Assembly (NCBI RefSeq): GCF_001707915.1
Contig: NZ_MAVV01000011.1
Location: 1 to 43,890 of the forward strand
DNA length: 43,890 nt
Source of the DNA: Thermodesulfovibrio sp. N1
GTDB taxonomy: Bacteria; Nitrospirota; Thermodesulfovibrionia; Thermodesulfovibrionales; Thermodesulfovibrionaceae
Reading direction: 5' to 3'
Positions 1-43,890 of this stretch are shown one piece after another; positions within the stretch are counted from its first letter, which is position 1, and each line of letters begins with the position of its first letter. The position numbers and the translations under genes were made by a program. The notes beneath the pieces are model-generated. The model was not told the origin of the DNA and searched no databases. It saw nothing but the letters and a program-made list of their open reading frames with translations.

Positions 1-245
1 GTCTATTCGCTCTGCTATCGCTCCGTTCAGAATGACCCTTACATTGTCACCCTGATTATCCCTAAATTGTCACCCTGAGGCGTAAGCCGAAGGGTCTCCT
101 GATTAGATTCTTCTTCGGTCGCTTACACTCCTTCAGACGCTGTCCTGAGCAAAGCGAAGGAATGACAAAAAAGCAGAATGACAGGAAAGCGGAGAAGATC
201 CTTCGCTATCGCTCAGGATGACGAAGGAAAGTCTAAGGATGATAG
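1..245. repeat. Dispersed intergenic repeat cluster
   Basis: No gene is seen in the first 390 bases. The region is packed with imperfect copies of short units built around 'cttcgctatcgctcaggatgac' type words (quoted parts such as tcaccctgaggcgtaagccg at 71-90 and ttcgctatcgctcaggatga at 203-222). Positions 67-97 are identical over 31 bases to 40648-40678, and 191-220 resembles 40699-40728. Words from about 284-304 (gttgtcccaagtcaagcaaa) reappear at 6394-6414. The base composition is more G+C-rich than nearby genes. Likely a non-coding REP/MITE-like family; mobility not shown. Confidence 0.7.
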
Positions 246-390
246 AGAAAAATATCAGACTTAATGAAAAAGAGGCTCAGACGTTGTCCCAAGTCAAGCA
301 AAGAAATTACAGAATTGGTTCAAGATAGCACTGATTTCAAGGCAATTTTAAGGAGAGATTAAAAAAGGCTTGCAGATGTTAAAATAAAGA

Positions 391-1194
391 ATGTTTAAAT
401 GGATTTTAAGAGTTTTTATTCTTTTTTTTCTTATTTATCTGGCATATATCATTATTTATCCCTTTACAATTGATATATCCTCATTGAAAAAAAAGAATCC
501 TGAATTAACTGCTATGATGAAATATCGAATAAATCAATGGCAGAAAGAAGGAAAGAAGGTTAAAATCAAAAAAATCTGGGTTTCAATTGATAGAATATCT
601 CCCTATCTTATAAAGGCTGTTTTAATTGGAGAGGATGACAAATTCTATCGTCATTCTGGATTTGATATTGAAGGGATAAAAAAGGCAATTGAAAGAGATA
701 TAAAAGAAAAAAAATTAAAATATGGAGGAAGCACAATAACTCAACAATTAGCCAAAAATCTATATTTAAATCCCTCTAAAAATCCTGTAAGAAAACTTCA
801 GGAAGCAATAATTACCTGGCGAATGGAAAGAATACTTACAAAAAAGAGAATACTTGAAATTTATCTTAATGTAGCTGAATGGGGAGAAGGAATTTTTGGA
901 GCTGAAGCAGCCTCAAGAATTCATTTTGGAAAGTCTTCGGCAGATTTGTCTCCTATTGAAGCAGCAAGATTAGCAGCATCTCTGCCTAATCCTATTAAAT
1001 ACTCTCCATCTGGTAATTCAAAATTTGTTGAAAGAAGGGCAACCCTTATATACTTCATAATGCAAAAAAGAGGAATAATTAAAGAAGAATATACTGAAAC
1101 TCAACAAGATGAGAAACAACCAATCCTTGAAGAACAAAAAGATAAAAATTTAAATGAAAGTCAAAAAGAAAAATTTGAAAATTCTCCAAATTAG
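391..1194 (+). CDS. mtgA: Monofunctional peptidoglycan glycosyltransferase (GT51)
   Basis: This enzyme polymerises lipid II into glycan strands at the outer face of the inner membrane. It is 267 residues with one N-terminal membrane anchor (about residues 5-25) and a single GT51 domain and no transpeptidase domain, hence monofunctional. Visible family motifs are EDDKFYRHSGFD (79-92, catalytic Glu81), GGSTITQQLAKNLYL (112-126) and the RMERILTKKRILEIYLN block (144-160) holding the second conserved Glu. The last 35 residues are a charged, low-complexity tail that is not part of the domain. The ATG has no strong ribosome-binding site. It converges on malQ with a 30-base gap. Confidence 0.93.
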   Translation: MFKWILRVFILFFLIYLAYIIIYPFTIDISSLKKKNPELTAMMKYRINQWQKEGKKVKIKKIWVSIDRISPYLIKAVLIGEDDKFYRHSGFDIEGIKKAIERDIKEKKLKYGGSTITQQLAKNLYLNPSKNPVRKLQEAIITWRMERILTKKRILEIYLNVAEWGEGIFGAEAASRIHFGKSSADLSPIEAARLAASLPNPIKYSPSGNSKFVERRATLIYFIMQKRGIIKEEYTETQQDEKQPILEEQKDKNLNESQKEKFENSPN

Positions 1195-1224
1195 GCATTA
1201 AAAGAAAGATTTTAATCAAAAAAG

Positions 1225-3225
1225 CTATGCTAAAAAAGCTCTATATCTCAAAGAGAGTTCAATTTTTTTAAAAATTGGTGATTCTATAATTTCATCTAAA
1301 CTTTTTGATAATTTTATTCGCCAATTTGGATACTCTGCAATTGTTCCTGGGAAATTAGTTTGCTCATCCATAAGGAGTAGGTCTTCAGGATAAAGAAGAA
1401 GATATCTTGATGAAGTAGCAGAGAGAAACTTTATTAATGCAATGAGAATTTCTTCAATCTCATATTCATTTTTTTCTTCCGAAAGATATCCCTCTTCTTT
1501 CAAAAGGGATATAATATTTTCTTTATCTTTTTCTCTTTCCTGTAAGGCTTTGTTATAAGCTGATTCATCAAAGATATTAAAATCTTTTCTCATCTTTATG
1601 TCTTTACCATTCCAATAACCTTTAAATGTAGGAAGGTCATGGGTTGTAATACTACATAAAGATTCCTCTGGATAGGCTCTTGATGGCTTAAATTTCTCAT
1701 TTTCTTTTTCAAAATAAAAAACTTTCCAAGAATTTATTTTTCTTTTAATAAGTTCCTGTCTCATCCATTCTTCAGCTGTACCAAGATCCTCACCAATTAC
1801 GGCAACTTTATTTAATTGACTTTCAAGGACTATAATTCCTAATAAATCCTTCCAGGGATATTGAACATAGGCTCCTTCATAGGGAGCACTTCCCTCGGGA
1901 ATCCAAAAGGCTCTGAAAAGTCCAAGGGCATGATCAATCCTTAAAATTTGTCCTTTCATATTGGCTTTTAAAAATTTTATAAAAGGAAGATACCCTTGTT
2001 TCTTTAATTTAAAGGGAATCACAGGTGGAAAGCCCCATTTTTGTCCCTTTGGATTAAAATCATCGGGAGGTGCTCCATATTCTGCTGAAAGTGCATAAAG
2101 CTCCTGCTGTATCCACACATCAAAACTTGATTTAATTGAACCAAAACCCAAATCAAGTAAAATTGGACATTTAATTTCATTGAGTTCACTTTCAACAAGC
2201 CACTGAAGATATTCATAAAAGAGGACTTTTTTTTCGTTTTCACAGTAAATTTTATTTAAAAATTCTTTAGTAGGAGATTGCAATTCAGGTTCCCAGCTTT
2301 GCCAGTCTTTTCCAAATTTTTCCCTGAGGAAACAAAAAACTGAAAAATATTTTAAATCCTCTCTTATAACTGGACAAAGACTGTTTTTATAATTAATAAA
2401 ATCCTTTGCTCGTCCATTAATATAATCTATATAAAATTTCTCAAAATCTTGTCTGAGAGCTTTCTCTTTTTCTTTCCATATCCGCAAATAATCAAAAAAT
2501 TTTTCATTCTCTTCCTTTACAGAGCCCCGAGATAAATAAAGGGGGGTTTTAAATTCCCTTGATAATGCCGAGTAGGGACTAATACCATAAATATCCTCAG
2601 GATCATTATAATGCAAAGGATTTATGCTTATAAATCCACCAAGAGAGTTTATAATTCTTGCGAATTCCTTTAAATGAGAAAAATTTCCTTCTAAGGAATT
2701 TCCTCTTAAGCTCCAAAGATTGAGATGAATTCCCCAAGTTTTATTTTTGTAAGGAAGGAAGCATTCTTTTGGAACCATTATTAAAATACTTTCTCCGAAT
2801 GCTCTTTCTAAAAAAATTCGCAATTTATAATAACCAATTGATAAAGGTGGGATATCGATACGATATTTGTTTTCTGATATATGTATGGGTTCAACCTGAA
2901 GATGGAAAGCATCTCCCTTTTGACCTAATTTTTCAAAGGGGAAAATTTCAATAGATGCTCTTTGGGGTTTCTTTAAATAAATCTCTATATAGCCGTATTC
3001 CTCAATAACATAAACGGGTTCTATAAAATCCGTAGCTGGATAATTTTTAAAATATTCAATCCAGTATTTAATGGATTCTTCTTCAAGGGAAAATCCCATT
3101 GCAGAGATTATTTTAGTTTTTGTATCAAAGGAAATCTCAATTCTATTACCTTTACAATCATAATAAAAAGGAATTATTCCAACTAAATTAGAAAGCTCAC
3201 ATATCAATTGTTTCAGGTGCTTCAA
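1225..3225 (-). CDS. malQ: 4-alpha-glucanotransferase (amylomaltase, GH77)
   Basis: Transfers alpha-1,4-glucan segments between maltodextrins, in cytoplasmic glycogen or maltodextrin metabolism. Catalytic motifs of GH77 are present: RIDHALGLFRAFW with the nucleophile Asp (431 counted from the chosen start), GEDLG with the acid/base Glu (479) and TTHDLPT (Asp530). The open frame extends up to 3297, but homology to the start of E. coli MalQ (GI-PFYYD-KGN) begins only about 16 residues after a TTG at 3225, which has an AGGAG about 7 bases upstream; another TTG lies at 3207. I chose TTG 3225, giving 666 residues, overlapping the upstream ABC ATPase gene by 29 bases. The overlap suggests translational coupling to an otherwise unrelated transporter. 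Confidence 0.9.
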   Translation of the reverse strand: MKHLKQLICELSNLVGIIPFYYDCKGNRIEISFDTKTKIISAMGFSLEEESIKYWIEYFKNYPATDFIEPVYVIEEYGYIEIYLKKPQRASIEIFPFEKLGQKGDAFHLQVEPIHISENKYRIDIPPLSIGYYKLRIFLERAFGESILIMVPKECFLPYKNKTWGIHLNLWSLRGNSLEGNFSHLKEFARIINSLGGFISINPLHYNDPEDIYGISPYSALSREFKTPLYLSRGSVKEENEKFFDYLRIWKEKEKALRQDFEKFYIDYINGRAKDFINYKNSLCPVIREDLKYFSVFCFLREKFGKDWQSWEPELQSPTKEFLNKIYCENEKKVLFYEYLQWLVESELNEIKCPILLDLGFGSIKSSFDVWIQQELYALSAEYGAPPDDFNPKGQKWGFPPVIPFKLKKQGYLPFIKFLKANMKGQILRIDHALGLFRAFWIPEGSAPYEGAYVQYPWKDLLGIIVLESQLNKVAVIGEDLGTAEEWMRQELIKRKINSWKVFYFEKENEKFKPSRAYPEESLCSITTHDLPTFKGYWNGKDIKMRKDFNIFDESAYNKALQEREKDKENIISLLKEEGYLSEEKNEYEIEEILIALIKFLSATSSRYLLLYPEDLLLMDEQTNFPGTIAEYPNWRIKLSKSLDEIIESPIFKKIELSLRYRAFLA

Positions 3226-4489
3226 GGTAAAGTTCTCCTGCATCATAGTCATAGGCAAAAAGTTCTGCGTATCTTCCCCAATCAATGGCTGTCTCAAGCT
3301 GATTCCATGATTCTTCGGGAGTAAAATGATTTTTTAAAATATCAATGAAAAACTCTTCCGATACTCTGTGTTTAGAAATTGTAGATAGAACCTGCATAAT
3401 TTGCTTAATAAGTTGAACATTCTGTAAAGCCACTTCTTTAAATATTTCCTTTTTCTCAAGTGTGTCAGCTTCTGCCCATTTCTTCCCTTTTTCAGTTAAT
3501 AAAAAATCACCTTCTCTGATTTCTCCAAAATCAAGAATAACAGCAGCTTCAATTAATGGAAAAATATCATCTACTTCCATGCTAAGTTCTGACGAAAGGG
3601 CATAAATATCTACTATACCGCCTTTATCATGAACAAGTTCAATAAGACCAGCAATTGCTCCAACCTTTGCATGAGGTAAAAATTGATATCTTCCTGCTGC
3701 AAGTAAAAAGGGGATTTCTTCTGGAGATTTTATTAATGCAGTGTATATTTTATCCAACAAAAATTTAAAATCCCTTGAGTTTCTATCACGAGGATATGGT
3801 AATTCAATAGGAATTTCAGCTTTTATTTTCCCAGGATTGTGACTTAGGATAATTGCTCTCGATGACATACTAACCGCTTCCTCGATATTATGGGTAACAA
3901 GAATTATAGCCTTAACTGGTAGCTTTCCATCTTTCCATAAATCAATAATATCTCCTCTAAGATTGTCTGCTGTAAGAACATCCAAAGCCGAGAAAGGTTC
4001 ATCCATAAGCAATAATTCAGGTTCTACTGCCAAAGCTCTTGCAATTCCGACTCTTTGTCGCATACCTCCACTTAATTCCCTTGGATAGGCATCTTCAAAT
4101 CCATCAAGTCCTACAAGATCTATTGCTCTTATTGCCCTTTCATTCATTTGTTCTTCATTAAGTCCTAATTCAACAAGTCCTACCTTCACATTTTCTAAAA
4201 CAGTAAACCACGGAAAGAGAGCAAAACTCTGGAAAACCACGGCAATCTTAGCATCTGCCTTTTTAAGAGGAATCCCTTTGTATAGAACCTCTCCATCTGA
4301 AGGTTCTACCAAGCCTGCTATAATTCTTAAAAGGGTTGATTTCCCAGCTCCAGACTGTCCAAGAATAGATACAAACTCTCCAGAAAAAATTTTCAAGTCT
4401 ATATCTTCAAGAACAGCGATTTCTCTGTTTTTCCCTATGAGAAAGGATTTTTTTATTTTTTTTGTCTCCAAAATAATCTCTCTTTTCAT
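3197..4489 (-). CDS. ABC transporter ATPase, NitT/TauT type with C-terminal regulatory domain
   Basis: Cytoplasmic ATPase subunit of an importer of the nitrate/sulfonate/taurine class. Walker A GQSGAGKST (44-52), Q-loop FQ (86-87), signature LSGGMRQR (139-146), Walker B LLLMDEP (159-165), D-loop SALD (167-170) and switch His200 are all intact. After about residue 250 comes a roughly 175-residue extension that resembles the 'AAA-associated' C-terminal domain (PF09821-like) seen on some nitrate/sulfonate ATPases; its role is not established. The gene follows the permease gene by 3 bases and overlaps malQ downstream. Substrate cannot be read from the sequence. Confidence 0.9.
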   Translation of the reverse strand: MKREIILETKKIKKSFLIGKNREIAVLEDIDLKIFSGEFVSILGQSGAGKSTLLRIIAGLVEPSDGEVLYKGIPLKKADAKIAVVFQSFALFPWFTVLENVKVGLVELGLNEEQMNERAIRAIDLVGLDGFEDAYPRELSGGMRQRVGIARALAVEPELLLMDEPFSALDVLTADNLRGDIIDLWKDGKLPVKAIILVTHNIEEAVSMSSRAIILSHNPGKIKAEIPIELPYPRDRNSRDFKFLLDKIYTALIKSPEEIPFLLAAGRYQFLPHAKVGAIAGLIELVHDKGGIVDIYALSSELSMEVDDIFPLIEAAVILDFGEIREGDFLLTEKGKKWAEADTLEKKEIFKEVALQNVQLIKQIMQVLSTISKHRVSEEFFIDILKNHFTPEESWNQLETAIDWGRYAELFAYDYDAGELYLEAPETIDM

Positions 4490-4492
4490 AAA

Positions 4493-6205
4493 CTACTCCA
4501 GAACATATTTTGTTTTAGCAAGAATAAAAAGTCTTTTCCATATTAATCTGTTTATTCCAACTACAATAGCGGACATGAAACAGGTTGAAAGAAGCAATAA
4601 ACCAAAATTTCCCTCAGCACTTGAAGAACTTATCAAAGCCCCAAGTCCCTCTGTCCTCATTATATCTCCACCAAAAGAAACATACTCACTTACTATTGTA
4701 GCATTCCAGGCACCACCTGATGCAGTAATAAGTCCTGTAACAAGATATGGAAAAATTCCAGGGAGAATCAAAGTCTTCCATTTTCTTATACCTTTAATAC
4801 CATAGGCACGGCTAATTTCAATTAAATCTTTAGGAATGGAAGAAGCACCTGCAATTATATTAAATAACAGATACCATTGAGTGCCAAGAAGCATAAGAAA
4901 AATTGCACCTATATCAAGTCCACCGCCAAGTTTAATGAGGAAAAGCAATATTACAGGAAAGACAGCAGTTGCTGGTACACTGGCTGCTATTTGGACAATA
5001 CCTTGAAGAAATTTTGCAGCTCGAGGATTTAATCCAATATAAACACCAACAGGAAGTGTCCATGAAAGAGCTATCAAAAGTGCTACAAAAACTCTTATGA
5101 GAGAATAAAATGAAGCTTCCAAAATTATAATAATATCATTAAAAGTTATAGAGGAAAGTAGTCCAACAGCCTTTAAAAAAGCCCATAAAATAATTGAAAT
5201 CAATGTAAGCAAAACAATCAAACCCAAAATTTTGCTAATTTTATTTATTAAAGACTTTTCAGGCAATTTAAATTTTGTATAACTTAATTTTTCAATCTTA
5301 TTAATGCCATTGTTTAGAAAGTCTGCCAATTTTCTTATCACTGTTGAGCCTGTAAATAGATTAAGAACAAAAGATTCCCTTTCATCCTCTGGCGGAATTG
5401 TTTCCAACCTAAATCTTTGAGACCATACAATAAGAGGTCGCCAGATAAATACATCAAGGATTATTATCAATAAAATCATTGTTCCCAGTCCATATATGAC
5501 ATATTCAATGTTACCAGTGTTCGCAGCTGTCTGAATGTAGGAGCCAAGTCCGGGAAGTCTAAAGTCTTTATCTTCAAGAACAAACATCTCACATGCCATA
5601 AGAAAAAACCATCCACCTGCAACACTCATCATACTATTCCATATTAATCCTATAGCACTGAAAGGAAGGTCAAGCCTTAAAAATTTAGAAAATTTGTTGA
5701 ATTTAAAAATTTTAACTACTTCTCTCATCTCCTTTGGAATTGTGCTTATTGAATGATAGAAACTAAAAGTCATATTCCAGACCTGTCCTGTAAATATCAA
5801 AAGTACGCAGGCTATTTCAAGCCCTATTCTTTTACCTGGAAAAAGAGCAATCATGGCAAGAACAACACCTGGTAAAAAGGAAAGCACAGGAATTGATTGT
5901 AAAATATCAAGCAAAGGAATCATAATTTTTTCATGAATCTTTGTCCTTGAAGCAGTATATCCATACCATATGGAAAAAACTAAAGAAAGCAGGTAGGCTA
6001 AAAATATTCTCGCGAGAGACTGCATAGCATAGGCAGGAATATTAGCAGGATTTAAATCAATTTCAAGTGTTCTTTCGTAGGGTCCTCCCCATTGGGAAGC
6101 AATGTAGATGATAAAGGAAAGTATCCCTAAAACAATTAAAAATACTCCAACATCTATAGCCCTTATTCGAAAAGTTTCTGCAGGAATAGATATTGGGATT
6201 TTCAT
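4493..6205 (-). CDS. ABC transporter permease, two fused BPD_transp_1 domains
   Basis: Inner-membrane permease of 570 residues, about twice the normal length, containing two tandem binding-protein-dependent transport domains. Each half carries an EAA-type loop: one around STIPKEMREVVKIF (about 155-170) and one around SSIPKDLIEISRAYG (about 465-480). A hydrophilic linker near residues 270-325 separates the halves. A single chain could therefore form the whole membrane pore with the ATPase encoded just downstream. No periplasmic binding protein is encoded nearby. Substrate unknown; nitrate, sulfonate, bicarbonate and taurine are all possible for this family. Confidence 0.88.
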   Translation of the reverse strand: MKIPISIPAETFRIRAIDVGVFLIVLGILSFIIYIASQWGGPYERTLEIDLNPANIPAYAMQSLARIFLAYLLSLVFSIWYGYTASRTKIHEKIMIPLLDILQSIPVLSFLPGVVLAMIALFPGKRIGLEIACVLLIFTGQVWNMTFSFYHSISTIPKEMREVVKIFKFNKFSKFLRLDLPFSAIGLIWNSMMSVAGGWFFLMACEMFVLEDKDFRLPGLGSYIQTAANTGNIEYVIYGLGTMILLIIILDVFIWRPLIVWSQRFRLETIPPEDERESFVLNLFTGSTVIRKLADFLNNGINKIEKLSYTKFKLPEKSLINKISKILGLIVLLTLISIILWAFLKAVGLLSSITFNDIIIILEASFYSLIRVFVALLIALSWTLPVGVYIGLNPRAAKFLQGIVQIAASVPATAVFPVILLFLIKLGGGLDIGAIFLMLLGTQWYLLFNIIAGASSIPKDLIEISRAYGIKGIRKWKTLILPGIFPYLVTGLITASGGAWNATIVSEYVSFGGDIMRTEGLGALISSSSAEGNFGLLLLSTCFMSAIVVGINRLIWKRLFILAKTKYVLE

Positions 6206-6284
6206 TCATTTCTCCTTGATATTGAAAATCTTATTATTATAAAAAAAGAAAACAATATTTACCAATTAAATTTAGCTTCAAAAT

Positions 6285-6425
6285 CGCCTTTACTGTCACT
6301 CTGAGTGAAGTGAATGATCTTATTCTTCTTTAATGAGAAAAGAGGAATTTCTTCGCTATCGGTCAGGGATTACAGGAAGGAATCTTGGATATTGTCCTAA
6401 GTCAAGCAAAGGAGTGACAGAATCG
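6285..6425. repeat. Dispersed intergenic repeat copy
   Basis: The 285-base gap between the divergent permease and glycosyltransferase genes holds a degraded copy of the family seen at 1-245: tgtcactctgagtgaagtga, ttcttcgctatcggtcaggg and ttgtcctaagtcaagcaaag. The last word matches 285-304 with one change. No promoter could be assigned with confidence on either side. Confidence 0.6.
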
Positions 6426-6490
6426 ATCAGGACAACAAAAATTTCAAGGTTTAATTGGAAAATTGATAAATATATGGGCTAATATTAACT

Positions 6491-7570
6491 ATGCAAAAAT
6501 TAAGCGCCAATGAGGTTTTAATATTAAATAGAAGATGCGTAAAACATCCAGAAAAAGGCGGGGCAGAAATTTATACCTATCATTTAGCAAAAACTTTAAT
6601 TGAAAAGGGTATAAGTGTTGAATGGTTTTGTTGTAGAGTAAAAGGACTAAAACCAGAAGAAGAAATTGAAAACATTAAATTTATTAGAAAAGGCAGTGAA
6701 TTAACAACACACTTTTGGGGTTTTTTATATGCAATAAAAAAGAAAAAATGTTTAATAATCGATGAATTTAACGGAATTGGCTTTTTTACTTTTTTTAGAA
6801 AAAATTCTATTATACTTATACATCAACTTTATGATAATTTTTGGACATCTCAGTTAGGTATATTCGGCTATCCTTTTAAGCTTCTTGAAAAAATATTTCT
6901 ATTCCTTTACAGAAAAAAACCTGCAATAACTGTTTCACAATCAACATATAATGATTTAGAAAAGATTGGTTTTAAGGATATAAAAATTATACATAACGGA
7001 TTAGAAATTGAAGCTGTAAGTTTTGATGTCAAAAAGGACCCTAATCTCACCCTTATTTATCTTGGAAGACTAAAAAAAACAAAAAATCCAGAGGACGCAA
7101 TCAAAGCTTTTTTTATTGTAAAAGAACATATTTACGAAAGCAAGCTAATAATTATAGGAGAAGGTCCTTTATTTTCTGCCTTAAAATCAAAATATGAAAA
7201 TATAGATGGAATTAAATTTACAGGATATATAGACGATTTAAAGAAATTAGAAATTTTAAAAAAGGCTCACTTTTTACTCGTTCCAAGTATAAGAGAAGGA
7301 TGGGGACAAGTGGTAATACAAGCAAATGCAATGGGCACACCAGCTATCGGATATAATGTTTCAGGCTTAAGAGATAGTATTATTGATGGTAAAACGGGTT
7401 TTCTTGTAAAAGATTACAAAGAAATGGCAGAATTTGTTATAAAATTGTGGCAGGATAAATCCCTTTATCAGGAACTGATAAACAACTCAATAAGATGGGC
7501 AAAAAATTTCTCATGGGAAAGGACAAAGAGAGATTTTATAGATTATCTTAAAGAAAGGCAATTAATTTGA
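6491..7570 (+). CDS. Glycosyltransferase family 4
   Basis: GT-B-fold sugar transferase of 359 residues. The N-terminal half has a GGAEIYTYHLAKTL segment (residues 20-33) typical of the acceptor-side domain; the C-terminal half has LIYLGRLKKTKNPEDAI and the nucleotide-sugar EX7E region PSIREGWGQVVIQANAMGTP. It opens a plus-strand block of surface-polysaccharide genes and is followed after 4 bases by a polyprenol-phosphate sugar synthase gene. Donor and acceptor cannot be told from sequence. Confidence 0.88.
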   Translation: MQKLSANEVLILNRRCVKHPEKGGAEIYTYHLAKTLIEKGISVEWFCCRVKGLKPEEEIENIKFIRKGSELTTHFWGFLYAIKKKKCLIIDEFNGIGFFTFFRKNSIILIHQLYDNFWTSQLGIFGYPFKLLEKIFLFLYRKKPAITVSQSTYNDLEKIGFKDIKIIHNGLEIEAVSFDVKKDPNLTLIYLGRLKKTKNPEDAIKAFFIVKEHIYESKLIIIGEGPLFSALKSKYENIDGIKFTGYIDDLKKLEILKKAHFLLVPSIREGWGQVVIQANAMGTPAIGYNVSGLRDSIIDGKTGFLVKDYKEMAEFVIKLWQDKSLYQELINNSIRWAKNFSWERTKRDFIDYLKERQLI

Positions 7571-7574
7571 AGAT

Positions 7575-8276
7575 ATGTACTCCCTTGTAATAATACCCAC
7601 ATATAATGAAGCAGAAAATATTGATAGACTTCTACCCAAAATACTTGACCAAGAGGCAGAGATTCTTTTTATAGATGATGCTTCTACAGATGGCACGGCA
7701 GAGAAGATAAAAAATTGGATGAAAAATTCAAAAAGAATAAACTTAATTGAAAGACCTGCAAAGCTTGGTCTTGGAACTGCTTACATAACAGGGTTTAAAT
7801 GGGCTTTAAGTAGGGATTATTCGTATATCTTTGAGATGGATGCAGATCTTAGCCATGACCCAGCTGAAATTCCGAATTTCATAAAAAAATGCAGTGAAGG
7901 CTATGACCTTGTAATTGGCTCAAGATACACTCGGGGGACAATAAGTGTTGTTGGATGGGATTTTAGAAGACTACTTCTTTCAAAGTTTGCAAATAGGTAT
8001 GCTATAACAATACTTGGACTTAACTTTCTTACTGATATAACAAGTGGATATCGTTGCTACAGTAGAAAAGTCCTTGAAAATATGAACCTTGACATTATAA
8101 AGTCAAATGGTTATGCTTTTCAGATAGAGATGGCTTATAGAGCCTACAAGGCAGGATTTAAGATTGCTGAAATTCCGATAATTTTTTATGAACGCAACAG
8201 TGGCTCATCAAAGATGAGTAAAAAAATCATCCGCGAAGCAGCAATAATGGTTTGGAGATTGAGATTTGGAAGATGA
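7575..8276 (+). CDS. Polyprenol-phosphate sugar synthase (DPM1-like GT2)
   Basis: 233-residue GT2 enzyme that transfers a hexose (commonly mannose) from a nucleotide sugar to polyprenyl phosphate at the membrane. It has IPTYNEAENI near residue 7, IDDASTDGT (33-41), the DxD-type FEMDADLSHDP (about 90-100), and IGSRYTRG followed by SGYRCYSRKVL, all characteristic of the DPM1 family. There is no C-terminal membrane domain, as in the soluble or peripheral DPM1 form. It probably forms a two-gene unit with the preceding GT4. Confidence 0.9.
   Translation: MYSLVIIPTYNEAENIDRLLPKILDQEAEILFIDDASTDGTAEKIKNWMKNSKRINLIERPAKLGLGTAYITGFKWALSRDYSYIFEMDADLSHDPAEIPNFIKKCSEGYDLVIGSRYTRGTISVVGWDFRRLLLSKFANRYAITILGLNFLTDITSGYRCYSRKVLENMNLDIIKSNGYAFQIEMAYRAYKAGFKIAEIPIIFYERNSGSSKMSKKIIREAAIMVWRLRFGR
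8257..8274 (+). repeat. 18-bp direct repeat, left copy
   Basis: gattgagatttggaagat at the 3' end of the DPM1-like gene is repeated exactly at 9337-9354, 1,080 bases downstream. The two copies bracket the AbrB/PIN module and the structured repeat at 9140-9260. Confidence 0.7.
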
Positions 8277-8340
8277 AAGAATAAAATGTTATATTCAACA
8301 CCTCAGATAGTAGACAAAGGCAATTTGTAAGAGAAGTTAA

Positions 8341-8748
8341 TTAGCCTGGTTCTAATCTCTTTATTCCCTCAAATTTATCAAAATCTTCATCATAACTATA
8401 TATCTCTTTTATCCCTTCTTCAATCATAAAATAGTAGTTAAAAATATCTGCAAAGGAAATGTTTACCTGAGGAAACACTTCAAGAGCTTTTTCAAATACT
8501 GATTTAAAAGGTAATTTTAATCCTCTTAAATTTAAAATTGGAAGTAACAATTCTTTAATTTCTTCTCTGGACTGTTTATAATAGGTTTGAAGGGTAAAAA
8601 TTACTTCAAAAATTACTAGTGGAGAAGTTATAACTTTTTCTTCGTTTCTTTCTATTCTTTTTAGCAGTTCCAGAACATCATAAGCTTTCTTTTCGTCGTC
8701 CTTTGTAAAGTATCTAAGGAGTATGTTTGTATCAAGAAATTTTTTCAT
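8341..8748 (-). CDS. PIN-domain toxin (VapC-like ribonuclease)
   Basis: 135-residue PIN-fold endoribonuclease, the toxin of a VapBC-type module. Acidic residues expected for Mg-dependent catalysis are Asp6 (FLDTNILL), Glu48 (FEVI), Asp101 (FADIF) and Asp120/Asp122 (YSYDEDFD). The ATG overlaps the antitoxin stop region by 4 bases (antitoxin first), the usual TA arrangement. It lies on the strand opposite to its neighbours, consistent with independent insertion. Confidence 0.88.
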   Translation of the reverse strand: MKKFLDTNILLRYFTKDDEKKAYDVLELLKRIERNEEKVITSPLVIFEVIFTLQTYYKQSREEIKELLLPILNLRGLKLPFKSVFEKALEVFPQVNISFADIFNYYFMIEEGIKEIYSYDEDFDKFEGIKRLEPG

Positions 8749-9011
8749 TGAATTTCTTTAATTGATTCCTCTGAGATTTCTTTTTCAACAAAATCTCTGA
8801 TTTGTTTAAAATCTTCTGGTTTCTGTATAGGCTTTACTTTTCCAAAATTTTCCTCAAGTTTTGATTTCACTGGCATAATTTTAACTGTATTATCTTCTAT
8901 AACAAAAGTAATCTGCTCACCGGGTTTAACTCCAAGAAACTCTCTTACTTGTTTAGGTAAAGTAATCTGAGATTTTTTTGTAAGAACAGATTTATCAGTA
9001 AGGATTTTCAT
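8745..9011 (-). CDS. AbrB/MazE-type antitoxin of the PIN toxin
   Basis: 88-residue swapped-hairpin DNA-binding protein. The core KKSQITLPKQVREFLGVKPG (residues 12-31) followed by a short beta-hairpin VIEDNTVKIMPV is the SpoVT/AbrB signature; the C-terminal half is charged and probably wraps the toxin. It has a good AGGAGG ribosome-binding site 8 bases before the ATG. Likely autoregulated through the palindrome in its leader. Confidence 0.87.
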   Translation of the reverse strand: MKILTDKSVLTKKSQITLPKQVREFLGVKPGEQITFVIEDNTVKIMPVKSKLEENFGKVKPIQKPEDFKQIRDFVEKEISEESIKEIQ

Positions 9012-9028
9012 AATTTCTTACCTCCTTT

Positions 9029-9076
9029 TAAGTATTACTTATTAAATATAATATAAAAGCTCATATAAAAAGTCAA
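9029..9076 (-). promoter_or_regulatory. Promoter and palindromic operator of the AbrB/PIN module
   Basis: Reading the minus strand, TTGACT (9071-9076) and TATTAT (9048-9053) are separated by 17 bases, a near-consensus sigma-70 promoter. Between the -10 and the ribosome-binding site is the perfect palindrome TAAGTATTACTTA (9029-9041), a likely binding site for the antitoxin. Confidence 0.65.
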
Positions 9077-9139
9077 TAAATTTTTTTATTGTCTAAATTT
9101 TCTGATAGAAAATAGCTGTCTTGAGAGATATTAGAGATT

Positions 9140-9260
9140 CTTAGGTAACAGTACTTAGCGAAGCGTCCGCAGTAGCAACTGTTTGAACCGAAGGTTGAGT
9201 TTTGCGGCTGTAGCGAAGTGAATCCCCGCCAAAGTTCGGGGTTTCACTTCCTCAAAGGGG
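9140..9260. repeat. Structured palindromic intergenic element
   Basis: Within the 560-base gap before the methyltransferase is a G+C-richer stretch with nested inverted repeats. The clearest is GAAGTGAATCCCCG (9215-9228) pairing with CGGGGTTTCACTTC (9237-9250) across an 8-base loop, 13 of 14 pairs. A second set is ccgca (about 9168) against tgcgg (about 9203). The word tagcgaagtgaa recalls the dispersed repeats elsewhere but the body differs. Looks like a different non-coding repeat family. Confidence 0.5.
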
Positions 9261-9336
9261 TTAAACATATTAATCTTCCAGATTTTTTCATCAGGAGATA
9301 TTATAATTTCAAAGACATTTTTTATGATCTAATAAG

Positions 9337-9354
9337 GATTGAGATTTGGAAGAT
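9337..9354 (+). repeat. 18-bp direct repeat, right copy
   Basis: Exact second copy of 8257-8274. In the frame of the DPM1-like gene it reads LRFGR then a stop, the same tail as that gene (RLRFGR stop). This suggests a duplicated gene end flanking an inserted segment. Confidence 0.65.
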
Positions 9355-9376
9355 AAAGAAGTGATATAATTTAAGT

Positions 9377-9544
9377 ATGTTCCAGTATGAAAAAGAATCA
9401 TTATTAAAAATTACCGAAAAATTGAAATCTGCCTTCTCAGAGAGGCTTAAAACTGTTGTGGTTTTTGGTTCAAGAGTAAGAGGAGATTTTGAAATCATTG
9501 ATAAAGAAAAAGCGGAAGATGCTCTAAATTTTGTTTTTACATGA
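9377..9544 (+). pseudogene. Truncated minimal nucleotidyltransferase (MNT) remnant
   Basis: A 55-codon frame begins MFQYEKESLLKITEKL and carries VVVFGSRVRGDF (28-38), the GSRxRGD active-site motif of MNT-type nucleotidyltransferases, which act as antitoxins of HEPN toxins. The conserved Asp-x-Asp that should follow is absent; the frame instead jumps to DKEKAEDALNFVFT and stops. The sequence is about half a normal MNT domain, so an internal deletion is likely. There is no ribosome-binding site. Whether it is expressed is unknown. Confidence 0.6.
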
Positions 9545-9573
9545 TAAAAAAATAAAGAAAATAATAACGCAAT

Positions 9574-10254
9574 ATGAACCCTAAATATAGAGAAAAAATT
9601 TACAGAAAATATGTTGAAATTCTGACAAAATATTCAGAAAAACCAAACGATAATCAAGAATATAAAAAACGAAAAAAACTCTATAATTTGAATTATAAAA
9701 AGTTTTTACCCTCTAATAGAGAATCTAAAATTCTTGAGTTAGGCTGTGGTAAAGGTTTTTTTCTTAAATATATCAAAGAAATGGGATATTCTAATATTCT
9801 GGGAATTGAAAAATCCGAATCGCAAATCTTACATGCCTTATTTGATGTAAAAAATTATATTGTTGAGGACGATATGTTTAATTATCTTCAAAACTGTTCT
9901 ATAGAATATGATATGATAGTGCTGTTTGATGAAATTTTAGAACTATTGGAATTAATTCATAAGAGACTTTCAAATAATGGAATACTTCTCATTGAGGTCC
10001 CTAATGCAAGTTCTCCGCTTTTTGGATCATTTGGAAGATATAGTGACTTTACTCATGAGGTAGGATTTACTCCGTTAAGTTTAAGGCAATTACTTTTAAC
10101 ATATAATTATGTTGATATAGAAGTTCATCCTGTAAAAGGAGTTTCTCCTTATGCAAGGATATTTTTCTTAATTGTAAACCGTATTTTACACTCAAGATTT
10201 ACAAGGCATATGTTTATAGAGGGCGAAATTTATGGAGTAGGAAAGAAAAAATGA
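9574..10254 (+). CDS. Class I SAM-dependent methyltransferase
   Basis: 226 residues with motif I ILELGCGKGFF (53-63) and the later block LIEVPNASSP-RYSDFTHEVGFTPLSLRQLL that is typical of methyltransferases placed next to glycosyltransferases. After VLFD the sequence runs straight into EILELLELIHKRL; relatives normally have about 8 more residues there (an 'IEH' segment), so a small in-frame deletion is suspected. It overlaps the next gene by ATGA. A sugar or lipid-linked glycan is a plausible substrate but is not shown. Confidence 0.8.
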   Translation: MNPKYREKIYRKYVEILTKYSEKPNDNQEYKKRKKLYNLNYKKFLPSNRESKILELGCGKGFFLKYIKEMGYSNILGIEKSESQILHALFDVKNYIVEDDMFNYLQNCSIEYDMIVLFDEILELLELIHKRLSNNGILLIEVPNASSPLFGSFGRYSDFTHEVGFTPLSLRQLLLTYNYVDIEVHPVKGVSPYARIFFLIVNRILHSRFTRHMFIEGEIYGVGKKK

Positions 10255-11220
10255 AAGAAAAACCTTTAATCTCTATTGCTTTGACTACTTATAACGGAGA
10301 AAAAATACTTACGAGAGTTTTTAAATTCGATAACTTCTCAAACTTATAAAAACATAGAAGTTATTGCATGTGATGACCAATCCACAGACAAAACTATTGA
10401 AATTTTAGAAGAATACTCTAAAAAAATGAATTTAAAATATTTCGCAAACAAAAGAAGATTAGGCGTGATTAAGAATTTTGAAAAAACTATAAACTTATGT
10501 AGTGGAAGTTTTATTGCTTTAGCAGACCAAGATGATATCTGGGTACCAGATAAAATAGACACGCTGTATAAAGAAATTATAGAAGATGATAGTATTCTCT
10601 GTATTCTTTCTGATGCATTTGTAATAAATGAAAATGGTAAATTAATTTTAGATAGTTTTATTAAATACATTGGCGTAGATAGAAATACTGACTTTAAAAG
10701 CTTTTTATTCGGGAGTAGATTCCCCGGATGTACTTTTATGATAAAAAGGAATTTAGTCAATTATGCTTTGCCTTTTCCTGATGATATATGTTGCCATGAT
10801 TGGTGGCTAAATATAGTAGCCTCTAAAAAAGGAAAGGTTAAGTTTTTAAATAAACCACTAATTTACTATAGAATTCATGGAGCAAACACTACTGGAGCTA
10901 TAAAAGCCTCGTTCATGGATTTACTAAATTTTTACTTACAAAAAGGTGGTAAATTTATGGAGGATCATCAAAAAATACTGTTAGCTACATTAGAAAGGCT
11001 CAAACCTGATTTAACATCAGAAGAAAATGAAGTAATAAAAGATTTGGTAAAATTTAATCAAAGAAAAGATAAATATATATCACCTTACGCTTTTTATATT
11101 TTTATTAAATATTTTAGATGGTTTGCTTCTGGAAAGAGTAAATTTTTAAAATTAATGTCTATGTTTTCTTCTTTAATTGGATATAAAACAGTTAAAAAAA
11201 TGACCTTCTTTTTAAAATGA
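10251..11220 (+). pseudogene. Glycosyltransferase family 2, frameshifted near the start
   Basis: The gene starts at ATG 10251 (ATGA overlap with the methyltransferase) and reads MKEKPLISIALTTYNGEK, then runs out of frame at an A6 run (10300-10305). Removing one A gives YLREFLNSITSQTYKNI, a seamless GT2 fold that continues to 11220 with CDDQSTDKT, ALADQDDIW and HDWWLN. The intact product would be about 322 residues and resembles rhamnosyltransferase-type GT2 enzymes. As given, only fragments are made; an internal ATG at 10426 would omit the nucleotide-binding strand. It overlaps the next gene by ATGA. Real mutation or sequence error cannot be separated here. Confidence 0.82.
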
Positions 11221-12290
11221 AAATCCTTCATCTAATCTACGATCACATTAACAATCCCTGGGTTGGTGGTGGAGGCGCTGTTAGAGTTTATGAAATTTAT
11301 AAAAGACTTGCTCCAAAGGGATATGATATAACCGTTGTTTCAGGAAAATATCCAGGTGCAAGGGATTATGAAGAGAATAGTATAAAGTTTAATTTTATTG
11401 GTAGCAGACAAAGTTATATAATCAGTGTTTTCTCTTATGCTTTTAATGTCATTAAATTTTTAAGAACTAATGCTAAAGAGTTTGATATCATCATAGAAGA
11501 TTTTGCTCCATGGAATCCTTTGTTTGCAAAATTTTTCCATAAAATAACTGTCTTGCAGGTCCATCATAAAGAAGGTTTTAATATTCTGAAAAAATATCTT
11601 TTGGCTGGCTTACCCTTTTATTTAATTGAAAAATTTTATCCTAAAATTTATTCTCATGTCATCGTTGTCAGTGAAAAAACAAGGGATAAATTTAAGCTAA
11701 AAGGAAAAGTAATTGCCAATGGAATCTCGGAACATCTATTATTTAAAGAAACTCGAATTGGCGATTATATTGCCTTTATTGGAAGAATTGATATTTATAA
11801 TAAGGGGTTGGATTTGCTTTTAAAGGCATGTGAAAAACTCGACATTCAGCTTAAGCTTGCAGGTAAGGGGAAGGATTTTAAAAAACTTATTTATTTAATT
11901 GAAAAATTTAATCTTTCCGACAGAGTTTCTTACTTGGGTTTTCTTTCAGAAAATGATAAAACATTATTTATTGCCAATTCCAGATTCCTTATTATGCCAT
12001 CTCGTTTTGAAGGACAAGGGATTGTTGCATTGGAGGCTGCGGCAATGGGTAAACCTCTGATAGTAAGTGATATACCTGAGCTAAGCTATGTTACAGAGAA
12101 TGGTTTTGGAATAAGTTTTCGTAGTGGTGATACAAATTCATTAAGGAAGGCGATTGAGTATTTATGGAACAATGAAAAACTAATTTTACAGATGGGTGAA
12201 AAAGGAAGACAGTTTGCAAAACAGTTTACATGGGACAGAATCGCAGAGGAATATGAAAATTATATAAATGAAATTTTGGATTTGTTATAA
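11217..12290 (+). CDS. Glycosyltransferase family 4
   Basis: 357-residue GT-B enzyme. The glycine-rich NPWVGGGGAVRVYEIYKRL (15-33) is the acceptor-domain loop; AFIGRIDIYNKGLDLLLKA and PSRFEGQGIVALEAAAMGKP (nucleotide-sugar binding EX7E) mark the second domain. It is translationally coupled to the preceding GT2 gene (ATGA). It belongs with the polysaccharide cluster; specificity unknown. Confidence 0.88.
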   Translation: MKILHLIYDHINNPWVGGGGAVRVYEIYKRLAPKGYDITVVSGKYPGARDYEENSIKFNFIGSRQSYIISVFSYAFNVIKFLRTNAKEFDIIIEDFAPWNPLFAKFFHKITVLQVHHKEGFNILKKYLLAGLPFYLIEKFYPKIYSHVIVVSEKTRDKFKLKGKVIANGISEHLLFKETRIGDYIAFIGRIDIYNKGLDLLLKACEKLDIQLKLAGKGKDFKKLIYLIEKFNLSDRVSYLGFLSENDKTLFIANSRFLIMPSRFEGQGIVALEAAAMGKPLIVSDIPELSYVTENGFGISFRSGDTNSLRKAIEYLWNNEKLILQMGEKGRQFAKQFTWDRIAEEYENYINEILDLL

Positions 12291-12322
12291 TAATTTCAAA
12301 TATGAAAATTTGGAGGTACAAC

Positions 12323-12520
12323 ATGATTAATGAAAAATATATTGTAGATGAAAAAGGAGAGACTATAGCTGTGATACTTGATATTTCAGAATATAGAAAA
12401 ATTCTTGAAGAACTTGAAGAATTAGAATCCATCAAAGCTTATGATATTGCAAAACAATCAGGTGATGAAGTTATACCCTTTGAACAGGCAATTATGGAAA
12501 TTGAACAAGTCAAAAGATGA
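12323..12520 (+). CDS. Antitoxin of a RelE-type module
   Basis: 65-residue acidic protein starting at ATG 12323, chosen because GGAGG lies 7 bases upstream (12312-12316); the longer frame from 12302 has no such site. The N-terminus EKYIVDEKGETIAVILDISEY resembles Phd/YefM- or RelB-like antitoxins that sit before RelE toxins, with a glutamate-rich helix behind. Its stop overlaps the toxin ATG by 4 bases. The subfamily is not certain. Confidence 0.75.
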   Translation: MINEKYIVDEKGETIAVILDISEYRKILEELEELESIKAYDIAKQSGDEVIPFEQAIMEIEQVKR

Positions 12521-12771
12521 GTTATAAACTTTTTATCTTACGAAGGGCACAAAAAGAACTATCCAAACTACCAGAAGATATATATGAAAAGATTAAGCAG
12601 GAAATATTTAAATTAAGTCAGAATCCTCAACCCATCGGAGCTAAAAAGCTGATTAATAGAGAAGGTTGGCGAATAAAAATCGGTAATTATAGAATAATTT
12701 ATGAAATTGACAAAGATAACCAAACCATCACCATACTCCATATTGGACATCGTAAAGATGTCTACAGGTAA
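12517..12771 (+). CDS. RelE/ParE-family toxin
   Basis: 84-residue basic protein with the RelE-fold pattern: an N-terminal helix RRAQKELSKLPEDIYEKI, then GWRIKIGNYRIIYEID and the C-terminal HIGHRKDVYR. In the RelE group such proteins cleave mRNA on the ribosome; ParE relatives poison gyrase. The C-terminal HRKDVY ending is more RelE-like. The module is inserted between the glycosyltransferase and flippase genes and runs in the same direction. Confidence 0.85.
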   Translation: MSYKLFILRRAQKELSKLPEDIYEKIKQEIFKLSQNPQPIGAKKLINREGWRIKIGNYRIIYEIDKDNQTITILHIGHRKDVYR

Positions 12772-12783
12772 AATATTTTTTAT

Positions 12784-13971
12784 ATGTTTAAAGACATTTC
12801 CTCGGTTACTTTTGCCTTTGTATATGTCAATATTCTTGGCTATGTTTTTCACTCTATTGTAAGCCGAAGCCTCGGACCTGCTGGATATGGCGAATTTATG
12901 GTGCTTTATTCCTTTATGCTTACAGTTGGTAATATAACCGCACTTTTGGCAACAGTAAGCATAAAAGTCATAGTTGAAAACTTTACGCAAAGATTTGAAT
13001 ATTTAAGGTCTTTAAGAATTCTTGGATTAACAGCAGGTTTATTTTCTGCAATTTCAGTGAGTCTATTCGCCCCCTATCTGAAAACTTTTCTCAATGTAGG
13101 TTATATTTACTATTTTTACATAATTGCCTTTGTATGGCTTGGTATGTTTATGCTTGCAGTTGAAAGAAGTTTTCTACAATCTACAGGAAAATTCCCTCTT
13201 TTTGCCTTTTCTTCAGCCTTAGAATTGACAATTAGATTAATTTTCGCTATCACTATAATTTATGCGGGATTTAAAATCGGCGGGGTTCTCTTTTCTTCTT
13301 TTGTGGGGATTTTCACAGTATTAATCATTCTTCTTTTAATCGATGGAGCATTAACAGGTAGACTCGCAAGATTAAACATTAAGAAAATAATTACTATTGC
13401 TCTTTATGCATCTCCTTCTGGTTTTTTCGTATATGCTGATGATATTTTTATTAGAAGAATATTTGATGAACACACTGCAGGACTTTTTGCTTCTGTATCA
13501 ATTGTCGGGAAAGTGCTTGTCTGGTTTACTCTGGCTATGCTCGGGATATATTTCCCTAAATTTGTTCATTCTAAAGGTACCGAAGGTTTAAAAAAATTTA
13601 TTTTACAAATGGTTGGAATAATAATTATAGCGCAAATAATAGGTCAAATTTTTATTTTTATTGTAGGAAAACCTTTGTTCCTGTTGCTTTTTGGGAAAAA
13701 ATTTGAGTTAGCAGTGCCCTTTTTGCCTTATTATTTTTTTTCAGTGCTACCTCTTTTGTTCAGTTTGGTTTTTATAAGTCTGGCAACAGCCTTTGAAAAA
13801 TATATCTATTTGATTTACATTCACCTGTTATGTTTTTATAGTGGGTTTATTTTATTCAAGTTTGGCAGTATTTTTGACTATTTGACTTATATTTTTTGTT
13901 TAAATGGTAGTTTTGTTTTATTATATTTTTGGACATTAAGTAAATTAATATGGAGAAAACATGCAGTATAA
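12784..13971 (+). CDS. Polysaccharide flippase (Wzx/MATE-like, oligosaccharide exporter)
   Basis: 395-residue multi-pass membrane protein, with about 11-12 hydrophobic segments. The N-terminal SRSLGPAGYGEFMVLYSFM (residues 26-44) is the standard Wzx/PST motif. It would flip undecaprenyl-linked oligosaccharide to the periplasm for the cluster's glycosyltransferases. It starts 12 bases after the RelE-type toxin gene and overlaps truD by 11 bases. Confidence 0.85.
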   Translation: MFKDISSVTFAFVYVNILGYVFHSIVSRSLGPAGYGEFMVLYSFMLTVGNITALLATVSIKVIVENFTQRFEYLRSLRILGLTAGLFSAISVSLFAPYLKTFLNVGYIYYFYIIAFVWLGMFMLAVERSFLQSTGKFPLFAFSSALELTIRLIFAITIIYAGFKIGGVLFSSFVGIFTVLIILLLIDGALTGRLARLNIKKIITIALYASPSGFFVYADDIFIRRIFDEHTAGLFASVSIVGKVLVWFTLAMLGIYFPKFVHSKGTEGLKKFILQMVGIIIIAQIIGQIFIFIVGKPLFLLLFGKKFELAVPFLPYYFFSVLPLLFSLVFISLATAFEKYIYLIYIHLLCFYSGFILFKFGSIFDYLTYIFCLNGSFVLLYFWTLSKLIWRKHAV

Positions 13972-15151
13972 AATAAAAGTAAAACCCGAAGACTTTTATG
14001 TTAAAGAGATAATATCTTTACCAATCAAAGATAAAGGTCAGTACGGAGTTTTTATTCTTAAAAAAAGAGGATGGAATACTGTTGATATTTTAAAAAGAAT
14101 TGGGAAAAACTTAGGAATTCCATTCCGCAATATTTCCTACGGAGGTAAAAAAGACAGACATGCCCTCACTGAACAGTTTATCACAATTAAAAATATAAAA
14201 AAGAAAATCCTCTTTAAAAATGATAATTATTTACTTCAACCTGTCGGATTTTCTGAGGAGCCTATGGATCCGAGGCATATCATAGGGAATGAATTTAAAA
14301 TCGTGATAAGGTCTATTTCACAGAAAGCTGAAGAATTTCTTTATTCCCCTCTTCAAAGTATAGAAAAATACGGGTTTATTAATTACTTTGATGACCAAAG
14401 ATTTGGTAGTTTTGATCCAAAACAGGGCTTTATTGGAGAAAAAATTATTAAGGGTCATTACAATGGAGCTTTAAAAATATATTTAACCCACATTTATCCT
14501 GAAGATAAAAAAGAAGCCAGAGAAAGAAAAAATTTTTTATTTGAAAACTGGGGAAATTGGCAGAAGTGTTTAAGTGTAGCAAAAACCCAAATGGAAAATT
14601 TTGCTTTTAATCATCTGATTGAAAACTCCAAAGATTATTTAACAATTTTAAGAAAAATTCCAAAAGAGGAAATGTCAATGTTTTTTTCTGCCTATCAGAG
14701 TTTTCTATGGAATGAAACTGTAAGACGTCTTTTAGTGACTTTGCTATCCGATGAAGAAATTATTGTTCATAAAGGTATCGTAGGAGATTATATTTTTTTC
14801 AATGAAATCGACAAAGAAAAGTTCGGTTACTTAGTGAAACTGCAAATTCCTACAGCATCATCAAAATTAAAAATGCCTGATGAAATAACTGAAAAAATAT
14901 ATAAAAATATATTAAATGAAAGAGAAGTTAAGCCTTCGATGTTCAATCTAAAAAAAATAAGACAGGCTTTTTTCAAATCCGTTAAAAGGAATATTCTTGT
15001 TAAACCTGAATCATTTAAATATACCATTGAAGATGACGAAGTTTATGAAAACAGAAGTAAAATAACCCTCTCCTTTTTCCTTCCAAGAGGTAGCTATGCA
15101 ACAATGCTTATTAAAAGAATTTTTGCCAAAAAACCTCAGAGGAGGCAATAA
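13961..15151 (+). CDS. truD: tRNA pseudouridine(13) synthase TruD
   Basis: 396-residue TruD-family enzyme that makes pseudouridine 13 in tRNA. The catalytic motif GGKKDRHALTEQ (61-72) carries the nucleophilic Asp65. Further family blocks are VKPEDFYVKEI at the start, YFDDQRFGSF in the middle and FLPRGSYATMLIKRIF at the end. It overlaps the flippase gene by 11 bases, an arrangement without obvious functional link. Confidence 0.93.
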   Translation: MQYKIKVKPEDFYVKEIISLPIKDKGQYGVFILKKRGWNTVDILKRIGKNLGIPFRNISYGGKKDRHALTEQFITIKNIKKKILFKNDNYLLQPVGFSEEPMDPRHIIGNEFKIVIRSISQKAEEFLYSPLQSIEKYGFINYFDDQRFGSFDPKQGFIGEKIIKGHYNGALKIYLTHIYPEDKKEARERKNFLFENWGNWQKCLSVAKTQMENFAFNHLIENSKDYLTILRKIPKEEMSMFFSAYQSFLWNETVRRLLVTLLSDEEIIVHKGIVGDYIFFNEIDKEKFGYLVKLQIPTASSKLKMPDEITEKIYKNILNEREVKPSMFNLKKIRQAFFKSVKRNILVKPESFKYTIEDDEVYENRSKITLSFFLPRGSYATMLIKRIFAKKPQRRQ

Positions 15152-15152
15152 A

Positions 15153-15569
15153 ATGCCATATTTTGTTGTCCATGAACACCATGCAAGAAATTTGCATTTT
15201 GATTTAAGATTGGAAAAAGATGGGGTTCTTAAATCTTGGGCACTTCCTAAGGGACCATCAATGAATCCTGCAGATAAGAGACTTGCTATTATGGTTGAAG
15301 ATCATCCCTTAGATTACGGAGATTTTGAAGGATTTATCCCTGAAGGACATTACGGAGCAGGTAAGGTATATATATGGGATAAAGGTGAATACAATACTGT
15401 AAAAGGCTCTATCGAGGAAGGACAGTGGGAAATTAATATGGAAGGGAACATTCTCAAAGGAAATTTTGTTTTACTAAAACTTAAAGGAAGAGCTGACCAG
15501 TGGCTTTTTATCAAAAAAAAGGACAAATTTGCCGATCACAATTTTAAATTGTTTTACAGAAAATCCTGA
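15153..15569 (+). CDS. Stand-alone LigD-type 3'-phosphoesterase domain
   Basis: 138 residues from ATG 15153, chosen because GGAGG lies 7 bases upstream (15141-15145). The protein consists of only the phosphoesterase domain of LigD, which trims 3' ends (ribonucleotide, phosphate) before strand joining. Metal and phosphate ligands are visible: HEHHARNLHFDLRLE (7-21) with His9, His15, Asp17, then VEDHPLDYGDFEG and GHYGAGKVYIWDKG. No polymerase or ligase domain, and no Ku gene, is in the window. It starts immediately after truD. Confidence 0.9.
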   Translation: MPYFVVHEHHARNLHFDLRLEKDGVLKSWALPKGPSMNPADKRLAIMVEDHPLDYGDFEGFIPEGHYGAGKVYIWDKGEYNTVKGSIEEGQWEINMEGNILKGNFVLLKLKGRADQWLFIKKKDKFADHNFKLFYRKS

Positions 15570-15628
15570 TTTTTAAAAAACTTGACTTTCAAAATATCAA
15601 AGGGAAAACATAGGGAATAAAGATGTAG

Positions 15629-16450
15629 ATGGAGCTAAAAGAACTAAATAAAACAGGAGTAAAAATTCCAGCAATAGGCATAGGAACCTGGGGAATTGGG
15701 GGATATTTAACTCCTGATTACTCAAAAGATGAAGAAGCAGTAAAGGCTTTAAAAAAAGGGATTGAACTGGGAATGTACTTAATTGATACAGCAGAGATGT
15801 ATGGAAGAGGACACAGTGAAGAAATTGTTGGAGAGGCTATAAAATATTTTCCCCGAGAAAAAGTTTTTATAGTAACTAAGGTTTTACCAGAAAATTTAAG
15901 ATACAATGATTTAATTAATTCTTTCCAAAAAAGCTTAAGAAGACTAAATACAGACTATATTGATCTTTATCTTATCCATGCTCCAAATCCAAATATTCCA
16001 CTTAAAGAAACAATGAGCGCTATGGAAAAACTTGTAGAAGAAGGAATTTTAAAATTTATTGGTGTAAGTAATTTTAATATCTTTCAAATTGAGGAGGCAA
16101 AAAAATATCTTAGAAGAACAGATATTGTTGTAAATCAAGTAGAATATAGCCTTGTTGACAGAAGGATTGAAAGAGATTTACTTCCATACTGTTTAAAAAA
16201 TAATATTACTGTAATGGCTTATTGTCCTCTTGCAAGAGGAATACTACCTAAAAATGAGCTTCTTAAACAGATAGGCATTAAATATGGTAAAACAGCAGCC
16301 CAAGTAGCCCTTAACTGGTTAATTCAGAAAGAAAATGTTGTTGCAATACCAAAGGCTTTAAATACAGAACACCTTAAAGAAAATGCTCAGGCTACTGGTT
16401 GGAGATTGACAGAGGAAGATTTACAATTGATAAACAAACATTTTAAATGA
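15629..16450 (+). CDS. Aldo/keto reductase
   Basis: 273-residue cytosolic NADPH-dependent reductase of the AKR fold. The catalytic tetrad is complete: Asp53 and Tyr58 (DTAEMYGRGHSE), Lys84 (VTKVLP) and His117 (YLIHAP). It also shows VNQVEYSLVDRR and the coenzyme-binding IPKA near the C-terminus. Substrate is unknown. The TGA stop overlaps the next gene's ATG by 4 bases. Confidence 0.92.
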   Translation: MELKELNKTGVKIPAIGIGTWGIGGYLTPDYSKDEEAVKALKKGIELGMYLIDTAEMYGRGHSEEIVGEAIKYFPREKVFIVTKVLPENLRYNDLINSFQKSLRRLNTDYIDLYLIHAPNPNIPLKETMSAMEKLVEEGILKFIGVSNFNIFQIEEAKKYLRRTDIVVNQVEYSLVDRRIERDLLPYCLKNNITVMAYCPLARGILPKNELLKQIGIKYGKTAAQVALNWLIQKENVVAIPKALNTEHLKENAQATGWRLTEEDLQLINKHFK

Positions 16451-17422
16451 GACTTCCTATCTATTTTTATAAGGGTGATCCACATAAGTTCGCTGTAGTA
16501 TTTATACATGGACTTGGCATGGATAGTTCAATATGGATTTCTCCTTCAGAGACAAGAATACTTGGTGGAGCTTTTCCATTAAGTACACTCACAAGAAATG
16601 AACCTCAAACAATAAAGCTTTATCAAAAGCCTACAGTTTTGCCTGAAAAGTTTACAATTGGGGATACATTTCCTCTTACTACATCTTTTAATGACTTAAA
16701 AGAAAAAGGATATTCAGTGATAACATGGTCGCAGAAAAAACTTCTTGGGTCTGTTTATAATGCTATAGAGGAACTTAAATATGTAGTTAATTTTAGCAAT
16801 CTTTTTACCCGCAAAGGAATTGTTTTAATAGGACATAGTAGAGGAGGACTTATTGCAAGAAAATTTATTGAAAAATCTAATGGAATCAAAGCATTGATAA
16901 CTATTGCAACCCCTCATAAAGGAAGTACAATGGCAAAATGGGTTGAATATATATCTAATTTACCTGATTTATTAAAACCGATTTTTAAAATCTTACCTAA
17001 AGAGAAAATCTTAACAAAGATATCAGATTTTTTGAAAAGTGAAGCAGTAAAAAGAACTTTTACCTAATTCTTCTTTTATATGTTCCCTTAAAAAAATTGA
17101 AAATGTAAGATATTTTTGTCTCGCCGGAGAAAATCCTAATCTTTTAAATATATATCAGTGGAAGTTAAAAAAAGAAAATGATTTATTTATTCTTACCCCT
17201 GAGAAGGTTTTTTCTTTCCCTAAATCTTTTATTTCTTTGTTACCAGAAAAACTAATTCCGAAAGAATGGATAAATGGAGATGGTTTAGTATCTGTAGAAA
17301 GTTCTTTAATTGATGAAAAATTTTGTAGAATCTTCTATGTTAATCATGCTGAAATTATTATAAACTCTGAAGTTAGAAGCTACATTTTAAATATCGTTGA
17401 AAGCCTTCAAAATGAAAATTAA
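16447..17422 (+). pseudogene. Lipase-like alpha/beta hydrolase, frameshifted
   Basis: The first frame (16447-17067) gives FIHGLGMDS (19-27, oxyanion hole) and GHSRGG (129-134, nucleophile Ser131). It stops after VKRTFT. Deleting one A from the A5 run at 17049-17053 gives VKELLPNSSFICSLKKI and continues to 17422, supplying the probable Asp (NGDGLVS) and His (VNHAE) of the triad. The restored protein is about 324 residues; the truncated one lacks two triad residues. Fold and triad suggest an esterase or lipase. It meets the minus-strand gene downstream with a 4-base overlap. Confidence 0.8.
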
Positions 17423-18381
17423 CTACATTTTTCTGAAACAAATTTTTTAACAATGCTTAATGCCTTTTTTCTATTTGTAAATCTGATCTGTCTATAAAGT
17501 TTATCACAATCTTGAAAATCAAGCCTATTTACCAACTGCACCGCTTTAATCTCATCTAAAATATGCGGAGCTTTGTTTTCTTTTGTTGGAATCATTTCTT
17601 CCTTCTCAATAATCATTATGTAAATTAAAGCCCTTGCTGATAGAATATTTTCTAATTCTTCATTTTCCTTTACACCATATATATATCTAATCGTAAGAAG
17701 GTCTCCAGGCGGAAATATCCATCTCTTACCAGTGATATTTTTTACAATTTCTTCTAAGGTAAAAACTGTTGATATATTTAAATTTTTTAATTTTTCACAA
17801 AGATATTTCTTAAAATACTGATGAATGGCACCTGCTTCAATAAATACTCTTCCTTTGTCAGGCAAAGATTTTAAAACTGCTTCAGCTCTTAAAATATCAC
17901 GGAAACGGAATCTTTCAGCATCAGCTTTAGCGAATACCTTAACAGCCTCTACAACTTCCTGAAAATTGCTATTTATTGATATTTCATAAAAATCAATTAA
18001 AGCCTTTGAAGCCTTTTTCTCTATTGCATATACTTCTTTAAGCTCAGGATTTAATTCAACATCTTTTGGTGTTCTGCCTTCTAAAAACATATTATGTATA
18101 TATAAAAGCCTTTCCATATAAGGTTCAATCTGCAAGATCTTTTTTCCTTCTTTAAAAAGACTCTGAAGAATTCGAAAAAATCGAAATGAAAAATTTGGAA
18201 AATCAAACATTTCTTCTATTAGATAATCTTCAATAGAAATTTCTCCCTTTAACATTTTCTCAAATAATAAGTTTGGTGCTTCTTCGAGAATGATTACATC
18301 ACTTTGTCGCATTATTTTTTCTAAAATTGGTAAAGTCTCTACCCTATGATAAGAAAAAATTATTGTAATTTGCTGTTCCAT
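17419..18381 (-). CDS. Hypothetical protein, possibly of the TIKI/TraB fold
   Basis: 320 residues, soluble, no signal peptide. I do not recognise the family with certainty. Near the start IIFSYHRVETLP leads to VIILEEAP; later blocks are KKILQIEPYMERL and GRVFIEAGAIHQYF. The order His near an N-terminal strand, acidic strand end (EE), EPY-E and a late GA-H motif loosely resembles TraB/PrgY/TIKI-type putative metalloproteases or haem-binding proteins. This is a pattern guess. It is divergent from sixA, 57 bases apart. Confidence 0.55.
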   Translation of the reverse strand: MEQQITIIFSYHRVETLPILEKIMRQSDVIILEEAPNLLFEKMLKGEISIEDYLIEEMFDFPNFSFRFFRILQSLFKEGKKILQIEPYMERLLYIHNMFLEGRTPKDVELNPELKEVYAIEKKASKALIDFYEISINSNFQEVVEAVKVFAKADAERFRFRDILRAEAVLKSLPDKGRVFIEAGAIHQYFKKYLCEKLKNLNISTVFTLEEIVKNITGKRWIFPPGDLLTIRYIYGVKENEELENILSARALIYIMIIEKEEMIPTKENKAPHILDEIKAVQLVNRLDFQDCDKLYRQIRFTNRKKALSIVKKFVSEKCS

Positions 18382-18438
18382 ACTCTATGTTATAATTTTT
18401 TGGGAAGACAATCAAAAAAATATCCGGGAGGTGTAAAT

Positions 18439-18897
18439 ATGTTTCTTTATCTTGTCCAACACGCAGAAGCAAAACCAGAGCATGAAGACCCTCAAAGGGG
18501 ACTTTCTGAAAAAGGACTAAGAGATATTAAAAAAGTAGCTTACTTTATCAGCAAAATTAATATTCAAGTAGATGAAATAATGCATAGTGGAAAATTAAGG
18601 GCAAAAGAGACTGCAGAAATACTTGCTAATGCTTTAAAAATTAAAACCTACGAGACAGAAGGACTTGCACCTCTTGATCCACCAGAAATTTGGGCAGATA
18701 AATTGAAAAATATTGATAAGTCTATAATGTTAGTTGGACATCTTCCCCATCTTGGACATCTTGCTTCATTGCTAATTTGCGGAGACAAAGAAAAAAATAT
18801 TGTTTTGTTCAAAATGGCAGGCATCGTATGTCTTGTAAAAGAAAACTTAAAATGGTCACTAAAATGGATGATTACTCCAGATGTTATTCCTGATTAA
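18439..18897 (+). CDS. sixA: Phosphohistidine phosphatase SixA
   Basis: 152 residues from ATG 18439, chosen for the GGGAGGTG site just upstream. Histidine-phosphatase fold: LVQHAEA (5-11, His8 accepts phosphate; QHA replaces the usual RHG, as in several SixA proteins), SGKLRAKETAEIL, and the second catalytic VGHLPHLGHL. It likely dephosphorylates phosphohistidine on signalling or PTS-type proteins. A strong terminator follows at 18971. Confidence 0.9.
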   Translation: MFLYLVQHAEAKPEHEDPQRGLSEKGLRDIKKVAYFISKINIQVDEIMHSGKLRAKETAEILANALKIKTYETEGLAPLDPPEIWADKLKNIDKSIMLVGHLPHLGHLASLLICGDKEKNIVLFKMAGIVCLVKENLKWSLKWMITPDVIPD

Positions 18898-18934
18898 TCT
18901 TTTAGTAGGAATTTTTAGGATATAAAAATAAAGG

Positions 18935-18963
18935 TTGACAAAAGGCAAAATATTGGATAGAAT
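18935..18963 (+). promoter_or_regulatory. Sigma-70-type promoter ahead of the methyltransferase/TonB locus
   Basis: TTGACA (18935-18940) and TAGAAT (18958-18963) are separated by exactly 17 bases, matching consensus at 11 of 12 positions. It reads into the two hairpins at 18971 and 19019 and then the methyltransferase gene. Confidence 0.7.
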
Positions 18964-18970
18964 ATTTAAA

Positions 18971-18998
18971 AATTCGATCTGAAGATCGAATTTTTTTT
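18971..18998 (+). terminator. Rho-independent terminator after sixA
   Basis: AATTCGATCT (18971-18980) pairs perfectly with AGATCGAATT (18983-18992) across GA, and the arm ends in a run of eight T (18991-18998). It sits only a few bases past the promoter at 18935-18963, so it would also form the very 5' end of that transcript. Confidence 0.7.
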
Positions 18999-19018
18999 AT
19001 TTGATTGAATAGAATTTA

Positions 19019-19070
19019 GTGGTCATGAAGGCCACGGTTTTAGGCAGAAGCCTGAAGCCGTGGCTTTTTT
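19019..19070 (+). promoter_or_regulatory. Candidate transcription attenuator with competing hairpins
   Basis: GCCACGG (19031-19037) pairs with CCGTGGC (19058-19064), enclosing an inner AGGC/GCCT stem, and is followed by TTTTTT: a terminator shape. The same GGCCAC (19030-19035) can instead pair with GTGGTC (19019-19024) around ATGAA. The two folds exclude each other, like an antiterminator/terminator pair. It lies between a promoter and the methyltransferase ATG at 19079. An IS200/IS605-type end remnant is an alternative. Confidence 0.5.
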
Positions 19071-19078
19071 ATTTGAAT

Positions 19079-19771
19079 ATGATATTAACTGAAATAAATA
19101 AAATCTCATACTGGAATGAGTATGCCAAGTGGTATAAACTTTGGCGTGAACATAACAATTATCATGACCCAATAAAAAATTTTCTTCTAAAATTTACGCA
19201 TCGGGGTACAAAAATTCTTGATATAGGTGCAGGAGATGGTATATTAAGTTTTCCTCTTGTTGAACATGGATGTCATGTAACTGCTCTTGAACCATCCCAA
19301 TCAATGCAAAGCTACTTACTTGAAAATGCAAAAAATTATAAAATTCCAATTTCTATTGATTCAAGAAGATTTGAAGAATTGGATTCCCATGAAATATCAA
19401 AATTTGACCTTGCATTAGCCTGTAACAGTTTACATCTTACTGAATATGGAATTGAAGGAGCTCTATGTAAAATTTTTGACTCAAATATTAAAAATGTATT
19501 TATGGTTACCGAAAAAATTTTTGCCATTGAAAAACTTCAGGGTCTTTATCCTGAATACATGCTTAATTTTTCCTATTCATATCTTTGTGAGAGTTCCTTT
19601 GCCTATCACTGTTCTGAAGAACTCTTTTCTCATTGGGAATGTAAATACAAAAGAAAGCTTTTCAAGTGGGAAAAAATTAAACTTCTAAGCATGGTAACCT
19701 TTGAAAGAGAACATATTTGGCTTAAAGACTATGTAGTTGTCAATATATTTTACTGGAGGAGAGGAAGATGA
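19079..19771 (+). CDS. Class I SAM-dependent methyltransferase
   Basis: 230 residues from ATG 19079; the longer frame from GTG 19019 would translate the hairpin and is rejected. Motif I ILDIGAGDGILSFPL and the following VTALEPSQSM are clear. The C-terminal half contains WECKYKRKLFKWEKIK and is not specific. The stop overlaps by ATGA with the start of a broken TonB-receptor gene, so the enzyme once acted with outer-membrane uptake. The substrate is unknown. No ribosome-binding site is visible. Confidence 0.75.
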   Translation: MILTEINKISYWNEYAKWYKLWREHNNYHDPIKNFLLKFTHRGTKILDIGAGDGILSFPLVEHGCHVTALEPSQSMQSYLLENAKNYKIPISIDSRRFEELDSHEISKFDLALACNSLHLTEYGIEGALCKIFDSNIKNVFMVTEKIFAIEKLQGLYPEYMLNFSYSYLCESSFAYHCSEELFSHWECKYKRKLFKWEKIKLLSMVTFEREHIWLKDYVVVNIFYWRRGR

Positions 19772-20365
19772 TTTTTCATTATTTTATTTGCACTTATACT
19801 GTTTTTTCCTGTCTTTGTAAATTCAGAGGAAATTTCAAGAATCTATCAACTTGATGAAGTTACAGTCACAGAAGAAAAAGTTAAGGAAGAACAACAAACA
19901 CCAAATTCCTCAGTAGTTATTCCTGAACTGCTTCTTCAGGGAATTAGTTCAAATCTTGATGGAGCATTATTTAGACAACCTGGCGTAGATGTTCAGAGGC
20001 TTCAGGAAATTGGAGGTGCCCTTGATGATGACTCAATCAAAATAAGAGGATTTGGAGCAAGAAGAATAACCCTTGCAGTAGATGGAAGGATTTTAAATAC
20101 TCCAGGAACAGCAGGTGGATATTTTATTGACTGGACAACAATTCCTCTTACAAACATTGAAAAAATTTACATCATAAAAGGAGTAAGTGATCCAAGATAT
20201 GGAAATACTTTAGGTGGTGTTATAAATCTTATAACAAAAAAACCATCTGATAAACCTGTCTTTGAATCTCAGGCAATGAAAGCAAGATATGATACTGATA
20301 AGTTAAGCTTCTTCCATTCATGGAAACCATCAAACTTTGAATATTCAAGAAGAAAAAAACTTTGA
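19768..20365 (+). pseudogene. TonB-dependent receptor, N-terminal fragment
   Basis: ATG 19768 is followed by a frameshift in a T5 run (19772-19776); with one T fewer it reads MIFIILFALILFFPVFVNS, a signal peptide, then LDEVTVTEE (TonB-box-like) and a plug domain with GVDVQRL, IRGFGARRITLAVDGR and RYGNTLGGVINLITKKP. The frame runs only about 40 residues past the plug and ends in unrelated sequence; the whole beta-barrel is missing. Sequence past about 20330 belongs to a binding-protein gene, so a deletion has joined two genes. Confidence 0.85.
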
Positions 20366-20699
20366 TGCTGTGATTCTTTCAAGAGCCTATCTTTGGGATC
20401 CTGATATTTATGACCTGTGGCATTCCTCAAAAACTGAAAAAGGACAATGGAATTTTTTCTCATTCAAAGATAAAGAAGTAGACAAATTTCTTGAATTGGG
20501 AAGAAAAACAGTTAATTTTAATGAGAGAAAAATTATTTATCAAAGGATTCACAAACTTTTATATGATAAACAAGCCTGTGTGTTTTTATATGAAATTCCT
20601 CTAATCTTTTATGCCGATAAAAGAATAAAGCAGATTAAGCCTGCACCCTATGGTTTACTTTATGGAATTGAAAAATGGGAATATGAAATCTCCAAGTGA
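20337..20699 (+). pseudogene. Peptide/nickel-type ABC binding protein, C-terminal fragment
   Basis: About 120 residues matching the last fifth of family-5 solute-binding proteins (DppA/OppA/NikA class): NFDAVILSRAYLWDPDIYDLW, then FLELGRKTVNFNERKIIYQRIH and FLYEIPLIFY. There is no signal peptide and the first 80 percent of the protein is missing. The only starts are a TTG at 20337 or none. It is fused out of frame to the TonB-receptor remnant upstream, so it is a remnant and not a small gene. Confidence 0.8.
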
Positions 20700-20754
20700 T
20701 TTCTCTAATAAAACAAACACCCTTTTATAAAGCCATATTATTTTCAAAAAATTT

Positions 20755-21942
20755 TTACCAAAATCTTTTCTTTCCTAAATAAACTGTAGGAATTCCAAAA
20801 TTTTTTTGAAAGTAGGTATTTAGAATATTAATATTAGCTAAAACTTCTAAAACTTTTTCTTCTTTATAGCCAAATTCTGTAAAGAATAACTGCTTTTTTC
20901 TGCCATTCTTCAATCTTCCATAAATTTGAAAAATGTATGTACCAGTTCTATTTGCCTTTATCTCCTTTACTTCAATTTGTTCGATTTGATAGAGAGGAAA
21001 ACTAACTTTTATGAAAAGCTTTTTAACTGTCACTATACCCTTTATTTTTGAAATTTCAAGTTTAATAGGTGCTATTAAATCTTTCATTAAGTAAAGAATT
21101 AAAAGATAAAAAGGAATTAACATCGATATAGCATAATAATTTTTCGGAGTAGCATAAATAAAAAGCATTATTATAGCGAAAGGGAAAAAAACCAAAAGAA
21201 GGAAAATTCTCAATAAATCATAAAAATTTGCCTTTCTACATAAAACTATCCTTAGAGGATTTAAATCTCTTACTTCAACATAGGGAATTTTAATCTCCTT
21301 TGGATTTATATCTTCTGATATCTCTTCAAAAACAATATTATCAATTTCCTCCTCTATTTTTCTTTTCTCATCAAATGTCTTACTCAGGTCCATAATAAAA
21401 CTCAACTCTCCCACAGTCTTTGCTCCATAGGTATGGAAATTGAGAATATAGCCAATGTTAAGAAAAATCCGTGCAATTTCCTTTATATTATTTGAGCCAG
21501 AGATAGAAAAGCTTATTAAAGTTGGTGTTTTTTTATCAGTAAAAATCTCTAAAAGAATTTTTTCATCACTATCCTTTTTAAGATATGAAACAACCATTTT
21601 TTTAATTTCATTACAGTGGATTCTTTGAACTCTCTTAAAAATAAAATTTTTTATCCATCCTATCTCAATATTGCAATTATTTGCCCTTATCATAAAAACC
21701 TTTGGAACTGCAGAGGCAAATATTATAAAAAATACCAAAATAGGCAATGCAAAGTAGATTATATAAAAATAATCTGACAAATTTTGAATGGTCTTTTTAA
21801 GAAAAAGAAGTATTATTGGCAATTCAACAATTATAAGAACACAAATTAGTATTATAATTAGCAAATCTTTTGATAACTTTTCCCTTTTTGCTTCCAAAAC
21901 AACAGATTCTTTCAATCTAAAATCAATTAAATCAAGAATCAT
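20755..21942 (-). CDS. Hypothetical membrane protein, internally duplicated
   Basis: 395 residues, no family recognised. Two membrane hairpins are seen (about residues 28-50 with 58-82, and about 240-262 with 266-290), each followed by a long beta-rich soluble stretch (for example FKRVQRIHCNEIKKMVVSYL and FPLYQIEQIEVKEIK). This looks like a tandem repeat of two membrane helices plus a PH-like domain. It begins 2 bases after the stop of the cation ATPase gene, so the two are probably made together and may act together. Function unknown. Confidence 0.65.
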   Translation of the reverse strand: MILDLIDFRLKESVVLEAKREKLSKDLLIIILICVLIIVELPIILLFLKKTIQNLSDYFYIIYFALPILVFFIIFASAVPKVFMIRANNCNIEIGWIKNFIFKRVQRIHCNEIKKMVVSYLKKDSDEKILLEIFTDKKTPTLISFSISGSNNIKEIARIFLNIGYILNFHTYGAKTVGELSFIMDLSKTFDEKRKIEEEIDNIVFEEISEDINPKEIKIPYVEVRDLNPLRIVLCRKANFYDLLRIFLLLVFFPFAIIMLFIYATPKNYYAISMLIPFYLLILYLMKDLIAPIKLEISKIKGIVTVKKLFIKVSFPLYQIEQIEVKEIKANRTGTYIFQIYGRLKNGRKKQLFFTEFGYKEEKVLEVLANINILNTYFQKNFGIPTVYLGKKRFW

Positions 21943-21944
21943 AT

Positions 21945-24629
21945 CTAATTCTTTCTATTTCTCTTCCTTCTCCTTATCCATTTATCTATCTCTACTACAA
22001 AAACAACTGACATTGAAACAGCGATAATATTTATCCAGTCGGAAAATGAAATTGGTTCTGTTCTAAAAATCCACTGAAAAGGTGGAAAGTATATAAATGC
22101 AAGCTGAGCTAAAAAGGAGGCAACCAAACTAAAAAACAAGAAAGGATTACTTAGTAAACTTATTCTAAAAATTGATTCATATTCAGACCTGCTGTTCCAT
22201 GCCTGAAAGAATTGAAATAAAACCATCGTGGTAACTGCCACTGTACGAGCCTTTTCAAGGGAGTATCCCTCTTGAAGAGCGCTCATAAAATTAAAAATAA
22301 TTCCTAATGATATTAATGTTCCAACAATTATAGTTCTTTCTATGAGAAGTCTTGACATAATTCCTTCCTTTGGATTTCTGGGAGGTCTTTCAAGAATTCC
22401 TTTCTCACCTGGTTCAAAGGCAAGGGATATGTCCTTAAGTGAATTTGTTACAAGATTTATCCATAATATTTGAGAAGGTACATATGGTATGGGTACTCGG
22501 AAAATCATTGCAAAGATAATTGAAATGATAGAAGCTACCCCGGTAGGTATCAAAAAGAATGTAACTTTGCGGATGTTGTCGAAGACAATTCTACCTTCTC
22601 TTACAGCATGGAAAATACTTGCAAAATTATCATCAGTAAGAACCATGTCAGAAGCTTCACGAGCTACATCTGTGCCACTCTTTCCCATCGAAATACCTAT
22701 GTGAGCTGACTTAAGAGCTGGTGCATCATTTACTCCATCTCCTGTAACTGCAACAATTTCTCCATGACGCTTAAGTTGCTGAACAATTCTTAATTTATGC
22801 TCAGGAGAAACCCTTGCATAAATTGATACTTCCTTTACTTTATTAAAAAGTTCATCATCTGTCATTTTTTCAAGTTCTTTTCCAGTAAGTACCTTTGATT
22901 TTTTATCAGAAATACCAAGCATCTCACCTATTGCCTTTGCTGTAAATGCGTGGTCTCCTGTTATCATTACAACTCTTATACCTGCTTTCTTGCATCCTTT
23001 TATTGCATCTAAGACTTCTTGCCTTGGTGGATCAATCATTCCCTGAAGTCCTGCGAAGGTAAGTCCAAAAATATGGTCACATTTCTCAACTTCTTTACAT
23101 GTAAGCTCTTCTACATGTTCTTCTACTTCTCTGTAAGCAAAGGCAAGAATTCTTAGTCCGTTCTTTGCAAACTCTTCAGCAATCTTTAAAATTTTTTCTC
23201 TATCTATTTCATTACCTAAACTATCCCTTACACACATATCAAGAACTCTTTCAGGTGCGCCTTTTACATAAAGATATTTTTTTCCTCTATGTTTATGTAA
23301 GGTTGCCATATATCCTCTTTCAGATTCAAAAGGCACCATTGAAATCTGAGGATACTTTTCTTTTTCTTCTTCAGGAGTTAGTCCTGCTTTCATTGCAGAT
23401 ACAATTAATGCTCCTTCTGTTGGATCTCCTTCAACTTTGAATTGTCCGTCTTCAATATATAAATTTGATTCATTACAGAGTAAACCTATTCTTAGAACAT
23501 CAATTAGATGCCTATGTTGTTTTGGATTAACTTGAATACCCTCATGAAGAATCTTTCCTTCAGGTTCATATCCGATTCCTTCTACTTCATAAATATTCTC
23601 TCCATCATAAATTACCTTTACAGTCATTTCATTTTTAGTTAATGTACCTGTTTTATCAGAACAAATTACTGTAGTACTACCGAGAGTCTCTACAGCATGA
23701 ATTTTTCTGATTAAAGCATTGTATCTTGCCATTCGAGACACTCCAACTGCAAGGGCAATTGTTACAACCACAGGAAGACCTTCAGGTATTGTAGCAACAG
23801 CAGCTGCAACCGCTGTCATAAACATATCTTTAATTGATTCTCCAATTATTAATCCTATGCCAAAAAGGAATAAAGATGCCGATATTACAATTATGCCGAG
23901 AGAATTGGCAAATTTTTTTATTTTTTCTTGAAGAGGAGCCTTTACTGTTTCAGTTGCTTTTATATATTTTGAAATATTACCTAAAACAGTATTCATTCCA
24001 GTTGCAACAACGATTCCCTTTGCTCTGCCACTTACAACAATCGTTCCCATAAATGCTATATTTTTTTGATCACCATAGGTTAAATTGTCTTCTTTTATTG
24101 CATGATAATGTTTTTCCACCGGTAAAGATTCTCCAGTAAGAAGAGATTCGTCTGTTTTGAATTCCACACAATGTATGAGTCTTATATCTGCTGGGACACG
24201 AATTCCTGAATAAAGCATTACAATATCACCAGGTACAAGTTCATCAGCAGGAATATCTCTTTCAATTCCTTCTCTGATTACTTTAGCTCTATTTACAAGC
24301 ATCTTTTTTAAAGCTTTAACACTTTGTTCAGCTTTGTATTCCTGAAGATATCCTATTATTGTATTTAAAATCACTGCTACAAAAATTACCCCTGCATCAA
24401 CATATTCTCTGAAAAGAATGGCTATTAACCCTGCAACAAGTAAAATGTAAATAAGGGGGCTTGCCAATTGTCTAATCAGTATTTTAAGTTTGTTTATTTT
24501 ATCTTCTTCCTGAAGCCTGTTATAGCCATACTCGGTAAGTCTTCTCTTTGCTTCTTCCTGACTTAATCCTTTTTCTAAAGTTTTCAGTTTATGATAAATA
24601 TCTCTAATGCTCAGTTGATACCATTGCAT
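21945..24629 (-). CDS. P-type cation ATPase, P2 class
   Basis: 894-residue ion pump. Actuator motif TGES (165-168), phosphorylation site CSDKTGTLT with Asp325, nucleotide domain KGAPERVLDMC, and hinge AVTGDGVNDAPALK are intact. Ten membrane segments are expected. In M4 the ion-site motif is PEGLP (282-286), as in Ca2+ pumps; in M6 it is WINLVTNSLKDISLAFEPGE, where Ca2+-ATPases have NLVTD. The Asp-to-Asn change leaves Ca2+ specificity open. The gene is followed by a coupled membrane protein. Confidence 0.92.
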   Translation of the reverse strand: MQWYQLSIRDIYHKLKTLEKGLSQEEAKRRLTEYGYNRLQEEDKINKLKILIRQLASPLIYILLVAGLIAILFREYVDAGVIFVAVILNTIIGYLQEYKAEQSVKALKKMLVNRAKVIREGIERDIPADELVPGDIVMLYSGIRVPADIRLIHCVEFKTDESLLTGESLPVEKHYHAIKEDNLTYGDQKNIAFMGTIVVSGRAKGIVVATGMNTVLGNISKYIKATETVKAPLQEKIKKFANSLGIIVISASLFLFGIGLIIGESIKDMFMTAVAAAVATIPEGLPVVVTIALAVGVSRMARYNALIRKIHAVETLGSTTVICSDKTGTLTKNEMTVKVIYDGENIYEVEGIGYEPEGKILHEGIQVNPKQHRHLIDVLRIGLLCNESNLYIEDGQFKVEGDPTEGALIVSAMKAGLTPEEEKEKYPQISMVPFESERGYMATLHKHRGKKYLYVKGAPERVLDMCVRDSLGNEIDREKILKIAEEFAKNGLRILAFAYREVEEHVEELTCKEVEKCDHIFGLTFAGLQGMIDPPRQEVLDAIKGCKKAGIRVVMITGDHAFTAKAIGEMLGISDKKSKVLTGKELEKMTDDELFNKVKEVSIYARVSPEHKLRIVQQLKRHGEIVAVTGDGVNDAPALKSAHIGISMGKSGTDVAREASDMVLTDDNFASIFHAVREGRIVFDNIRKVTFFLIPTGVASIISIIFAMIFRVPIPYVPSQILWINLVTNSLKDISLAFEPGEKGILERPPRNPKEGIMSRLLIERTIIVGTLISLGIIFNFMSALQEGYSLEKARTVAVTTMVLFQFFQAWNSRSEYESIFRISLLSNPFLFFSLVASFLAQLAFIYFPPFQWIFRTEPISFSDWINIIAVSMSVVFVVEIDKWIRRRKRNRKN

Positions 24630-24731
24630 AGAATTTCCCCTTTTGTTTTTCTTAAATATACATTGATGTATTTTAAATTAAAGAGCATCTTTATGGTGAA
24701 ATATTATTTCTTTAAGCTATAATAAAAGCTT

Positions 24732-25520
24732 ATGGAAATAGAGTTTCTAAGAAATATTGGTCAAAGTTTACTTAAGGAGATTTCCTCATCAAAAATTCAT
24801 CTTAGTGGAACTGCTCTTGGAAGAGGTGCTTCAGGTGATACAACCTTTCCCATTGATAAATTAGCTGAAGACCTAATTATTGAAACCTTTGAAAAAGCAG
24901 GGATTAAAATTAATATAATTTCCGAAGAAAGAGGTTCTGAAAACATAGAAGGGAATCATTCATTTCTAATAGTTGATCCAATAGATGGCAGTAAAAATGC
25001 AATATCTGGTATTCCCTTTTTCTCTACATCAATCGCCATATCCGATGGAACAACCCTAAAAAGTCTTAAATTAGGTTATATAATAAATCTCATTAATGGA
25101 GATGAATTTTGGGCAGAAAGAGGAAAGGGTGCATTTTTCAATGGAGATAAAATTACAACAAAAAATAATGAAAAACCTGTAATAATCGGCTTTGAAGCAT
25201 CAAATCCCTATGAGGCTTTAAAAAATATATTGTCTCTTTTTAAAATAGCCAACAGAGTAAGATGTTTTGGAAGCACTGCCTTAGACCTTGCATATCTTTC
25301 AGCAGGAGCTTTAAATATTTTTGTTACTCCAACTCCATCAAGAATTTTTGATTTTTCAGCAGGGATTTTGATTGCAAAGGAATCTGGGGCTATCATTTCT
25401 GACATAAAGGGAAATTCAATTGATGGATTTGAAGTTGCCTTTGATACAAAAACAACTTTACTTGTATCGGCTAATAAAGCTCTTCATAAAAGGGCTCTCA
25501 ATTTAGTTAATATTAAATAA
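24732..25520 (+). CDS. Inositol monophosphatase-family phosphatase
   Basis: 262-residue Mg-dependent phosphatase of the IMPase/FBPase/SuhB superfamily. Metal ligands are seen in IISEERGSE (Glu), VDPIDGSKNAISGIPFFSTS (Asp, Ile, Asp, Gly) and, near the end, RIFDFSAGILIAKESGA. The substitution SKN for the usual TxN-type residues and the short length resemble archaeal/Nitrospira-type dual IMPase/FBPase enzymes. Substrate is uncertain. The CDF exporter gene begins 3 bases later. Confidence 0.88.
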   Translation: MEIEFLRNIGQSLLKEISSSKIHLSGTALGRGASGDTTFPIDKLAEDLIIETFEKAGIKINIISEERGSENIEGNHSFLIVDPIDGSKNAISGIPFFSTSIAISDGTTLKSLKLGYIINLINGDEFWAERGKGAFFNGDKITTKNNEKPVIIGFEASNPYEALKNILSLFKIANRVRCFGSTALDLAYLSAGALNIFVTPTPSRIFDFSAGILIAKESGAIISDIKGNSIDGFEVAFDTKTTLLVSANKALHKRALNLVNIK

Positions 25521-25523
25521 TAG

Positions 25524-26420
25524 ATGAGTCATTCTTCAACAAAGAAACTATCTATCACACTTGGAGTAACTTTACTTATTTTCGTTGTAGAGGTAATAGG
25601 CGGTTTGATTAGCAATAGTCTTGCTTTACTTAGTGACGCAGGGCATGTTTTTACAGACTCTTTTGCTATAATCCTAAGCTTAATCGCTTCAATTATTGTA
25701 AGAAAGCCTTCTGGGAAAAGAGCTACTTACGGATATCATAAAATTGGCATTCTTGCAGCTTTTATAAATGGAATAAGTTTAATAATTATTGCTTCTGTAA
25801 TTCTCTTTGAAGGTTATCGAAGATTGATAAACCCTCCCCATATTGATACTGATGTTATGCTTCCTGTTGCTTTATTTGGTTTTATCGGTAATCTATTTAT
25901 GGCATGGATATTGGGGCATAAACATGAAGATTTAAATATTAAGAGTGCATGGCTTCATGTGATCGGAGATACTATATCATCGGCAGGAGTAATATTTGCA
26001 GGATTAACGATAAAATATACAGGCTGGTTAATTATTGACCCCATAATAAGCTGGTTTGTCGGAGCTATTATTATATTTGGTGGTGTGAAAGTTGTTAAGG
26101 ATTCCCTATGGATTTTTCTTGATTTTGTGCCAAAAGGATTTGATGTAGATGAGATATCAAATAAAATCAGAAAAATTAAAGGGATTATTGATATCCATGA
26201 TATCCATATATGGTCAATTGGCTCTGGCGTTACAGCTTTTTCAGCCCATGTTGTTGTAAATGATCAGCTTTTAAGCGAAGCTGATAAATTAAGAAAAGAG
26301 ATTGAAAAAGAGATTGAAAAATTTGGCATTAATCATAGTGTTATTCAAATAGAAAGTGTGAAGTGTAAAGAAAGTTCTATTTATTGCAATTTTGAAAAGC
26401 AGTTAAATCATAAGCACTGA
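25524..26420 (+). CDS. Cation diffusion facilitator (CzcD/ZitB-like Zn2+ exporter)
   Basis: 298 residues with six membrane helices. The transport site is made of H-x3-D pairs: HVFTD in helix 2 (His41, Asp45) and HVIGD in helix 5, a zinc-type His/Asp site. A cytoplasmic C-terminal domain with IHDIHIWSIGSGVTAFSAHV follows and ends in a His/Cys-containing tail. Probably exports Zn2+ or a similar ion using the proton gradient. It directly follows the IMPase-like gene and overlaps the convergent gene downstream by 44 bases. Confidence 0.92.
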   Translation: MSHSSTKKLSITLGVTLLIFVVEVIGGLISNSLALLSDAGHVFTDSFAIILSLIASIIVRKPSGKRATYGYHKIGILAAFINGISLIIIASVILFEGYRRLINPPHIDTDVMLPVALFGFIGNLFMAWILGHKHEDLNIKSAWLHVIGDTISSAGVIFAGLTIKYTGWLIIDPIISWFVGAIIIFGGVKVVKDSLWIFLDFVPKGFDVDEISNKIRKIKGIIDIHDIHIWSIGSGVTAFSAHVVVNDQLLSEADKLRKEIEKEIEKFGINHSVIQIESVKCKESSIYCNFEKQLNHKH

Positions 26421-26889
26421 TGAATCTTTTAAGTCTTTGCTCAATCTGAAGCTGAAGATTAAGATGAAGCCCTTCAAGTTCTCTTAATCTTCTCATTTTA
26501 TCAACAGGAATTTTTTCTTTTATTTTGTCACATATGAAATTTATACAAAAAGCATCTCTTGCAATAAGGCAACATCCTGATGGAGAGAGAAAAAAACACA
26601 TATCAGGAATCTGAGACTGATTTGGGAAATTTACCCCTAGAATAAGATTTATTAAAAGAAGCTCATCGGAATACTTAAATTCTATGGCACTTCCACAACA
26701 AACCTTGCCTGATTTACCACAATCAATACATATTTCTGTCATTCCAATTTTTGCTCTTTCATTATTTTCTTCAATAATAATTTCTCTTAGTTGATAGAGA
26801 TTTTCTTCAATCTGTGATAGTATTTTATTTTTTTCTAATTCCTTCATTTTTTTTCTCAATGACTCTATTTTTTCAGTTATCAAATGCAT
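26377..26889 (-). CDS. Cysteine-rich protein, YkgJ-like zinc/iron-binding type
   Basis: 170 residues. After a helical, charged N-terminus come CIDCGKSGKVCCG, then CFFLSPSGCCLIARDAFCINFIC: eight or more conserved-looking cysteines in the spacing of YkgJ/UPF0153-type metal-binding proteins. The metal (Zn2+ or Fe-S) and role are unknown. The gene ends inside the CDF exporter gene on the opposite strand (44-base overlap). Confidence 0.6.
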   Translation of the reverse strand: MHLITEKIESLRKKMKELEKNKILSQIEENLYQLREIIIEENNERAKIGMTEICIDCGKSGKVCCGSAIEFKYSDELLLINLILGVNFPNQSQIPDMCFFLSPSGCCLIARDAFCINFICDKIKEKIPVDKMRRLRELEGLHLNLQLQIEQRLKRFISAYDLTAFQNCNK

Positions 26890-26957
26890 AATTTTATTTT
26901 AAACCGGACTTTATAACTTTTTGAATGTAAGTCATTGTAAAATAAGGAAAGTAGTGT

Positions 26958-27378
26958 TCATTTTCGCCAATACATCTGTTCTGCCTTAATTGACTTTATC
27001 CCAAAAAGACCCTCTGAATTACCATGCCTTCTTAGCCAATCTCCAACTGTAGAGGTGGAAGGCATTTTTTGATTCCTATGAGTTTCCTTAATGCTGTATC
27101 ATTGTTTATCTCTCTTAAATCTTCTATTGTTTTCCCTCCCCCTGTAAGCATAAGAAGTATTGGTTCAATGTAACAGTATGCAGGATAACCCCTATTTGAA
27201 CCAATCTTTGAGGGACAAAGTCCCTCAAACTCCCTAATTTTATTTAATTTAATTTTATGTAGATACAAAGGGACAAAGTCCCTTTGAAGAATTCAGAATA
27301 AAGAGCTAAACCTGACCTTGCTGTTATTTCATCTTTTGTGCGGGATAACTTGAAAGAAAGTATATTTTGTTTTATCAT
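26958..27378 (-). pseudogene. IS1380-type transposase, N-terminal remnant
   Basis: On the minus strand a good AGGAGG site precedes ATG 27378: MIKQNILSFKLSRTKDEITA then SGLALYSEFFKG. The frame then breaks and resumes as SNRGYPAYCYIEPILLMLTG, GGKTIEDLREINNDTAL and LRKLIGIKK, breaks again at an A6 run, and continues MPSTSTVGDWLRRHGN before a stop at 26958. This is the N-terminal third of an IS1380-family (DDE) transposase; the catalytic domain is gone. Two palindromes of GGGACAAAGTCCC lie in the first break. Confidence 0.75.
27207..27286. repeat. Pair of palindromes inside the transposase remnant
   Basis: TTTGAGGGAC (27207-27216) pairs with GTCCCTCAAA (27220-27229), and CAAAGGGAC (27266-27274) pairs with GTCCCTTTG (27278-27286), each around AAA. 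Both share GGGACAAAGTCCC and sit where the reading frame of the transposase is first lost. Confidence 0.6.
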
Positions 27379-27384
27379 ATTTAT

Positions 27385-27469
27385 GAGCCTCCTTTTTTTG
27401 TGTGTTTTTTCACCTATTGGGTGATATTTTATATCACCCCTAAAACTAAAATCCACAAAAAGGAGGCTC
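27385..27469. repeat. Inverted repeat at the IS remnant end, with inner hairpin
   Basis: GAGCCTCCTTTTT (27385-27397) is matched by AAAAAGGAGGCTC (27457-27469) in inverted orientation; between them lies a perfect hairpin GGGTGATAT/ATATCACCC (27419-27427, 27431-27439). The structure may be the left end of the IS, where the transposase start and terminal repeat meet, and now lies directly after ispG, where it could end its transcript. Confidence 0.5.
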
Positions 27470-28541
27470 ACTTTTTTATATGCCTATCGGCAATCTCAGG
27501 ATTTATTTCATTAATTAAAGCGGAGACAATTTCATTTTCCTTTACAGTTTTTACAATTTCACCTTTTACAAAAACTATTCCTTGTCCCTTTCCTCCAGCA
27601 ATTCCAAAATCTGCTTCTCGAGCCTCACCAGGACCATTAACTGAACAACCCATTACAGCAATTTTAATTGGTTTTTTAATTTTTTTAACTGCTGATTTTA
27701 CCTCTTTAACCATTTTTTTAAGATTTATCTCGCATCTTCCACAGGTTGGACAACTTATAACTTCTACACCAACTTGTCTTAACTGAAGTGTTCTTAATAT
27801 TTCATAGGCAACTTCTACTTCAGTGACAGGTGATGTAGTCAAGGATACCCTTATTGTATCACCAATGCCTTCCATAAGAAGAATTCCAATTCCGATAGAA
27901 CTTTTCACTATTCCCTCAGGTGGACAACCTGTCTCAGTAATACCTACATGTAAAGGATAGTCATGTTTTTCGCTAAATAATCTATAGGCTTCTATTGTTT
28001 TTAAAACATCGGAGGCTTTAAGGGAAACTTTTATATCTTTAAAATCGAGTTCTTCAAGTATTTCAATGTGCCTTTCAGCTGCCTCAACCATAGCCTCTGA
28101 AGTTGAACTACCATATTTTTTAATTAAATCCTTTGGGAGAGAACCAGCATTAACACCTATTCTTATTGGAATCCCTCTTTCTTTTGCAGCCCTTACAACC
28201 TCTTTTACTTTCAATCTGTCTCCAATATTACCTGGATTTATTCTTAATCCATCAACACCTTGTTTTATTGCTTCAAGGGCTAATTTATAATTAAAATGTA
28301 TGTCTGCGATAAGAGGAATTTTTATTCTTTTTTTTATTTCTCCGATTGCTTTTGCTGCTTCCATATCGGGAATGGCGATTCTTACAATTTCACATCCAGC
28401 TTTTTCAAGTTTCTTTATTTGTCTAACTGTTTTAAAAATATCCCTTGTATCAGTTTTTGTCATTGATTGTACAGCGATAGGAGCTCCATCACCTATTGGT
28501 ACACTACCAATATAAATTCTTCTTGTTTTTTTTCTATTCAT
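27468..28541 (-). CDS. ispG: 4-hydroxy-3-methylbut-2-enyl diphosphate synthase IspG
   Basis: 357 residues. This iron-sulfur enzyme makes HMBPP from MEcPP in the MEP isoprenoid pathway. [4Fe-4S] ligands are visible: Cys264 and Cys267 (SCPTCGRC), Cys299 (MGCSVNGPGE) and Glu306. The N-terminal TIM barrel shows IADIHFNYKLAL and LRINPGNIG. The start overlaps the mltG stop by 8 bases. It needs reduced ferredoxin or flavodoxin, consistent with an anaerobe. Confidence 0.96.
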   Translation of the reverse strand: MNRKKTRRIYIGSVPIGDGAPIAVQSMTKTDTRDIFKTVRQIKKLEKAGCEIVRIAIPDMEAAKAIGEIKKRIKIPLIADIHFNYKLALEAIKQGVDGLRINPGNIGDRLKVKEVVRAAKERGIPIRIGVNAGSLPKDLIKKYGSSTSEAMVEAAERHIEILEELDFKDIKVSLKASDVLKTIEAYRLFSEKHDYPLHVGITETGCPPEGIVKSSIGIGILLMEGIGDTIRVSLTTSPVTEVEVAYEILRTLQLRQVGVEVISCPTCGRCEINLKKMVKEVKSAVKKIKKPIKIAVMGCSVNGPGEAREADFGIAGGKGQGIVFVKGEIVKTVKENEIVSALINEINPEIADRHIKK

Positions 28542-29529
28542 TCTTATTACCTCTTATTTCATTTATTGCAGATAGATGACTATCATAATTTACTGAAAAT
28601 TCATGGGAACCATCACCTTTTGCAACAAAGTATAAATATGGAACTTTCGCGGGATTTAATGCAGCATTAATTGAACTTAAACTTGGAGAGGCAATAGGAC
28701 CCGGAGGCAATCCCTTAATAATATAAGTATTATATGGAGTTCTATTTAAAAGGTCTTTTTTTGTTACTCCCTGTTTATATCTCTTAATTCCATAAATTGC
28801 TGTTGGATCAGCCTGAAGGGGCATTCCGATTTTTAATCTATTGTGATAAACAGCAGATATTAATGGTTTTTCCTCTTCAAGTTTAGCTTCCTTTTCAATA
28901 ATTGATGCAAGTGTTACTACCTGATTTACTGTCCATCCCATTTTTCTTGTTTTTTCCTGAAGTCTCTCATCGTAAATGCTCCAAAAATTTTTAACCATAA
29001 TCTTTATTATTTCTTCAATATCCATACCCTTTGGAATACTGTATGTTGCAGGATAAAGATAACCTTCCAAAGATGGAGCATCTATATTGAGAGTTTTTAA
29101 AAACTGTTTGTCTTTGCTTAATTTAAAAAGTTTTTCCCCGTAATCAGGATTTAACTTGGAAAGTTTTTCTGCTATTTCAAAGAGACTATCTCCCTCAACG
29201 ATTGTAATTGTGTAATCAATTATTTTCCCCTCAAGAAGTTTTTCAAGTAATTCAAGAAGATTCATATCCTTTGTTATAAGGTAATAACCTGCTCGGGCTT
29301 TTTTTTCCACTCCCAATAGGCGTCCTGTTATTTTAAAAATTGTTTCATCTCCAATTATGTTTTTTCCCTTTAAAATGGAAGCAATAGTTGAAAAACTTGA
29401 TCCTTGCGGGATAAAAACCTCTGTATCTTCCTTTAATTTTAAAGGTTTTGTAAGTTCAATGGTCACATAAAGAGATAAAAAAACAAGATAACTGAGAAAA
29501 ACTACTAAAAAGGCTTTCCAGAACTTCAT
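28534..29529 (-). CDS. mltG: Endolytic transglycosylase MltG
   Basis: 331-residue inner-membrane lytic transglycosylase that terminates nascent glycan strands. Single N-terminal helix (about 5-23), LysM-like middle domain (TITIVEGDSLFEIAEKL), then the YceG catalytic block TLASIIEKEAKLEEEKP with likely catalytic Glu212, VYHNRLKIGMPLQADPTAIYG and YNTYIIKGLPPGPI. It overlaps ispG, and the two are probably cotranscribed. Confidence 0.95.
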   Translation of the reverse strand: MKFWKAFLVVFLSYLVFLSLYVTIELTKPLKLKEDTEVFIPQGSSFSTIASILKGKNIIGDETIFKITGRLLGVEKKARAGYYLITKDMNLLELLEKLLEGKIIDYTITIVEGDSLFEIAEKLSKLNPDYGEKLFKLSKDKQFLKTLNIDAPSLEGYLYPATYSIPKGMDIEEIIKIMVKNFWSIYDERLQEKTRKMGWTVNQVVTLASIIEKEAKLEEEKPLISAVYHNRLKIGMPLQADPTAIYGIKRYKQGVTKKDLLNRTPYNTYIIKGLPPGPIASPSLSSINAALNPAKVPYLYFVAKGDGSHEFSVNYDSHLSAINEIRGNKNE

Positions 29530-29577
29530 TTTTAAATAATATCAAATAATTGAATTTTAAGGCAAATTTGAAAGATT

Positions 29578-30033
29578 TTACAATTCAAAGATAAAATCCA
29601 TCTCTAAAGGAGAATCAAGGGGAAGGCTACAAACTCCTACAGCAACTCTACAATGCTTACCTTTATCTCCAAATATTTTAATTAAAAATTCTGATGCGGA
29701 ATTAAGAATCTTTGGATGTTCGGTAAAATCTGGTGTAGTAGCCACATAACCTGTGATTCTTATGCACTGTTTAATATTTTCAAGACTACCAATGTAATCT
29801 TTTACAATAGCTAAAGCATTAAGGACAACCTTAATAGCCTCATTCTGTGCTTCTTCAATAGTTAAATTTTTTCCAACTTTACCAGTTTTTAAAAGTTTTC
29901 CGTCTACAAAGGGAAGAATTCCACTTAAAAAGAGTAAATTTCCAATTTTTAATGCAGGAGTGTAAGCCCCAACAGGCTTTATAGCTTTTGGAAGTTCATA
30001 ACCAAGTTTTTTAATTTTCTCCTCAATGGTCAT
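29578..30033 (-). CDS. RidA/YjgF-family protein
   Basis: 151 residues of the YjgF/Rid fold. GAYTPALKIGNLLFLSGILP, the NAIKV-like helix and HCRVAVGVCSLPLDSPLEMD (with the conserved Arg) are seen. Typical RidA deaminates reactive enamine/imine intermediates; this is the longer 'chorismate mutase-like' subgroup, for which activity is less clear. It lies 48 bases upstream of mltG. Confidence 0.85.
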   Translation of the reverse strand: MTIEEKIKKLGYELPKAIKPVGAYTPALKIGNLLFLSGILPFVDGKLLKTGKVGKNLTIEEAQNEAIKVVLNALAIVKDYIGSLENIKQCIRITGYVATTPDFTEHPKILNSASEFLIKIFGDKGKHCRVAVGVCSLPLDSPLEMDFIFEL

Positions 30034-30078
30034 ATTTTTAATTTAACATAAAGCCGTTGCTAAACTTTAGAACAAAAA

Positions 30079-30139
30079 TTTTTAAACTTTTGATTTAAAA
30101 CAAAAGATGGTTGTTAAAAGTTTAAAAAATGATTATTAT
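30079..30139 (+). promoter_or_regulatory. Inverted repeat and promoter upstream of the CsgD-like gene
   Basis: TTTTTAAACTTTT (30079-30091) and AAAAGTTTAAAAA (30116-30128) form a 13-base perfect inverted repeat, 24 bases apart, with an inner CTTTTG/CAAAAG pair (30087-30092, 30101-30106). A promoter-like TTGTTA (30111-30116) and TATTAT (30134-30139), 17 bases apart, overlap its right arm. A repressor or nucleoid protein site is possible. Confidence 0.5.
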
Positions 30140-30154
30140 TTAATTAATTAAAGT

Positions 30155-30736
30155 ATGATTAAACTTTTTATTAAAATAAAGTCTAAGATTTTTTCGGAAC
30201 TTTTGTCTGAATGTATTCTTAAAGATGAAGATTTTAAAATTATAAAGGCAGACAATTTATCAGATGAAGTCCCAGATATAGTTATTACTGACAAATATGA
30301 ATTGAAGAATGAACTGATTAATAGACATCCTGAATCAAAGATTTTTTTAATTGATACGGGGATTCCAAGAGAAGAATTAATTTCTTTACTTATAAAGTAT
30401 AAATTAAAAGGAATTTTATCCATGAATTCAGATATTTCACACCTTAAAAAGGCTTTAAAAGTAATTTATAGCGGTCAAACATGGATAAGTGATGAATTAG
30501 TTAAATGTCTAATTGAGTTTGATCGATTTAATAATGTTGTAGATATTAAATTGACCGATAAAGAAAAAAAGATTATGAAATTGGTTTGCGAAGGCTTATC
30601 AAATAAGGAAATTGCTGCAAAATTATTTATAAGTGAGCAAACTGTTAAGGCACACCTTCACAGAATTTATCAAAAATTAGCAATTAAAAATAGACCTCAG
30701 CTTGCAGTAATATATTCAAAGATTTTTAATCAGTAA
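30155..30736 (+). CDS. LuxR-family regulator with degenerate receiver (CsgD-like)
   Basis: 193 residues. The C-terminal LuxR helix-turn-helix is clear: LTDKEKKIMKLVCEGLSNKE (about 132-151) then IAAKLFISEQTVKAHLHRIY. The N-terminal receiver-like domain lacks the acidic pair near its start (LFIKIKS) though Asp46 could stand in for the phospho-acceptor, the same pattern as CsgD of E. coli. It sits directly upstream of the curlin genes, so it probably controls them. Orthology to CsgD is not proven. The leader is short and no strong ribosome-binding site is seen. Confidence 0.82.
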   Translation: MIKLFIKIKSKIFSELLSECILKDEDFKIIKADNLSDEVPDIVITDKYELKNELINRHPESKIFLIDTGIPREELISLLIKYKLKGILSMNSDISHLKKALKVIYSGQTWISDELVKCLIEFDRFNNVVDIKLTDKEKKIMKLVCEGLSNKEIAAKLFISEQTVKAHLHRIYQKLAIKNRPQLAVIYSKIFNQ

Positions 30737-30910
30737 AACGTTAGTATTAACCCTATCGAATACTTTTTTAAAACTACAATCTTAACCCTTAAGAAAACTA
30801 AAAAATATACTTTTGATTAATTGTTTATTATTTGAGAAATCTTTATTCTTAAAGTAAGAACAAGCCCGGCACAGGAATTTTAAAATCTGAAAAAGGAAGG
30901 AGGTGAAAAA
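30737..30910 (+). promoter_or_regulatory. Intergenic region upstream of the curlin genes
   Basis: A 174-base gap with two direct TTAACCCT words (30747-30754 and 30782-30789, 35 bases apart) and the palindrome CTTAACCCTTAAG (30781-30793). A weak promoter fits TTGAGA (30832-30837) and TAAGAA (30855-30860), 17 bases apart. A strong AAGGAAGGAGGTG ribosome-binding site lies just before ATG 30911. The paired words are candidates for binding by the adjacent regulator. Confidence 0.45.
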
Positions 30911-31450
30911 ATGACAAAACTTACAAAAATAATTTTAGCATTAGTTTTAGTTCTTGGTATACCAGCAATGAGTATGGCAACTTGTTTTAATTGTAATCCT
31001 TGCGGTGCTAATGGATACAAAGGTTGCACTGAGGCAACAATAACTCAGGTTGGTGGCTTTAACCAGGCTTCTATTGAACAAAATGGTGGTTCATGGTCTT
31101 CGAATTTGGCAGTTATTGACCAAAGTGGAATAGGAAATAAAGCTTCTATTTTACAGGCACCATTTGCAGATCATAATAAAGCTATAGTTGATCAGGAAGG
31201 ATGGAGTAATCAGGCAAATATTAAGCAACAAGGATTAAAAGCTGATTATAATGAAGCCTATATTACCCAAAATGGTCTTGGTAACAAAGCTAATATTGAA
31301 CAGTATAGTTCCCATAATTTAGCATCAATTACACAGAATGGAATGTGTAATAATGCCTCTATAAATCAAGGAACTATGGGAGGTTCACATTATACTGGTA
31401 CAATAACTCAAACAGGATTTGCTAACACAGCATCAATTCTTCAGAAGTAA
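30911..31450 (+). CDS. csgA: Curlin-repeat protein, probable major subunit
   Basis: 179 residues with a Sec signal peptide ending at about Ala23. The mature part has six repeats of the curlin type (I/V-x-Q-x-G-x2-N-x-A-x-I-x-Q), for example ATITQVGGFNQASIEQ and AYITQNGLGNKANIEQ, expected to stack into an amyloid beta-solenoid outside the cell. Before the repeats is a four-cysteine segment CFNCNPCGANGYKGC (25-39), which E. coli CsgA lacks. It leads the operon of secretion genes. Assignment as CsgA rather than CsgB is by regularity of the repeats. Confidence 0.88.
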   Translation: MTKLTKIILALVLVLGIPAMSMATCFNCNPCGANGYKGCTEATITQVGGFNQASIEQNGGSWSSNLAVIDQSGIGNKASILQAPFADHNKAIVDQEGWSNQANIKQQGLKADYNEAYITQNGLGNKANIEQYSSHNLASITQNGMCNNASINQGTMGGSHYTGTITQTGFANTASILQK

Positions 31451-31488
31451 ATTCCCAGAGATATTATTTTACCTGTGCTGGGTTTTTG

Positions 31489-31510
31489 GGGCGGATGAAC
31501 TCCGCCCTTT
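31489..31510 (+). terminator. Intrinsic terminator or attenuator between curlin genes
   Basis: GGGCGGA (31489-31495) pairs with TCCGCCC (31501-31507) across TGAAC, followed by only TTT. A short U tract suggests partial termination, which would raise the amount of the first curlin relative to downstream genes. Confidence 0.55.
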
Positions 31511-31531
31511 AATAAAAAGGAGGTAGTGAAA

Positions 31532-32092
31532 ATGCATCTAAAAGAAATTTTACTCTTGATATTTATAATGTTCATGACAACAACAGTATCTGCTTTTGAT
31601 TGTGGATATAATGGATACAGAGGCTGTGCGAATGCCGATATTGAACAGATAGGAGCTTTCAATCAAGCTGATATTGAAACCTCCGGGATGAATAGAGTCA
31701 CAATAAGGCAGGAAGGTATTAAAAATATAGCAAATATTAAACAAAGCTTTGCACTGTTTGGAAATAATGCTGAAATTCTCCAGTATGGAAGTCACAATTC
31801 TGTCTTTCAAAATCAGACAGGATTAAATAATTATATTTATGTAGAACAACTGGGAACATTTAATGTTTCCAACCAGATTCAAAAGGGAAATAATAACATT
31901 GCTTCAGCAATCCAGTTCGGAATTGGCAATACTATATCACAAACTCAATATACATCGCACAATTTAGCCTTAGCACTTCAAATAGGATTTTACAATAAGG
32001 CTTACCAAATTCAGGGATTGACAGGAACTAATGGCAATAAGAGTAATTTACATCAAATAGGTTTTGGTGTTTTAACAATCATTATTCAATGA
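31532..32092 (+). CDS. csgB: Curlin-repeat protein, probable nucleator (CsgB-like)
   Basis: 186 residues from ATG 31532, preferred over GTG 31526 because AGGAGG lies 7 bases before it. It has a signal peptide (about 1-21), then CGYNGYRGCANADIEQIGAFN, sharing NGYxGC and the following repeat with the first curlin. The repeats are more divergent (VTIRQEGIKNIANIKQ, IYVEQLGTFNVSNQIQ) and the protein ends hydrophobically (VLTIIIQ). These traits fit a surface nucleator. The stop overlaps the next frame by ATGA. Confidence 0.8.
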   Translation: MHLKEILLLIFIMFMTTTVSAFDCGYNGYRGCANADIEQIGAFNQADIETSGMNRVTIRQEGIKNIANIKQSFALFGNNAEILQYGSHNSVFQNQTGLNNYIYVEQLGTFNVSNQIQKGNNNIASAIQFGIGNTISQTQYTSHNLALALQIGFYNKAYQIQGLTGTNGNKSNLHQIGFGVLTIIIQ

Positions 32093-32103
32093 AAGAGTAT
32101 AAT

Positions 32104-32508
32104 ATGAAAAACTTTTTATTTTTAATTGGAACCATGCTGATTTCAACTATAGTTTTTTCAAATTCCTATGGAGATGAAAAAAAGGATTACGAAGCGTGGT
32201 TGATAAAGGAAATTAAAAATTCCCAATTGATTACAAAAGCTTGTGTTAGAAATAACACAAATCGAAGTGTTATACTGATGATCAAAATAACTGGAGAAAA
32301 AATAAGTAAAACAGGCATAAGTAGAAGTACTCAATCTAATGAAATATTTCTGAAAGCAAATGAAGAAAAGTGTTCTTCTCAAATAAGTTTTAACTTAATT
32401 GATATTGATAATGATGATTATCAGATATCTTTGGAATGTTATAAGGATAATCAATTAATTGCTAAAGATTCAATAAAAAAAGGAATTAAAAGTGAAAAGC
32501 CTATTTAA
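32104..32508 (+). CDS. csgH: Curli chaperone-like protein CsgH
   Basis: 134 residues from ATG 32104 (an ATG at 32089 overlaps the curlin stop but would put charged residues before the signal peptide). After a signal peptide the mature domain is an immunoglobulin-like beta-sandwich: ACVRNNTNRSVILMIKITGE, SKTGISRSTQSNEIFLKAN and DYQISLECYKDNQLIAKDS match the CsgH pattern of an -SRQSG- strand and a -VYD-G-I/L-A-DS end. CsgH proteins block premature curlin fibrillation in the periplasm. Similarity is modest. It overlaps csgE by 17 bases. Confidence 0.75.
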   Translation: MKNFLFLIGTMLISTIVFSNSYGDEKKDYEAWLIKEIKNSQLITKACVRNNTNRSVILMIKITGEKISKTGISRSTQSNEIFLKANEEKCSSQISFNLIDIDNDDYQISLECYKDNQLIAKDSIKKGIKSEKPI

Positions 32509-32881
32509 AATAAATTTTATTATTTTCTTGCTATTAATTTTTAGCTTAAACACTGCAGAGTCTCAAATTGAAGGATTCGTAATTGACAAAACAAAAACCA
32601 AAATTGGCAGAGATTTTTATGAACTTTTCTATATTAATCTAAGCACAATAGTGAGTGTTGAGAACAGATTAAACATAACTATCGAAGAATTTTTCGATCC
32701 TCAGTTCGGCAGTAGAGTATCTGTTTTAATTGATGAAAATATAATTTATCAAAACTTTGTAAGCTCAAGATTTGATGATATAGAAGAGAAAGTTAAAGAA
32801 GCAACAGAGATTATTCAATACTTTTTTATGAACTGGAAAGAATATGAAAAATATTTAGAAGAAGAAGGAAAAATAAGATAA
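32492..32881 (+). CDS. csgE: Curli assembly protein CsgE
   Basis: 129 residues from a GTG start at 32492, overlapping csgH by 17 bases. Signal peptide to about residue 24, then EGFVIDKTKTKIGRDFYELF and FDPQFGSRVSVLIDENIIYQ, which align with CsgE (EG-IID-T--R-G-DFY and GS-I-V--N--LY-). CsgE caps the periplasmic side of the CsgG pore and delivers curlins. The motif similarity is diagnostic. Confidence 0.87.
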   Translation: MKSLFKINFIIFLLLIFSLNTAESQIEGFVIDKTKTKIGRDFYELFYINLSTIVSVENRLNITIEEFFDPQFGSRVSVLIDENIIYQNFVSSRFDDIEEKVKEATEIIQYFFMNWKEYEKYLEEEGKIR

Positions 32882-32898
32882 AGAGAGGAGTAAGAAAA

Positions 32899-33309
32899 AT
32901 GAGAGTATCAATCTTAATAAGCAGTTTTTTAATTGTGTTAGCCTTTACTGTAACTAAATCTAACAGTAGTGAATTAATCTTTCAATTTACAAATCCCTCA
33001 TTTGGCGGTAATCCACTCAATGGAAGTTTTTTGTTACAGCAGGCTCAACTTCAGAACAAATTTAAGGAAAAAACACAGGAGAAATCTCTTCTTGAACAGT
33101 TTGAACCTATGTATCAAGCTCAATATCTTAGCAAAATACTTGATGATGCATATGAGAATAATGGTCAAAATTTAGTTGACGGAACATATGTAATTGGAGG
33201 TTTAACTGTTACTGTTACAAAAGATTCTACAAATCGAATTATTACTTTATTAGTTTCAGATCCAGCAACTGGCAGACAAACTACATTTCAAATACCTTAT
33301 ACGCCTTAA
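32899..33309 (+). CDS. csgF: Curli assembly protein CsgF
   Basis: 136 residues; ribosome-binding site AGAGGAG. After a signal peptide (about 1-24) the mature start ELIFQFTNPSFGGNPLNGSF is the CsgF signature that inserts into the CsgG channel. It continues LLQQAQLQNKF and ends with a compact beta domain (GGLTVTVTKD). CsgF couples secreted curlins to the surface nucleator. Located between csgE and csgG, as in enterobacteria. Confidence 0.92.
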   Translation: MRVSILISSFLIVLAFTVTKSNSSELIFQFTNPSFGGNPLNGSFLLQQAQLQNKFKEKTQEKSLLEQFEPMYQAQYLSKILDDAYENNGQNLVDGTYVIGGLTVTVTKDSTNRIITLLVSDPATGRQTTFQIPYTP

Positions 33310-33323
33310 AGGAGGAAAATGAG

Positions 33324-34262
33324 ATGTTTAATTTTATAAAATTCAAGTTCATATTAATTCTTTTTTTACCCCCGATTCTATTTGGATGTATGGCAATGAC
33401 ACCAAATATTGCATCTATTAGAGCTACAAGCGGACCAGAATATATTACATCGATTCATCGAGATCTTGTATCTTTGCCAAAGCCTGAAAATCCTATTCCA
33501 GTAGCAGTATATAAATTTAGAGACCAGACAGGACAGTATAAAGCACCTGGTAATGCAACAAACTTCTCTACAGCTGTTACCCAAGGTGCTACGTCAATTC
33601 TAATAAAAGCCCTTGAAGACAGCGGATGGTTTTTACCTGTTGAAAGAGAAGGGTTGGCAAATCTACTTCAAGAGAGGAAGATTGTCTTACAAATGAGAGA
33701 ACTTTATCTTACTGAAGAGCAGAAAAAACAGTTTGAACCATTGCCACCTTTACTTTATGCAGGAATTATTTTTGAAGGAGGAATCATAGGTTATGATTCC
33801 AATGTAACAACAGGAGGAATCGGTGCAAAATATTTTGGCGCAGGTGGTTCAGCAGAATATAGAGTTGATAAAGTTAGTATTTATTTAAGAGCTGTATCTG
33901 TAAAAAATGGGGCTGTTCTTAAAACTGTACAGACTTCAAAGACTGTTTTATCTCAGATGTTGTCATTGGGAATATTTAGATTTGTAAGGCTTAACAGATT
34001 ACTTGAAGCTGAAGCAGGGATTGCAGCAAATGAGCCAGTTGAGATGGCTGTTCAGGAGGCTATTGAGAAGGCTGTGTATGACATAATAATTGAAGGTGTA
34101 AAAACAGGAATATGGAAACCTAAAGATACCAAAGAATTTGAAAAATGGTTAAGTAAATATGAAAATGAACTTAAAGAGAAAACTTTTGCATCAGAATCTA
34201 TTTCAAAATTATCCAAACAAAAAGAAAGTAAAGACATAGTAAAAGAGCTTTTCAAATATTGA
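33324..34262 (+). CDS. csgG: Curli secretion channel CsgG
   Basis: 312-residue outer-membrane lipoprotein. Lipobox ILFGC with acylated Cys22, then VAVYKFRDQTGQYKAPGN and SILIKALEDSGWFLPVEREG, GIIFEGGIIGYDSNV and the AKYFGAGGSAEYRVDKVSIY transmembrane strand region are characteristic of CsgG, which forms a nonameric pore for curlins. A good AAGGAGG site precedes the start. A terminator at 34273 closes the operon. Confidence 0.94.
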   Translation: MFNFIKFKFILILFLPPILFGCMAMTPNIASIRATSGPEYITSIHRDLVSLPKPENPIPVAVYKFRDQTGQYKAPGNATNFSTAVTQGATSILIKALEDSGWFLPVEREGLANLLQERKIVLQMRELYLTEEQKKQFEPLPPLLYAGIIFEGGIIGYDSNVTTGGIGAKYFGAGGSAEYRVDKVSIYLRAVSVKNGAVLKTVQTSKTVLSQMLSLGIFRFVRLNRLLEAEAGIAANEPVEMAVQEAIEKAVYDIIIEGVKTGIWKPKDTKEFEKWLSKYENELKEKTFASESISKLSKQKESKDIVKELFKY

Positions 34263-34272
34263 CAATTTCCTT

Positions 34273-34317
34273 CTCTGGTAAGCTTGAATAATTTAAATGC
34301 TTACCAGAGTATTTTTT
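34273..34317 (+). terminator. Rho-independent terminator after csgG
   Basis: CTCTGGTAAGC (34273-34283) pairs perfectly with GCTTACCAGAG (34299-34309) around a 15-base loop, followed by tattttttt. It marks the end of the curli operon. Confidence 0.85.
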
Positions 34318-34330
34318 TATTCTTCTGCCA

Positions 34331-34359
34331 TTGAAAATTTTTTCTATAAAAAATATAAT
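34331..34359 (+). promoter_or_regulatory. Promoter of the selenoprotein peroxiredoxin gene
   Basis: TTGAAA (34331-34336) and TATAAT (34354-34359) are 17 bases apart, close to consensus, 40 bases before the start codon and just downstream of the curli terminator. Confidence 0.7.
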
Positions 34360-34398
34360 TTAAAAAAATTTAATTCAAAGAAGGAGGTGAATCAATTT

Positions 34399-35121
34399 AT
34401 GCCAGAAGAATTAAAAGTAGGCTGTGCAAGACCTACAGGTGGTCTTGTAGGTGAAGAACCAAAAAAAGAAGAATCTCAGGAACAAATTATTAAAGAAAAG
34501 GAGGGAAGGCAAGTGGTTAAAGTAGGTAAAAAAGCTTCTGATTTTATAGCCCCTGCTTATTATAAAGGTAAGTTTGTAAATGTTAAACTTTCAGAATATC
34601 TTGGGAAATGGGTATTACTGTGCTTTTATCCGGGTGATTTCACCTTTGTTTGAGCTACTGAAATTTCGGCAGTTGCCGAAAAATATGGAGAATTCAAAAA
34701 GCTCGGGGTTGAAGTTCTATCAATGAGCATTGATAGTATCTTTGTTCATAAAATGTGGAATGATTATGAACTAAGTAAAATGGTTAAGGGCGGAGTACCT
34801 TTCCCTATGCTTTCTGATGCAGGAGGTAAAGTAGGAACATTATACGGAGTTTACGATGAAGATGCAGGAGTTGAGACAAGAGGAAGATTTATTATAGACC
34901 CTGATGGAGTTATTCAAGGATATGAAATTCTCACTCCACCTGTTGGTAGAAATGTTCTTGAAACTATAAGACAAATACAGGCTTTTCAGCATGTAAGAAA
35001 AACTAAAGGAGCTGAGGCAACACCTTCAGGCTGGAAACCAGGAAAGGCAACATTGAAACCAGGACCTGACCTTGTTGGAAAAGTCTGGGAAGTCTGGAAA
35101 ACAAAAGAAGCCTTTGAATAA
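34399..35121 (+). CDS. prxU: Selenocysteine-containing peroxiredoxin (PrxU type)
   Basis: One continuous frame from ATG 34399 (AAGGAGGTGA site upstream) to 35121, interrupted only by TGA at 34651-34653. The UGA falls exactly where peroxiredoxins have their peroxidatic Cys: [19 protein letters not shown] (Sec85). Frame and homology continue on both sides ([52 protein letters not shown]). A SECIS-like hairpin follows. Read through, the protein is 240 residues and reduces peroxides. The C-terminal resolving Cys (VCPxxW) is replaced by Thr in EATPSGW; the remaining visible Cys are Cys9 (VGCARP) and that in LLCFYPG. The Sec genes lie outside this window. Confidence 0.9.
34651..34681 (+). promoter_or_regulatory. 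Selenocysteine UGA codon and SECIS-like hairpin
   Basis: TGA (34651-34653) is followed by the stem TTTCGGC (34664-34670) and GCCGAAA (34675-34681) with loop AGTT. The loop G is 19 bases past the UGA, inside the spacing expected for bacterial SECIS elements (loop with early G, a short stem, about 16-37 bases away). The hairpin lies within the coding frame. Confidence 0.75.
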
Positions 35122-35129
35122 TTAAAAAA

Positions 35130-35168
35130 TAAAGGAGAAAAGATTCTTCATAATCTTCTTCTCCTTTA
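35130..35168. terminator. Bidirectional terminator between convergent genes
   Basis: TAAAGGAGA (35130-35138) pairs with TCTCCTTTA (35160-35168), with an inner AAGATT/AATCTT stem. A/T runs lie on both outsides, so it can end the peroxiredoxin gene and the DUF4197 gene. Confidence 0.6.
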
Positions 35169-35903
35169 TCTACCAAATACTTTTCTTAAAAGTTCTGTTA
35201 CTCTTGCAGATGGGTCTGTTCTAATTTTTTTCTCTTCTAATGCTAACATATAAAATAGTCCATCTAAGGCTTTTTTAGTTACATAATGGTCAAGGTCAAT
35301 AGATTCCATTCCAAAAAAGGGTGACATAGATGTATATTTATTCATCATATTTTTGTATGCTTTTGTTGTGCCAACTTCATTCATGCTGTTTGAAATTATA
35401 GGTTTAAATGATTCATAAAGTTTATTGAAAGTTTTTGACTTGAAATAATCTGTTGCAGATGTTTCGCCTCCAGTGAGAATTTTCCTTGCATCATCAAATG
35501 TCATCTCTTTAATTGCCGATATGAATATATCCTTTGCCTTAGGAGCTGCTTTTTCTGCTGCTCTATTCATAGATAGAATAAATTCATCTACCTCTTTTTG
35601 ATAGCCTATTTTACTTAGGATATTGGCTATATTTTGAATATTTTCAGGGAGTAAAATTTTTATTGCTTCATTTTTAAAGTAGCCATCAATTTTAGAGACC
35701 GCGCTTACAGCATTACCAGTTCCAATGGTAAGAGCTTCTTTAAGACCTGCCACTGTTGTATCAGTATCTGTTGTACTTTGTTCTGGTAATTGAAGGTTTC
35801 TTAAAATATCATCGAATATTCCAGCTGATGAATGTCCTGCATATAAAATTATTACAAATGTTAAAAACAGAATAATATTTCCAAATTTTTTTATTTTTGA
35901 CAT
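35166..35903 (-). CDS. DUF4197-family exported protein
   Basis: 245 residues with an N-terminal signal peptide (to about Ala27). The mature protein is helical and shows the DUF4197 blocks [40 protein letters not shown] and [20 protein letters not shown]. The family is periplasmic or outer-membrane, of unknown function. It runs opposite to the peroxiredoxin and shares the terminator with it. Confidence 0.85.
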
Positions 35904-36057
35904 AACAGCCCTCCATATTTTTTAATTAAAGTATACCATTTATTAAAAGGAATATTTCGATTAACCAATAAACACCATCGAAGTTTTTATTGTTTACCTT
36001 AATGCTTATTTTTTGCTAAATTAAATATTATACTTCTATAATGAGGAGGCGGAGTTA

Positions 36058-36531
36058 ATGGAAAGAATTCCTATGACACCTGAAGGTTACGAAAAACTTA
36101 AGGAAGAACTTGATAGATTAATAAAAATAGAAAGACCTGCTGTTATAAAGGCAATTGCTGAAGCTCGTGCCCATGGTGACCTTTCTGAAAATGCTGAATA
36201 CCATGCTGCAAGGGAAAAACAATCCTTTATTGAAGGAAGGATTCAGGAATTACAGGCAAAGCTTGCAAGAGCACAGGTTATTGATCCTGCAAAGATTAAT
36301 CATGATAAAGTAGCCTTCGGAGCAAAAGTAAAAGTATTAGACCTTGATACAGAAGAAGAAAAGGAGTTTCATCTTGTAGGTCCCGATGAAGTAGATGTAA
36401 AAAATGGAAAAATTTCAATTACTTCTCCTGTTGGTAAAGCCTTAATTGGAAAAGAAGTTGGGGAGCAGGTGACAATTAAAGCTCCTGCCAAAACATTTAA
36501 TTACGAAATAATCTCAATCAGCTTTGAATAA
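36058..36531 (+). CDS. greA: Transcription elongation factor GreA
   Basis: 157 residues, standard GreA length. The N-terminal coiled coil [20 protein letters not shown] leads to the tip acidic pair region [17 protein letters not shown] (Asp and Glu that stimulate transcript cleavage). The C-terminal domain ends [18 protein letters not shown]. It heads an operon of overlapping genes; its stop overlaps the pyrK TTG start by 8 bases. GAGGAGG lies just before ATG 36058. Confidence 0.97.
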
Positions 36532-37270
36532 GATATTTAAGGCAGAAATTTTAAAAAATCAAGCACTAACAGAGGATGTTTATTGTCTTAGCATCAATGT
36601 GCCTTTTAATATAGAAGCAAAACCAGGACAATTTTTTATCATTAAAATTAACGAAAGATTTGATCCCCTTTTAGGAAGGCCCTTTAGTATTTTTGATTTA
36701 GAAGACAAAACATTAAAATTTCTATACAGGGTAAAAGGAAAGGGTACATCTGTATTAAGTAAACTCAGAGAAGGACAAAATCTTCAGATTACAGGTCCCT
36801 TTGGAAAATGGTATCCCTTTCCAAAGGATGATTATATTGTAATTGCTGGTGGTATAGGAATAGCTTCAGTTTTTTATCTGATGAAAAAATTTCCGAAAAG
36901 AGCTTATTTATTCTATGGAGCACGCCATAGGAGAGAAATTTTTTACTATAAAGAATTAGAAGAAGTTGCAAAGGAAGTTTTTATATCTACTGAATGTGGA
37001 ACTCTTGATTACAAAGGTGTTATTACGGAGTTATTTAGACGGAAGGGATTACATCTTAATCTACCCATTTACAGTTGTGGACCGATGATTATGATTAGAG
37101 AGTTAAAAAAATTACTTAAAAATAAAGATGTTCCCTGCTATGTAGCAACAGAAGAGAGAATGGCTTGTGGTGTTGGTGCCTGCCTTGGTTGTGTTATTGA
37201 GACAAAGGAAGGATTTAAAAGAGTATGTACAGAGGGTCCTGTTTTTGAGATTGGAGATTTAATTTTATGA
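36524..37270 (+). CDS. pyrK: Dihydroorotate dehydrogenase B electron-transfer subunit PyrK
   Basis: 248 residues, starting at TTG 36524 inside the end of greA. FAD-binding RPFSIFD (52-58), NAD-binding [14 protein letters not shown] (107-120), and a C-terminal [2Fe-2S] site [10 protein letters not shown]...RVC (Cys215, 220, 223, 235) are complete. It passes electrons from PyrD to NAD+ in pyrimidine synthesis. The stop overlaps pyrD by ATGA, as expected for partners of one complex. Confidence 0.94.
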
Positions 37271-38181
37271 AACCTTTGCTTGAAGTTAAAATCGGGGAAT
37301 TGACTCTCAAAAATCCTGTTTTAACTGCATCTGGTACATTTGGTTACGGGCTTGAGTATTCCCAATTTTTTGATATAAGCAAATTAGGAGGAATTGTAGT
37401 AAAGGGACTTTCCTTGAAACCCAAGGAGGGAAATCCTCCACCAAGAATATATGAAACACCCTGTGGAATGATTAATTCAATCGGACTACAGAATATTGGA
37501 TTTGATGCCTTTGTTAAAGAAAAATTGCCTTTTTTAAAAAAATTTGACACAAAAATCATTGCCAACTTTTTTGGCGAAAATCTTGAAGAATATGAAGAGA
37601 TAGCCCAAAAACTTGATGCCACTGATGGAATCCATGCCCTTGAAATGAATGTTTCCTGTCCAAATAAAACAAGTGAATGGAGGAAAATGGGGCTTCAACC
37701 TGAACTTTTAAAGGAATCTGTAAGAAAAGTAAGAAGTAAAGTTAAAAAAACATTAATTGTCAAGCTTTCACCTCAGGTTACTGATATAGCCTATATGGCA
37801 AAAATCTGCGAAGAAGAAGGAGCAGATGCCATTTCCCTTATAAATACCATTCCAGCTATGGTTATAGATGTAAAAACAAGAAAGAGCTTAATTGGAACAT
37901 TAACAGGAGGACTTTCAGGTCCTGCTATCCGACCCATTGCATTAAGAATGGTCTGGGAAGTTGCAAAGGCAGTGAAAATTCCAGTAATAGGAATAGGAGG
38001 CATTGTAAATGGCAGAGATGCATTGGAATTTTTTATTGCTGGAGCTAAAGCTGTAGCTGTTGGAACAGCAAATTTTATAAATCCTCTTTCTTCAATAGAG
38101 ATAATTGAAGAAATAGAAAAATTTTTAATTGAAGAAAAAATTGAAAACATAAATGACCTTATCGGAAGCCTCATCGAGTAA
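37267..38181 (+). CDS. pyrD: Dihydroorotate dehydrogenase PyrD (type 1B)
   Basis: 304 residues, FMN-dependent TIM barrel. The catalytic base Cys131 is in EMNVSCPNKTSEW, which identifies the class 1 (cytosolic, Cys) type that pairs with PyrK. FMN-binding IGGIVNGRDALEFFIAGAKA and the NPPPR-YETPCGMINSIGLQN block are intact. Oxidises dihydroorotate to orotate. It overlaps the next gene by 29 bases. Confidence 0.96.
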   Translation: MKPLLEVKIGELTLKNPVLTASGTFGYGLEYSQFFDISKLGGIVVKGLSLKPKEGNPPPRIYETPCGMINSIGLQNIGFDAFVKEKLPFLKKFDTKIIANFFGENLEEYEEIAQKLDATDGIHALEMNVSCPNKTSEWRKMGLQPELLKESVRKVRSKVKKTLIVKLSPQVTDIAYMAKICEEEGADAISLINTIPAMVIDVKTRKSLIGTLTGGLSGPAIRPIALRMVWEVAKAVKIPVIGIGGIVNGRDALEFFIAGAKAVAVGTANFINPLSSIEIIEEIEKFLIEEKIENINDLIGSLIE

Positions 38182-38977
38182 AATAATTACTCTTACCACA
38201 GATTTCGGATACTCTGACCCCTTTGTTGGTCAGATGAAGGGAGTTATTTTATCAATAAATCCTGATGTCAAAATAGTTGATATTACCCATGAAATTGAAA
38301 ACCACTGTATTGAAGATGCTTCCTTTGTTTTATATAACAGTTACAAATACTTTCCTGAGGGTACTGTTCATGTAGTTGTTGTAGACCCAGGAGTAGGTTC
38401 TTCAAGACGGGCAATAATAATCCAAACCGATGGTCATTACTTTGTTATGCCTGATAATGGACTTATAAGTTATGTTGTTAAAAATAAATCCTTTAAAGCA
38501 GTAAAAATAGAAAACAAAAAATATATTTTAAAAGACAAAAGCCCAACTTTTCAGGGACGGGATGTCTTTGCTCCTGTAGCTGGTTGGTTATCAAAGGGAG
38601 TAAATATTGAAGAATTTGGTTCTGAAATAGAAAATCCTGTTATTTTTCCAATTCAAGAACCAGAAATAAAATCAATAAAAGGAAAAAGGAAGATAAAAGG
38701 AAGAATTATCTATATAGATAAATTCGGCAATGCCATAACAAACATAAACATAAAACATCTTCAAGAATTTTATAGCCTAAAAGATATTTCAGTAATCAGA
38801 ATAAAAATTGGTAGACTCTATCTTCCAATTGTCAAATGTTATAGTGAATCACCAAATAAGCCAGCAGCATTAATAAACAGTGATGATTATATAGAAATTT
38901 TTGTATACAAAAATAAGGCATCAAAAATTTTAAATTTATCAAAAAATAAACCAGTAGAGGTAGTCATTGATGGATGA
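38153..38977 (+). CDS. SAM hydroxide adenosyltransferase family (DUF62), His replaced by Gln
   Basis: 274 residues. ITLTTDFGYSDPFVGQMKG (12-30) and VVDPGVGSSRRAII are the DUF62 signature; relatives hydrolyse S-adenosylmethionine to adenosine and methionine, or halogenate it. The Asp and Arg of the Asp-Arg-His triad are Asp79 and Arg86. The expected TFHGRD reads TFQGRD here (Gln134), so the third residue is altered by one base. Start at ATG 38153 lies within pyrD; another ATG choice would lose the first strand. Confidence 0.9.
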   Translation: MTLSEASSSKIITLTTDFGYSDPFVGQMKGVILSINPDVKIVDITHEIENHCIEDASFVLYNSYKYFPEGTVHVVVVDPGVGSSRRAIIIQTDGHYFVMPDNGLISYVVKNKSFKAVKIENKKYILKDKSPTFQGRDVFAPVAGWLSKGVNIEEFGSEIENPVIFPIQEPEIKSIKGKRKIKGRIIYIDKFGNAITNINIKHLQEFYSLKDISVIRIKIGRLYLPIVKCYSESPNKPAALINSDDYIEIFVYKNKASKILNLSKNKPVEVVIDG

Positions 38978-39833
38978 GATAGTAAAAGGAATTATCAAGG
39001 ATGAACATGTTTTAGTTGTTGCTGTAAACTGCACTGAAACAGTCGAGAAAGCAAGAATAATACATGATACCTGGCCTACTGCATCAGCAGCTATGGGTAG
39101 AGTAATTGCTGGAAGTCTACTTTTAGCCTCAACTCTCAAGGATAGACAAAAGATAATGATACAAATAAAAGGGGATGGTCCCTTGCAGGAAATTGTTGCA
39201 GAGTCAGACTGGCTTTATAGAGTTCGTGCCTATGTGCGAAGACCTCATATATACATGGGGCTTAAAGGTGAAAAAATTGATGTTGGAAGAGCTGTAGGAA
39301 AGGGCTTTTTAAATGTTATAAGAGACCTTGGATTAAGAGAGTATTATCAAAGCAGTGTAGAATTACAAACAGGAGAGATTGCAACAGATTTAGCTTACTA
39401 TCTTAATATTTCTGAACAGATTCCTTCTGCTGTATCATTGGGAGTTTTTGTTGAAACTGACAACTCTGTTAAAGCTGCCGGTGGATTCATGATTCAGACA
39501 ATGCCAGAGACAACGCCACAAATAATAGATTTTCTTGAAAGAAAACTTTCTCATAGTCCTTCTGCCTCATATATGATTCGTCAGGGAATGTCTCCTACAC
39601 AGATGCTTGAAGAAGCAGTTGGACTTCCAATTGAGGTTTTACAACAAAGTCATGTAACTTACTACTGCCCATGTTCAAAAGATAGAGTTATAAATGCAGT
39701 AATAACATTAGGGAAAGAAGAGATAAAAAAGATGATTAAAGAAGGTGAAACTGTTCAGATTGAATGTTATTTCTGCAAAGAAAAATATCAGTTAAACATA
39801 GATGAACTTAAAAACATTCTACGAGATTTATAA
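38970..39833 (+). CDS. hslO: Redox-regulated chaperone Hsp33
   Basis: 287 residues from ATG 38970 (a TTG at 38967 adds one residue). Hsp33 holds unfolded proteins after oxidation of its zinc site. The four zinc cysteines are present, Cys233 and Cys235 (YYCPCSKDRV) and Cys266 and Cys269 (ECYFCKEKY), so the switch is complete. It overlaps the SAM hydrolase gene by 8 bases and ends the greA-to-hslO run. An oxidative-stress chaperone fits with the nearby peroxiredoxin. Confidence 0.95.
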   Translation: MDEIVKGIIKDEHVLVVAVNCTETVEKARIIHDTWPTASAAMGRVIAGSLLLASTLKDRQKIMIQIKGDGPLQEIVAESDWLYRVRAYVRRPHIYMGLKGEKIDVGRAVGKGFLNVIRDLGLREYYQSSVELQTGEIATDLAYYLNISEQIPSAVSLGVFVETDNSVKAAGGFMIQTMPETTPQIIDFLERKLSHSPSASYMIRQGMSPTQMLEEAVGLPIEVLQQSHVTYYCPCSKDRVINAVITLGKEEIKKMIKEGETVQIECYFCKEKYQLNIDELKNILRDL

Positions 39834-39840
39834 ATAATTC

Positions 39841-40527
39841 TTAGAAGACATCAAAAAGTTTAAAGTTTCTCAAACTCAGATAGTGGGCATAAAGAATCAA
39901 AAGAGTTCCCTTAGAATTTAGAGTATATAATTTTTCTGGTTGAAGTTTTGAGAGAGCATCTAAATTTGCCATAAGTATATTTCGAAGACGCATTTCTCCA
40001 TACTTTACATTTATATCAAGATTTAAAGGTTGAAGATAACCATTTTTAAAAATCTCCTGTGAGAATTCCTCTGCATCATGGAAATCCCTTGCAAGTTCAG
40101 TAAGTCCTGCTTTTATTTTAGAGAAAAACTCAGTATCATTCCCCTCATCATCAAATAATCTCTCTCCTTCCTCGGACACAAAAGTTTCATCAACTACAAT
40201 TGAGTAATAATCGTCATCTTTAAAAATTCCAAAGGGATAATGTTTGCAAATATTTGGTATTGCTTCAACTTTCCATGTTCCGTCATCATTTAAAAATATG
40301 TTTTTCTGATTAATTCCAATAATTGCAAAGGGAAAAACTATATTGTCTTGAATTCCGAACATTACTGGATAATACATTGTAGCAGTTAAAATTTCAGAAT
40401 AAGTAAGAGGAACTTTTTCAACTTCCTTCATGAAAGATAAATTATCTGGCATCTTTATCTTTAATTCTCTATGAAGGGTACTATCTAATGCAATGGCTTT
40501 CTTAAAGGCTTTCATCAATGCTTTCAT
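39841..40527 (-). CDS. SapC-family protein
   Basis: 228 residues from ATG 40527, chosen because GGAGG lies 7 bases before it; the open frame to 40626 would run through repeat sequence. Family blocks YYPVMFGIQD, FAIIGINQKNIFLNDDGTW and PNICKHYPFGIF resemble SapC of Campylobacter and proteobacterial relatives, proteins of unknown role often linked to surface layers. No signal peptide or membrane helix is seen. It stands alone on the minus strand, 7 bases from hslO. Confidence 0.8.
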   Translation of the reverse strand: MKALMKAFKKAIALDSTLHRELKIKMPDNLSFMKEVEKVPLTYSEILTATMYYPVMFGIQDNIVFPFAIIGINQKNIFLNDDGTWKVEAIPNICKHYPFGIFKDDDYYSIVVDETFVSEEGERLFDDEGNDTEFFSKIKAGLTELARDFHDAEEFSQEIFKNGYLQPLNLDINVKYGEMRLRNILMANLDALSKLQPEKLYTLNSKGTLLILYAHYLSLRNFKLFDVF

Positions 40528-40599
40528 TTTTAACCTCCGTAATATTGAAATTTTATGATTATATCCAAAAATTGCTAATTGAGGAAAGACTGTTTTCCT

Positions 40600-40745
40600 C
40601 TCGTCTGTTATTCCGAAGGAGTCCATCCCTTAATGTATCGTCCTCTTTTGTCACCCTGAGGCGTAAGCCGAAGGGTCTTCTTCCTACAATAAAAAAAAGA
40701 GAAGATATTTCGCTATCACTAAGGATGACAAAATCGCTCAAGACA
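40600..40745. repeat. Dispersed intergenic repeat copy
   Basis: Between the SapC-like gene and copA is another copy of the repeat family of 1-245. Bases 40648-40678 are identical to 67-97 (31 of 31); atttcgctatcactaaggat at about 40707 parallels the segment near 201. The copy extends over the upstream frame of copA's open reading frame, which argues that copA starts later. Confidence 0.7.
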
Positions 40746-40819
40746 GCGCTTTTCTAATAGCAATTTTGGGTATCTCAAAGAGTTTGACAGATATTATTAA
40801 TAAAAAGCAAAATAAATCA

Positions 40820-43204
40820 ATGTCAAAAAATATTGAAATTCCAATAAAAGGGATGACCTGTGCTGCCTGTGCTCAGGCTGTACAGAGAGCTTTAGCTAAA
40901 TTAAAAGGCGTGGTTAAAGCAGAGGTAAATCTTCTTACTGAAAAGGCAACAGTTGAAGTAACAGAAGAAATTGATATAAAGAGAGTTGTAAGTATAGTAA
41001 GGGCAACAGGTTATGATATAGGAAAAACATCTATTTTTCTTCAAGTTAATGAACTTGACCAAGACATAGCAAGGTTAATCGAGGGAAAATTACCCAAACT
41101 TGACGGAATCCTTGAAATCAAAACTGACATTGTTAATAAAAATATTAGATTATCATATATTCCCACACTAATTGATGAAAAGGAAATTTTATCAGTCTTT
41201 AGAGATTTAAGTGTCAAGGCTAAAAAATATGCAGATAAAGGACTTGAATATGAAGAAAAAAAGAAAGAATTTGCAAAGTTAAAAAGAGACTTGATTTTAA
41301 GTTTTATTTTTACACTACCAATTTTTTTAGGAAGTATGTTTAATATTCCCTTGCTTAATAATGGCTATCTACAAATGATTCTTGCCACTTTTGTTCAATT
41401 TGTAACTGGATGGAGATTTCACAGATTAGCATTCATTGCTCTTAAACATAGGCAGGCAAACATGAATAGCCTTGTTAGTCTCGGAACAAATGCAGCATAT
41501 TTTTATAGCCTCCTATCACTTATAACATCACCACATATGCCACATCTATATTTTGAAACATCCGCTGTAATAATTACCCTTATACTTTTTGGTAGAACCC
41601 TTGAAGAAAGAGCAAAGACTAAAACCTCAGATGCAATTCAAAGACTCATTCAGATGCAACCAAAAATGGCAACTGTAATAAGAGATGGTAAAGAGATTGA
41701 AATTTCCCTTGAGGAAGTCAAATTTGGAGACTCCGTCTTAGTAAAACAATCAGAATCTATTCCTGTTGATGGAACAATTTTGGAAGGCGCAGCATCAATA
41801 GATGAATCAATGATAACAGGAGAAAGCATTCCTGTTGAAAAGTCTGTCGGTGATAAAGTAATCAGTGGAACAATTCTTATTTCAGGTGTTATTAAGGTTA
41901 AAGCAGAGGCAGTTGGTAAAGAATCCCTTCTTAGTCAGATAATAAAACTCATTGAAGAGGCTCAAACAGGCAAACCACCTGTTCAAAGACTTGCAGACAA
42001 AATCTCAGCTATATTTGTTCCAATAGTATTGGCCATTTCAGTAATTACATTTTTATTATGGTTTGTTTTTGGAAGGGAGCTTTCTTTGGCACTTTCAAAT
42101 GCCATTGCAGTGCTTATTATTGCCTGTCCCTGCGCTTTAGGACTTGCTACACCGACAGCAATAATGGTTGCCACAGGAAGGTCTGCTTCTCAGGGGATTC
42201 TTTTAAGAAATGTGGAAAAACTCGAAGAAATTAACAAAATTGAAATTCTTTTTTCTGACAAGACAGGTACTCTAACAATTGGAAAACCAGAGGTAAAAGA
42301 GGTGAAATATTTTGGAAGTAATATTCAGGAAATTTTAAAATTGACTGCCAGTGCAGAAAAATACTCTGAGCATCCCTTAGGTAAGGCAATTATAAGACAT
42401 TGTATGAGACAGGGAATCAGTATTGATGAGCCTCTTCATTTTGAAGTTATTGCAGGGGGAGGTCTTTTTGCAAAGGTTATAGACTCTCAAAACATTGAAA
42501 GAGAAATTCTGATTGGGAGTGAAAAATTAATGATAAAAAAACAGATTTCACTACCAGAAATTTTAGATGATGAGCCAACAACTAAGGTATATGTTGCCAT
42601 TGATGGCAAAATTGTTGCAGTTTTTTCCATTACAGATCCATTAAGGGAAGAAACTTCAGAAATTGTTAATGAACTCAAAAAAATGGGTATAAAAATTGTT
42701 ATACTTACAGGAGACAATGAAAGGACTGCTCAAGCAGTTGCAAAAAAGCTTGGTATCGAAGAGTATTTTGCGGGAGTTCTTCCAAATGAAAAGGCAAAAA
42801 TTGTAAGAAAATTTAGAGTAGAAAAAAGAAAAATTGTGGGAATGATCGGAGATGGAATCAATGATGCACCTGCTTTGGCAGAATCTAATGTTGGTATAGC
42901 AATGGGAGGTGGTACTGACATAGCAATACATACAGCAGATGTAACTTTAATAAAAGGGGGGCTTAAAGGAGTTCCTTCACTTATCAGATTGAGTAAACTT
43001 ACTTTAAAAACAATAAAAGAAAATCTTTTTTGGGCATTTATTTATAACATAATAGGAATTCCTATTGCTGCAGGAGTTTTATATATTTTTGGTGGACCCC
43101 TTCTAAATCCTATGATTGCGTCCCTTGCCATGTCTTTAAGTTCTGTATCTGTTGTTAGTAATTCATTAAGATTGAAAAGAAGAAGTGGAAAAGAATTTGT
43201 CTAA
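40820..43204 (+). CDS. copA: Copper-translocating P1B-type ATPase CopA
   Basis: 794 residues from ATG 40820; the open frame to TTG 40766 would run into repeat sequence and is rejected. N-terminal metal-binding domain GMTCAACAQAVQ (Cys14, Cys17), then a second ferredoxin-like segment (about 70-140) without any CxxC. Membrane motif CPC (436-438, IIACPCALGLATPT), phosphorylation site DKTGTLT (Asp480), SEHPLGKAI and the hinge GDGINDAPALAES are all intact. Probably exports Cu+. A small membrane protein gene follows 12 bases later. Confidence 0.94.
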   Translation: MSKNIEIPIKGMTCAACAQAVQRALAKLKGVVKAEVNLLTEKATVEVTEEIDIKRVVSIVRATGYDIGKTSIFLQVNELDQDIARLIEGKLPKLDGILEIKTDIVNKNIRLSYIPTLIDEKEILSVFRDLSVKAKKYADKGLEYEEKKKEFAKLKRDLILSFIFTLPIFLGSMFNIPLLNNGYLQMILATFVQFVTGWRFHRLAFIALKHRQANMNSLVSLGTNAAYFYSLLSLITSPHMPHLYFETSAVIITLILFGRTLEERAKTKTSDAIQRLIQMQPKMATVIRDGKEIEISLEEVKFGDSVLVKQSESIPVDGTILEGAASIDESMITGESIPVEKSVGDKVISGTILISGVIKVKAEAVGKESLLSQIIKLIEEAQTGKPPVQRLADKISAIFVPIVLAISVITFLLWFVFGRELSLALSNAIAVLIIACPCALGLATPTAIMVATGRSASQGILLRNVEKLEEINKIEILFSDKTGTLTIGKPEVKEVKYFGSNIQEILKLTASAEKYSEHPLGKAIIRHCMRQGISIDEPLHFEVIAGGGLFAKVIDSQNIEREILIGSEKLMIKKQISLPEILDDEPTTKVYVAIDGKIVAVFSITDPLREETSEIVNELKKMGIKIVILTGDNERTAQAVAKKLGIEEYFAGVLPNEKAKIVRKFRVEKRKIVGMIGDGINDAPALAESNVGIAMGGGTDIAIHTADVTLIKGGLKGVPSLIRLSKLTLKTIKENLFWAFIYNIIGIPIAAGVLYIFGGPLLNPMIASLAMSLSSVSVVSNSLRLKRRSGKEFV

Positions 43205-43216
43205 GAATAGTGACCG

Positions 43217-43384
43217 ATGTTTATACTGGGAATTATTCTAATTATTGCTGGATACTTCATACTTTTTAATACTTCTTCCGATGAGTCTGTTGAGATTATT
43301 ATGAGACAAGCAATAGCAGGAATATCATTAAGCATCTTAGGTGCAGGATTTATTATGTTTTGGATATATAAAAGGTCAAAATGA
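43217..43384 (+). CDS. Small two-helix membrane protein
   Basis: 55 residues: MFILGIILIIAGYFILFNTS, a short loop with DESVEIIMRQ, then GISLSILGAGFIMFWIYK and a basic end. Two membrane helices are predicted by eye. It sits 12 bases after copA in the same direction and is too short for a usual gene caller. It does not resemble FixS/CcoS. No ribosome-binding site of note. Possibly a CopA accessory, but this is a guess from position. Confidence 0.5.
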   Translation: MFILGIILIIAGYFILFNTSSDESVEIIMRQAIAGISLSILGAGFIMFWIYKRSK

Positions 43385-43427
43385 GTGTAAATTTTATCAT
43401 TTTCTTTTTATGATATAATAAATTCAA

Positions 43428-43890
43428 ATGAAAAATAAAAAATTTTGGGTTTCGAATAAAATTATGACTAAAGAAGCATATATAAGTATTGAAGGAGTTC
43501 ATACAAAGATATTTATTCCAAAAAGTAAAAATATTGAAAGAGGTATTTTTTATCAAATTGAAACCAATGAACTTTTAACATTTTTAAAGGAAAATGAAAT
43601 AAAAGAAATTACGGTATCTCAATTTATCCCTGATTTTATCACATTAACTATTTCAATTCCCTTTGCATCAAAGATACTTAAGAATAAAAAATTATTAAAT
43701 GGTATAGCGATAACAGAAATTCGTAAAAAAATATCCAGCAATACAAAATTTTTCATATTTTTATAAACCCTATGAATCTGCTGGTAGAACTTATTTAAGA
43801 TGTTATATTATTTTTGAAGAACAATTTAATATTTTTAGTAATCTTGTAATTGAAGGAATTAATGTCAAAGCCTTTTATCCATCTTTTATT
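43428..43890 (+). pseudogene. Unrecognised gene, frameshifted and cut by the window end
   Basis: The first frame (43428-43766) begins MKNKKFWVSNKIMTKEAYIS and includes TLTISIPFASKILKNKKLLN, and ends SSNTKFFIFL. Removing one T from the T5 run at 43749-43753 gives TKFSYFYKPYESAGRTYLRC and an open frame to the window end. The frame-restored protein loosely resembles PilM/GspL-like scaffold proteins of pili or secretion systems (strand-LPF-helix layout), but not enough to name it. The rest lies outside. Confidence 0.6.

Follow-up and report, generated by a model that had tools for sequence, protein, structure and literature searches.

PrxU of Thermodesulfovibrio sp. N1: a selenocysteine peroxiredoxin gene with a candidate internal start and a cysteine-bearing N-terminal tail

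In peroxiredoxins of the PrxU family, peroxide reduction is carried out by a selenocysteine (Sec) residue, and thiols recycle it. The enzyme purified from Eubacterium acidaminophilum is said to comprise about 202-203 amino acids. The prxU gene of Peptoclostridium/Eubacterium acidaminophilum, the gene of Soehling et al. 2001, is carried by plasmid EAL2_808p, with an annotated product of 240 amino acids (WP_084481301.1). A peroxiredoxin of C. sticklandii is listed with Sec at position 84 of 240 amino acids (PMC3091704), and PrxU is up-regulated in ore-grown Sulfobacillus thermotolerans (PMC7409299). PrxU proteins carry the motif PxxxTxxU, and the published bSECIS model describes a hairpin with a stem of 4-16 bp and a loop of 3-9 nt with a G in loop positions 1-2, located 16-37 nt from the UGA and having an MFE of -7.5 or lower (PMC13188914). 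Two further systems bear comparison with the gene described here. AhpC and the typical 2-Cys peroxiredoxins (Prx1 class) share its fold and the PxxxTxxC/U active site, and Cas11b, encoded inside a larger cas gene, shares a strong internal Shine-Dalgarno (SD) sequence followed by an in-frame start (PMC11899642).

We analyzed a stretch of 43,890 nt from Thermodesulfovibrio sp. N1 (assembly GCF_001707915.1, contig NZ_MAVV01000011.1, positions 1 to 43,890 of the forward strand; hereafter the window). Its prxU gene (34399-35121, plus strand) is one 240-residue frame that is interrupted once, by a TGA at 34651-34653. When read through the TGA, the product matches Pfam AhpC-TSA (1.8e-36) and 1-cysPrx_C (4.3e-07), and it scores 422.5 bits against the NCBIfam PrxU equivalog model NF040737, for which the cut-off is 270. 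These matches bear out a preliminary description of this DNA, in which strong peroxiredoxin homology was noted on either side of the TGA and the arrangement was recognized as known biology for PrxU. The same description expected standard gene calling to split or truncate the gene, which holds for translation with table 11, where two ORFs result (34297-34653 and 34723-35121), but not for NCBI, which has a full-length PrxU model and annotates the long form. An AlphaFold2 model of the product (pLDDT 82.9) gave plant PrxA, Salmonella AhpC and human Prx2 as the best structural matches in Foldseek, with a TM of 0.9 by target.

The TGA is the codon of residue 85 and lies in the context PGDFTFV-U-ATE, within a PxxxTxxU motif of the peroxiredoxin domain. 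Alignment to solved structures of AhpC/Prx1-type proteins places residue 85 at the peroxidatic Cys, in agreement with the position first assigned to it from the conservation of the catalytic residue. The corresponding codon is TGA in all 80 of the nearest relatives from public genomes, which are 66-90% identical and whose labels include Nitrospirota, deltaproteobacterial groups, Spirochaetes, Bacillota and Chloroflexi. Furthermore, the genome of strain N1 encodes selA (7.3e-185), selB (E = 1.1e-119), selD (2.0e-110) and a tRNA-Sec (selC) with anticodon UCA; absence of this machinery would have spoken against Sec, and all four genes were found.

A putative bSECIS hairpin follows the TGA (34664-34681, plus strand). 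Its stem is a perfect 7 bp (34664-34670 paired with 34675-34681), its 4-nt loop, AGUU, starts 17 nt past the TGA, and its MFE is -9.5 kcal/mol, all of which fall within the constraints of PMC13188914. No Rfam family matched the hairpin at the gathering score. The fold of the single sequence is only mildly better than that of shuffled sequences (z -1.7, 11/200), and the case for the hairpin rests on comparative evidence. Among 62 distinct sequences, tested against 500 shuffles, the stem is 96.8% paired, double-changed cells number 68 versus 14 in shuffles, and covariation reaches 0.421 versus 0.094 (0/500), a signal that collapses when the partner strand is slid by 1-3 columns. The loop consensus in the relatives is (A/G)GU(C/U/A), with the G and U invariant in all. 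The perfect stem, early loop G and SECIS-like spacing seen at the outset are joined by covariation.

These results support the reading of the prxU UGA as selenocysteine at the peroxidatic position, as had been proposed. Because table 11 counts TGA as a stop, the codon might be thought a true stop or an assembly error in a broken peroxiredoxin gene; we give this practically no credence, given that the 80 relatives sharing the codon span many phyla, the hairpin covaries and the full Sec machinery is encoded. An assembly error or pseudogene is ruled out by the shared TGA together with the covarying hairpin. Since prxU passes the NF040737 model and the checks of the Sec reading were positive, the gene is, on the evidence of its sequence, a genuine member of the known PrxU selenoprotein family. 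The selenoprotein itself is ordinary for this family.

Two candidate translation starts lie in the prxU frame. The outer start, ATG 34399, is preceded by the SD sequence GAAGGAGGTGA (34381-34391, plus strand), whose duplex with the anti-SD has an energy of -11.2 kcal/mol, compared with a mean of -10.6 for the 61 genes in which the first start could be read. The internal SD sequence, AAGGAGGG (34498-34505, plus strand; core AAGGAGG), has an energy of -11.8 kcal/mol and precedes an in-frame GTG (34513-34515, plus strand) that would initiate a short form of 202 amino acids. This energy beats those at all 392 in-frame ATG, GTG and TTG codons of the other ORFs in the window; the mean at 207 ATGs of window ORFs is -1.5. 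The GTG of the window is a weaker start than the ATG found at this position in 76 of 79 genes. Essentially all relatives have an in-frame start behind an SD sequence directly before the ordered domain, and in the AlphaFold2 model the internal start coincides with the order boundary.

The sequences compared share ancestry, and the counts across relatives that follow are accordingly not independent. The anti-SD energy at the internal site averages -10.5 kcal/mol versus -5.4 for synonymous recoding, tests on single genes often being non-significant, and the mean at the internal ATG is -10.2, compared with -3.1 for 400 ATGs elsewhere in these genes. The Lys codon at the site is AAG in 58/62 sequences, compared with 569/1262 (45%) elsewhere in the genes, and the Glu codon is GAG in 59/62, compared with 363/968 (37%). 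The internal ATG is found 3, 4 or 5 codons ahead of the domain, and the SD sequence shifts along with it. Additionally, one relative retains AAAGGAGGT in a different codon phase, and two more distant PrxU genes, whose tail differs, keep CAGGAGG and ATG. In a few relatives (L058, L076 and L094) the internal site is weak or poorly spaced.

If only the outer start were used, the internal SD-like site would either result incidentally from a conserved Lys-Glu-Val linker or serve as a site of translational pausing. The long form is what NCBI annotates and models, and the 240 amino acids listed for C. sticklandii (PMC3091704) agree with it. We nevertheless regard this explanation as unlikely, since it leaves unexplained the bias to AAG GAG relative to the rest of the genes and the presence of a start codon at working distance that moves with the SD sequence, while other ATGs have none; a pause site would need no start codon.

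The 38 residues ahead of the internal start (34399-34512, plus strand) form an N-terminal tail with Cys9 in the context GCARPTGG. Pairwise differences within the tail block comprise 8489 synonymous and 1778 nonsynonymous changes in its own frame, versus 847/9900 and 604/10130 (synonymous/nonsynonymous) in the two other frames. Because the differences are mostly synonymous in the own frame only, the tail is, by this substitution pattern, translated protein. In 40 aligned sequences, tail residues G8 and C9 are invariant, as is Cys75, ten residues ahead of Sec; the tail linker varies in sequence among relatives. AlphaFold2 predicts residues 7-38 to be disordered (pLDDT < 50) and yields no usable position for the tail, and hence none for the Cys9-Sec85 distance.

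This pattern also bears on the converse possibility, that translation begins at the internal start alone and what precedes it is leader sequence. The 202-203 amino acid product makes a complete fold in the AlphaFold2 model, and the protein purified from E. acidaminophilum is said to have about that length. Against this, the tail shows the substitution pattern of coding sequence and has an invariant Gly-Cys, and the SD sequence of the outer start is equally strong in the 61 genes, which makes use of the internal start alone very improbable. With a conserved SD sequence and start codon present within the frame, we conclude that both starts are probably used, giving nested proteins of 240 and 202 amino acids. 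The preliminary description had overlooked the conserved internal start as well as the Cys-bearing tail. Among the open papers searched, we found no description of an internal SD sequence or start in PrxU.

In contrast to the AhpC/Prx1 class, the PrxU of the window has Sec in place of the peroxidatic Cys, and it lacks the C-terminal resolving Cys (VCP motif) of typical 2-Cys peroxiredoxins: VCPAGW is replaced by ATPSGW, and this Cys is likewise replaced in most PrxU members. A few relatives (L080, L083, L096 and L098) keep the C-terminal Cys, each together with the tail Cys. The Cys-bearing tail is absent from those Cys-type homologues of the same phylum that we examined, the closest of which are at most about 50% identical. 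A search of 198 genomes of the phylum for the GCARPTG pattern outside prxU gave one stray match, in no plausible gene, ruling out a tail motif common to other proteins.

Given the invariant tail Cys and the replacement of the C-terminal resolving Cys, we propose, tentatively, that Cys9 serves as a substitute resolving residue for oxidized Sec, in the long form only. Cys75 or another Cys could take this role instead, or an external thiol could reduce Sec directly; the invariance of Cys75 and the joint presence of C-terminal and tail Cys in the four relatives named above are in keeping with these options.

The explanation that we favor, with a probability of roughly 0.75, combines a Sec-containing PrxU with two in-frame starts; the tail Cys as resolver is a more tentative part of it. 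SelB with Sec-tRNA would read the UGA as selenocysteine, guided by the hairpin, and the product would be a peroxidase of the AhpC/Prx1 type with Sec as the residue that attacks peroxides, as its homology implies. Ribosomes would enter the prxU mRNA at two sites that share one frame, with initiation at ATG 34399 giving the 240-residue form with its flexible, Cys9-bearing tail and initiation at GTG 34513 giving the tailless 202-residue form, the folded domain alone. Translation of either form would cross this UGA and incorporate Sec. The tail Cys would be the most likely reductant of oxidized Sec, and the ratio of long to short form would set the share of enzyme that can be resolved. More doubtful is the extension of this scheme to PrxU genes in many phyla, which would then encode a tailless peroxidase alongside a form whose disordered tail bears the Cys that replaces the resolving Cys, with mixed rings in which the number of resolving tails could be tuned.

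The P. acidaminophilum gene is 70% identical to the window gene across all 240 residues and carries both starts, for products of 240 and 203 amino acids, the shorter beginning at Met38 and having Sec at position 47. The two genes share the position of Sec, the hairpin, the tail and the internal start, and the window gene is no different in kind. Compared with Cas11b, the predicted short product of prxU is a selenoprotein that comprises nearly the whole enzyme and lacks a redox-capable tail. If the internal start is used, the annotated 240-residue PrxU is one of two products, and a redox-active tail may have escaped recombinant work on the 203-residue form. The proposed role of the tail Cys would provide a recycling route for a Sec peroxidase that lost its resolving Cys.

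Within the genus, the distribution of prxU is patchy. The gene is present in some species (genomes G047, G057, G075 and G194), the G057 copy being of a clearly different type (62% identical), and at least six others have no close match. The patchy presence and the divergent copy suggest loss and transfer. A search for viral copies of prxU found none. No constant gene neighborhood was found either, as the most widespread cluster of neighbors covers 18 of 80 loci. The recurrent neighbors, from a rough clustering and named by eye, resemble genes for oxidative stress, with a pyridine nucleotide-disulfide reductase at 18 loci, a catalase-peroxidase-like protein at 11, a Fur/PerR-like regulator at 9 and rubrerythrin/ferritin-like proteins at 8 and 7. 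The selD gene of strain N1 (contig C24, 153-1073, minus strand) is itself a selenoprotein gene, in which an in-frame TGA occupies the N-terminal catalytic position (SAG-U-AAKIGPGDL) and is followed by a hairpin. In the window, prxU is convergent with a gene for a DUF4197 protein (35166-35903, minus strand), and directly upstream of it lies a curli operon (30155-34262, plus strand) encoding a LuxR-type regulator in a CsgD-like position, two curlin-repeat proteins, a 139-residue protein, CsgE, CsgF and CsgG.
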